From: Sneathiella chungangensis
Lineage (GTDB): Bacteria > Pseudomonadota > Alphaproteobacteria > Sneathiellales > Sneathiellaceae
Assembly (NCBI RefSeq): GCF_009882935.1
Contig: NZ_WTVA01000004.1
Location: 202,203-245,115 of the forward strand
Direction: 5' to 3'
Length of the DNA stretch: 42,913 nt
The notes under the pieces are model-generated. The model made no database searches. It saw nothing but the letters and a program-made list of their open reading frames with translations, and was not told the origin of the DNA. Below, piece after piece: positions 1-42,913 of this stretch (the stretch's first letter is position 1; every line of letters begins with the position of its first letter). The position numbers and the translations under genes were made by a program.

Positions 1-150
1 GACCACGCCGACAGAACCTGCAGAATAGCTAACACGTATTTACAGAAGGTAATTTCGCTCTAAGGAAATCTTTTGCATTTCAGGAGGCGCCCATAGATGA
101 CAATACCTATCTCTGACTTCATCAGTTCGAAACTGACAGTTTTACCTTTC

Positions 151-191
151 GTATTTGTCAAATATGCCCTTTTCTTGACAAAAACGCCACT
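151..191 (+). promoter_or_regulatory. Element A1, candidate operator of GlxA/AraC regulator A
   Basis: A 41-bp block matching the block at 2590-2630 at 32 of 41 positions without gaps. Shared cores are TTTGTC, TATGCCC, TTTT and GCCACT. It lies about 140 bp upstream of the homocysteine methyltransferase gene, in the same orientation as that gene. The second copy is in the divergent gap between regulator A and the FAD oxidoreductase. Seen: the repeat. Inferred: it is bound by regulator A. Confidence 0.6.
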
Positions 192-331
192 AGTCTAAGC
201 ATATTCGTTGCCATAGCATCTATAAGGATATGGAAGGGGCTGGCAATGCGGACGATCTGAAATCACATCCGCTTTGCAGGCATTGATGCACAACATGTCA
301 GGTTACAGCACGTAACGGGAAGAAATTTAAC

Positions 332-1291
332 ATGGGAAACGAATGCAAACGTCGGTTACCGGAAGCTAATGACAGGCTATTCCTCACAGAGGCCGGGATC
401 GAGACAACCATGATGTATAAGAAGGATTGGGAGTTTCGGCATTTCTGTCTGTTTGAGTTGCTGCAAAATGATCGGTTTGTGGATGATCTGCGTACCTATC
501 ATACGGGCCTGATTGAGGTGGCCGTTGAACATAAAGTCGGTCACCTGTTGGATGGTGTTCATTACCGCGCGAGCCCCGACTGGGGAGCCTTGTTGGGCAT
601 GTCTGAACAACAGCTTGCAGACCTCACCGCAAAAGGTATCGAAATTTATTCTGAGTTGTCTCAAGAATATGCGACCGAGGACACACCGATCCCGGTCGGA
701 TGTTGCATTGGTCCACGTGGCGACGCCTACAACGCTGATCTCGTAATGAGTGCTGAAGAGGCCTAAGAATATCACAGTGTACAAATCGCCACCGCTAAAT
801 CGGCTGGTGCTGATTTTATTTCTGCCCTGACCTTCAATCACATCGAGGAGGCAATTGGGATCACCCGAGCCGCTAGCGCTGCTGAAATACCAATCATAAT
901 GTCGTTTTCGCTTGGCCGAGAGGCTGTCCTCAAGACGGGACCGACGATCGGTGACGCTATTGAGGCAGTAGAGGTAGCCACCGATCGAGCACCCCTTTTT
1001 TACATGATAAATTGCAATCATCCGATTGACTTCGCACCTGCCATTGCTGCACCGGGGCGCTGGATTGACAGGTTGAAAGGAGTGCGGCCCAACGCCTCTT
1101 CTCTTGATCACGGGATACTATGTAAGCTTGGCCACCTTGAGGAAGGCGATCCAATTGAGTTGGGACAGCAAATGGGGGATCTGGCGCGGAGGTTTCCGCA
1201 GCTCAACGTTTTTGGCGGATGTTGTGGTACTGATCGGCCCCATATGGAGCAAATTGCTAAAAACGTTCTCAATGTTCGGGCGCACGCCTAA
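332..1291 (+). pseudogene. Homocysteine S-methyltransferase family gene, one in-frame stop
   Basis: The reading frame is of the homocysteine/betaine S-methyltransferase type (Pfam S-methyl_trans), which moves a methyl group from a donor to the thiol of homocysteine or a similar thiol. The frame is 319 positions long and is interrupted only by a TAA at 764-766 (codon 145). Family similarity continues without a frameshift on both sides. The N-terminal part has the LTEAGIETT start of the barrel. The C-terminal part keeps all three expected zinc cysteines: Cys228 in INCNHP and the Cys297-Cys298 pair in GGCCG. The start ATG has only a weak GGGAAG upstream. It is preceded by element A1 and converges with regulator A. 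It is either a recent pseudogene, a sequencing error or a read-through gene. The methyl donor cannot be told from sequence. Confidence 0.8.
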
Positions 1292-1505
1292 AATCGGCTT
1301 TGTCACATTAACTTACGATGGCCGTAGACAAACTCCAGTAATTTTTCTTAAGCAAGCGGCGCTTGCATTTTTCCAAATCCCAAATTCTTCAATGTTACAA
1401 TCTCTCTCTGACACTGCCTTTGACCTCGACAAAGGTCTGGAAATCTCACTATCCGCAAGGAAACTCGTTTCTTGATACTTGCGGGCAAGACTGTTGCTCT
1501 TCGCC

Positions 1506-2543
1506 TCACACCGCTTCGATTGGTTTGGCGATTTGGGATATGTGTTGAAACTTCTTGCGATAGGCCGCGGGCGACAGGCCGACGCTTCGTTTGAAGAGCC
1601 TTCGGAATGAAGCCGAGTCCTCATAGCCAACTGAGATCCCGATGTCGTCAACTGAATAGGATTCAATTTCCAGCATCTGTTTGGCTTCCTCGATCCTCAA
1701 CGCCTGCACGTATTCAATTGGCGACAATCCTGTTGCTGACCGAAAGCGACGAGAAAATGTGCGGGCATTTAGGCCGGAGCGTCCGACCATGTGTTCGACT
1801 GGATTAGCCACAGCATAGTTGTCGGCGATCCATACCTGACAATCAGATATCTGTCTGTCTGTCGTTTCTATCGGACGGGTCATCACTGAATAGGGCGACT
1901 GGCCTTCGGAATGCCCACTGATCAAAAAGACTTTGGCAGTTTCAATAGCGTGCTGATATCCGCAAAACCGGGCGATCAGGTAGACCGCCAGATCATGCCA
2001 TGCACTGACGCCACCGGCCGTCACGATAAGATCAGACTCCGCGGTCAAGCACAGAACAGAATCATTGCGAAACGCAACTTTTGGATAGTGGCGCTGGAAC
2101 ATGTCACGATAGGCCCAATGGGCCGTTGCCTCGTGCCCATCCAAAAGGCCCGCCTCGGCCAGCATAAGTGACCCCGAACAGACGGAAGTTAGCAGTGCGC
2201 CGTCCGAATGCACTTTGCGAAGCCATGCAATTTCACGCGGATGGCGCCCTTTGGGGACATCATAGATTGAAGTATACATATCGCAAACAATCACCGCGTC
2301 GGGCATATCAATTTGGCTCACAGCGGTATGCGGCTCTACAGGGATATTCCCCAGACAGCGAAAAGCTTTGCCATCCGTTGATGCAATGCGGACATCCAAT
2401 AGCTCGTCACCTGGAGCCCCGACCACCATGTCGGCATAAACCGCCCCTACCGATTGTAAAACATCATAAAGTCCGTAAAGAACTGACGCTGAGGTTTCTG
2501 GCGCCGCCAGCAACACGATCAATGGCTTTCTGTTTTTACTCAT
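1506..2543 (-). CDS. GlxA-family AraC-type transcriptional regulator (A)
   Basis: A two-domain regulator. The N-terminal 200 or so residues form a DJ-1/PfpI-like amidotransferase-fold domain with the elbow SVCSGS (Cys130 in the longer form, Cys122 from the start used here). The C-terminal 100 residues carry the two AraC helix-turn-helix motifs (ARTFSRRFRSATG... and DDIGISVGYEDSASFRRLFK). In known GlxA-type regulators such as ArgR, GbdR and CdhR the N-domain senses small nitrogenous ligands. A GTG at 2567 would add eight residues. I prefer the ATG at 2543 because it aligns with the N-terminus of regulator B, but neither has a strong ribosome-binding site. It is divergent from the FAD oxidoreductase, with element A2 between them. 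It is a clear paralogue of the regulator at 38831-39856. Confidence 0.92.
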   Translation of the reverse strand: MSKNRKPLIVLLAAPETSASVLYGLYDVLQSVGAVYADMVVGAPGDELLDVRIASTDGKAFRCLGNIPVEPHTAVSQIDMPDAVIVCDMYTSIYDVPKGRHPREIAWLRKVHSDGALLTSVCSGSLMLAEAGLLDGHEATAHWAYRDMFQRHYPKVAFRNDSVLCLTAESDLIVTAGGVSAWHDLAVYLIARFCGYQHAIETAKVFLISGHSEGQSPYSVMTRPIETTDRQISDCQVWIADNYAVANPVEHMVGRSGLNARTFSRRFRSATGLSPIEYVQALRIEEAKQMLEIESYSVDDIGISVGYEDSASFRRLFKRSVGLSPAAYRKKFQHISQIAKPIEAV

Positions 2544-2589
2544 GGGAACTTCTGTCTTATTTGGCACGGTACTGGCATATTTGCCTTAT

Positions 2590-2630
2590 GTGTTTGTCCA
2601 GTATGCCCATTTTTTGGCGAAATTGCCACT
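2590..2630 (+). promoter_or_regulatory. Element A2, candidate operator in the regulator A / oxidoreductase divergent gap
   Basis: Second copy of the 41-bp element, 32 of 41 identical to A1 and in the same orientation relative to the plus-strand gene it precedes. It begins 108 nt before the ATG of the FAD oxidoreductase and lies about 47 nt upstream of the regulator A start. That is a suitable place for both autoregulation and activation of the divergent gene. Binding by regulator A is inferred. Confidence 0.6.
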
Positions 2631-2697
2631 TACGCTTATAGCGGCGTTAACCTAGCTTTGCGAGAGAAATTTGAATGGGACTAAAAGGAACGAGAAG

Positions 2698-4104
2698 ATG
2701 GATAAATTCAATAGCACTCTCGAAAGGCTTTCTAGTAGCTTTGATGGAAATATTATCGGGCGCGAAGATACTCAATTTGACGAGGCCCGCGCGGTTTGGA
2801 ATGCGATGATTGATCGCCGGCCGTTGATTATTGCTCAGTGCCGGACCGTGCGTGATGTGCAGGCCACGGTCAGGCTGGCAATGGCACAGAATCTGCCCAT
2901 CGCAATTCGTGGTGGGGCGCACAATGTGGCTGGTCACGCGGTGTGTGACGATGGCGTGATGATCGATCTTTCGTTGATGAGAGGTGTCGAAGTTGACGCA
3001 GCAAGCTGTGTCGCAAAGGTCGAAGGCGGCGCCCTGTGGCGGGATGTAGATGCAGCCACTCAAGTGCACGGCTTGGCGACGCCGGGCGGGCTGATATCGG
3101 ACACTGGCGTGGCGGGGTTGACGCTTTCAGGTGGTATTGGATGGTTACGCGCGCAACACGGACTTTCGATAGATAATCTGATAGCAGCGGACGTGGTTAT
3201 TGCTGATGGCACTTTGGTCCGGGCAAGCGCCGATGACAACCCGGATTTGCTTTGGGCCCTGAAAGGGGGAGGCGGCAATTTCGGGGTCGTGGTGCAGTTC
3301 GAATTCAAACTGCATGCCATCGGGCCGGAAGTCATGTTCGCGGCACCTATCTATGCGCTGGAAGACGGCCCCGGACCAATTCGCGCGTGGCGCGATTTTT
3401 TGGCCGTACACGGCGATCGCGTTGGATCGTTATGTGAATTTTCCACAGCGGCTGAGGGCGACGATTTCCCAGAAAAATACTGGGGAAAGCGGGTCTATAC
3501 ACTGGCCTGTGTTTATAATGGCGATGCAGAAGCAGGGGAGTCACTTTTGCAGCCTCTTCGTGAATTTGGGAACATGGTCACTGATTTCTCGGATCGGATT
3601 AGCTATTGCGATGTGCAGCAATTGTTCGACACGTTGATGCCCTTTGGTGATTTCAGAAGCTACTGGAAGGCTCGGTATCTGACCGACCTGCCCAACGATA
3701 TGATTGATCTTGCGATGAAAAACGCTGCTGCTGCGCCATCGGATAACTCAATCTCGTCATTGTGGAATTTTGGCGGCGCGACTGCCAAAGTTGCTGCAGA
3801 TGCGACCGCATTTGGCGACCGGTCCATGGGCTGGATGTATTCGTTAGATGGCGTCTGGTCTGATCCCGCTGATGACAATGTTAACATGGCCTGGTCGCGC
3901 GATGGCTGGGACAGTGCGGAACCATTCGGTCACCACGGTCGCGCCTATCTCAATTTTCCTGGGCACGGGGAAGACGGCGCAGATTTGACTCGGATAAGTT
4001 TCGGAGAAAATTATGAACTTCTGGTTGAAATCAAGATTAAATACGATCCGGAAAACCGGTTCCGCTTCAACCAGAATATTGTTCCGGAGGCATTGTCATT
4101 TTAA
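2698..4104 (+). CDS. FAD-binding oxidoreductase, berberine-bridge-enzyme-like
   Basis: A 468-residue member of the VAO/PCMH flavoprotein family with a C-terminal BBE motif. The N-terminal FAD domain shows PIAIRGGAHNVAGHAV, whose histidine in AHN is the usual site of 8-alpha-histidyl FAD attachment. It also shows GLTLSGGIGWL and ALKGGGGNFGVV. The cysteine that makes the second flavin bond in berberine bridge enzyme (GxC before the SGG motif) is absent, since SDTG is found there, so FAD is probably bound through one covalent link. The C-terminus YDPENRFRFNQNI is the typical BBE ending. Such enzymes oxidise alcohols, sugars or amines with oxygen or another acceptor. The ATG at 2698 has AAGGA upstream. 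A TTG at 2671 would add nine residues and is less likely. Element A2 lies in its promoter region. The substrate is unknown. Confidence 0.9.
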   Translation: MDKFNSTLERLSSSFDGNIIGREDTQFDEARAVWNAMIDRRPLIIAQCRTVRDVQATVRLAMAQNLPIAIRGGAHNVAGHAVCDDGVMIDLSLMRGVEVDAASCVAKVEGGALWRDVDAATQVHGLATPGGLISDTGVAGLTLSGGIGWLRAQHGLSIDNLIAADVVIADGTLVRASADDNPDLLWALKGGGGNFGVVVQFEFKLHAIGPEVMFAAPIYALEDGPGPIRAWRDFLAVHGDRVGSLCEFSTAAEGDDFPEKYWGKRVYTLACVYNGDAEAGESLLQPLREFGNMVTDFSDRISYCDVQQLFDTLMPFGDFRSYWKARYLTDLPNDMIDLAMKNAAAAPSDNSISSLWNFGGATAKVAADATAFGDRSMGWMYSLDGVWSDPADDNVNMAWSRDGWDSAEPFGHHGRAYLNFPGHGEDGADLTRISFGENYELLVEIKIKYDPENRFRFNQNIVPEALSF

Positions 4105-4114
4105 CTTCAAATCT

Positions 4115-4135
4115 TTTCCCTGTTGATCAGGGAAA
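4115..4135 (+). terminator. Stem-loop after the FAD oxidoreductase
   Basis: A perfect 8-bp stem (TTTCCCTG / CAGGGAAA) with a 5-nt loop, starting 11 nt after the stop codon. There is no clear T-run after it, so it may be a weak terminator or a 3'-protecting hairpin. Confidence 0.4.
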
Positions 4136-4610
4136 TAGGGGAAGACGGGTTCGCTCTAAACTTCAGCCTCCACCACTTCTTCCAAGGCGAACCCGGCTCC
4201 AGTCCGGGTTCGCCCCTGAGCTCCGCAGAACCGGGCGCTTTGGAGATATCCCCTTTGAACAGAGACGCCTCGATCAGGTTATTTAAGCCGCAATTCGGCA
4301 TTCGTCTCTGCCGCCTTGTTCCAGGGTCCATCTAGAAGATCTTCAATATCTAAACCACCCAATGTAGATCATGCATACAGCCAAACTGCATGTTCAATGA
4401 TGTGAGAGAAAGCGATGCTGGGACTAGGAGATTTTTTTTGCATCAGCTGAGATTAGATCATCATCAATTTCCGGGTTACAGAGTTAATCTAGCATCACCG
4501 GAGTTCATTAATGACTATGTCGAAGATCCGTGCAAAGACATTTTGCGCGTTGCGGTGAAGCGTTATATGTATATTGGCTTCAATATTTTTTATTTTGGGA
4601 GTTAGGTGCC
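4136..4610. other. Long intergenic gap with one strong inverted repeat
   Basis: No convincing gene is present. At 4186-4214 there is a perfect 11-bp inverted repeat (GGCGAACCCGG, 7-nt loop, CCGGGTTCGCC) without a T-run. On the minus strand around 4250-4290 the translation includes LIEASLFKG, which resembles LIERSLFNG at about 23200, beside the IS element. The matching DNA agrees at 20 of 32 positions by eye. This could be a remnant of a mobile or repeated sequence, but I cannot name it. The promoter of the HxlR gene should lie at the right end. Confidence 0.4.
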
Positions 4611-5330
4611 ATGACCACGCAATATGGTCAGTTTTGCCCGATTGCAAAGGCAACAGAAATCCTTGGTGAGAAATGGACGCTTCTGATTGTCCGTGAGCTT
4701 TTGATGGGGGGGACGCGGTTTAACGACCTGCAACGAGGGCTTACCACGATATCACCCACAATTCTATCCAAGCGTTTAGCGACGCTGGATGAATATGGCC
4801 TTATCTACCGTCGCCGCATCGACGGGCAACGCGGGTTTGAGTATTTTCCGACCGAAGCCTGCCAGCAACTGAAGCCAATCCTGCTCGCGTTGGGTAGCTG
4901 GGGAATGCATTGGTCCAGAAATTATTTAACTGCAAATGATTACGATGTAGAGCTTTTGATGCTCTACCTGGAGCGTAGCGTTCAACCGGAGAAATTACCC
5001 GGATCCAAAGCGGTCATTCGGTTCAAATTTTCAGATTTCGAAGGCATCTCCAACTGGTGGATTGTCGTCAACGGAACCGATGCGGTCGATGTTTGTACGA
5101 CAGATCCAGGCAAGGATGTTGATGTCTATATTACCACATCCGTTAGAACGATGGTCGATGCCTGGATGGGGCGATTGACCTATCAACAGGCAATAGCCTC
5201 GGGCGATTTCGATGTGCTTGGCCCCGCCGCGTTGACCCGCAACATCAAAGTCTGGTTGGCCCAAAGTGTGTTTGTCGATATCCCGTCACCTAGTGAGATT
5301 TTGGGTATTTCAGCTAGCAATCTTCTTTAG
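4611..5330 (+). CDS. HxlR-family winged-helix transcriptional regulator
   Basis: A 239-residue protein. Residues 1-110 are an HxlR winged helix: FCPIAKATEILGEKWTLLIVRELLMGGTRF followed by TISPTILSKRLATLDEYGLI and the wing RRRIDGQRGFEYFPT. The remaining 120 residues form an SCP2-like sterol-carrier-type domain, a common partner of this winged helix that may bind a lipid or acyl ligand. The start ATG at 4611 is preceded by GGGAGTTAGG, and the winged helix begins straight after it. Longer readings from 4530 add residues unlike the family. A terminator with a T-run follows. It converges with the methyltransferase gene and may regulate the neighbouring flavoprotein or methyltransferase genes, which is inference. 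Confidence 0.88.
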   Translation: MTTQYGQFCPIAKATEILGEKWTLLIVRELLMGGTRFNDLQRGLTTISPTILSKRLATLDEYGLIYRRRIDGQRGFEYFPTEACQQLKPILLALGSWGMHWSRNYLTANDYDVELLMLYLERSVQPEKLPGSKAVIRFKFSDFEGISNWWIVVNGTDAVDVCTTDPGKDVDVYITTSVRTMVDAWMGRLTYQQAIASGDFDVLGPAALTRNIKVWLAQSVFVDIPSPSEILGISASNLL

Positions 5331-5444
5331 TGCTGAGCAGGTAACGCCAGATATTTAGCCTTTGATGCGACTGATGATTGTCAAACTGATACATTCTGGG
5401 CGCGCCTGTGGTCCAAGGGGCCCATTACCCTCAGGATTTAGACT

Positions 5445-5481
5445 TCCCGGCTGTCAACCATGACCGTCGGGATGCTTTTTT
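5445..5481 (+). terminator. Rho-independent terminator after HxlR gene
   Basis: A hairpin with arms TCCCG..GTCA and TGAC..CGGGA (a 3-nt internal loop and a 4-nt apical loop), followed by GCTTTTTTAG on the plus strand. It ends at the stop codon of the convergent methyltransferase gene. Confidence 0.65.
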
Positions 5482-6541
5482 AGTCCAATTTCGCTTCGAG
5501 TATAATGTTGAAAGGTGTCTGGGCCACCCGACGGACGCGAGGGAAACCGGCTTCGATAAGCACCTCTGACAGACGCCGCTCGCCTGCTTGCGCTCCAAGC
5601 GCTAGTCCGACCTCCTGTGACAGTGAGCAGGGCGTACAGACAGCCGTTGATGCTGCATAGTACAAGCGGCTGACCGGGTTGATATTTTCTTCAACTGCAT
5701 TCCCCGCAGCTGGTTCAACCAGCATCAGGCTGCCGCCGGATTTCAACGCCTTTCTTGCGTGACGGGCTGCGCCAACAGGATCACCCATGTCATGCAGACA
5801 ATCCATGAAACAGATTAGGTCAAAACCATCTGCAGGATAGGATTGCGCATCCGCAAGCTCAAAGCGCGTATTCGTTGTTGCATCGGCCTCTGCTGCACGA
5901 TCCTTGGCGGTTTCAATTGAGGCGGCATGATTATCGAAGCCGACAAAGGTGGAATTAGGAAATGCTTTAGCCAATACGATTGTCGATGCCCCGTGCCCAC
6001 AGCCCACATCGGCAACTTTGGCACCGGCAAGGAGTTTTTCCTCCACGCCTTCCATTGCCGTAATCCAGTCGGATACCAGAAAAGTTTGATAGCCCGGCCG
6101 AAACAGTGACTCGCTGCCGCAAAAAAGCCGGTGATGGTGTTCACCCCATGCAATTCCTTCGCCCGTGCGAAATACATCTACAATTCGGTCTTCATCCAGC
6201 CATAGCGATGCGGCGACTTCCAGCGCGGGAACCAGAAAGACGGGGCTTTCGGGATCTGCGAGAACGGGAATATAGGCGTCTGGAAGTGTGTATGTGCCTA
6301 TGTCCTTGTCGTAGATCAGGTAGCCGCCGGCCACCTGGTTGTTGAGCCATTCGCGAACGTAGCGCTCGGCCAGTTTGCATTTGCTGGCCAATGCGGAGGA
6401 GGTCATTGCTCCGGCACCCGCCATGGCCCGATAGAGACCCAGCTTGTTTCCGATATTTGTCATGACACCGGAGAGCGTGGCGCTGACATCAGAGACGACT
6501 TGTCCGGCGAAGGCTTCTGTCGTGAGTGTTTCCATTTTCAT
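5480..6541 (-). CDS. SAM-dependent methyltransferase with winged-helix N-domain (Rv2258c type)
   Basis: A 353-residue protein. The N-terminal 90 residues are a winged-helix dimerisation domain (ALASKCKLAERYVREWLNNQVAGGYL). A class I Rossmann methyltransferase domain follows, with motif I VADVGCGHGAST at about residues 176-187, an acidic ribose-binding end of strand 2 (FVGFDNH) and FDLICFMDCLHDMGDP after strand 4. This layout matches the Rv2258c-like family, whose substrates are mostly unknown. Start choice: the ATG at 6541 has AGGAG at a spacing of 8 nt, while a start at 6613 would lack this. It lies 101 nt downstream of the DUF1127 gene on the same strand, so the two are probably co-transcribed. 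Confidence 0.88.
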   Translation of the reverse strand: MKMETLTTEAFAGQVVSDVSATLSGVMTNIGNKLGLYRAMAGAGAMTSSALASKCKLAERYVREWLNNQVAGGYLIYDKDIGTYTLPDAYIPVLADPESPVFLVPALEVAASLWLDEDRIVDVFRTGEGIAWGEHHHRLFCGSESLFRPGYQTFLVSDWITAMEGVEEKLLAGAKVADVGCGHGASTIVLAKAFPNSTFVGFDNHAASIETAKDRAAEADATTNTRFELADAQSYPADGFDLICFMDCLHDMGDPVGAARHARKALKSGGSLMLVEPAAGNAVEENINPVSRLYYAASTAVCTPCSLSQEVGLALGAQAGERRLSEVLIEAGFPRVRRVAQTPFNIILEAKLD

Positions 6542-6642
6542 TTCTAAGACTCCTGTTTTATTGCGTCTACCGTCGTTAGTGCCCGATACGACCTGGTTGG
6601 AAGGGCAGTTCAAGTATGTGAGAATGAGATATTATGGGCCGG

Positions 6643-6942
6643 CTAAACGTCCTGGATATCGCGGCCGTTCAAAATGCGGTTAAAGCCGATATCCTGCAAC
6701 GCGCGTTTAGACATATTGCGCATCACATATTGTTCGCGCTGATGCCGTTCGAATGCCACGACACGCTCGGCCGCAAATTTCCATGCGTTCAGGATGTGCG
6801 CCCCAAAACTGAGCCGGGATCTGGAACGTAATAAGGAAGCCGAGTTGAGCGTGGGAATGAAATTTACCAATTTCGCTGTTTGAGCCAGCGAGGTGGATAG
6901 GGCATGATGCTGTATCAGCAAGCTACTTCTAAATTTTGACAT
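6643..6942 (-). CDS. DUF1127 (YjiS-like) domain protein
   Basis: A 99-residue basic protein. The N-terminal 55 residues are unremarkable. The C-terminal 35 carry the DUF1127 signature REQYVMRNMSKRALQDIGFNR, an arginine-rich helix followed by the LxDIGLxR turn. Known DUF1127 proteins in alphaproteobacteria are short. Some act in RNA turnover and in phosphate, carbon or stress adaptation. GGGAG lies about 8 nt before the ATG. It is the first gene of a probable two-gene unit with the methyltransferase. A tandem version of the same domain occurs at 39986-40510. Confidence 0.8.
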   Translation of the reverse strand: MSKFRSSLLIQHHALSTSLAQTAKLVNFIPTLNSASLLRSRSRLSFGAHILNAWKFAAERVVAFERHQREQYVMRNMSKRALQDIGFNRILNGRDIQDV

Positions 6943-7399
6943 TTGGTCACTCCCGTCGATTGTCTACCAGGGCATATCGCCTCAGGTCATGACCGGAAAG
7001 TAGGCCGCGATGCATTGGCAAAATAGTTCACAAGAAATAGCATCCAACTACATTAAATGGAGTAACATACTATTTCTGGATGAGTAGTTATGAGGGAGGG
7101 CGGTTATTATTGGGCTAAGGTGAGCGGATCTCAAATTTCGAGCAATTGGCTCACCAAATTTCAGATACCCGCGTCGATTTGTTTCGTGTGGAATATCTAA
7201 CCCGCGATTTGCTGGAAGATATTAAATATGCCGATAGCTCAGTGTAAGTCGAGCCTACAGCTAAACAGTAAGCTGCATGAGTTGAGGCGGAAAGCAATGC
7301 CGGGGATTGAAGATCTTCCAAATTGAAGGGGGCTAGTACAATGCCGGCTTCTTTTTCACGAAGTTAATGTGACAACGCCCTTATGCACGGATTTCCACA
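6943..7399. other. Intergenic region with inverted repeats and a possible gene remnant
   Basis: It holds an 8-bp inverted repeat AGAAATAG (7033-7040) / CTATTTCT (7070-7077), which may be part of the DUF1127 promoter. A second repeat, GGTGAGC / GCTCACC, lies near 7120-7165. Between about 7120 and 7245 a plus-strand frame without a start codon reads plausibly protein-like (DTRVDLFRVEYLTRDLLEDI) before a stop. It could be a fragment of a lost gene, but I recognise no family. Confidence 0.35.
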
Positions 7400-8017
7400 T
7401 CACTTTCGCGCGCGAAGGCCATCAAGAAAAATATTTAGAAAGCTATTTGCAATTTCTGAATAAGTTTCGCGATTTCCTCTGGTTTGCCAATACGGAACCC
7501 AATTAAATGCCCCAAATATTGCGGCAGCGGCGAGTTTTGGCTCACATGGCGCGATTGACCCATCCTTTACTCCCTGATCGACTAAGTCTCGAATAGCCTG
7601 ATCAAGTTTCTTTCTTCCTTTTCGTAAAGTTTTACGGCTCTCTTCGGATAGAACATTATCATTTGATAGAGCCAGACATGCCCCGAATTCATTGGACAAC
7701 AGGTCCAAATAGCTTCGCATGATCATAGCAATGCGTTCCAATGGCGGGAGGTCGTTATTCTGGCTGCTAGCCAAGGTCTCTTCCATAAATTCAAGGGCTA
7801 AGCGGCTACACTCAAAAAGAATGTCATCTTTATTTTTCACATAATAATAAAGCGTCCGCTTTGAAACATTCAGCTCAGACGCAATATCATCCAGCGACGT
7901 CCGATCAAATCCGTGTTCATTGAACAGTCGAGCACCAGTACGCAAAACCGCCATGCGTTTTTGTTCTCGCGGATCATCACGGGTTAAATCCATTTCGCTC
8001 CATGCGACTGATGCCAT
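7400..8017 (-). CDS. TetR-family transcriptional repressor
   Basis: A 205-residue TetR-type regulator. Residues 20-65 form the DNA-binding domain (GARLFNEHGFDRTSLDDIASELNVSKRTLYYYVKNKDD). The helical C-domain resembles repressors of fatty-acid and acyl-CoA catabolic operons. It is divergent from the acyl-CoA synthetase, and the gap holds a near-perfect 20-bp palindrome. Repression of the acyl-CoA operon relieved by an acyl-CoA ligand is the likely role, by analogy with FadR/KstR-type TetRs. The start at 8017 has AGAGGA immediately before it. An ATG at 7993 with GGAG four bases upstream is an alternative. Confidence 0.92.
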   Translation of the reverse strand: MASVAWSEMDLTRDDPREQKRMAVLRTGARLFNEHGFDRTSLDDIASELNVSKRTLYYYVKNKDDILFECSRLALEFMEETLASSQNNDLPPLERIAMIMRSYLDLLSNEFGACLALSNDNVLSEESRKTLRKGRKKLDQAIRDLVDQGVKDGSIAPCEPKLAAAAIFGAFNWVPYWQTRGNRETYSEIANSFLNIFLDGLRARK

Positions 8018-8109
8018 TCCTCTGCCCTTTTCCTAAACCTAAATGTCACCTAACCGACTTCAATCTGATGTGCAAGTCGCGTATTTTTTTAAAGTATATA
8101 CCATTACTA

Positions 8110-8138
8110 TTGACGTGTAACCCACCGGTGGGATACAA
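8110..8138 (+). promoter_or_regulatory. Promoter of the acyl-CoA operon with an embedded TetR-type operator
   Basis: A -35 like TTGACG (8110-8115) and a weak -10 (ATACAA, 8133-8138) are 17 nt apart. The spacer is almost filled by the palindrome CCCACCGGTGGG at 8121-8132. With flanks the palindrome spans 8117-8136, with only one mismatched pair. The position would let a bound TetR dimer block RNA polymerase. The regulator is probably the adjacent TetR. Confidence 0.65.
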
Positions 8139-8227
8139 ATCGACAAATTAAAAAATACGGGGCTTAAAACAATAACCATTCAAAACGGATCACGGATACG
8201 GCAGGGATTCTATGGGAGATAAAAAAC

Positions 8228-9787
8228 ATGCAACTCACGTCAGTCATTAGAAGGGCTGCGCAAGCAAACTCCAAGGGGATGGCCACTATTTACAAAGACC
8301 GGCAACAAACCTGGCCGGAGTTTGTTGAGCGTGTCGCAAAATTGGCGGGAGTCCTTCAGAAAGCCGGTATGAAAAAAGGCGACCGGGTCGGCATGCTTGC
8401 CCTCAACTCCGATCGGTATCTGGAATATATCTTTGGCGTTTTGTGGGGCGGTGGGGTTATCGTCCCGATGAATCTGAGGTGGACTCCCGATGAGAATGCC
8501 TATTCAATTGATGATTCCGGAACCGAGATCATGCTCGTCGATGAAAATTATACGGGTATGGTTCCGGCGATACGGGGAAAGTCCCGCTCTCTGAAAACAT
8601 TGATTTTTTCTGGTGAAGGTGACACGCCGGAAGGAATGTTGAACTACAATGAAATTATCGAGGCCGTCGAGGCCGTTGAGGATGCAGGGAGGGGCGGTGA
8701 AGATCTGGCCGGTATCTATTATACGGGAGGTACGACCGGATTTCCTAAAGGTGTGATGCTGTCGCATCGCAGCCTTTACATTAGCAACCTGTCAAATTGT
8801 CGTGAATTCTGTATACCTGACGGCGGTAGTTATTTACATGCGGCGCCGATGTTTCATCTTGCAGACGGGGCGGCTTCCTTGGCGGTGACATTCGCTGGCG
8901 GTACGCATATCATGATCCCGAGCTTTTCGCCGGAGGCGGCGCTGAAGGCCATACAGGACCACAGACCGACAAATGTTCTGCTCGTCCCGACGATGATTCA
9001 AATGCTTATCCGGAATCCCGACTTTGCCAAATATGATACCTCGTCTTTAACGACGATAATGTATGGCGCGTCGGCTATTAGCGAGACCGCGCTGGTTGAG
9101 GCGATGTCAAAGCTGCCGCATACGAAATTCGTTCAGGCCTATGGGCAGACGGAATTGAGCCCTGTTGCAACAATACTCGCGCCTAAATATCACGTAACGG
9201 ATGGGTTGAATTCCGGCAAACTACGCTCCGCGGGAAAGGCTGTCGGAACTTGCGAGCTTAAGATTGTTGATGAACAGGGGTATGAGGTTCCCACGGGGAC
9301 TGTTGGTCAAGTTGCCGTAAAGGGGCCCATTACAATGCTGGGTTATTGGAATAAGCCCGAACAAACAGCGGAAGTCTTAAAGGACGGCTGGGTTTATACG
9401 GGCGACGGCGGATATCTCGACGACGAGGGGTTCCTGTTCATTGCGGATCGCCTCAAAGATATGATTGTTACGGGCGGTGAAAATGTTTACTCCGCCGAGG
9501 TCGAGCAGGCTGTTACCAAACATCCGGCTGTTGCAGAGTGCGCTACAGTCGGTATACCTCACGAAAAGTGGGGCGAGAGTGTGCATTCTATTGTCATTCT
9601 CAAGCCGGATGCCACCGCGACGGAAGACGATATCATCAAGCATTGTCACAATCTGATTGCCGGCTACAAATGCCCGCGCAGCATAGAATTTCGCACTGAA
9701 CCCTTTCCCTTGTCGGCGGCAGGTAAAGTACTGAAAAAGGATTTGCGAGCACCCTATTGGGAAGGCAAAGAGCGCAATATTAATTAG
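8228..9787 (+). CDS. Acyl-CoA synthetase (AMP-forming, ANL superfamily)
   Basis: A 519-residue acyl-CoA ligase that activates a carboxylic acid with ATP and CoA. Seen: the A3 phosphate loop YYTGGTTGFPKGV, the A5 motif YGQTELSP, A7/A8 YTGDGGYLDDEGFLFIADRLKDMIVTGGENVYSAEVE, and the A10 lysine in SAAGKVLKKDLR. GGGAG lies 9 nt before the ATG. It is the first gene of the acyl-CoA run, divergent from TetR. The family is medium- or long-chain FadD-like, but the acid it uses cannot be read from sequence. The thiolase follows 32 nt later. Confidence 0.93.
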   Translation: MQLTSVIRRAAQANSKGMATIYKDRQQTWPEFVERVAKLAGVLQKAGMKKGDRVGMLALNSDRYLEYIFGVLWGGGVIVPMNLRWTPDENAYSIDDSGTEIMLVDENYTGMVPAIRGKSRSLKTLIFSGEGDTPEGMLNYNEIIEAVEAVEDAGRGGEDLAGIYYTGGTTGFPKGVMLSHRSLYISNLSNCREFCIPDGGSYLHAAPMFHLADGAASLAVTFAGGTHIMIPSFSPEAALKAIQDHRPTNVLLVPTMIQMLIRNPDFAKYDTSSLTTIMYGASAISETALVEAMSKLPHTKFVQAYGQTELSPVATILAPKYHVTDGLNSGKLRSAGKAVGTCELKIVDEQGYEVPTGTVGQVAVKGPITMLGYWNKPEQTAEVLKDGWVYTGDGGYLDDEGFLFIADRLKDMIVTGGENVYSAEVEQAVTKHPAVAECATVGIPHEKWGESVHSIVILKPDATATEDDIIKHCHNLIAGYKCPRSIEFRTEPFPLSAAGKVLKKDLRAPYWEGKERNIN

Positions 9788-9819
9788 GTGTATATAAAAT
9801 ATTTAGGAAAGCGAATATT

Positions 9820-11001
9820 ATGCGTAGAAAAATTGTTGTCGCGGGCGTTGGTATGACGCCGTTCGTAAAACCCGGTCAGAACGAACCTTATCCGGTCATG
9901 GGGGCCAAGGCGATAAATATGGCTCTTGAAGATGCCGGTATCGGGTATGACAAAATTCAACAAGCCTATGCAGGTTATGTCTATGGCGACAGTACCTGCG
10001 GCCAGCGCGTTCTGTATGAAGTTGGCATGACAGGCATCCCCGTCATCAACGTCAACAACAATTGCTCGACGGGTTCCTCTGCTCTTTTCCTCGCGCGTCA
10101 AGCGGTTGAATCAGGCGTTGTAGACTGTGCGTTGGCAGTTGGTTTCGAGCAGATGACACCAGGCGCCTTGAGGGATGTGTGGACGGATCGACCGAGCCCG
10201 CTCAGCAAGTTCAACAAGGTGACAGATGAGCTAACACAGGATTTCACATCGCCAATGGCCTTGAAAATGTTTGGTGGTGCAGGGATTGAGCATCAAAAAA
10301 AGTACGGCACGAAAGATGAGACTTTCGCCAAAATTCGCGCCAAAGCAAGTGCTCACGCTGTTCACAACGACAAAGCAATTTTCCGCAAGGAAGTTTCTGT
10401 TGAAGACGTTATGGAGTCACCTAGGGTCACCAGCCTCCTTACGCGCCTCCAATGTTGTCCGCCTACTTGCGGCGCCGGTGCGGCCATTGTCTGCACTGAA
10501 GAGTTTGCCAAAAGACATGGTATCAACACAGATGTCGTTATTGTCGGTCAGGCTATGACAACGGATTTTGCGTCGACCTTCGATAAAGACGATATGATGC
10601 GGGTTGTCGGGTATGACATGACAGCCGCCGCCGCCAAACAGGTTTATGAGCAAAGCGGTGTTGGTCCGGAAGATATCGACGTAGCCGAACTTCATGACTG
10701 TTTTACGGCGAACGAACTAATCACTTACGAAGGCCTTGGTTTCACGCCGGAAGGTGGTGCCGAAAAATTTATTTGGGATGGTGATAATACCTATGGTGGA
10801 AAAGTTGTCACCAACCCGTCTGGCGGTCTGCTGTCCAAGGGCCATCCTCTCGGCGCAACAGGGTTGGCGCAATGCTTTGAGTTGGTCAATCAGCTGCGCG
10901 GTACTGTCGGTAAACGGCAGGTTGAAGGTGCAAAAACGGCGCTCCAGCATAATCTTGGGCTTGGTGGCGCCTGTGTCGTTACACTTTACCAGGCGACCTG
11001 A
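9820..11001 (+). CDS. SCP-x-type thiolase (acetyl-CoA acetyltransferase / lipid-transfer protein family)
   Basis: A 393-residue thiolase-fold protein of the SCP-x class, which cleaves 3-ketoacyl-CoA, often with 2-methyl branches, to acetyl- or propionyl-CoA. Seen: the nucleophile region VNVNNNCSTGSSAL (Cys82), the HDCFTANE motif, SKGHPLGATG with its catalytic histidine, and the C-terminal NLGLGGACVV motif. There is no fused SCP2 lipid-binding domain. It sits in the same operon as the acyl-CoA synthetase and hydratases. A branched substrate releasing propionyl-CoA would agree with the carboxylase downstream, which is inference. Confidence 0.92.
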   Translation: MRRKIVVAGVGMTPFVKPGQNEPYPVMGAKAINMALEDAGIGYDKIQQAYAGYVYGDSTCGQRVLYEVGMTGIPVINVNNNCSTGSSALFLARQAVESGVVDCALAVGFEQMTPGALRDVWTDRPSPLSKFNKVTDELTQDFTSPMALKMFGGAGIEHQKKYGTKDETFAKIRAKASAHAVHNDKAIFRKEVSVEDVMESPRVTSLLTRLQCCPPTCGAGAAIVCTEEFAKRHGINTDVVIVGQAMTTDFASTFDKDDMMRVVGYDMTAAAAKQVYEQSGVGPEDIDVAELHDCFTANELITYEGLGFTPEGGAEKFIWDGDNTYGGKVVTNPSGGLLSKGHPLGATGLAQCFELVNQLRGTVGKRQVEGAKTALQHNLGLGGACVVTLYQAT

Positions 11002-11015
11002 ATCTTTCCTCCCAT

Positions 11016-11045
11016 AGGGGCGTTTTGCTTCGGCAAAATGCTCCT
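11016..11045 (+). other. Intra-operon hairpin with TTCG tetraloop
   Basis: Thirteen base pairs, two of them G-U, close a TTCG tetraloop (11029-11032) between the thiolase and the first MaoC gene. No T-run follows, so it is more likely an mRNA-stabilising or processing element than a terminator. It lies 26 nt before the MaoC start codon. Confidence 0.55.
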
Positions 11046-11070
11046 GACCTTCTATTCATGAGCTATAGCA

Positions 11071-11514
11071 ATGATTGACCGTAGTCATATCGGGCGCGAA
11101 TTCGGTGTCCATACCGCAGAAATAGAAAAGGGCCGCCTCAGGTTTTTCGCCAAAGCAACCGGTGAAACCAATCCCATCTATTTCGATGAAGACGCGGCGA
11201 AAGCTGCCGGACTTCCGACGCTTCCGGCACCACCGACATTTTTGTTTTCGATGGATATGGAGGTGCCGGACCCTTTCGAGATTCTTGCCATCATGGATAT
11301 TGATCTGGGGAAAATACTTCACGGAAACCAGGAATTTACCTACCACAAGGACGTTTATGCCGGAGATTCTATTTCCTTCAAGTCAACGGTAACGGATATT
11401 TTCGACAAAAAGGGCGGCGCGCTGGAATTCGTCGTTAAAAAGACGAGCGCTACAAATCAGCATGGAGATGTCGTTGCCGAGATGACACGCACCATTGTTG
11501 TGCGGAACGGGTAA
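11071..11514 (+). CDS. MaoC-like dehydratase, N-terminal-type hotdog protein
   Basis: A 147-residue single hotdog protein of the MaoC_dehydrat_N type (IGREFGVHTAEIEKGRLRFFAKATGETNPIYFDEDAAKAAG). It lacks the D-x4-H hydratase pair followed by the FAHG loop seen in its neighbour. In mycobacterial HadAB/HadBC and in steroid side-chain hydratases, such a non-catalytic half pairs with a catalytic MaoC half to form the active 2-enoyl-CoA hydratase. The gene pair here, 11 nt apart, fits that arrangement. Confidence 0.87.
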   Translation: MIDRSHIGREFGVHTAEIEKGRLRFFAKATGETNPIYFDEDAAKAAGLPTLPAPPTFLFSMDMEVPDPFEILAIMDIDLGKILHGNQEFTYHKDVYAGDSISFKSTVTDIFDKKGGALEFVVKKTSATNQHGDVVAEMTRTIVVRNG

Positions 11515-11525
11515 GGGGGAAAATA

Positions 11526-11945
11526 GTGCCAAATGTGACCTTTGCTTCGGTGAATGTTGGCGATGTAATCCCCGCTTTGACTAAGGATGAAATTACGCGC
11601 ACGACCTTGAGCCTTTTTGCGGGCGCTTCGGGCGATCATAACCCCATTCATATTGATATAGATTTCGCCAGAAAGGCGGGAATGAAAGATGTTTTTGCCC
11701 ATGGCATGCTGTCCATGGCGTATCTTGCGCAAACTGTCACTAACTGGGTGCCGCAGACAGCGTTGCGCAGCTATGGTGTCCGGTTTTCCGCCATTACCCA
11801 TTTAAAAGACAGAATTACCTGTTCCGGTGAAATAATTGAAAAATTTGAAGAAAATGGCGAAACACGTGTTCGCTTGAAGCTTCAGGCCGCCAATCAGGAT
11901 GGTGAAGTCAAGCTGGTCGGCGAGGCGGTTGTCGCCCTTCCCTAA
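11526..11945 (+). CDS. MaoC-like enoyl-CoA hydratase, catalytic half
   Basis: A 139-residue hotdog protein with the R-specific hydratase signature FAGASGDHNPIHIDIDFARKAG...FAHGMLSMAY. The Asp and His in SGDHNPIH are the usual catalytic pair. It adds water to 2-enoyl-CoA to give 3-hydroxyacyl-CoA, probably as a heterodimer with the preceding gene. The start is GTG at 11526, with a purine-rich AAGGGGGA ribosome-binding site just upstream. The SDR gene follows 25 nt later. Confidence 0.9.
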   Translation: MPNVTFASVNVGDVIPALTKDEITRTTLSLFAGASGDHNPIHIDIDFARKAGMKDVFAHGMLSMAYLAQTVTNWVPQTALRSYGVRFSAITHLKDRITCSGEIIEKFEENGETRVRLKLQAANQDGEVKLVGEAVVALP

Positions 11946-11970
11946 TGCTAACAAATAGAGTGTTGAAGCA

Positions 11971-12795
11971 ATGAAAAAACTTACAGGAAAAGTCGCCTAT
12001 GTAACTGGTTCCGGACGCGGCATTGGCCGTGCCGTTGCCCTAAAACTGGCCAGGGAAGGCGCAAACGTTGTGGTCAATGATCTGGACCAGGAACCCGCCG
12101 AGGAAGTGGTTGGCGCGATCAATGCCATTGGCGGCAAGGCAATTGCGGTTGTCGGAAGTGTCACGGACGAGGGTTTTGGCGATAAGTTTATCAGTTCCGG
12201 CCTCGAGGCTTTTGGCGGTATCGACATTATCGTCAACAATGCAGGATACACATGGGATGCGCACGTTCATAAAATGAGTGATGAGCAGTTTGATGCGATG
12301 ATTGACGTTCATCTGAAAGCTCCGTTCCGTATTATGCGTGCGGCTTCCCCATACATCCGCGCTCAGGCCGACAAGGAAGCGATCGAAGGACGGGAGGTTT
12401 TCCGCAAAATCGTCAATATCTCGTCAATCGCGGGCACCGGCGGGAATGTCGGCCAGATCAACTATTCGTCGGCGAAGTCCGGCGTGCTTGGGATGACCAA
12501 GACAATGGCGAAGGAATGGGGGCGGTTGAAAGTGAATGTGAATTGCGTCGCTTTCGGCTTTATCCGGACCCGCCTGACCGAAGCAACCAATGAAAAGAAA
12601 ACAATTGTTGTTGAAGGTAATGAGGTTGGCATTGGCATTCCGGAAAAACTTGTTACCGGGATGGAAATGATGATCCCGCTGGGACGCGCCGGAACACCGG
12701 AAGAAGCGGCAGATGGCGTTTATTTATTCTGCGCGCCGGAATCCAACTACGTTAGCGGTCAGACCCTGATCGTTGGCGGCGGCCTGACCATCTAG
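11971..12795 (+). CDS. Short-chain dehydrogenase/reductase, likely 3-hydroxyacyl-CoA dehydrogenase
   Basis: A 274-residue classical SDR. It has the cofactor motif TGSGRGIGRA near residue 12, the NNAG motif, and the catalytic Ser (NISSIAG), Tyr and Lys (YSSAKSG). Asp at the end of strand 2 (VVNDLDQ) favours NAD over NADP. An insert around ADKEAIEGREVFRK is typical of FabG/17-beta-HSD-like enzymes acting on CoA esters. Its place after the hydratase pair and with a thiolase suggests oxidation of the 3-hydroxyacyl-CoA. It is the last gene of the acyl-CoA block, and 220 nt separate it from the TRAP genes. Confidence 0.9.
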   Translation: MKKLTGKVAYVTGSGRGIGRAVALKLAREGANVVVNDLDQEPAEEVVGAINAIGGKAIAVVGSVTDEGFGDKFISSGLEAFGGIDIIVNNAGYTWDAHVHKMSDEQFDAMIDVHLKAPFRIMRAASPYIRAQADKEAIEGREVFRKIVNISSIAGTGGNVGQINYSSAKSGVLGMTKTMAKEWGRLKVNVNCVAFGFIRTRLTEATNEKKTIVVEGNEVGIGIPEKLVTGMEMMIPLGRAGTPEEAADGVYLFCAPESNYVSGQTLIVGGGLTI

Positions 12796-13015
12796 ACCAT
12801 AAGGAGAAGCCTATTTTCTTTTGTACTACTAAGATGCCGTTTTGTGTGTTGGCTTTAAGAGAGCGAAGCAGTGAATTTAAATTCTCGCCGGCATTGTCGA
12901 CTAGTTGATAGCTCCATTTTTTTAATATAAGCAAACATAATTTACTTGCTGGTTGACCATTAAATATATAAAATTGATTTCAATAAACGAAAAACGAAAA
13001 ACAGGGAGAAAGCAG

Positions 13016-14146
13016 ATGAAAAATAAACTTGGCGTTAAAACTTTTGCCGCGGTGATCGCTTTTGGCACGATCGCCATGTCTGGTAACTTATCTGTTAACG
13101 CAGAAGAGTTGCGGATTGCGGTCGGCATGGCCGGAGATAGTGCTCTAGTCCGCGGAATGCAAAAATTTGCAGACAATTTGAAAAATAATACAGGTGGTGA
13201 ATATACGGGTAAAGTTTACCCCAATACTCTTCTTAATTTTGCCGAGAGCATGAACGGACTCCGCGACGGAATCGCAGATATCGCCTATGTGGTACCTGCT
13301 TATCACCGGGCAGAATTCCCCAATTCTAACCTCATCGTCGATACTGCTACTTTGTCTACCAATCCCGTTATTATGGCAGGTGCTGCGAATGAGTTTATGA
13401 TGAACTGTACTGCCTGCCTGAAAGAGTACTCGGTGCAGAATCAAGTCTTCATGGGCCTTTCTGTTCTTGGTCCTTATTATCTGATGTCGAAGGATAAAAT
13501 TGTTAGCCTCAAGGATTTCCAGGGGAAAAAGATTCGCGGATTTGGCCCATTCGGCCGCTGGATTGAGGCAATGGGGGCGTCTGCGGTTGTGCTATCCGCC
13601 AACGATGTTTATGAAGCTATCAGTCAGGGCCAACTAGATGGCAATACCCATACTGTCGACAATCTAAAAAGTCTGTCGTTGGGTGAGGTGACGGATTACC
13701 TGCTGGATGTCCCGATTGGTCTCTACATTGGCAATTCCATGTTTAATGTAAACAAGGATATCTGGCATGGCCTGTCCGAAAAACAAAAGCGCCAGTTCCT
13801 TCTTTCTGCTGGCGATGCACTAGCGTTTACGACAGTAACCTATCTTGCGGATAATATGGCCTATATGAAGGATCCTGCTTCTGTCGGTGTCGAACTCACT
13901 CAGCCGAATGCCGATGTCGTCGATGCAACTAAAAAATATTATGAAGACGAATTTGCCATTGTCGCCGACCTAAGTGTCAATAAGTATGGCATCGCGGATG
14001 CGGCAGAGCAGATTCAATTTATGCGTGCTCTGGTTAAGAAATGGGAAAAACTGGTCGCTTCCATTGATCAGACCGACCCTGTTGCCGTCGGGAACCTCTT
14101 TAATGAACAGATTTTCGGCAAGATTGATATGAAAATTCTCGATTGA
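13016..14146 (+). CDS. TRAP transporter periplasmic substrate-binding protein (DctP type), system 1
   Basis: A 376-residue exported solute receptor. The signal peptide has a KNKLGVKTF start and a hydrophobic core, with likely cleavage after VNA (residue 29). The DctP fold is recognisable from GLRDGIADIAYVVPAYH, LKDFQGKKIRGFGPFGRWIEAMGA and YEAISQGQLDGNTHTVD. The usual ligand-carboxylate arginine should be the one in KKIRGFG. The ATG at 13016 follows AGGGAGAAAGC, so starts further upstream are unlikely. It is first in a dctP-Q-M set between the beta-oxidation genes and the carboxylase, so the ligand is probably the acid degraded by these enzymes. Confidence 0.92.
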   Translation: MKNKLGVKTFAAVIAFGTIAMSGNLSVNAEELRIAVGMAGDSALVRGMQKFADNLKNNTGGEYTGKVYPNTLLNFAESMNGLRDGIADIAYVVPAYHRAEFPNSNLIVDTATLSTNPVIMAGAANEFMMNCTACLKEYSVQNQVFMGLSVLGPYYLMSKDKIVSLKDFQGKKIRGFGPFGRWIEAMGASAVVLSANDVYEAISQGQLDGNTHTVDNLKSLSLGEVTDYLLDVPIGLYIGNSMFNVNKDIWHGLSEKQKRQFLLSAGDALAFTTVTYLADNMAYMKDPASVGVELTQPNADVVDATKKYYEDEFAIVADLSVNKYGIADAAEQIQFMRALVKKWEKLVASIDQTDPVAVGNLFNEQIFGKIDMKILD

Positions 14147-14176
14147 ATAACTGCTTGTACATCTCAGGAATTTTCC

Positions 14177-14719
14177 ATGAAAATTTTAGGACGTATTATC
14201 TCAAGCCTCGTGATCGCCTCCACAATGTTGGGGGCGGTTGCATTGATCCTGATGATGCTGCAAATTGTTGCCGATGTAGTCTTCAAGAATATTTTCTCCT
14301 GGCCTCTGCCGCTTACATCGATTTTCGTTGCCAACTATTACATGGTGATTGTGGCATTCCTCCCGTTAGCACTGGCTGAAAAGCTCAGCCGGCACATTTC
14401 AGTAGAGCTATTATTCCAGCATTTTTCATCGACATGGAAGCGCTGGGCGGGCGGTTGTATCTGTCTTTTCGCCGGTGTCGTCAGCGCCGGTGTCGCTTGG
14501 CAGTTGTGGTGGGAGGCGCTTAAGCGGTTTCGTGCAGGAACCTTTATCGTCGAACAAAGTATCTCCATGCCAACATGGCCAAGTTATTTCGTACTACCAA
14601 TTGGCTTTGGCCTTCTTGCGCTCGTTCTTTTCTACAGAACGGGGATAGTAGTCACAGGGTTTTCGAGCGGACTCCACGAAGAGCCTTTAGACGGCGCGAA
14701 AGCGTCGGAGAAGGTGTAG
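14177..14719 (+). CDS. TRAP transporter small membrane subunit (DctQ type), system 1
   Basis: A 180-residue integral membrane protein with four predicted helices: residues about 8-32, 45-65, 88-110 and 135-158. The segment VANYYMVIVAFLPLALAEKLSRHISVELL is the typical DctQ helix 2 and connecting region. It bridges the large permease and is needed for sodium-driven uptake. It lies 30 nt after the receptor gene and 7 nt before the permease gene. Confidence 0.88.
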   Translation: MKILGRIISSLVIASTMLGAVALILMMLQIVADVVFKNIFSWPLPLTSIFVANYYMVIVAFLPLALAEKLSRHISVELLFQHFSSTWKRWAGGCICLFAGVVSAGVAWQLWWEALKRFRAGTFIVEQSISMPTWPSYFVLPIGFGLLALVLFYRTGIVVTGFSSGLHEEPLDGAKASEKV

Positions 14720-14726
14720 GGGCGCA

Positions 14727-16034
14727 ATGGAAAGTGAAATTATAGGCAGTCTCGGACTTCTGGTCCTTGCCGGAATGTTACTTCTTCGTATTCCCATTGG
14801 GATTTGCCTGATTGTTGTATCTTTTGGCGGTATTTGGGTACTTATCGGTCCACGCCCTGCTTGGGGCATCCTGTCAACGGTGCCTTATGAATTTTCCGCT
14901 AAATGGACATTGTCCTCCGTGCCGATGTTCCTGTTTATGGGATATGTCTGCTTTTATGCAGGGCTTACAAAAGGTTTGTTTGCTGCCTGCCGAAGTTGGC
15001 TGGCGCGACTTCCCGGAGGCTTGGCGATTGCCTCTGTGCTGGGTTCGGCTGGCTTTGCCGCCGTCACTGGGTCAAGTGTCGCCTGCGCAGCGGCTATGGG
15101 ACGCATTGCCATTCCCGAAATGCTCGCGAGCCGTTATAATCCAGCACTTGCTACAGGGTCAATCGCCGCCGCGGGAACTCTCGGCGCGCTAATACCGCCA
15201 AGTATTCTTCTAATTTTGTTCGGTATATTTGCAGAAATTCCGATCAGCCAACTATTTATCGGCGGGATCGGTGCAGGTGTATTAACCGCAGGCCTCTATA
15301 TTTTTACCATATGGTTGCTTGCGGTCATGCGCCCGGAACTGGCGCCACGAATGACCGAATTGCCTCCAATGGCAGAGCGCATTGCTCATTTGCGGGAAAC
15401 CTGGCCAATTTTACTGCTAATGGCAGTAGTTATCGGGGGTATGTTTGTTGGGTTATTCACGGCGACTGAAGCAGGCGCTGTTGGTGCCTTTGCATCCATC
15501 ATTATAGCCGGTTTTAAGGGTTCCTTGAATTGGCCTGCTTTTTTTTCGGCAATACAGGAGACACTGACGACGACAAGTGCATTGTTTCTGATCGCCATTG
15601 GCGCAAATCTCCTGACGCGATTTTTAGCGCTCTCTGGCAGTGGAGACATGATTGCGGAGGCTGTTATCGGTTTAGGTTCAGACCCGATCCTATTGCTTCT
15701 CGGAATTTCCTTTCTTTATCTGTTGCTTGGCATGTTTCTCGATCCGATAGGCGCAATGTTGTTGACGCTTCCGGTGTTGCTCCCGGTTCTGGAGGGCGCA
15801 CATATTGACCTGATCTGGTTCGGAGTTTTTTTGGTGAAGTTTCTTGAAATCGGAATGATCACGCCGCCGATCGGCCTGAATGTGTTTGTCATCAAGGGCG
15901 TCGTCGGAGACCAGGTACCATTAACCACTATTTTTCGAGGAATACTCTGGTTCCTTATGGCTGATGCGGTCGTAGTGGCGATCATGATTCTGTTTCCGGA
16001 AATTATTACCTATCTGCCAAGTCTTATGGATTAA
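14727..16034 (+). CDS. TRAP transporter large permease (DctM type), system 1
   Basis: A 435-residue polytopic permease with about 12 helices. DctM-family motifs include PMFLFMGYVCFYAGLT, the GSSVACAAAMGRIAIPEM loop and SIAAAGTLGALIPPSI, which corresponds to the first sodium-site hairpin. MFLDPIGAMLLTLPVLLPV and LEIGMITPPIGLNVFVIKG correspond to the second. It is followed by the carboxylase 63 nt downstream, so one transcript may span the transporter and the carboxylase. Confidence 0.92.
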   Translation: MESEIIGSLGLLVLAGMLLLRIPIGICLIVVSFGGIWVLIGPRPAWGILSTVPYEFSAKWTLSSVPMFLFMGYVCFYAGLTKGLFAACRSWLARLPGGLAIASVLGSAGFAAVTGSSVACAAAMGRIAIPEMLASRYNPALATGSIAAAGTLGALIPPSILLILFGIFAEIPISQLFIGGIGAGVLTAGLYIFTIWLLAVMRPELAPRMTELPPMAERIAHLRETWPILLLMAVVIGGMFVGLFTATEAGAVGAFASIIIAGFKGSLNWPAFFSAIQETLTTTSALFLIAIGANLLTRFLALSGSGDMIAEAVIGLGSDPILLLLGISFLYLLLGMFLDPIGAMLLTLPVLLPVLEGAHIDLIWFGVFLVKFLEIGMITPPIGLNVFVIKGVVGDQVPLTTIFRGILWFLMADAVVVAIMILFPEIITYLPSLMD

Positions 16035-16097
16035 GTATAGAATCCAGTGGAATATGCCAAATTGCCATGGCAGAGGATTAATATTCTGGAGAAAAAA

Positions 16098-19000
16098 ATG
16101 AGCGATAAGGGTACTTTGAGAGCCCCGCAGACACCAAGCCGAATTCTTGTCGCCAATCGTGGTGAGATCGCAATTCGGATCATGCATGCGGCGGCGGAAC
16201 TCGGTATTGCGACCGTCGCGATCTATTCGGACGACGATGCGTCGGCTTTGCATGTCCGAAAAGCTGATATGGCCGCCTCCCTTGGCGCATCTGGCGCGCG
16301 GGCCTATCTTGATGGCGCGAAGATTGTGGCGATTGCGCGGGAAACAGGCTGTGATGCCATTCATCCCGGATATGGCTTTTTAAGCGAAAACGCGAAATTT
16401 GCGCAAAGCTGCCTCGATGCCGGGATCATTTTCATCGGGCCCAAACCGGCGACATTAGAGCTTTTTGGCGACAAGGTTGCCGCGCGCAGGCTTGCCGAGA
16501 AAGCCGGTGTTCCGCTCCTGGCCGGAACGGCCGGACCAACCAGCGTCGAAGAAATGCACGACTATTTTGACAAGCTCGGTCCCGATGGTGCGGTGATGAT
16601 CAAGGCGGTTGCCGGTGGTGGCGGCCGGGGCATGCGGAAGGTGGACAAGGCATCGGATCTGGATACAGCCTACAAACTTTGTAGTTCCGAAGCGGCGGCC
16701 TCCTTTGGTAACGGCGATGTTTATGTCGAGCGGCTGGTCCGCCGCGCGCGGCATATCGAAGTCCAGATTATTGGCGACGGCAATCAGGTCGCCCATCTTT
16801 GGGAGCGCGAATGCACCATTCAGCGGCGCCATCAGAAGGTTGTGGAAATTGCGCCGGCACCGGGGCTAGACCCTGCATTGCGGAAGCAGTTACTTGAGGC
16901 CGCCGTGACGCTCGCCAGGGCAGGGAACTATCAAAGTCTCGGGACGTTCGAATTTCTCGTTGACAGGGACTGCGAGGATCCCGAAAACGCTTTCGTCTTT
17001 ATCGAGGCAAACCCGCGCCTGCAGGTGGAGCATACGGTCACCGAGCAAGTAACGGGACTGGATCTGGTAAAGCTGCAGATACGGATAGCGGGCGGGCAGA
17101 GCCTGTCCGACCTTGGCCTCGACAAACCATCCGACCTGCCGCGCGGATACGCGATGCAACTGCGGATAAATGCGGAGACGGTTGGTAAAAACGGGGAGGT
17201 CAAGCCGTCCATGGGGGAACTCACTGCGTTCGAGATTCCGTGCGGTCCGGGTGTCCGGGTCGATACAGCCGGTTATGTCGGCTATCACTCCAACCCGAGT
17301 TTTGACTCACTCCTTGCAAAACTGATCGCCTATGATCCGTCACCGGTTTACACCGACGTTATCGCAAGGGCCTATCGCGCCCTCTGCGAATTCCGGATCG
17401 ACGGCATAACGACAAATATCCCGCTTCTGCAAAATCTATTGCAGAATCCGGCCTTTCTTGAAAATGACGTCGATACCGGTTTTTTTGAGTTGCATCTTGC
17501 AGAGCTGATACAAAAAGATCATGCGCATCCGAGCCGTTACGCCCGGTCAGAAGCCGGAAACGACAACATGCAGGTGAAAGAAGTTTCGGTGGCGTCGCCG
17601 GGCTTCGCAACCATATCTGCGCCCATGCAGGGGACCGTGATTGCGATCAAGGCAGGGGTTGGCGAGACAATTGACGCAAATGGAGAGGTGCTGGTTTTGG
17701 AAGCCATGAAAATGGAGCATATCATCGTTTCCGGCATCTCCGGCAGGCTGGACAAGCTGTTTATCGAAATTGGCAGTACGGTTGCGGAAGGGCAACCTCT
17801 CGCATTTGTTGAGCCGCAAGATGTTGAAATCGAGGCCACGACCGCAGAAATTGAAATTGATCCGGACTTTATACGGCCCGATCTCGCCGATGCGCTGGAG
17901 AGGCGGCGCCGAACGCAGGATGCGGCGCGACCGGACGCCGTTGCCCGACGCCGAAAAACGAAACAGCGGACCGCTCGCGAAAATATCGAGGATCTGACAG
18001 ATCCAGGGACCTTTGTGGAATATGGCGGGCTTACCGTGGCGGCGCGTCAATCCCGTAACACCCTCGAAGAGCTTATCGACCGCACCCCGGCCGACGGGCT
18101 GATCGCGGGCATTGCGCATATCAACGGCGCGCATTTTCCGCCGGAGAAGGCGCGTTGCGCGGTTCTGTCTTATGACTACACGGTGCTGGCTGGAACCCAG
18201 GGTTGGAAAGGTCATGAAAAAACCGACCGGATGCTCGAGGTTGTCCGCCGCCGGCGGCTGCCGCTCATCTTCTTTACCGAAGGCGGTGGGGGACGGCCCG
18301 GCGATACCGACGTGATCAATGCGGGCGGCCTGACAACGCCGACGTTCCACAAACTTGCTGAGTTGAGCGCGCTCGTGCCGCTGATTGCCATCAATTCCGG
18401 TCGTTGTTTCGCGGGCAATGCGGCGGCTCTGGGCTGCTGCGATGTGATCATTGCCACCGAGAATTCGAATATCGGTATGGGGGGGCCGGCGATGATCGAA
18501 GGCGGTGGCCTTGGTGTCTATCGTCCCGAGGAAGTCGGACCGATGTCGATACAGGTTCCAAACGGAGTGGTTGATATTGCCGTAGCGGACGAGGCGGAGG
18601 CCGTCGCTGCCGCGAAAAAATACCTGTCCTATCTTCAGGGGCCGTTTACGGAATGGGATTGTGCGGATCAACGCCGACTTCGCAATGTCGTGCCGGAGAA
18701 CCGGCGTCGATCCTACGACATGCGCGAAGCCATTGACCTGATCGCGGATACGGATACGGTGCTGGAACTGCGGCGGGATTATGGTGTCGGTATGATTACC
18801 TGCCTCGCCCGGATAGAAGGGCGGGCAGTCGGGATTATCGCTAACAACCCAAGGCATCTTGGCGGTGCGATCGACAGTGATGCCGCCGACAAGGGCGCGC
18901 GGTTCATGCAGGTGCTCGACGCCCATGGCATCCCGGTGCTTTTTCTCTGTGATACACCCGGAAACATGGTCGGACCGGAAGCGGAAAAATCAGGTCTTGT

Positions 19001-19427
19001 GCGTCATTGCAGCCGTCTCTTTCTGGTTGGCGCAAATCTTAGCGTACCGTTCTTTACGGTGGTCTTGCGCAAAGGATACGGGCTTGGCGCGCAGGCTATG
19101 GCGGGCGGTGGCTTCCATAACCCGCATTTCCTCGTTTCCTGGCCAACAGGAGAATTCGGGGGTATGGGCCTTGAAGGGGCTGTGCGGCTCGGTTATCGGG
19201 AAAAGCTGGCAGCAATTGAGGACGCGGAGGAGCGCGAAGCGACCTTTCAGACACTGGTCGATGAGCTTTACGAAAAGGGAAAAGCGCTTAGTGCCGCGTC
19301 CCTGTTCGAAATCGACGATGTCATTGATCCTGTGGAAACGCGCCAATGGATTTCAAGTGCAATAGATACACCGTATGAGAACAACAGACTGGAAGGAAAG
19401 AGGCGTCCTTTTATCGATTCCTGGTAA
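16098..19427 (+). CDS. Single-chain biotin-dependent acyl-CoA carboxylase (BC-BCCP-CT)
   Basis: A 1109-residue fusion. Residues 15-460 are biotin carboxylase with the ATP-grasp loop AVAGGGGRGMRKV and EANPRLQVEHTVTEQVTGLDL. Residues about 500-575 are the biotinyl domain, with biotin lysine Lys538 in EAMKMEH. Residues about 610-1109 are a complete carboxyltransferase, with the beta half (GGRPGDTDV, INSGRCFAGNAA) and the alpha half (LFLCDTPGNMVGPEAEKSG, GGFHNPHF). This order matches the single-chain long-chain acyl-CoA carboxylase (LCC) class known from Mycobacterium avium paratuberculosis and Rhodopseudomonas palustris, which accepts a range of acyl-CoAs. Start at ATG 16098, with GGAG seven bases upstream. 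Here it may carboxylate acetyl-, propionyl- or a pathway acyl-CoA. Confidence 0.93.
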   Translation: MSDKGTLRAPQTPSRILVANRGEIAIRIMHAAAELGIATVAIYSDDDASALHVRKADMAASLGASGARAYLDGAKIVAIARETGCDAIHPGYGFLSENAKFAQSCLDAGIIFIGPKPATLELFGDKVAARRLAEKAGVPLLAGTAGPTSVEEMHDYFDKLGPDGAVMIKAVAGGGGRGMRKVDKASDLDTAYKLCSSEAAASFGNGDVYVERLVRRARHIEVQIIGDGNQVAHLWERECTIQRRHQKVVEIAPAPGLDPALRKQLLEAAVTLARAGNYQSLGTFEFLVDRDCEDPENAFVFIEANPRLQVEHTVTEQVTGLDLVKLQIRIAGGQSLSDLGLDKPSDLPRGYAMQLRINAETVGKNGEVKPSMGELTAFEIPCGPGVRVDTAGYVGYHSNPSFDSLLAKLIAYDPSPVYTDVIARAYRALCEFRIDGITTNIPLLQNLLQNPAFLENDVDTGFFELHLAELIQKDHAHPSRYARSEAGNDNMQVKEVSVASPGFATISAPMQGTVIAIKAGVGETIDANGEVLVLEAMKMEHIIVSGISGRLDKLFIEIGSTVAEGQPLAFVEPQDVEIEATTAEIEIDPDFIRPDLADALERRRRTQDAARPDAVARRRKTKQRTARENIEDLTDPGTFVEYGGLTVAARQSRNTLEELIDRTPADGLIAGIAHINGAHFPPEKARCAVLSYDYTVLAGTQGWKGHEKTDRMLEVVRRRRLPLIFFTEGGGGRPGDTDVINAGGLTTPTFHKLAELSALVPLIAINSGRCFAGNAAALGCCDVIIATENSNIGMGGPAMIEGGGLGVYRPEEVGPMSIQVPNGVVDIAVADEAEAVAAAKKYLSYLQGPFTEWDCADQRRLRNVVPENRRRSYDMREAIDLIADTDTVLELRRDYGVGMITCLARIEGRAVGIIANNPRHLGGAIDSDAADKGARFMQVLDAHGIPVLFLCDTPGNMVGPEAEKSGLVRHCSRLFLVGANLSVPFFTVVLRKGYGLGAQAMAGGGFHNPHFLVSWPTGEFGGMGLEGAVRLGYREKLAAIEDAEEREATFQTLVDELYEKGKALSAASLFEIDDVIDPVETRQWISSAIDTPYENNRLEGKRRPFIDSW

Positions 19428-19473
19428 AAAATTGTGACTGCATAAAACAAGTAAAAAGTAGAGAATTCGAGAA

Positions 19474-19799
19474 ATGATCAAGACTAAATTAGGTCAGCAT
19501 ATAGGAATGGCACGGCAGTCGAAAGAGGCGCGGCCTTCCTATCCTGATCTCTACAACATGGGTGTTGTCCTCTCATGCCTGATCGGTAAAGTATGAACGA
19601 GATTTCCTGCCTGTTTGTTTCGAAGATGGATCCAAACATGCCGCATAGTACTAGCAAGATAAACTCCGGAATGGAGTATGGGGTAATTGACGAGCATGAT
19701 TGCAAAGTATTTATTGGGCAAAACAACCGGTTTTACACTGGAGAAACTTGGCGTTTAGCTTTTCCAGTTGGGCGATACCGACTAGTGGAGGATTTATAG
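19474..19799 (+). other. Two short overlapping ORFs, unproven
   Basis: A 40-residue frame (19474-19596) ends in ATGA and shares those bases with a 68-residue frame (19593-19799), which would suggest coupled translation. Neither has a strong ribosome-binding site or a recognisable domain. The stretch otherwise separates the carboxylase from the second TetR gene and should contain the latter's promoter. Confidence 0.2.
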
Positions 19800-19802
19800 G
19801 GC

Positions 19803-20438
19803 TTGGAGAACAATTACACAGGTGAAAGAAGGGCTCAGGTGGATCGGCGGGCAAAATCCGACAGGCGGATGCTTGGGGCTGCGATCAGTCTGATTGCGGC
19901 ACATGGATCGAAAAATGTGAGCATGGCGCAGATCGGTATGGCGGCTGGATACAGTCGAGGACTGCCGGCGGAGCGGTTTGGAACCAAACTCCGGCTTCTG
20001 GAAGCTGTCGTCAGTATGACTGAGGCCTGGTTTAATAAGCGACTTCAGAAAGTTCTGGAAGGCAAAACAGGCTTGGAAGCGTTGTCGGCACGCATTGTTG
20101 CGCATATGGAGTCGGTCCGTGATTCTTCGGAAGCGGCTATCGCGGTTTATCACCTGATTGTTGAAGCGACAGGAACGGTTGTTGACCTTAAGCCAAGGAT
20201 AACCAAACTGAATCAATCCTATGCTGATGGCATGAAAATTCATATGGAAGAGGCGCGCGCCAAGGGTGAATTAAAAGATGGTGTTGATATAGACCGTCAT
20301 GCTCTCGCTATTGTCAGCGCCATGCATGGACTTGCTATTCAGGCTCTTATCCGTGGTGATATTGGCAGTCTTGGTTTGGACGCACATTATATCGCGGAAA
20401 TACATATCGCCGCTATCGCTCGAAAAAAGCAGGATTAA
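19803..20438 (+). CDS. TetR-family transcriptional regulator 2
   Basis: A 211-residue regulator. The N-terminal helix-turn-helix reads LGAAISLIAAHGSKNVSMAQIGMAAGYSRGL, and the helical C-domain is about 140 residues. The recognition helix departs from the usual form (YSRGLPAERFGTK), as in a TetR group often found beside acyl-CoA dehydrogenase genes. The likely start is TTG at 19803, with GGAGG and AGGG upstream. The first ATG in frame, at 19869, would remove the N-terminal arm. It is probably a regulator of the carboxylase or the acyl-CoA dehydrogenase, which is inference from position. Confidence 0.82.
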   Translation: MENNYTGERRAQVDRRAKSDRRMLGAAISLIAAHGSKNVSMAQIGMAAGYSRGLPAERFGTKLRLLEAVVSMTEAWFNKRLQKVLEGKTGLEALSARIVAHMESVRDSSEAAIAVYHLIVEATGTVVDLKPRITKLNQSYADGMKIHMEEARAKGELKDGVDIDRHALAIVSAMHGLAIQALIRGDIGSLGLDAHYIAEIHIAAIARKKQD

Positions 20439-20440
20439 TA

Positions 20441-21092
20441 ATGGCTTTTGAAGATAGTCATAATACGGCCAACGCATTGGCTCAATAGGGGCAAAAAAAA
20501 GTTCATGTAGTTCCAAAGTTGTAGAAAATAGGCGATCTAGACCAAAATCGAATTGTGATGCTATTGGAAGCGCGGATTACCTTGGAGGACGCGGCAAGGC
20601 CTGAGGTGATTCCATGTCGGGACCGGCTTGGCTAACTCGCCGCCAAAGACAGAAAAGCATTCTTTATGATATAGCAGTTTTGGGAAATTGGGAGGGTCCG
20701 TTCGTCAAATTATCCCTGCGCCAGGCGCGCTGCTCGCGAATGTCAAGCAATCGAAAAATTTTGAAAAGATACTATCTTGGGTAAAGCCATTGGGCCGGGC
20801 AGAAACCTCCGGACAATTGCGCTGATCTGATAAAATTCGGCTGCTACTAATTTCCCGATAGGCCGGCTATCGGGCTTAACGGTTTCGCAATACATGACAA
20901 GGAATGTGTAAATAACATTTCCCGGAAATTACTTTAAGATAAGTGCAGGAGGTTTTTGAGCGCTCTCAGTATTAACCTCATCCCACTTATGTTTAGTATA
21001 GACTGAATTATTGGTCACTAATAAATTATGGGTTTGGCGGGTCACAGTGGTTGGGTTGGAATTGGAATAATCCATTGGGAAAGAAAAACTCT
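20441..21092 (+). other. Long gap with a decayed coding remnant
   Basis: An ATG two bases after TetR 2 opens a frame that reads protein-like (for example DQNRIVMLLEARITLEDAAR) but meets stops at about 20486, 20522, 20630 and 20672. This looks like a gene that has lost function. I cannot assign a family. At 20854-20874 there is a perfect 8-bp hairpin (CCCGATAG / CTATCGGG) without a T-run. The right end holds the acyl-CoA dehydrogenase promoter. Confidence 0.3.
21008..21024 (+). promoter_or_regulatory. Imperfect palindrome upstream of the acyl-CoA dehydrogenase
   Basis: A 17-bp sequence, TTATTGGTCACTAATAA, symmetric except for one mismatched pair and the central base. It lies 69 nt before the dehydrogenase ATG and is a fair candidate for a TetR-type operator. 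Which regulator binds it is not shown by the sequence. Confidence 0.4.
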
Positions 21093-22253
21093 ATGAATAT
21101 CTTCGAATTTGGAGAGCCAAATCAACTCGATGAAATGCATCAATTACTTCGTTTTCAGGTGCGACGATTTGTGGAGAAGGAAATTGTTCCGAATGCAGAG
21201 CTTTGGGAAAAAGAAGGGAAGATCCCCCGTGAGCTATTTCGGAATATGGGGGAGATTGGGCTGCTCGGGATGCGTCACCCAAAAGAATATGGCGGGGGTG
21301 GTCTTGGCTCACTCGCCTCGGTCATTTTGGGTGAAGAGTTAGGTCGAAGCTCTTATGGCGGTGTTGCTTCGTCTATAATGGTACATAGCGACATGTCCAT
21401 GTCGCACATCGCGCTTAATGGGAATGAAGAACAAAAGCAGAGATATTTGCCTCCCGTATGCCGCGGTGAGAAAGTCGGGGCCGTTTGTATGACTGAACCA
21501 ACCGCAGGATCCGATGTTGCGGGATTGACGTCCCGAGCCGTTCGTTGTGGCGATGACTGGATAATCAACGGAGAAAAGACATTTATCACAAACGGCGTCT
21601 ATGGTGATATCTACATTGTGGCCGCCAAAACCAACCTGGATGTAAAGCCGAGTCAGGGGTTGTCGCTTTTTATTGTCGAAAGAGAAACTTCAGGGTTCAA
21701 GATAGGAACAAAGTTTGACAAGCATGGATGGCGCGCGTCTGATACAGCGGAGTTGATCTTTGAAGATATGCGGGTTCCTCATTCTAATCTGATAGGTGAG
21801 GAGGGCAGAGGTTTTTACTATCTTATGAGTACACTGCAAAATGAGCGACTTGTTGCCGGCGCGATGAGTGTGGGTCAGTGTGGAAAAGCAATAGAACTTA
21901 CTGCTGATTATATGAAGTCACGTAGAGCTTTTGGAAAAACACTCTGGGAGCAGCCGGTGGTGCGGAACAAGCTTGCTTGGCTTGCGTCTAAGGCGGCGGC
22001 GGCAAGGTCATTGGTTTATACATGCGCCCATATGATCGAAGAAGGTCAAGATACCGTTCGCGAGGTTTCAATGCTTAAGGCTTTCGCCTGTGAGACTTTG
22101 CAAGAGGTAGTTCATGGCTGTCTTCAATTGCATGGCGGATCCGGCTACATCATAGGGACACCTATTGAGAGAATGACTCGCGATGCCCGCATTCTGACTA
22201 TTGCCGGGGGCGCCACTGAACTTATGCTTGAAGAAGTTGCAAAACGAATTTAG
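21093..22253 (+). CDS. Acyl-CoA dehydrogenase
   Basis: A 386-residue FAD-dependent acyl-CoA dehydrogenase forming 2-enoyl-CoA. Family motifs are VCMTEPTAGSDVAGLTSRA (flavin loop), WIINGEKTFITNG and HGGSGYIIGTPIERMTRDARI. At the place where short- and medium-chain enzymes have the EGT glutamate there is IAGGATEL. The likely catalytic base is instead the Glu of LQNERLVAG, as in the long-chain and isovaleryl-CoA enzymes that place it on helix G. The ATG at 21093 gives the usual length. A TTG at 21051 would add 14 residues. It stands alone on its transcript, 650 nt after TetR 2, and may supply the first oxidation step for the acyl-CoA operon upstream. Confidence 0.92.
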   Translation: MNIFEFGEPNQLDEMHQLLRFQVRRFVEKEIVPNAELWEKEGKIPRELFRNMGEIGLLGMRHPKEYGGGGLGSLASVILGEELGRSSYGGVASSIMVHSDMSMSHIALNGNEEQKQRYLPPVCRGEKVGAVCMTEPTAGSDVAGLTSRAVRCGDDWIINGEKTFITNGVYGDIYIVAAKTNLDVKPSQGLSLFIVERETSGFKIGTKFDKHGWRASDTAELIFEDMRVPHSNLIGEEGRGFYYLMSTLQNERLVAGAMSVGQCGKAIELTADYMKSRRAFGKTLWEQPVVRNKLAWLASKAAAARSLVYTCAHMIEEGQDTVREVSMLKAFACETLQEVVHGCLQLHGGSGYIIGTPIERMTRDARILTIAGGATELMLEEVAKRI

Positions 22254-22364
22254 GGGCATTGCCACATTAACTTTCCTAGGAAGAAAAATCTCCTAATCGT
22301 GTTTTCTCAGACGATGATTGAAATTTTTTCGGCCATGTTATTTGCGCGAATAGCTACCCTGTTG

Positions 22365-23159
22365 GCATTGTCAGAGGAAGGTCGATAAGCGATGAGAAGA
22401 ATTGAGGAGTTGCCGTTTAAGCGGCAAGTAGCCGCCATTCTGCAATTGCCGCTTCACGTTTGAGCTTGAAGCTTTCGCGGCTGTGGATATGACGTTCCTG
22501 GTTAAAGTGATTATGGATTGACGCAATTTTCTGTAGTGATTGTACGCTTCTGAATTTGATCATAGCTCGTTCCCGTTGTCGGAACGATTGATGAGAATTC
22601 TCGGCTCGGCTATTTAGCCATTGTCTAGTTTCCTGACGGGCCTGATTACCGATTACTTTCATCGCAGCGCCATATGAGCGCAGTTTATCCGTTATGATCA
22701 CTTTCGGACTGCCATATATCTTCATGGTTTTCTTCAAGAACTTCAGAGCAGCCTAGCGATCCCGTCTCTTGGTGACAAAGGCCTCCAAAACTTCCCCCTC
22801 ATGATCGACGGCTCTCCAGAGATAATGGACTTCGCCATTGATCCGCACGAAAACTTCATCCAGATGCCATCTCCATTGAGGTCCTATTCGCATCGTTGCT
22901 GATCTGGTCTTTCTAATTTCTGCAGCAAACACTGGTCCGAACCGATTCCACCAGGCGCGCACCGTCTCGTAACTAACGTCGATACCCCGTTCATGCAGAA
23001 GATCTTCAACCTGACGCAGTGACAATGGATAACGGACATACATCATCACGGCTAAGCGAATGATCTCGGGTGAAGTTTTGAAATAACGAAATAGATTCTT
23101 CATTGGCCGACCGTAAATCCAGCTTCAACATGGCTCAAGTGATTTTCCTCTGACAATGC
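22365..23159 (-). mobile_element. IS6-family insertion sequence, about 795 bp
   Basis: The element is bounded by perfect 15-bp inverted repeats, GCATTGTCAGAGGAA at 22365-22379 and its complement at 23145-23159, and encloses one IS6-type transposase frame on the minus strand. The 8 bases outside each end (CCCTGTTG and GCCTCATA) do not match, so there is no target duplication. That is expected if the copy arose by or took part in recombination after replicative insertion. It separates the acyl-CoA block from the hydroxyproline-type block. Confidence 0.85.
22417..23103 (-). pseudogene. IS6-family transposase, one in-frame TAG
   Basis: A DDE transposase of the IS6/IS26 type, 228 positions long and read in one frame except for TAG at 22755-22753 (codon 117). 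The N-terminal helix-turn-helix region is LRQVEDLLHERGIDVSYETVRAWW. Catalytic Asp1 is in WRWHLDEVFV, Asp2 in KVIITDKLRSYG, and Glu in FRQRERAM. All three acidic residues remain, so only the stop at the point KRRDR/AALKFLKK would inactivate it. Confidence 0.85.
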
Positions 23160-23445
23160 GCCTCATAATGGTCGAGATGGAAGATGGCGCCGTTAAACAA
23201 AGATCTTTCAATGAGCTCTTTTAGACCAGTAGAAATTTTTTGTGTAGAGAGCTCATAAATTCTCAGTCCTATGCAAGGCGACAATTTATTCGACAAATAT
23301 GGGGCGCTTCGCATACCAATTATCAAAGCGCTACCAATGATCGCATCATAACTGTGAAGTGCAAAGGGGGTGGCAGTTTAGCTTGGGCGTTCGTAATGGC
23401 GATACGGCTAACTTTGATAATTCGGACAGATGAAGGGAATGCAAT
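23160..23445. other. Gap between the IS element and the deaminase gene
   Basis: A minus-strand frame here (GLKELIERSLFNGAIFHLDH) runs straight into the right IS end and may be the stump of a gene cut by the insertion. It is not recognised. It shares a short peptide resemblance with sequence near 4250-4290. The promoter of the deaminase gene should be at the right end. Confidence 0.3.
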
Positions 23446-24396
23446 ATGAATACGGCAATCTTTCAAGGATGTATCCCCGCGTTAATGACACCCTGCGATG
23501 AGAAACAGCAGCCAGATTTTGATGCGTTAGTGCGAAAAGGTCGTCAGTTGATCGAGGCTGGAATGTCCGCGGTTGTCTATTGCGGCTCAATGGGCGACTG
23601 GCCATTACTTACTGATAAAATGCGTATGAGAGGGGTTGAACTTCTTGTTGAAGCAGAGGTTCCGGTGATCGTCGGAACAGGTGCGTTAAACAGCGCCCTT
23701 GCAGTGGAGCATGCGGCCCATGCTCAGAAATGTGGTGCTGATGGTTTGATGGTGATCCCTCGGGTACTGTCACGCGGTTCATCCGCCGCAGCTCAACGGG
23801 CGCATTTTGCGGCTATTCTAGACGCCGCCGGTGAATTGCCATCGGTTATCTATAATAGTCCATATTATGGTTATGAGACCCGGGCTGATATGTTTTTTGA
23901 TCTTCGCTCAGAACATAAGAACCTCATCGGATTTAAGGAGTTTGGCGGGCGGGAGTCTTTGAGCTATGCGGCTGAAAATATTACCAGCCAAGACGACAAT
24001 GTAATCCTTATGGTCGGCGTGGATACTCAAGTTTTCCATGGGTACGTAAATTGCGGCGCTATCGGATCTATTACCGGCATTGGCAATGTACTTCCGAAAG
24101 AGATACTGCATCTTGTGTTGCTTTGTGAGAAAGCGGCGAAAGGAGATGCAGTCGCGCGTCGGAGTGCCCAGGAGTTGAGCGATGCATTGATGGTCCTTTC
24201 AACCTTTGATGAAGGACCTGATCTCGTTCTTTATTATAAATATCTGATGGTCTTAGAAGGCAATCCCGAATATGAACGGCACTTCAATCAAGATGATGCG
24301 CTTACTTCAAGTCAGAAGAACTTTGCGGCTAACCAGCTGAAACTATTCAAAACCTGGTACAATGCATGGATTGAAGGCCCTGAAAATCGGCCCTAA
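23446..24396 (+). CDS. hypD: 1-pyrroline-4-hydroxy-2-carboxylate deaminase-like DapA-family enzyme
   Basis: A 316-residue class I aldolase-fold protein of the dihydrodipicolinate synthase family. The Schiff-base lysine is Lys164 in IGFKEFGG and the partner tyrosine is Tyr136 in VIYNSPYYGYE. The overall wording (GCIPALMTPC, VVYCGSMGDWPLL, GLMVIPRVLSRG, GVDTQVFHGYVNC, STFDEGPDLVLYYKYLMVL) is what I recall for the rhizobial hydroxyproline-pathway deaminase, which turns pyrroline-4-hydroxy-2-carboxylate into 2-oxoglutarate semialdehyde and ammonia. The next gene is the dehydrogenase for that product. AGGGA lies 8 nt before the ATG. Other DapA-family dehydratases are possible but fit less well. 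Confidence 0.82.
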   Translation: MNTAIFQGCIPALMTPCDEKQQPDFDALVRKGRQLIEAGMSAVVYCGSMGDWPLLTDKMRMRGVELLVEAEVPVIVGTGALNSALAVEHAAHAQKCGADGLMVIPRVLSRGSSAAAQRAHFAAILDAAGELPSVIYNSPYYGYETRADMFFDLRSEHKNLIGFKEFGGRESLSYAAENITSQDDNVILMVGVDTQVFHGYVNCGAIGSITGIGNVLPKEILHLVLLCEKAAKGDAVARRSAQELSDALMVLSTFDEGPDLVLYYKYLMVLEGNPEYERHFNQDDALTSSQKNFAANQLKLFKTWYNAWIEGPENRP

Positions 24397-24536
24397 AACC
24401 GATTCCAACCCAAATGCAATTATACAAACACTCTCTCAAGAGACCAATTCGACAATTGGATCACTTTTTTAAATTTAGTCCGTTCGTCTCCTTTCAGTCT
24501 CAAGCAAAGAGCGCGAAATAACCTCCGAGGAAAAAA

Positions 24537-25967
24537 ATGGAATTTAAGAATTTTATTGATGGGTCATGGGAAATTGGGACTGACACAACTACAAATATTA
24601 ATCCCTCAGATCGATTTGATACGATCGGGATTGCCGCCCGATCCCATGCGGAACAAGTTAACCAAGCCATTGATAGTGCGTTTGAAGCTGCATCCAGTTG
24701 GGCGAATACAACGCCACAACAGCGGTTTGACATTTTAGATTTTGTTGGGACAGAGATTTTAGCGCGTAGAGAAGAAATTGGCCGATTATTGAGTAGAGAA
24801 GAAGGAAAAATTCTCACGGAGGGAATAGGCGAAGTCGCTAGGGCAGGGCAAATCTTTAAGTTTTTTGCAGGTGAAGCTTTACGTTCGAATGGCGATCATC
24901 TGCCGTCTGTCAGGCCGGGAGTAGATATTGATGTTATACGTCAACCTCTCGGTGTTGTCGGACTAATCACTCCCTGGAATTTCCCTATCGCCATACCAGC
25001 GTGGAAAATTGCTCCGGCTTTGGCGTATGGAAATACCGTTGTCTTCAAACCGGCAGAACTCGTTCCCGGTTGTGCCTATGTGCTTGCAGAAATATTGTCT
25101 CGGTCCGGACTTCCTGATGGAGTTTTTAATTTGGTGATAGGCAAAGGATCTGTAATAGGTCCGCAGCTAATCGAAAACAAAAAAATTAGCGCAATCTCTT
25201 TTACGGGCTCTGTTCCAACCGGAAAATCAATAGCAGCTGATTGCGGAGCTCGACTCAAAAAAGTGCAGCTCGAAATGGGGGGCAAGAACCCCATGATTGT
25301 ACTTGATGACGCGGATTTGGATGTAGCCGTTGAAGCTTGCCTTAACGGAGCATTTTTTTCTACCGGGCAGCGATGCACAGCGAGTTCGCGACTAATAGTA
25401 ACGGAGGGTATTCACGACCGATTTGTATCAACTTTATCCGATCGCATGAGTAAGTTGATCGTCGGACATGCTCTTGAATCTACTACTCAAATGGGGCCCG
25501 TTGCCGAAGTAAGCCAGCTTAATCAGAATCTTGATTATATTGAAGTCGCGCGTTCTGAGGGGGGAAATGTTCAGGGCGGCGAACGGCTCTCAAGAGATAC
25601 AGACGGTTACTTTATGGCGCCCGCGCTCATCACAGAGACTAATAATAACAACCGTATAAATCGCGAAGAAGTATTTGGGCCTATTGCTTCGGTTATACGT
25701 GCACGTGATTACGAGGAAGCTTTAACGATCGCCAATGACACACCTTTTGGTCTTGCCGCGGGTATATGCACCCAATCCTTAAAGTTTGCCAGTCATTTTA
25801 AGAAGTTTTCTCAGGCGGGAATGGTTATGGTCAATCTGCCTACAGCTGGAGTAGATTACCATGTGCCGTTTGGGGGAATAAAGGGCTCAAGTTTTGGTGC
25901 ACGAGAACAGGGAACCTATGCCGCGGAGTTTTATACCTCGGTAAAAACCGCTTATGTTATGCCTTGA
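24537..25967 (+). CDS. 2-oxoglutarate semialdehyde dehydrogenase (aldehyde dehydrogenase family)
   Basis: A 476-residue NAD(P)-dependent aldehyde dehydrogenase. Catalytic Cys280 is in [11 protein letters not shown], the general base is Glu246 in QLEMGGKNP, and the oxyanion Asn148 is in TPWNFP. The C-terminus, [31 protein letters not shown], is characteristic of ketoglutarate semialdehyde dehydrogenases of hydroxyproline and sugar-acid pathways. It oxidises the product of the preceding deaminase to 2-oxoglutarate. GAGG lies 7 nt before the ATG. A 140-nt gap separates the two genes, yet they are probably one transcript. It converges with the iron-sulfur gene. Confidence 0.88.
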
Positions 25968-26127
25968 TTAAGACTATCACGCTAACGCTTGCCTGTACTA
26001 GCAATCGAAAAAATGTGAAGGGCCGAGAAACATATTTAAGCTTTTCATGCGCAATCTCTGCGCGATGAAGTCACATCATATAAAATCTGCGGACTGTATA
26101 CCGTAAACTTCTACTACGTTGAAAGCC

Positions 26128-27543
26128 TTAACTCTTCTTTTCCAGATTTTTGACAAACTCTTCCTTTGAGCCGTAAAATCCTGGTTCTCCGAACATTTGA
26201 TTGGCCACGAGTTCAATTTGGCTGTGGTTTGGTTCGACACCGTTCTCTTTGAGTAGCTGATGGACTGTTTCAATAATTGTATCCATCGTATCAACGCGCG
26301 CGAGTGTTCCATAAATGTCCGTATAACTGGGTCGGCCCAACGCTTCCGAAATTAGGTCCGTATAATTCAGGACGTTTAAGGGGTATTGCGCTGCCGCACC
26401 GGCCAACATTCTTTGGCATGAATGATAAATTGTGACGACGCAGTCAGCTTGCGCTGCAACGGCACCCTCCAGGAGCATACGGTAGTTCTCTCGTTGGATG
26501 TCAGGATAGGTTTCTCCAATCCCGCCGCAAACATAACCAAAATTTCTATTTTGCTTTACGGGCACCAGTTCAACATGCGGGATAGAGGCGAGAAGCTCTG
26601 TCACATGCTCAGTCACACCCGGGATCCCATCATGTTCTTGCAAAACAACACGGCGAGGAGGACAATTCGCGAACTGGCTGCGCATTTTGTCGAGATACTT
26701 GTGTAAAAACTGTGTCACATGAGCCATCGCATAATCCGGCTTGTCGTAGTTAACCCAGTTCTCGTTGAATTGAAGAAGGCAGGTCGGACACCATGAAATA
26801 ACTTCCTGAGCTTTCATTTCCTCGAAAGCGCGGCTGGTTCGACTCGCGACACGTTCATAAGATCCGATGTCTCCACTTCGATGCTGAGTCACGCCGCAGC
26901 AAAAAGACGTTCCTCCAGCTATTTCGTATAAAATTTCCAGAGCATCTAGAATTTCCATCATATTCATAACGATATGCGGCGTACGTAGCACGTTGCAACC
27001 CGTGTAGAATACGACGTCAGCCGGTCCGCGCCCCTTGGTTCGCGTAATCTTGCTAATTACGTCCGGAGGCAATTGCATACTGGAAAGGAGCCTGATGGCC
27101 TGACTCATTGCCCTGAATTTGTCGCTCGATGCCTTCCGCCTGTCACGTTCCGGTGTCCGGCTCACATCCTGTATCGTTCTTAGGCCGCTTATCCAGGAAC
27201 GGACATTGATATTTTCTGGGCAAACGTCATTGCATATTCCGCTACCGTTGCAGGCGTCAAGCCAGTCACTTGCACGGCTCGTGCTCGATTTTCCTTCGCT
27301 TAGGGACTTCAGGCCCGATACGAGCTGTCCGGCATCCTGAGACTCCAAGCCTGCTAGTGGAACAACTGGGCAAGCCTCGACGCACAATCCGCATTCGGTA
27401 CAGGAATTGGCCACTTCGCGACAGTAGTCTTCGGTAAAGTTGAGGAAGTTGTCCATATGCTGTCCCAGTGCCAGTCTATCAGCAAGAGTAAATGTTACTC
27501 CGAATGTTTCAAGATTTAGAAGTATAAGATTTCTGCGCTGCAC
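26128..27543 (-). CDS. Iron-sulfur / CCG-domain oxidoreductase (heterodisulfide-reductase-like)
   Basis: A protein of 471 residues from GTG 27543, or 442 from ATG 27456, which has GGGA upstream. Two iron-sulfur motifs are present. CTECGLCVEACP (Cys48, 51, 54, 58) is a ferredoxin type. CNGSGICNDVCP has spacing C-x5-C-x3-CP (Cys98, 104, 108) with Ser at the place of the second cysteine, the pattern that in SdhB/FrdB holds a [3Fe-4S] cluster. Two CCG-type domains follow. The first is complete (FYTGCNVLRTPH, FCCGVTQHRSGD, SWCPTCLLQF). The second is degenerate (YVCGGIGE, YHSCQRML). Relatives are GlpC, GlcF, HdrB-like and TfrB proteins. No FAD dehydrogenase partner is adjacent. Instead the flavodoxin and FNR genes are divergent from it. 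Confidence 0.88.
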   Translation of the reverse strand: MQRRNLILLNLETFGVTFTLADRLALGQHMDNFLNFTEDYCREVANSCTECGLCVEACPVVPLAGLESQDAGQLVSGLKSLSEGKSSTSRASDWLDACNGSGICNDVCPENINVRSWISGLRTIQDVSRTPERDRRKASSDKFRAMSQAIRLLSSMQLPPDVISKITRTKGRGPADVVFYTGCNVLRTPHIVMNMMEILDALEILYEIAGGTSFCCGVTQHRSGDIGSYERVASRTSRAFEEMKAQEVISWCPTCLLQFNENWVNYDKPDYAMAHVTQFLHKYLDKMRSQFANCPPRRVVLQEHDGIPGVTEHVTELLASIPHVELVPVKQNRNFGYVCGGIGETYPDIQRENYRMLLEGAVAAQADCVVTIYHSCQRMLAGAAAQYPLNVLNYTDLISEALGRPSYTDIYGTLARVDTMDTIIETVHQLLKENGVEPNHSQIELVANQMFGEPGFYGSKEEFVKNLEKKS

Positions 27544-27652
27544 ATCTAATTAATTCTGGAGGAAGAGATTTCCGCACATTTATGTGACTCGTTTATGGTT
27601 GCGACATTAGTATCGCCGTCCGAAATCAAAATGAAGGACTGCGAGGATGACG

Positions 27653-28123
27653 ATGGCAAGAGTTCAAATTCTGTTTGCCACGATGACAGGTACAGCGGAA
27701 TTGGTAGCGGAAGAACTAATGGATCATTTGTCAGGGCAATCTGTCGATTGCTCAATGGATCCTATCGATACATTTGATGTTTCGCGGCTCGAAAACCTGG
27801 AAATTATTCTGATTTGCACCTCGACAACGGGTGAAGGTGAAGTGCCTGACAACGGCCTGGAATTCCATCGCTACCTGAGAGAAGAGCAGCCCGATTTGCG
27901 ACATATACGTTTCGGAGTTTGCGGACTTGGGGACAGTAGTTACTCCGCAACTTTCAATGCTGGCGGTGCTCAGTTCGAAGCCGCTTTAATTAGTTGTGGG
28001 GCAGTGAAGATTGGGGAACGCATGTTACATGATGCAAGCAGTGAAGTTCTTCCCGAGGATCAGGCCGTAGGATGGTGCGACGATTGGCTTCGCCTCCTGA
28101 GCTTGTCGGATCAAACGGTCTGA
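27653..28123 (+). CDS. Flavodoxin
   Basis: A 156-residue FMN-binding electron carrier. The phosphate loop is FATMTGTAELVAEEL near residue 8. The isoalloxazine loops are STTGEGEVPDN and GLGDSSYSA. The fold is MioC-like, close to the FMN domain of diflavin reductases. The ATG at 27653 has GAGG six bases upstream, and the ATG at 27647 overlaps that site, so the later start is preferred. It lies 13 nt before the FNR gene, and its 5' region is shared with the divergent iron-sulfur gene. NADPH to FNR to flavodoxin is the obvious electron path, and the iron-sulfur protein is the likely partner. Confidence 0.9.
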   Translation: MARVQILFATMTGTAELVAEELMDHLSGQSVDCSMDPIDTFDVSRLENLEIILICTSTTGEGEVPDNGLEFHRYLREEQPDLRHIRFGVCGLGDSSYSATFNAGGAQFEAALISCGAVKIGERMLHDASSEVLPEDQAVGWCDDWLRLLSLSDQTV

Positions 28124-28136
28124 TCCTTTTTTTATC

Positions 28137-29378
28137 ATGACATTTCGATTAGCAATCGTTGGGGCAGGGCCGGCGGGGCTCTATTTGGCGGATGGGCTCA
28201 TCCGTCAAGCGGATTGCCCAATTGAGATAACAGTTTTTGAAGATCTGCCGACACCATTCGGGCTCGCGCGTTATGGGGTGGCCGGCGATCACCTGGGAAC
28301 AAAGGCTGTCACACGGTTACTTGCGCGAGTTTTTCGAAACGATGCCGTGACATATGCGGGGAACGTTCGAATAGGCGATGCAATCAGTCTCGAGTGTTTA
28401 AGGGAAAATTTTCACGCTGTGGCAATTGCTACGGGCGTAAATGAGGGGCGTAGCGGCATACCAGTTGACAGTCCTGAAATACCTGTGATTTCGGCATTTG
28501 ATTTTATTCGATGGGCGAACGGGTATCCGGATATGGATTTTCCGTTAAAGGCTGGAACCTGTCATCGCGTGGGTATTGTCGGGAACGGAAATGTCGCGTT
28601 AGATGTCGCCAGAATTTTATTGCGGGGGAAAAGCATGTATGACTCTTCAGATTTTCCCGAATCCCGGCTTTCGACAATCGGAAAAATGAAGACACGTGAG
28701 GTGCGTCTGTTGGGTCGCAGAAAGGCGGTTGATACCCGCTTTTCACCCAAAGAATTGGATGAACTTTTAAACCTTCCGGAGACGTCAATTCGTACGTTCG
28801 GAGTTGGGGAGGGGGCCAGTCCAGGTACCCCGGAAAATGCGATTCTTAAAGCGGTAAATGAAACTGCGAACGTCGAATACAGTCGTTCCGTTACCTTCCA
28901 TTTCGAATGCGATCCAATCTCCGTATCCCACAAAATTGTCAATTTCGGAGCAAGGTCGATTTGTGTTGATGCTCTTGTACTGGCAATCGGTCAGTCGATT
29001 AGCTCCCCATTTAATTTGCCATTGGCTGACGAAGGTTACATCGCAAATGAATCTGGGCAAATTACTGGTTATAAAGACCTGTATGTGGTCGGATGGGCTG
29101 GCGGCCCGCCAACTGGGACAATCGGCACCAATCGAGTGAGCTCACATAACGTGGCTAAGAAGATTTTGTCGGCGCGACATGATTTACTCTCAAAAACACT
29201 CGCATCAAATATTTTGGAGGTATTGAGAAAGGATGGCGTAAAGCCTATTGGATGGGCGGATTGGTTAGCGATCGACGACGCGGAATGTCTTGCTGGACAG
29301 CTGCGAAATCGACCGCGGGAGAAATTTACGACACGTTCAGAAATGCTGCGAGCCGTTCCAAAATATTCTGTGGATTAG
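28137..29378 (+). CDS. Ferredoxin/flavodoxin-NADP reductase, adrenodoxin-reductase (FprA) type
   Basis: A 413-residue FAD and NADPH flavoprotein of the glutathione-reductase-like FNR class. FAD site: LAIVGAGPAGLYLADGL. Family signature: PTPFGLARYGVAGDH. NADPH site: VGIVGNGNVALDVARILL. C-terminal FAD loop: VVGWAGGPPTGTIGTN. Members such as adrenodoxin reductase and FprA pass electrons from NADPH to ferredoxins or flavodoxins, and here a flavodoxin gene is 13 nt upstream. It converges with LysR regulator 1 with almost no gap. Confidence 0.92.
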   Translation: MTFRLAIVGAGPAGLYLADGLIRQADCPIEITVFEDLPTPFGLARYGVAGDHLGTKAVTRLLARVFRNDAVTYAGNVRIGDAISLECLRENFHAVAIATGVNEGRSGIPVDSPEIPVISAFDFIRWANGYPDMDFPLKAGTCHRVGIVGNGNVALDVARILLRGKSMYDSSDFPESRLSTIGKMKTREVRLLGRRKAVDTRFSPKELDELLNLPETSIRTFGVGEGASPGTPENAILKAVNETANVEYSRSVTFHFECDPISVSHKIVNFGARSICVDALVLAIGQSISSPFNLPLADEGYIANESGQITGYKDLYVVGWAGGPPTGTIGTNRVSSHNVAKKILSARHDLLSKTLASNILEVLRKDGVKPIGWADWLAIDDAECLAGQLRNRPREKFTTRSEMLRAVPKYSVD

Positions 29379-29379
29379 T

Positions 29380-30270
29380 TTAAGGAAGGCTAGTTTCTTG
29401 AAGGATCCAATCCGAGAATGCCTTTTCGATATATGTTATATTTTCTTCGTTGCGTGTGGAGAGGAAGTATTTTTGTCCTGACCGAACACGGCGTTCGAAT
29501 GGTGCGATGAACGAGCGATCAATCAGCTGTGCTTTTTCCAGCAAGTTGTCGCCCAATGTGAAACCCACCCCGCTTCGGACCAGTTCCAACGCGTCTCGCG
29601 CATTTTGCACGTAAATATTCTGCTGGTTTTCAGGCTGCTCAAGTCCGACTTCAGCAAACCATTTGGAAAAAAGCGTTCCGTCATCGTCATGCACCAGGGT
29701 ACGCTCGCGCATACTTTCCAACGACACCTTTCCCTGTAACGGTAACTGGCTCGCGCTGCAAACCGGGTAAACGGACAGTTCAAAAAGTTCAACAACACGC
29801 CTATTGGAATAATGCGTTCGATTAATCGAAATGGTTATATCTGCGGGCACATCTGTTTTCGTTTGTCCTGGTGGAAGACGAAGAAACTCAATGCTGAGAT
29901 TTCGATACCGATTAATGAAGCGATTTAATCGCGGCAGCAGAAACAGACTCAGATATCCGGCAGGTGCGGCCACGGTGAGTTTGCCTTCAGGTTGCTCCGG
30001 ATTAAGCTCCCTTGTCCCGGCTTCCAGCGTTTGGAATGCTTGCCGGGTCGTTCGTGAAAGACGATCTCCTGAGATCGTCAAACGAAGCCCGCGACCAACA
30101 CGTTCAAACAAAGAGACGCCAATCGCTTCCTCCAGTTTCTTGATCTGATGGCTAACTGCACTTTGCGTTATATTCAGCTCTTTGGCGGCATGGCCTAAGT
30201 GAAGATGTCTGGCAGCGACTTCAAAAGTTTCGAGCGCCTTCAACGAAATTAGATTTCCCTGGATTTTCAT
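29380..30270 (-). CDS. LysR-family regulator, GcvA-like (LysR 1)
   Basis: A 296-residue LysR-type regulator. The helix-turn-helix (ALETFEVAARHLHLGHAAKELNITQSAVSHQIKKLEEAIG) is close to the GcvA subgroup. The effector domain begins near residue 90. It is divergent from the ureohydrolase gene. The shared gap has a 15-bp palindrome whose arms are CTAAT, the known GcvA box, so it probably controls the ureohydrolase operon and itself. Confidence 0.92.
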   Translation of the reverse strand: MKIQGNLISLKALETFEVAARHLHLGHAAKELNITQSAVSHQIKKLEEAIGVSLFERVGRGLRLTISGDRLSRTTRQAFQTLEAGTRELNPEQPEGKLTVAAPAGYLSLFLLPRLNRFINRYRNLSIEFLRLPPGQTKTDVPADITISINRTHYSNRRVVELFELSVYPVCSASQLPLQGKVSLESMRERTLVHDDDGTLFSKWFAEVGLEQPENQQNIYVQNARDALELVRSGVGFTLGDNLLEKAQLIDRSFIAPFERRVRSGQKYFLSTRNEENITYIEKAFSDWILQETSLP

Positions 30271-30298
30271 TCACAATTACCTTCAAGCATTGCAACCA

Positions 30299-30313
30299 AT
30301 TAGTTTTTCTAAT
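30299..30313 (+). promoter_or_regulatory. LysR box in the LysR 1 / ureohydrolase gap
   Basis: ATTAG, five bases TTTTT, then CTAAT: a perfect inverted repeat with the T-N11-A form of LysR sites and the CTAAT core described for GcvA. It lies 29 nt upstream of the LysR 1 start and 82 nt upstream of the ureohydrolase start. Confidence 0.6.
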
Positions 30314-30394
30314 CGATAGATTAAATTCTTATCAATATTCATTCAAGAAATATGACTGTACTGTCTTCGGAAACTAAAGACACGGAGATCATAA

Positions 30395-31507
30395 ATGGCT
30401 CGAATTGACCCTAAGAAACTTGCAAGGTACTGCCAGATTGCGAATGATTTAGATGCCGGGAAGAGCCTAAGAGACTCTAATGATCGCGATGAAAAGGCAC
30501 GCGCTTTCCAGGCGCGGCTTTACAAGGAAGGTGTCGATTATTCCAGCGGTAATTTTCGTACGACTGGAATGTATAGATTTCCACACCAAAAAAGCCTTCA
30601 AAACGTGGATATCGCATGTGTCGGGTTACCTTTGGACAGAGGCGTACCTTTCGACCGGGTCGGAACGCGTCAGGGACCGCAGGCCCTTAGATATTGGTCA
30701 AATTCAGAAGGCGGATTTCATGAGACCTCCGGTTTCAATGTTATGGAGAATTGTTCCGTCATTGATTGGGGCGATCTTTCTTTTGCCAAAAGCGGTTTCG
30801 ATCTTTCAGCAAATATTGATGAAATAGCGGACTTGTATCTCGGATTCCAGGAAGCCGGTGTGTCAGTTTTTTCAATCGGCGGTGAACATACATGCACGCT
30901 TGGTATACTCAAGGGGCTGAGCGGCAATGGCGAAAATCCCCTTTCACTCATTCAGCTCGACGCGCATCACGACACTCTAGGGACTATGAACGGGTCGTTG
31001 ATAAATGACGGATCGGTGTTCCGGGTTGCCGTTATGAATGGCTACATAGATCCCGAAAAAACAATTCAAATTGGCGTTCGCGGCCGCAATCTTATGGGGC
31101 TTGAGTTTGCTAAGACAGTTGGGATTACAACAATAACTGCGCGAGCTGCCCAGGAACAGGGCATGGCAAGTGTTGCGGAGAAAGTGCATGAAATTGTTGG
31201 AGACAGTCCGAGCTATCTCTCGATCTGCTCTGATGTATTTGACGTGTCGGTTATGCCGGGAACGACACTGCCGTCGGCTTTCGGTCTGATGTCAAGAGAA
31301 GTGCGTGATTTGCTCGATCAACTACATAGCGTGAATTTATTCGGTGCGGATCTAATGGAGTTTTCGCCCGTTCACGATCCAACCGCTTCTTCCGGAGCGC
31401 TTGCGGCGGCAATTGGGTATGAACTGCTGACAATTCTCGGTATTTCAGTATGCCGACGCAATTCTGGCACAACTCGACAAACTGTTTGGAATAAGGCGGA
31501 GGTTTGA
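30395..31507 (+). CDS. Ureohydrolase (arginase/agmatinase) family protein with an atypical metal site
   Basis: A 370-residue member of the arginase fold, which cleaves guanidino groups to urea and an amine using two metal ions. Ligands seen are His165 (GGEHT, where GGDH is usual), Asp189, His191 and Asp193 (DAHHD), Asp280 and the substrate-side Glu322. The usual SxDxD motif is changed: SICSDVFDV puts Cys278 at the first of the two aspartates. The N-terminus is about 60 residues longer than in agmatinase. The substrate could be a guanidino acid, and the neighbours deal with pyrroline and keto-acid chemistry. The stop codon is one base before the GTG of LysR 2, whose GGAGG lies inside this gene, so the two are coupled. 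Confidence 0.85.
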   Translation: MARIDPKKLARYCQIANDLDAGKSLRDSNDRDEKARAFQARLYKEGVDYSSGNFRTTGMYRFPHQKSLQNVDIACVGLPLDRGVPFDRVGTRQGPQALRYWSNSEGGFHETSGFNVMENCSVIDWGDLSFAKSGFDLSANIDEIADLYLGFQEAGVSVFSIGGEHTCTLGILKGLSGNGENPLSLIQLDAHHDTLGTMNGSLINDGSVFRVAVMNGYIDPEKTIQIGVRGRNLMGLEFAKTVGITTITARAAQEQGMASVAEKVHEIVGDSPSYLSICSDVFDVSVMPGTTLPSAFGLMSREVRDLLDQLHSVNLFGADLMEFSPVHDPTASSGALAAAIGYELLTILGISVCRRNSGTTRQTVWNKAEV

Positions 31508-31508
31508 A

Positions 31509-32546
31509 GTGAACGCATATGCTGATCTTAAAATAGCTTCGTTAGAAAGCGAGCCTGCAAATCCTTGTCGCGCACCCGGTATTGCCTGCCTAGTGAAGGA
31601 AGAAAAGCCGACGGCGAAGTATAAAAGACTGAAATTCTCGGACAAGCTACTCAGGAATCTGGATTGGAACCTGGTGAGAACCTTCGTTTCAATTGTTTCG
31701 AACAGGAGTTTAACCCGCGCTGGCGAAGAGCTCTATCGAACACAGCCCGCGATCAGCGCCGCGCTAAAGCGATTAGAAGACAGTCTTGGCGTCGTGCTAA
31801 TGGATCGCTCGAAATCTGATTTTCGACTCACGTCCGAAGGAATTGCTATATACAAATTTGCCCTTCGCGTACAACGCTCAATTGGGAATATCTGCTCCAT
31901 TGCCGCGAAGGAAGCCCCGGATACAGCTATACATATTTATGTTGCTGAATGCGCCGTTTCTCCTTCAATACTTAAGGTCATTACAGCGGAATTTGCTGCC
32001 AACACGAATATTGGCACAGATCTTCGAATCCTCGGGGAGTCCGAGTTTCGGGATACACTAATCGCGGATCCGAATGCCTGGTTCATCTCCACTACAACTG
32101 ACTGTCGTCAAGGTGACGCGACCTTTGTTCTCAATGAGTCCTCCATGAGCGTCTATTGTGGTCTGAGCGGGTTGGAAGTCGATTGCGCTCATTGCCGTAC
32201 ATCGTCATCAACTTGGATCGACGTCAGTTGGGGATTGAACGAGCAGGACAGTATGTGTGAAGTGCGGCGCCAGATGAATATGCAAAACTCTCCTTCAATG
32301 ACTGTGTCCTCCTTCGATCGCGTTCGTGATTTAGTTGTCGCAGGATTAGGTGTTTCGGTGCTGCCTGATGACCTTGTCAAGGATGAATTAAGTGCTGAAA
32401 AAGTAATAAGAATTTCTCCTCAAAGTCAAATTTCATTGAAGACAATTCTTCGTTTACCCCGGGCTTTCGTCGCTCTTTCTGAGATTGAACGAGAGGCCGT
32501 TACCAACCTTCAAAAAAGCCTCTCGTCAATTTCAAGAAAGATTTGA
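31509..32546 (+). CDS. LysR-family regulator 2
   Basis: A 345-residue LysR-type regulator with an unusual N-terminal extension of about 50 residues before the helix-turn-helix (WNLVRTFVSIVSNRSLTRAGEELYRTQPAISAALKRLEDSLG). The start is GTG at 31509 with a perfect GGAGG six bases upstream, inside the end of the ureohydrolase gene. The extension therefore seems to be translated. The effector domain is cysteine-richer than usual (YCGLSGLEVDCAHC). It is transcribed towards the second TRAP operon. Confidence 0.88.
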   Translation: MNAYADLKIASLESEPANPCRAPGIACLVKEEKPTAKYKRLKFSDKLLRNLDWNLVRTFVSIVSNRSLTRAGEELYRTQPAISAALKRLEDSLGVVLMDRSKSDFRLTSEGIAIYKFALRVQRSIGNICSIAAKEAPDTAIHIYVAECAVSPSILKVITAEFAANTNIGTDLRILGESEFRDTLIADPNAWFISTTTDCRQGDATFVLNESSMSVYCGLSGLEVDCAHCRTSSSTWIDVSWGLNEQDSMCEVRRQMNMQNSPSMTVSSFDRVRDLVVAGLGVSVLPDDLVKDELSAEKVIRISPQSQISLKTILRLPRAFVALSEIEREAVTNLQKSLSSISRKI

Positions 32547-32618
32547 GGGAGTAAGCAAACTGACAAAATTCTCAACCCAATCATGTAAATCTCGTCCTAC
32601 AAGGAAAAGGAAAGAAAA

Positions 32619-33656
32619 ATGAGAAAACTATCAACGCTGATAACAGCCTCAGTTGCGGCATTGGCCATTAGCTCCTCATCAGCCCAAGCTGCAACGAAAA
32701 TGAATATGGCGACAAGTTGGGGCGGCGGACCGATGATTGAGTCGGTTGCTCAAAAATTTGCCGACAGCGTCGCAACTTTATCGGGCGGCGAGATAGAGAT
32801 CATCGTCTATCCAGGCGGAACCCTCGGCAGTCCTCTGGAGGTTTCAGAAACCGTGAAAACAGGCCTGGCTGAAGCAGGGCATAGTTCTGCTAACTATGAC
32901 TGGGGCAAAAACCCGGCTAATATTTTCTTTGGAGGCTGGGCAGGCGGTTTGTCACCTGATCAGATGCTTAGTTGGCTCTACCAGGGTGGTGGTCTCCAGC
33001 TCTATAAAGAATTCAGGCTTGAGACCGCCGGGGTAATCGAAATGCCATGCGGCATGACGCCGCGTGAAGCCGGGATGCATAGTCGGAAGTCCGTCAAAAC
33101 CCTCGAAGATATAAAGGGACTTAAAATTAGAACCGCCGGCGTCTGGTCGGCTATCATATCTGATCTCGGAGCGACAACTGTTAGTTTGCCGGCCTCCGAA
33201 ATCTTCTCAGCGTTGGAGCGCGGCGTCGTCGATGCCATTGAATGGAACTCATTCTCTTTGAACCGGGCGGAAGGCTTTCATAATCTCGCCGAATATTTAA
33301 TCGTCCCTGGCGTTCATCAACCGGTTGTCGTGACGAGCTGTCTTTTCAACCCGGAGGCATGGTCGAAATTAAGCGAGAGAGATAAGGCCATAATTGAGGT
33401 CGCCGCCAAGGAAGTCACTTTCGATTTTTACGAAAAACTTCAATTCGAAGATATCGATGCCTATAAATTCTTCCAATCCTCAGGTGTGAAGATTGTTGAA
33501 CTAGATGATGAGGTAAAGGCGGCTGTCAAGACGAGTATAGATAAATGGGCGACCGCTACCTTGGAAAAAGAGGGGGACGACAGTTGGTTCGCGCGGCTTT
33601 ATCATGACCAAGAAAATTTCCGTAAAAACTGGCTATTGTTGAGCGGATACCGTTGA
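32619..33656 (+). CDS. TRAP substrate-binding protein, TakP-like (system 2)
   Basis: A 345-residue exported receptor with a signal peptide cleaved near AQA (residue 24). The segment EIFSALERGVVDAIEWNSF followed by VPGVHQP is the signature of the TakP-like DctP subgroup, whose known members bind 2-oxo acids through a conserved arginine and sodium ion (LKIRTAGVWS here). It is first of the second TRAP set, just after LysR 2. The ligand is probably a 2-oxo acid or related carboxylate, which is inference. Confidence 0.9.
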   Translation: MRKLSTLITASVAALAISSSSAQAATKMNMATSWGGGPMIESVAQKFADSVATLSGGEIEIIVYPGGTLGSPLEVSETVKTGLAEAGHSSANYDWGKNPANIFFGGWAGGLSPDQMLSWLYQGGGLQLYKEFRLETAGVIEMPCGMTPREAGMHSRKSVKTLEDIKGLKIRTAGVWSAIISDLGATTVSLPASEIFSALERGVVDAIEWNSFSLNRAEGFHNLAEYLIVPGVHQPVVVTSCLFNPEAWSKLSERDKAIIEVAAKEVTFDFYEKLQFEDIDAYKFFQSSGVKIVELDDEVKAAVKTSIDKWATATLEKEGDDSWFARLYHDQENFRKNWLLLSGYR

Positions 33657-33732
33657 TCACGGATGCAAGTCTATTCACGGTCGGGGCCAAAGGTTTATCG
33701 ATATTCCTTTGGCCCAATCGTCGGGGTGCAAG

Positions 33733-34245
33733 ATGCTAGCATATGTCAAATTCTTCAATCGCCTTGGTAAAGGCTGCGGTGTTTTTGCCTCCGTTGCCGT
33801 GATCATTCTCTCGTTACTTATGTTGTTGGAGGTCGGGTTGCGGTACTTAGCAGGAGCGCCGACGATCTGGAGTTATGAAGTAAGCTATATGCTCAACGGA
33901 GTCGCCTTTGTATTTGGTTTTTCTTATGTGACTCTCAAGAATGAGCATATTTGCGTTGACTTCCTCTCCAGCCGCATGCCGACGAAAGTGAATGCCACAA
34001 TAAATCTTTTGGTGACCCTAGCACTGATATTCCCCTTGTTTTGCTGGCTTGCATTCCATGTTTCAGCCGATGCAATCAAGTTTTTTGAAGATGGCCGAAC
34101 GTCCGGAGTTTCGGCGTGGAATCCTGTAATTTGGCCGTATAAATCTTTGCTTGCCATCGGGCTTATCTTTGCAGCATTGCAACTTTTTAATTCATTGGTC
34201 GGTCTCTTTCTAAAGGTCGCCTTCAATTCCGAGATCAAGGAATGA
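33733..34245 (+). CDS. TRAP small membrane subunit (DctQ type), system 2
   Basis: A 170-residue protein with four predicted helices. The family region AGAPTIWSYEVSYMLNGVAFVFGFSYVTLKNEH aligns with DctQ proteins of TakQ type. ATG 33733 with GGGGTG upstream is preferred over a TTG at 33709. Its stop codon overlaps the permease start (ATGA), showing tight coupling. Confidence 0.88.
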   Translation: MLAYVKFFNRLGKGCGVFASVAVIILSLLMLLEVGLRYLAGAPTIWSYEVSYMLNGVAFVFGFSYVTLKNEHICVDFLSSRMPTKVNATINLLVTLALIFPLFCWLAFHVSADAIKFFEDGRTSGVSAWNPVIWPYKSLLAIGLIFAALQLFNSLVGLFLKVAFNSEIKE

Positions 34246-35561
34246 CTGAAATTCTGCCTTTTCTGATGTTCCCTGCTCTGGGAATATTGATTTTTTGCGG
34301 TATTCCTGTTGGCTTGTCGCTTTTGGCTATTGGGCTCGTGTTCGGTGTGTTCCGTTTTGGGGGGGCGGCCATTGTGCAGATATCTGCAAGCCTCGATAGC
34401 CTTACGACCTCCTACGCGGTTGCTGCAGTGCCATTATTCGTTCTCATGGGCGCAATACTGGAGCGCTCGGGAATGGCGGCGCAGCTTTTCGATAGTATAT
34501 ATGGTTGGACACGGCGCTTGCCTGGCGGGGTCGCGATTGGCGCCGTTATTATCTGCACGGTTTTTGCCGCTGCAAGCGGTATTACCGGCGCAACGGAGAC
34601 AATCGTCGGCATACTCGCTGTTCCGGCGATGAAGCGGTACAAATATGATCACCGCTTGATCGCCGGATCAATTTGCGCCGGTGGCTCGCTGGGGACAATT
34701 ATTCCGCCATCCGTTCTCGCGATTATTCTCGCGCCTGTTGCTGGGGTGCAGGTTGGAGATCTCATGGCGGGGATCGCTATTCCCGGTTTAATCCTCAGTC
34801 TCTCATATATTGTCATGATCCTGGGGCTTTGCCGCTTCAAACCAAATTTTGCTCCAAGAGATCCCGACGAAAGCCCAATAAATTATAAGGCGCTAGTTAT
34901 TTCTTCTATTCGGTCGTTACTGCCGCCACTTGTCCTGATTTCTGCAGTTCTTGGTTCGATAATGTTTGGTATAGCGACAACGACGGAAGCCGCCGCAGTT
35001 GGTTGCGGTGGGGCAGCAATACTCGCAATAATTAATCGTCAATTTAACGTGCAGAAACTCTTGGATGCCGGCGGTCGCGCGATGGTGGTATCTGTGGCAA
35101 TTTTGACGATCCTTTTTGGTGGAATGGTGTTCTCAGCGGTATTTGTCGCCAGCGGAGGCATGATGGCATCGCAGTCTTTTTTAAGGGGATTGGATATAGA
35201 CCTCGTGTGGTTGATGGTAATCGTTCTCGCGATGGGGTTTTTCCTCGGGATGATGCTTGATCAAATTTCGATAATATTCATTATCGTTCCCGTTGCTGTT
35301 CCGGTTCTCAAAGCGCTCGGTGCTGATCCCCTGGTGTTCAGTGTTCTGTTTATGCTGATCCTGCAAACCAGCTATCTAACGCCGCCCATGGCCCCAGCGG
35401 TTTTCTATTTTCGTGCGATTAGTCCGCCGGAAATTAAGTTGACCGAGATGTACAGCGGTGTAATTCCTTTTGTGTTGGTGCAGTTCATTGTTCTCTTTGC
35501 GGTAGCTGCCTTTCCGGCGCTCGCAACCTACCTTCCAAGTGTTCTCTATCCACTGAGATAG
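34242..35561 (+). CDS. TRAP large permease (DctM type), system 2
   Basis: A 439-residue membrane protein with about 12 helices and DctM motifs: PLFVLMGAILERSGM, ITGATETIVGILAVPAMKR, SICAGGSLGTIIPPSV, MLDQISIIFIIVPVAVPV and LQTSYLTPPMAPAVFYFR. The PPMAPAVFYFR end is typical of the subgroup that accompanies TakP-like receptors. AAGGA lies just before the ATG, which overlaps the preceding stop. The ornithine-cyclodeaminase-family gene follows after 78 nt. Confidence 0.93.
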   Translation: MTEILPFLMFPALGILIFCGIPVGLSLLAIGLVFGVFRFGGAAIVQISASLDSLTTSYAVAAVPLFVLMGAILERSGMAAQLFDSIYGWTRRLPGGVAIGAVIICTVFAAASGITGATETIVGILAVPAMKRYKYDHRLIAGSICAGGSLGTIIPPSVLAIILAPVAGVQVGDLMAGIAIPGLILSLSYIVMILGLCRFKPNFAPRDPDESPINYKALVISSIRSLLPPLVLISAVLGSIMFGIATTTEAAAVGCGGAAILAIINRQFNVQKLLDAGGRAMVVSVAILTILFGGMVFSAVFVASGGMMASQSFLRGLDIDLVWLMVIVLAMGFFLGMMLDQISIIFIIVPVAVPVLKALGADPLVFSVLFMLILQTSYLTPPMAPAVFYFRAISPPEIKLTEMYSGVIPFVLVQFIVLFAVAAFPALATYLPSVLYPLR

Positions 35562-35639
35562 ATGTTCTAACTGCCGAGCACCCTCGAACCCGCGAATTCA
35601 ACCGATTTATCTTTAATTGCTCGCAAAGAGGTATGACGG

Positions 35640-36590
35640 ATGCAAATTTATACCGAAAGTGAAACTCGAAAGGCATTGCCCTTTGATCAGCTGATTGAGG
35701 CGATACGCGAGATATTTAAATCGAAAGCAGAGGCGCCTCTCAGACACCACCATTCAATCCCTCTGGAGGAGCAGCCAGTTGCCACCCTGCTATTGATGCC
35801 CGCTTGGAGGGAGAGTGCTTTGGGCGGTATAAAAATTGTCAATGTGAACCCTGGAAATTCTGCACTAGGCATTCCTGCATTATCTTCGACCTACCTGCTC
35901 TTTGATGCCCAGACGGGACGCCACCTGGCGTTGCTTGACGGAGGAGAGATTACCAATCGTAGAACGGCTGCGGCATCTGCTCTGGCGACGAGTTATTTGG
36001 CAGCGGAAAATGCGCAAACCTTGCTGATTATTGGCGCTGGCCGCGTTGCAAGCAACTTGGCTTATGCTTTCCGCAGCGTCCGTCCCATTAAAGAAGTTCT
36101 GGTTTGGGATATTAATAAAGAGATGGCTGCAAATTTGATTGTGAAATTACGTAGCGACGGGATCGTAGCGAATGAGGTAAAAGATCTTGAGAACGAGATT
36201 GCAAAAGCGGATATTATCAGCTGTGCAACACTCGCAACAGAACCGATTGTAATGGGTGAATGGTTGCGTCCGGGCCAACATTTGGATCTGATTGGAAGTT
36301 TTACGCCGCACATGCGTGAAACGGACGATGTGGCGATATCACGCGCTCGCGTATATATTGATACTCAGGGTGCACTGTAGGAAAGCGGCGATTTGATTGG
36401 CCCGTTGAAGTCTGGCGCCTTGTCAAAGGATTGGATTGCCGGAGACCTATTCGGCTTATGCCGTGGCGAGGTTCAGGGACGTTGTGCGCCGGATAAGGTT
36501 ACACTATTTAAAGGCGTCGGTTCGGCAATCGAAGACTTGGCGGCGGCAATGCTAGTATATGCCTCTTTCGGTCATAAAACGTCCGACTGA
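35640..36590 (+). pseudogene. Ornithine cyclodeaminase / mu-crystallin family gene, one in-frame TAG
   Basis: The frame is 316 positions long and is interrupted only by TAG at 36378-36380 (codon 247). The family sequence continues directly after it (ESGDLIGPLKSGALSKDWIAGDLF). It has the substrate-binding lysine in GGIKIVNVNPGN and the dinucleotide motif LLIIGAGRVASNLA. Members include ornithine cyclodeaminase and pyrroline-2-carboxylate reductase (LhpI type). The hydroxyproline-type and ureohydrolase neighbours favour an imino-acid reductase. The part before the stop contains all of the cofactor domain core but lacks the last 70 residues. It is either a recent mutation, a sequence error or a truncated product. 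Confidence 0.83.
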
Positions 36591-36641
36591 GTTTCCCGCG
36601 TGTTGAGCGTAACAATTTTTGTAAGATAAAGAGGTAGCGTC

Positions 36642-36986
36642 ATGTCTATTGAAAGGTTCGATATCGGTTCTAGAATGAGCCAGGCCGTCAAACACAACCA
36701 AACAATTTATCTTGCCGGACAGGTTGGCAGCCCGAAGGGCACCATAAAAGAGCAAACGAAAGAAGCGCTGGAGAAGGTCGAAAAACTTCTCGCGGCGGCC
36801 GGATCCGAAAAATCGAAAATCTTGCAGGCCACGATATGGCTTGCGAGCATGAATGATTTCGATGCTATGAACGAAGTTTATGATGCGTGGATAGATCCCA
36901 ACAATCCTCCGGCAAGGGCTTGCGGAGAAGCCAAGCTGGCCGCGCCTGAATATCTTTTTGAAATCATCGTTGTTGCCGCCGCTTAA
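36642..36986 (+). CDS. RidA (YjgF/YER057c) family imine/enamine deaminase
   Basis: A 114-residue Rid-family protein that hydrolyses reactive 2-imino acids to 2-oxo acids, normally as a trimer. It has the conserved active-site arginine in PPARACGEAKLA and the LxxPEYLFEI end. GAGG lies 8 nt before the ATG. It stands just after the cyclodeaminase-family gene, in keeping with a pathway that makes imine or enamine intermediates. Confidence 0.9.
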   Translation: MSIERFDIGSRMSQAVKHNQTIYLAGQVGSPKGTIKEQTKEALEKVEKLLAAAGSEKSKILQATIWLASMNDFDAMNEVYDAWIDPNNPPARACGEAKLAAPEYLFEIIVVAAA

Positions 36987-37023
36987 GGCGTCCTAAAAGT
37001 TGCTGAGGTCGCCGGCAACGATC

Positions 37024-37052
37024 AGCGCTAAAAGAGAGTTTGCGCTAATTTT
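37024..37052 (+). terminator. Possible terminator after RidA
   Basis: A hairpin with arms AGCGC / GCGCT and inner pairs AAA / TTT, followed by AATTTTCT on the plus strand. It is weak but correctly placed between RidA and the convergent MATE gene. Confidence 0.4.
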
Positions 37053-37160
37053 CTGAGCGTTGATTGCGGCCGGAATAGTAGATGCATTTTATCATGGCGT
37101 GAAGATGCCGATCGGGTGCTCAATTGCTAATGGGAAGAACTTTATGTCGGACATTATGGG

Positions 37161-38573
37161 CTAACGTGCAGGTCCGGTTCCGAATATTTTGCATCCCGCG
37201 ACAATGAGTATTGTCGTAACAGCGAGCATGCCGGCAACTAAAACATACACCAGAATGTTTATTTCAACGTCCCATAGGCGGACAAGCGACCAACCGATTA
37301 TGGCGATGATCAGGAGACGCGCATTAATGGCAAGAAAAGGGATAAACGGTTTGTTGGCACCAAACAGAGCGAACGTGAGGCCCAGGGCCGCGCCGATAAA
37401 GGGTAACGGAAAAGCGATGATGTTAAGATAGCTTACGCCCGCGGAGATTACCCGTGGATCGTTGGTGAACAATTCCATCCAGTATTCTGCGGCAAATAAA
37501 GCGATCGCTCCCAAAGATGCACCGATGGCAGTTGCGATGACCATTCCGGCCCAAGCTATCTGCCGAACTCGCTCCCAATTGTTGGCACCAAGATTGGTCG
37601 CGACCATGGTGATGATAGCCGATCCCAGCGCGAAGGTGATCGGGATTTGTAATAACTCAAGCCGGCTTGCCGCACCATAGCCGGCCAGGGTTGCCTGTCC
37701 ATATCCTGCAACAAGGGTTGTTGTAACGATTACAATTAATTGATTTTGCAAAACATTTAGGGAAGCAAAACCGCCTATGCCCAGGATCTCCCTCATGTGG
37801 GACCAAGATGGCATTAGGTTTTTAAGATAAAGACGAACCAGGGACCTGCTGGAAATAAGATACAGGAATAGAACACATGCTCCGACTAAGTAAGATGACA
37901 GTATCGCGATAGCGGCGCCGTATACGCCCAGTACAGGGAAGGGGCCCCAGCCAAGAATTAGGGCGGGCGCCAGGGACAAATGGAATATTTCTCCGATAAC
38001 TATTGCGCTGGCCGGAACGATCATATTGCCAGTTCCACGAACGATGTTGGCAAGGACGTTCATGATCCATACGAATGTAATCCCGCTAAAAACAACCATG
38101 GAATATCGCGTGGCTTCCTCGAGAGTGGCGCCTTCGGCGCCCATCCAGCTATATATCGTCGGCCCCGTCGAGAGAAAAATGCAAGTGAAAAGGATGGCCA
38201 CGATCAACGCAAGTAAAATCCCCTGTGACGCCACTCGAGACGCCTGATCCTGATTGCCGGCGCCCAATGCGCGTGCGACCGCGGCTGACGTGCCGGTGCC
38301 TATGCCACTGGCCGACATCATCTGCATGATCAGGAATATGGGGAACACCAAGCTAACGCCAGCCAAGGCATCTGTTCCAATCCAGCCAACAAAAAGGGCG
38401 TCAAACGCGATAAAGGATACGCGGGCGATGGCTTCACCGACATTTGGCGCCGAAAGTCGCAAAAGTGTTCCAAAAACCGGCCCCTGTAACATGCGGTCAG
38501 TCGATGACGTTGATTTCTTCGGTTCAATTGGTGCGTCGCCATCCGGTAACCATGCTGATTGTTCGATTGTCAT
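37161..38573 (-). CDS. MATE-family multidrug efflux protein
   Basis: A 470-residue cation-coupled antiporter of the inner membrane with 12 predicted helices in two MatE repeats. Repeat 1 shows APNVGEAIARVSFIAFDALFVGWIGTDALAGVSLVFPI, and repeat 2 shows GFASLNVLQNQLIVIVTTTLVAGYGQATLAGYGAASRLE. Exported compounds are unknown. The upstream gap holds a 17-bp perfect palindrome (38652-38668) and a copy of element B (38733-38756), so its expression may be shared with the regulator B genes. No strong ribosome-binding site precedes the ATG. Confidence 0.92.
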   Translation of the reverse strand: MTIEQSAWLPDGDAPIEPKKSTSSTDRMLQGPVFGTLLRLSAPNVGEAIARVSFIAFDALFVGWIGTDALAGVSLVFPIFLIMQMMSASGIGTGTSAAVARALGAGNQDQASRVASQGILLALIVAILFTCIFLSTGPTIYSWMGAEGATLEEATRYSMVVFSGITFVWIMNVLANIVRGTGNMIVPASAIVIGEIFHLSLAPALILGWGPFPVLGVYGAAIAILSSYLVGACVLFLYLISSRSLVRLYLKNLMPSWSHMREILGIGGFASLNVLQNQLIVIVTTTLVAGYGQATLAGYGAASRLELLQIPITFALGSAIITMVATNLGANNWERVRQIAWAGMVIATAIGASLGAIALFAAEYWMELFTNDPRVISAGVSYLNIIAFPLPFIGAALGLTFALFGANKPFIPFLAINARLLIIAIIGWSLVRLWDVEINILVYVLVAGMLAVTTILIVAGCKIFGTGPAR

Positions 38574-38651
38574 TATTATTCTTTCAGTTGAGCTGGCCGG
38601 AAGAATTTTCTTCGCCCGGTTAGAGGAAGCAGCTCCAATGTCAGGAAAACA

Positions 38652-38668
38652 ATTACCTGTCAGGTAAT
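38652..38668 (-). promoter_or_regulatory. Perfect 17-bp palindrome upstream of the MATE gene
   Basis: ATTACCTG, one base, CAGGTAAT. It lies 79 nt upstream of the MATE start codon. The form is typical of operators of TetR-type repressors of efflux genes, but no TetR gene is adjacent, so the binding protein is unknown. Confidence 0.6.
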
Positions 38669-38732
38669 GAGATGGGCCGTCACCTGGAAAGGAAAATACG
38701 AAACGCTGTGCGCGTTTAACAGAGCGACAATG

Positions 38733-38756
38733 GACAAAAGCGGGTCATTTGGGACA
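38733..38756 (-). promoter_or_regulatory. Element B3, third copy, facing the MATE gene
   Basis: Read on the minus strand it gives TGTC, five bases, TGACCCG, then TTTTGTC after one base. This matches the core of B1 and B2 (TGTC-N5-TGACCCG-N-T-W-TTGTC). As with B1 and B2 the element points at the gene downstream of it, but the distance to the MATE start is about 160 nt rather than 83. Confidence 0.5.
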
Positions 38757-38830
38757 GTGCTGCACTTCGGCTACGCCATGTTGCCTTAGGAAATTTATCC
38801 GAAGGTAAAGCTGCGGACGATGAGTATCGT

Positions 38831-39856
38831 TCAAAAAGTGGAAATATCTTTAAAGCGCAGTCGATACTGGTGGGGGCTTATACCGGTTGTTCTCTTGAAC
38901 AGGCGACGGAATGAGTTGGGCTCATCATAGCCAACGGATTCGGCGATATCGTCTATCGCGTCATCCGACGTTTCCAGCATTTGTTTTGCCTCTTCAATCC
39001 GCAACGTCTGTACATAGTCCAGCGGCGTATAACCGGTTGCAGATTTGAAACGCCGTTTGAAGGTTCTCGAATTGAGGCCGGACAGTACGGTCATTTTCGC
39101 AACAGGATTTACTCTTTCATAGTTATCAGCAATCCAGGTCTGGCAGTGGGCGATGATCGCATCGTCATGCTGTTTCGGACGCACCATGGCGGCAAAGGGT
39201 AACTGGCCGTCATTGCGATCTCCAAAAAGGAAGACCTTTGCAATATGCCGCGCTTCTGCTTGACCGCAAAACCGCGCGATCAAATAAAGCGAAAGTTCAT
39301 GCCAAGAAGAGGTTCCCCCTGATGTAATCACTTGGTGCTGTTTGCCAGCAGGAACAAGAATTCTGTCCGGTTTCAAAAGAACTTTCGGATAACAGCTTTT
39401 AAAATATTCAAGCGCGCCCCAGTGAGAAGTCGCTTCGAGACCATCCAGTAGGCCGGCTTCGGCCATCATCAAGGAACCGGTACAAACGGAGCAGATAATG
39501 GCGCCTTTGCTGTGCTGATCCTTGATCCACGCAACCGCCTCGGGCCAGTCGCCAATAGGATCAATCCCCGAAAGCACATCCAGGTCGGCGACGATGACGA
39601 CATCTGAACGGTGTGCTTCTTCAAAAGTATGATCCGGAACAATTGTTGCCCCCAACGTTGTTCGGATAGGCGCCGTTGAATGGCCGACTATCCGCGGTGT
39701 CATTTTACCGCAATTTGATTGCTCGCCGGTTAGGGTTTCCCAAGCCCCGCCAACGCAGGAAAACACCTCATGGAGGCCATAAACAACATGGGCTGACATT
39801 TCTGGAACTGCCACAAGACTGACAGTGATATTTTTTGAATAAACTGAAAGAGGCAT
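38831..39856 (-). CDS. GlxA-family AraC-type transcriptional regulator (B)
   Basis: A paralogue of regulator A. The N-terminal DJ-1/PfpI-like domain has the elbow SVCTGS (Cys130 in the longer form). The C-terminal AraC domain has the two helix-turn-helix motifs SRTFKRRFKSATGYTPLDYVQ and DDIAESVGYDEPNSFRRLFKR. An ATG at 39871 would add five residues but lies inside element B1, so the ATG at 39856 is preferred; neither has a clear ribosome-binding site. It is divergent from the tandem-DUF1127 gene. Three copies of element B surround it, making it the likely regulator of the DUF1127, nitroreductase-like and MATE genes. Confidence 0.92.
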   Translation of the reverse strand: MPLSVYSKNITVSLVAVPEMSAHVVYGLHEVFSCVGGAWETLTGEQSNCGKMTPRIVGHSTAPIRTTLGATIVPDHTFEEAHRSDVVIVADLDVLSGIDPIGDWPEAVAWIKDQHSKGAIICSVCTGSLMMAEAGLLDGLEATSHWGALEYFKSCYPKVLLKPDRILVPAGKQHQVITSGGTSSWHELSLYLIARFCGQAEARHIAKVFLFGDRNDGQLPFAAMVRPKQHDDAIIAHCQTWIADNYERVNPVAKMTVLSGLNSRTFKRRFKSATGYTPLDYVQTLRIEEAKQMLETSDDAIDDIAESVGYDEPNSFRRLFKRTTGISPHQYRLRFKDISTF

Positions 39857-39865
39857 GTGCCGTAG

Positions 39866-39903
39866 TGTCATGTTTGACCCGTTATTGTCAACAATGAAAC
39901 TAA
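39866..39903 (+). promoter_or_regulatory. Element B1, operator/promoter of the tandem-DUF1127 gene and regulator B
   Basis: A 38-bp block identical to B2 at 33 positions. It contains TTGAC-N8-GTCAA as an inverted repeat. It begins exactly 120 nt before the ATG of the DUF1127 gene. The leader between holds a 6-bp stem (GCGAGC 39940-39945 / GCTCGC 39966-39971) four bases before the ribosome-binding site. Confidence 0.7.
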
Positions 39904-39985
39904 TAAAGAGATTCTTCTTGTGTCAGAAGATGCCCAACAGCGAGCCCTTTTGCTCAAATTTTTGCGCTCGCCAAAGGAGATACAA

Positions 39986-40510
39986 ATGTTGAATTTCGGA
40001 GAAACATTATTAACCGCACTTGCCTTGATTGAGCCGCGCAAGACCGACAATAGAATTTTCACGGAGCCGGTGCAGATTTCACAGACGAATAGAAGCGATA
40101 TTATTTCGGCATTGAAAGTGCCAGGTAAATGGATTGGCCGCCTTTTCCTGAAATATCGCCGCCGCCGCGATTTGGACCTGGCCAGATTCAGGCTTTATGG
40201 AATGTCTGATTTGCATTTGCAGGATATCGGACTCAGGCGTTGCGATATCTACGATGCGGTTGAGAGAAAAGCAGAGGCATACAAAAAGAAGAAGTCGGGC
40301 TTGCTTAAAGCGGTCAAGAAAAAACTAATGGATGCACGTAAGACCCGCGAGGCTTATGTGCAATTGATGTCCATGGACGCAAGACAGTTAGCCGATATTG
40401 GGCTCACGCGCAGTGATCTCCAGGCTGTCCGGAATGGCATTGTCAAGGATTTTGCCAATTGCAACCGGTTACACGCAAGCAACACTAACGATCGCCGGCG
40501 TGCCGGTTGA
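39986..40510 (+). CDS. Protein with two tandem DUF1127 domains
   Basis: A 174-residue, very basic protein. Two DUF1127 copies are visible, at about residues 55-90 (RRDLDLARFRLYGMSDLHLQDIGLRRCDI) and 115-150 (TREAYVQLMSMDARQLADIGLTRSDL), joined by a lysine-rich linker. Most DUF1127 proteins have one copy and are shorter. The ATG at 39986 has AAAGGAG seven bases upstream. A GTG at 39920 would extend the frame but has no such site. It is preceded by element B1 and a leader hairpin. Possible RNA-related or regulatory role by family, not shown here. Confidence 0.85.
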   Translation: MLNFGETLLTALALIEPRKTDNRIFTEPVQISQTNRSDIISALKVPGKWIGRLFLKYRRRRDLDLARFRLYGMSDLHLQDIGLRRCDIYDAVERKAEAYKKKKSGLLKAVKKKLMDARKTREAYVQLMSMDARQLADIGLTRSDLQAVRNGIVKDFANCNRLHASNTNDRRRAG

Positions 40511-40603
40511 TCAATCGTGGCCGTTTCGCCGTCCCCTCTCGAAATGCCGATGGCTTGACCGCGATATTTTCTCGATTTTTTCCACGCCTTGATATGCGGC
40601 AAA

Positions 40604-40641
40604 TGTCCTTTTTGACCCGATATTGTCAATAATGAGACTAA
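40604..40641 (+). promoter_or_regulatory. Element B2, operator/promoter of the nitroreductase-like gene
   Basis: 33 of 38 bases are identical to B1, and it again begins exactly 120 nt before the next ATG. The leader holds a matching stem (GGCGAGC 40677-40683 / GTTCGCC 40703-40709, one G-T pair) followed by TGGAGA. The stem starts at the same offset as in the B1 leader. Confidence 0.7.
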
Positions 40642-40723
40642 CGGGGCGCGCCAAATTATGTGAAAAGCCCTGCAACGGCGAGCCATCTTAACATCTTTCC
40701 TCGTTCGCCCAATGGAGAAGAAA

Positions 40724-42127
40724 ATGCTCAAAACTACACGTCGTAAATTGCTCGGCGGATCGATGATCGGTGCCAGCGCGCTCCTAAGTGGAGTCGGCTT
40801 GAACGCAACGGCTGACGAACTGAACAGAAAAGGAAAAATCATGCTGAACAAGTTACCGGCCTTGCCAAACGGGCTGATTGAAGCCGCCGAATTTCCGCTG
40901 ATTGAAGCCATTCATGGCCGCCGCTCCCGACGGTTTGCGCGCGGCGCGTCGATTCCGGAAGGGCCGCTGGCCTACACTTCCAAACACGATCCCGCGCCGC
41001 TCAGCGACATGGAGCAGCTTTTGTTGCTGACCACAGTTGGCGGGAATACCGGATGGTCGAACCTTATCCCCAATAACCGTTTTTATCTGCCCAAGATTCC
41101 GAATTACGCAGGGGCTGCCGGTGGTCGCACCTTTCCATCCGCCGCGGGATTTCACACGACGGAAATTTTTTATACGGATGACAAGGGAACATATTTTTTC
41201 CCGACAAGGGATATGCCTGCCACAACCGCAAAATCGGCTGAGGATGGAACGGATCTCAACGCCTATCTCAACGAGCATAAGGCTCGAATTGTCAAGCTTT
41301 CCGACGGCCGTTTGAATACGCCGGCCACTCCTTTGCATATGGAAATGCACAACGAATGGTGCGCGAATGTTCCGGGAAGTACGCTAATTATTCCGGTGGC
41401 GGATCTCGCTCAACATATGATCCTTGTCATCTGTTATCTGGTTCAGAACGGGGCTTGCATTTATGACGACGTCAATAATCAGCCGATCTCAGGCCTGGAA
41501 AAGTTCAAGAACCTTGTGGATATCGAAAACCCGTATCCGCTTAGCTATGTTGAGCAGCTGGGGCTTACGGAAGTTACGGTTGAGCTGTCCACGTCATGCT
41601 ATGCGGGGGCGCTGATGCTTCAGGCTCTCGGGCTTGGCGGTTGGATGTATGAAGGGATAAATCCGTTCAGTATTCTCGGTGCCAGTGGCGATCCGGATGT
41701 ACCGGGGTTGGGTTTCCGCTTTGATATGCTCGAGGAGCAGCCCTTGCCGAATGTGACAGGCCTTGAAGGTGTGTTTGAAGGCCATTGCCCGCCGCATTTC
41801 AAGGATATGCGCGCTGCCGTTGACTCCGTCGTTACCCGAAAATTTGGTGACGGTGGACCTTTCAATAAGCAGACAGACGGACCCTATAAGCAAAACGCAG
41901 AAATTCGGGGCAGCGCTGCGCCAATCGGTGATGAGTTTATCGATTGCGTCACGACCATGGCGCAATACATTTTCGACAAATTTGGGCGCTTCCCGGCAAC
42001 CGTTCCCCCGATTTTCACCTTGATGTATCTGCAGGCGCATCAACTCGATACGGAGTTTTATGACACGCATTTTACATCCGGTGCTTATCTTAGAACGCAT
42101 GCCGATCACGATAAAAACTGGGTCTGA
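40724..42127 (+). CDS. Tat-exported nitroreductase-like protein
   Basis: A 467-residue protein. The N-terminus TTRRKLLGGSMIGASALLSG is a twin-arginine-type signal, suggesting export of a folded, cofactor-bearing protein. The body resembles the nitroreductase/SagB-type flavin fold in AIHGRRSRRF, PLSDMEQLLLL and the late YAGALMLQALGLGGW helix. The long middle part is not familiar to me. ATG 40724 has GGAG six bases upstream, and the ATG at 40712 overlaps that site. The equal 120-nt distance from B2 supports this start. The MddA-like gene follows 126 nt later. Function is unknown, and an FMN-dependent periplasmic redox enzyme is a reasonable guess. Confidence 0.65.
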   Translation: MLKTTRRKLLGGSMIGASALLSGVGLNATADELNRKGKIMLNKLPALPNGLIEAAEFPLIEAIHGRRSRRFARGASIPEGPLAYTSKHDPAPLSDMEQLLLLTTVGGNTGWSNLIPNNRFYLPKIPNYAGAAGGRTFPSAAGFHTTEIFYTDDKGTYFFPTRDMPATTAKSAEDGTDLNAYLNEHKARIVKLSDGRLNTPATPLHMEMHNEWCANVPGSTLIIPVADLAQHMILVICYLVQNGACIYDDVNNQPISGLEKFKNLVDIENPYPLSYVEQLGLTEVTVELSTSCYAGALMLQALGLGGWMYEGINPFSILGASGDPDVPGLGFRFDMLEEQPLPNVTGLEGVFEGHCPPHFKDMRAAVDSVVTRKFGDGGPFNKQTDGPYKQNAEIRGSAAPIGDEFIDCVTTMAQYIFDKFGRFPATVPPIFTLMYLQAHQLDTEFYDTHFTSGAYLRTHADHDKNWV

Positions 42128-42253
42128 CGGTACCAGAAAAAGATTTTCGGGCGGTTGAAATAGGCCGTAAATGCCGCCGCTCGAATTCTGGTAAGTTTCT
42201 GAAATCACAGATTAATACAAAAAAATTACATGCTTATTTAACGGAGAATCACC

Positions 42254-42913
42254 ATGATTCAACGATATTCAATACTCATTTACGCCTTGGTTGCCTACGC
42301 TATCGCATCCTTCAATCTCGTCTATATCATGGGATTTCTTGCGGAGCTTTATGTTCCAAAAAATATCAGTGATGGCATTCAGGGTGAGCTTTGGACGGCA
42401 ATTTTGATCGACATCGGACTCCTCTGGTTATTCGGTTTGCATCATTCCATCACGGCCCGCACCTGGTTCAAGAAATACTGGACAAGATTTGTTCCGCGGC
42501 CGATCGAACGGGCGACCTATCTTTATATGACGGCAATCATGACAGGGCTCCTGATCCACTTCTGGCGACCAATCCCGATAACAGTCTGGCAGTTCGATAC
42601 TGAGATACTGAGAAATTCTATTTACGGCGTCTATTTGCTCATCTGGGGTCTCATGTTGCTTGCGACTTTTCAGTTCGGGTATTTCGGCTTTTTTGGTCTG
42701 AAGCAGGCCTGGGAAAGGTTTCGCAATAAGCATGCGGCTGCCACGGGGTTTAGCGCGAAATGGCTTTACGGTATTGTCCGTCATCCAATCAGCTTATGCT
42801 GGATGATGATGCCCTGGATCACGCCGCATTTGACCGTTGGGCATATTGTTTTCGCCCTTGGAATATCAAGCTACATCCTTGTCGCCACACCATTTGAAGA
42901 GATGGATCTAATC
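42254..42913 (+). CDS. mddA: Methanethiol S-methyltransferase-like membrane protein (MddA/NnrU family), 3' end outside the window
   Basis: The first 220 residues of an integral membrane methyltransferase with five or more helices. The segments LFGLHHSITARTWFKKYWTRFVP, PIERATYLYM and HFWRPIPITVW, then YGIVRHPISLCWMMMPW with the cofactor-binding RHP motif, match what I recall of MddA, which methylates methanethiol to dimethyl sulfide with S-adenosylmethionine. NnrU and isoprenylcysteine methyltransferases share the fold, so the reaction is probable, not certain. GGAG lies 8 nt before the ATG. Probably co-transcribed with the Tat-exported protein under element B2. Confidence 0.78.
   Translation, partial: MIQRYSILIYALVAYAIASFNLVYIMGFLAELYVPKNISDGIQGELWTAILIDIGLLWLFGLHHSITARTWFKKYWTRFVPRPIERATYLYMTAIMTGLLIHFWRPIPITVWQFDTEILRNSIYGVYLLIWGLMLLATFQFGYFGFFGLKQAWERFRNKHAAATGFSAKWLYGIVRHPISLCWMMMPWITPHLTVGHIVFALGISSYILVATPFEEMDLI

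Follow-up and report, generated by a model that had tools for sequence, protein, structure and literature searches.

A putative operator-promoter of a GlxA/FtrA-like AraC regulator, in two copies before a DUF1127 gene and a nitroreductase-fold gene of Sneathiella chungangensis

The window analyzed here is a 42,913-nt stretch of a Sneathiella chungangensis contig (NZ_WTVA01000004.1). Near its right end, a regulator gene, regB, is divergent from a DUF1127 gene and from a gene for a nitroreductase-fold protein, and a gene for a MATE transporter lies on its other side (Table 1). RegB combines an N-terminal DJ-1/PfpI-like domain (PF01965, 47.0 bits, above the cut-off of 26.6) with a C-terminal AraC helix-turn-helix (PF12833, 83.9 bits, above the cut-off of 33.6). 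Its best NCBIfam match is FtrA (NF006902, residues 61–342), but RegB falls far under the equivalog cut-off (168.2 versus 425 bits) and was not named FtrA; GbdR was rejected likewise (94.8 bits, equivalog cut-off 480). In the DUF1127 protein, one stretch passes PF06568 and the second repeat was recognized by reading. The product of 40724–42127 belongs to the FMN nitroreductase fold, matches no Pfam family at E = 0.001 and no NCBIfam family at E = 1, and is predicted to be an exported-looking candidate FMN-binding reductase. The gene that follows it has an orthologue in another Sneathiella genome (locus L062), for which no Pfam family scored above cut-off.

Table 1. Features of the regB locus, in window coordinates.
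Feature	Coordinates	Strand	Remarks
MATE-family efflux transporter gene	37161..38573	-	Downstream of B3
Operator B3	38718..38756	-	Past the RegB stop codon, before the MATE gene; rank 3, foreign-only matrix
regB	38831..39856	-	DJ-1/PfpI domain and AraC helix-turn-helix; GlxA/FtrA-like AraC regulator
Operator B1	39866..39904	+	Two direct half-sites, boxes at offsets 0, 9, 20 and 29; rank 1, foreign-only matrix
Inferred promoter, DUF1127 gene	39900..39927	+	-35-like 39900-39905, -10-like 39922-39927; conserved offsets
B1 leader stem	39940..39971	+	GCGAGC 39940-39945 / GCTCGC 39966-39971; then GGAGA 39976-39980
DUF1127 protein gene	39986..40510	+	Two-repeat type, 174 aa; PF06568 43.7 bits, cut-off 23.3
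Operator B2	40604..40642	+	Before the nitroreductase-like gene; rank 2, foreign-only matrix
Inferred promoter, nitroreductase-like gene	40638..40665	+	-35-like 40638-40643, -10-like 40660-40665; conserved offsets
B2 leader stem	40677..40709	+	GGCGAGC 40677-40683 / GTTCGCC 40703-40709; then GGAGA 40714-40718
Nitroreductase-fold protein gene	40724..42127	+	467 aa; N-terminal Tat-like RR motif, recognized by reading
Downstream gene, cut by window end	42254..42913	+	Neighbour conserved in many relatives, whether RegB is there or not

A first-pass annotation of this DNA had noted that B1 and B2 share 33 of 38 bases and begin exactly 120 nt before their start codons. Our recount bears out both statements (sites from 39866 and 40604, start codons at 39986 and 40724). 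Over the 82 nt that follow the 38-bp match, 40 bases are identical without gaps. The earlier reading had missed a fourth half-box within the 38-bp match as well as a third site, B3, on the minus strand, whose first three boxes are intact and whose fourth is degenerate; the MATE start codon lies 183 nt downstream of it. All three sites surround regB. An earlier scan for regulators and operators used a matrix that also includes the window sites, and the non-circular test was a matrix of 28 sites from outside Sneathiella with the window sites excluded. On this foreign-only matrix B1 (26.6), B2 (25.4) and B3 (16.5) were the three top scores of the window, and the maximum over 40 simulated windows was 13.8. 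Because the second-best match to B1 within the window reaches 25/38, and because B1 and B2 score so far above the simulated maximum, their resemblance is beyond chance.

We also searched the whole genome with a model, R1, trained on 30 of the aligned sites (B1 and B2 among them), with at most 150 candidates scored per genome. B2, B1 and B3 were the three best matches, B3 at E = 0.047. A wider RegB regulon in this genome was rejected, as the next two matches are partial (E = 0.15 and 0.22; 150 of 1060 first-look candidates scored). Three other exact genomic matches to TGTC-N5-TGACCCG (C11, C12 and C13) were discarded too: they lack the rest of the operator, and the best matrix scores around them are -1.5, 5.4 and 0.6.

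Alignment of 31 operator sites revealed invariant or nearly invariant bases at TG-C (from offset 0), G (10), CCG (13–15), GTC (21–23) and CT-AC (34–38). The plan is TGNC-N5-TGNCC in two direct half-sites with a 20-bp period, the last box being the loosest. Direct repeats of such boxes are the usual plan of AraC-family sites, and tandem repeats about two helical turns apart appear to fit a GlxA/GATase-1-like AraC regulator. Conserved columns outside the operator are few, namely the regB start codon, offsets 56–60 and offset 70. Offsets 34–39 (CT[ACG]ACG, at most four matches to TTGACA) may serve as a -35 element and offsets 56–61 (TG[CG][CG]AT-like) as a -10 element, with a 16-bp spacer between them. 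An A occupies offset 60 in 87% of the aligned sites; the -10-like element is weak, and loci L056, L066 and L079 deviate from it. The length of exactly 120 nt, at first taken as a special feature, is one value in a range: the operator lies 95–125 nt from the start codon at 28 of 29 sites, and 226 nt away in L053.

Next, we examined how the operator is distributed among relatives of the nitroreductase-like protein, collected in a single scan of genomes of bacteria and archaea (the best 80 of 99, L049–L128). The matrix and RegB were sought in the window and its 44 nearest loci (L049–L092). One of these, L062 (also G015), is the other Sneathiella, and the remaining 43 foreign loci encode nitroreductase-like relatives of 56–79% identity. 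The operator is present in 28 of the 43, and in 26 of these 28 a divergent RegB orthologue (55–68% identity) adjoins it; RegB is partial at a contig end in L049 and lies in two pieces (48% and 64%) in L075. No RegB was found in the locus DNA of the 15 operator-less foreign loci, some of which offer little upstream DNA (1.5 kb in L091, 2.7 kb in L058 and 3.3 kb in L089). The first-pass annotation had named absence of the motif near orthologous regulators as a refutation, and every one of the 26 foreign loci in which RegB is divergent carries the operator, although these are neighbouring genes and sites related by descent and do not count as 26 independent tests. The two exceptions, L050 and L069, carry an operator variant without an adjacent regulator, and their genomes have only RegB relatives of 43–45% identity. 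In the genome of L050, one relative is close kin of a second regulator of the window, regulator A (82%), and the relative located 8.6 kb from the operator is not a member of the RegB group described below.

We extended the searches beyond the loci. A whole-genome search for RegB in 10 operator-less genomes found no match at E = 1e-60 in nine, and a 39% relative in the tenth (L070). R1 was run on 21 of the 29 operator-bearing genomes (L062 included): in all 21, matches with E < 1e-7 occur only at the nitroreductase locus, twice in one Rhodobacter that has two such loci, and the next best match anywhere has E = 0.011. In four of the 15 operator-less genomes, R1 found nothing better than E = 0.035. 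A strict operator pattern, which itself misses many of the 28 sites, had no occurrence in L093–L128.

The RegB proteins of the operator loci form one group (support 93/89, 26 rows), as they do when a paralogue from contig 12 of the S. chungangensis genome is included (97/94). Regulator A, the remaining one of the 27 regulator rows in the tree, falls outside it; the RegB proteins of L049 (truncated by the contig end) and L075 (two pieces) were too short and were left out. Since the alignment began past the start codon in 7 of the 26 RegB rows, the starts were re-examined in all 26. An in-frame start lies 9–11 nt from the operator in 25 of the 26 genes (L084 has none), and no Shine-Dalgarno sequence was found within 18 nt of any of these 25. 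In the window, regB most likely starts at 39856, 9 nt from B1 and again without a Shine-Dalgarno sequence, and not at 39871. Starts this close and without a Shine-Dalgarno sequence suggest that the operator probably covers the regB promoter too. No paper describing this regulator group with this operator was among the literature matches listed; the locus provides such a clade with an operator, a promoter and a target set that can be tested.

Collectively, these data favor the view, to which we give a probability of about three in four, that B1 and B2 are two copies of a RegB operator-promoter, taken jointly with activation, a leader and the third site B3. The first-pass annotation had proposed a regulator-operator-leader module controlling transcription, and the 26/26 loci support an operator-promoter-leader unit of RegB, with putative binding. 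What the data display is the elements, their conservation, the co-occurrence with RegB and the fold; we infer that RegB binds B1 and B2, and likewise the direction of control, the ligand, the promoter positions and the role of the leader hairpin. RegB would bind the operator with its proximal half over the weak -35 (CT[ACG]ACG), the -10-like element following 16 bp on. Because of this overlap, RegB most likely activates from a class II position, and a small ligand is probably involved; it is the geometry that points to class II activation rather than repression. On an operator 9–11 bp from the regB start codon, RegB would probably also repress its own transcript, which is possibly leaderless. 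The target transcript would start around offset 68, giving a leader of some 50 nt in which the hairpin is 5'-proximal.

The same overlap with the inferred target -35, together with the closeness to the regB start codon, would also suit a repressor that blocks RNA polymerase at the target promoters until a ligand releases it. We consider this unlikely, since a scan for consensus sigma-70 promoters found none at B1 or B2, as is expected where a promoter needs an activator, and since SphR and CdhR, both of the AraC family, are described as ligand-responsive activators (PMC3900636, PMC5806209).

These two regulators are also among the closest known systems. The target genes of SphR (Pseudomonas aeruginosa) are preceded, as here, by tandem direct-repeat half-sites beginning with TGNC; unlike here, the half-site is TGNCCSNNRNNSNCC with 6–8 bp between copies, and the regulon is a sphingosine regulon whose target genes are unrelated to those of RegB (PMC3900636). 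The CdhR/GbdR group of P. aeruginosa (GATase-1-like AraC regulators) shares the subfamily plan of RegB. Like regB, cdhR is divergent from its target gene, and the site lies in the intergenic region that both share; 6-bp cores separated by 15 bp make up its direct repeats (a period of ~21 bp), and CdhR represses its own basal expression (PMC5806209). CdhR differs in its core, GGTCGC, and in being a class I activator bound well upstream (PMC5806209), whereas the RegB site overlaps the inferred -35. The putative RegB-operator pair is a new, well-bounded example of a familiar type of bacterial switch; what is unusual is the duplicated operator, and what recurs is the DUF1127 partner.

We then considered the leaders. 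As first described, a stem stands at the same offset in both, with GCGAGC at offset 74 (39940–39945 and 40678–40683) and GGAGA just after the stem; the core in the B2 leader pairs with GTTCGC at 40703–40708. Singly, the leaders fold weakly (z = -0.30 for B1 and -1.83 for B2), with best-stem p-values of 0.055 and 0.020 that are optimistic for leaders related by descent. Twenty-eight leaders were compared, from the 31 sites minus L053 and minus L081 and L082, whose starts are not fixed; the start codons of L055, L064, L084 and L092 were chosen by hand, as automatic assignment gave none or several. Their mean folding z is -1.27. Over a fixed 46-nt stretch, the mean is -1.23 compared with -0.06 in 49 control leaders taken at these loci (p = 8e-5, again optimistic given common descent; G+C 0.60 in leaders and 0.52 in controls). 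A best stem with p < 0.05, subject to the same optimism, occurs in 8 of the 28 and not in the other 20. A hairpin is likely as a trend of the group.

Covariation of the GCGAGC stem is modest. The closing pair changes in kind among the seven GCGAGC-type leaders compared, being G-C in B2 and L051, A-T in L062 and T-A in L050 and L069; that much of the proposed covariation stands. In B1 and L049 these two bases are unpaired, and an eighth leader with the GCGAGC arm, L054, lacks the partner arm and lies outside this comparison. Within the stem, B2 has a G-T at one inner pair and L051 has lost another. Stems of other sequence occupy this position in many of the remaining leaders.

The annotation had also suggested translational control, for which Shine-Dalgarno masking is the obvious route. 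Pairing of the ribosome site averages 0.50 over the 28 leaders and 0.51 with shuffled upstream sequence, with p < 0.05 in 2 of 28, and masking was dropped as a general feature. The leader might still act on its own as a switch of translation or attenuation; attenuation has been described for a duf1127 gene in Sinorhizobium meliloti (PMC12218461). The leaders as a group are more structured than controls, and in some of them (for example L049, L050, L064, L067 and L080) the ribosome site can pair with an upstream pyrimidine stretch. We find this quite unlikely in view of the pairing averages. A scan for terminator-like sites (a stem, then a T run; loops of 3–8) found none at the B1 or B2 leader, reading found no T run after either stem, and Rfam gave no match up to E = 1 over 38500–40800, arguing against a known riboswitch or leader RNA family. 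The S. meliloti case parallels the present one in its regulated leader before a DUF1127 gene (here putatively regulated), but that leader is 279 nt long with an upstream ORF, against about 50 nt here, and the sole terminator candidate tested in it proved unneeded (PMC12218461). In the RegB activation scheme, the hairpin would more likely set mRNA stability or the context of the 5' end than mask the ribosome site.

Could the 33/38 match merely reflect a recent local duplication without shared regulation? The copies are 738 bp apart, and their downstream leaders align (z = 6.1). Yet orthologous leaders are equally close (z = 6.3 for B2 with the other Sneathiella, 6.5 for B1 with L050), and the bases conserved between B1 and B2 are those conserved in the 28 foreign sites, which makes such a duplication very improbable. 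The two cassette copies are old, the B2 leader being equally near to the B1 leader and to the leader of the other Sneathiella. The DUF1127 gene and the nitroreductase-like gene would each own one of them.

The two genes had been called unrelated in the first-pass annotation. They are connected by recurrence: 10 of the 28 foreign operator loci have a small ORF (56–79 aa) with a DUF1127 motif between the operator and the nitroreductase-like gene, with closely spaced genes and a single operator. The label comes from the motif and from reading; of three such ORFs submitted to Pfam, two pass and that of L074 fails. In L089 (2.9–3.3 kb), a DUF1127-like ORF immediately precedes the nitroreductase-like gene, although RegB and the operator were both sought in this locus and not found; the pairing thus does not depend on RegB alone. 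In the other Sneathiella that has the locus, a single operator directly precedes the nitroreductase-like gene, and a DUF1127 gene is missing at this place. The DUF1127 protein of the window differs from the small ones in being of a two-domain type; it has matches in 22 of 24 genus genomes (this one included, with a second copy at G000:C13:382724), and these matches sit elsewhere in the genome, as only 2 of the 24 have the nitroreductase locus. What is distinctive here is the second operator copy before a two-domain, genus-type DUF1127 gene.

These patterns suggest that DUF1127 genes joined the RegB regulon at least twice, here with a second promoter copy; protein size and domain number point to independent recruitment. 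As to polarity, the DUF1127 gene may have been gained in this lineage or lost in the other Sneathiella through recombination between two operators. A bolder version, which we rate as a long shot, is that the RegB promoter unit is a transplantable cassette that drew in DUF1127 genes more than once, short single-domain ones elsewhere in Alphaproteobacteria and a two-domain genus-type one here through promoter duplication. The hairpin would travel with the promoter and not with the gene, and the DUF1127 protein itself might target it, which, if true, would create a feedback loop. CcaF1 of Rhodobacter is an RNA-binding protein. CcaF1 is a DUF1127 protein, and DUF1127 proteins reportedly act through protein contacts with PhoR. 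Through this locus, a nitroreductase-fold family of exported appearance is linked to the DUF1127 proteins, about whose functions debate continues, and the only genome with the duplicated operator offers a natural experiment on a regulon gaining a member.

In seven loci of sphingomonads without RegB (L052, L058–L061, L063 and L068), the nitroreductase-like gene has a common, different promoter region with a GTATCCA-N-[TC]GGATAC-like palindrome, recognized by reading; given this other palindrome, the gene may be under a different regulator there.

The third site, B3, probably adds the MATE exporter to the RegB regulon; no MATE neighbour was found in L049–L092, with flanks of up to 4.5 kb. A terminator-like hairpin at 38701–38717 (minus strand), between B3 and the MATE gene, is probably the end of the regB transcript, and the inferred B3 start (~38688) would lie beyond it; terminator-like sites in the region number five, against 2.9 expected.

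Sites of the same plan with TGCCC boxes (TGTC-N5-TGCCC-N6-TG[AG]C) occur on the plus strand at 156–194 and 2595–2633. Regulator A (1536–2543, minus strand) is 46% identical to RegB; the second of the two sites lies between its gene and that of a FAD-linked oxidase (2698), and the first precedes an ORF at 332. Both are probably regulator A operators. A weaker site of this plan (score 13.6) lies on contig 12 of the same genome (L041, 4267, minus strand), 98 nt before a gene, methyltransferase-like by reading, that is convergent with the gene of a RegB paralogue (52%), which suggests a site grammar shared among RegB paralogues. The ORF at 332–1291 (plus strand), which we take to be homocysteine S-methyltransferase-like, is broken by one in-frame TAA after codon 144 and is possibly a pseudogene.
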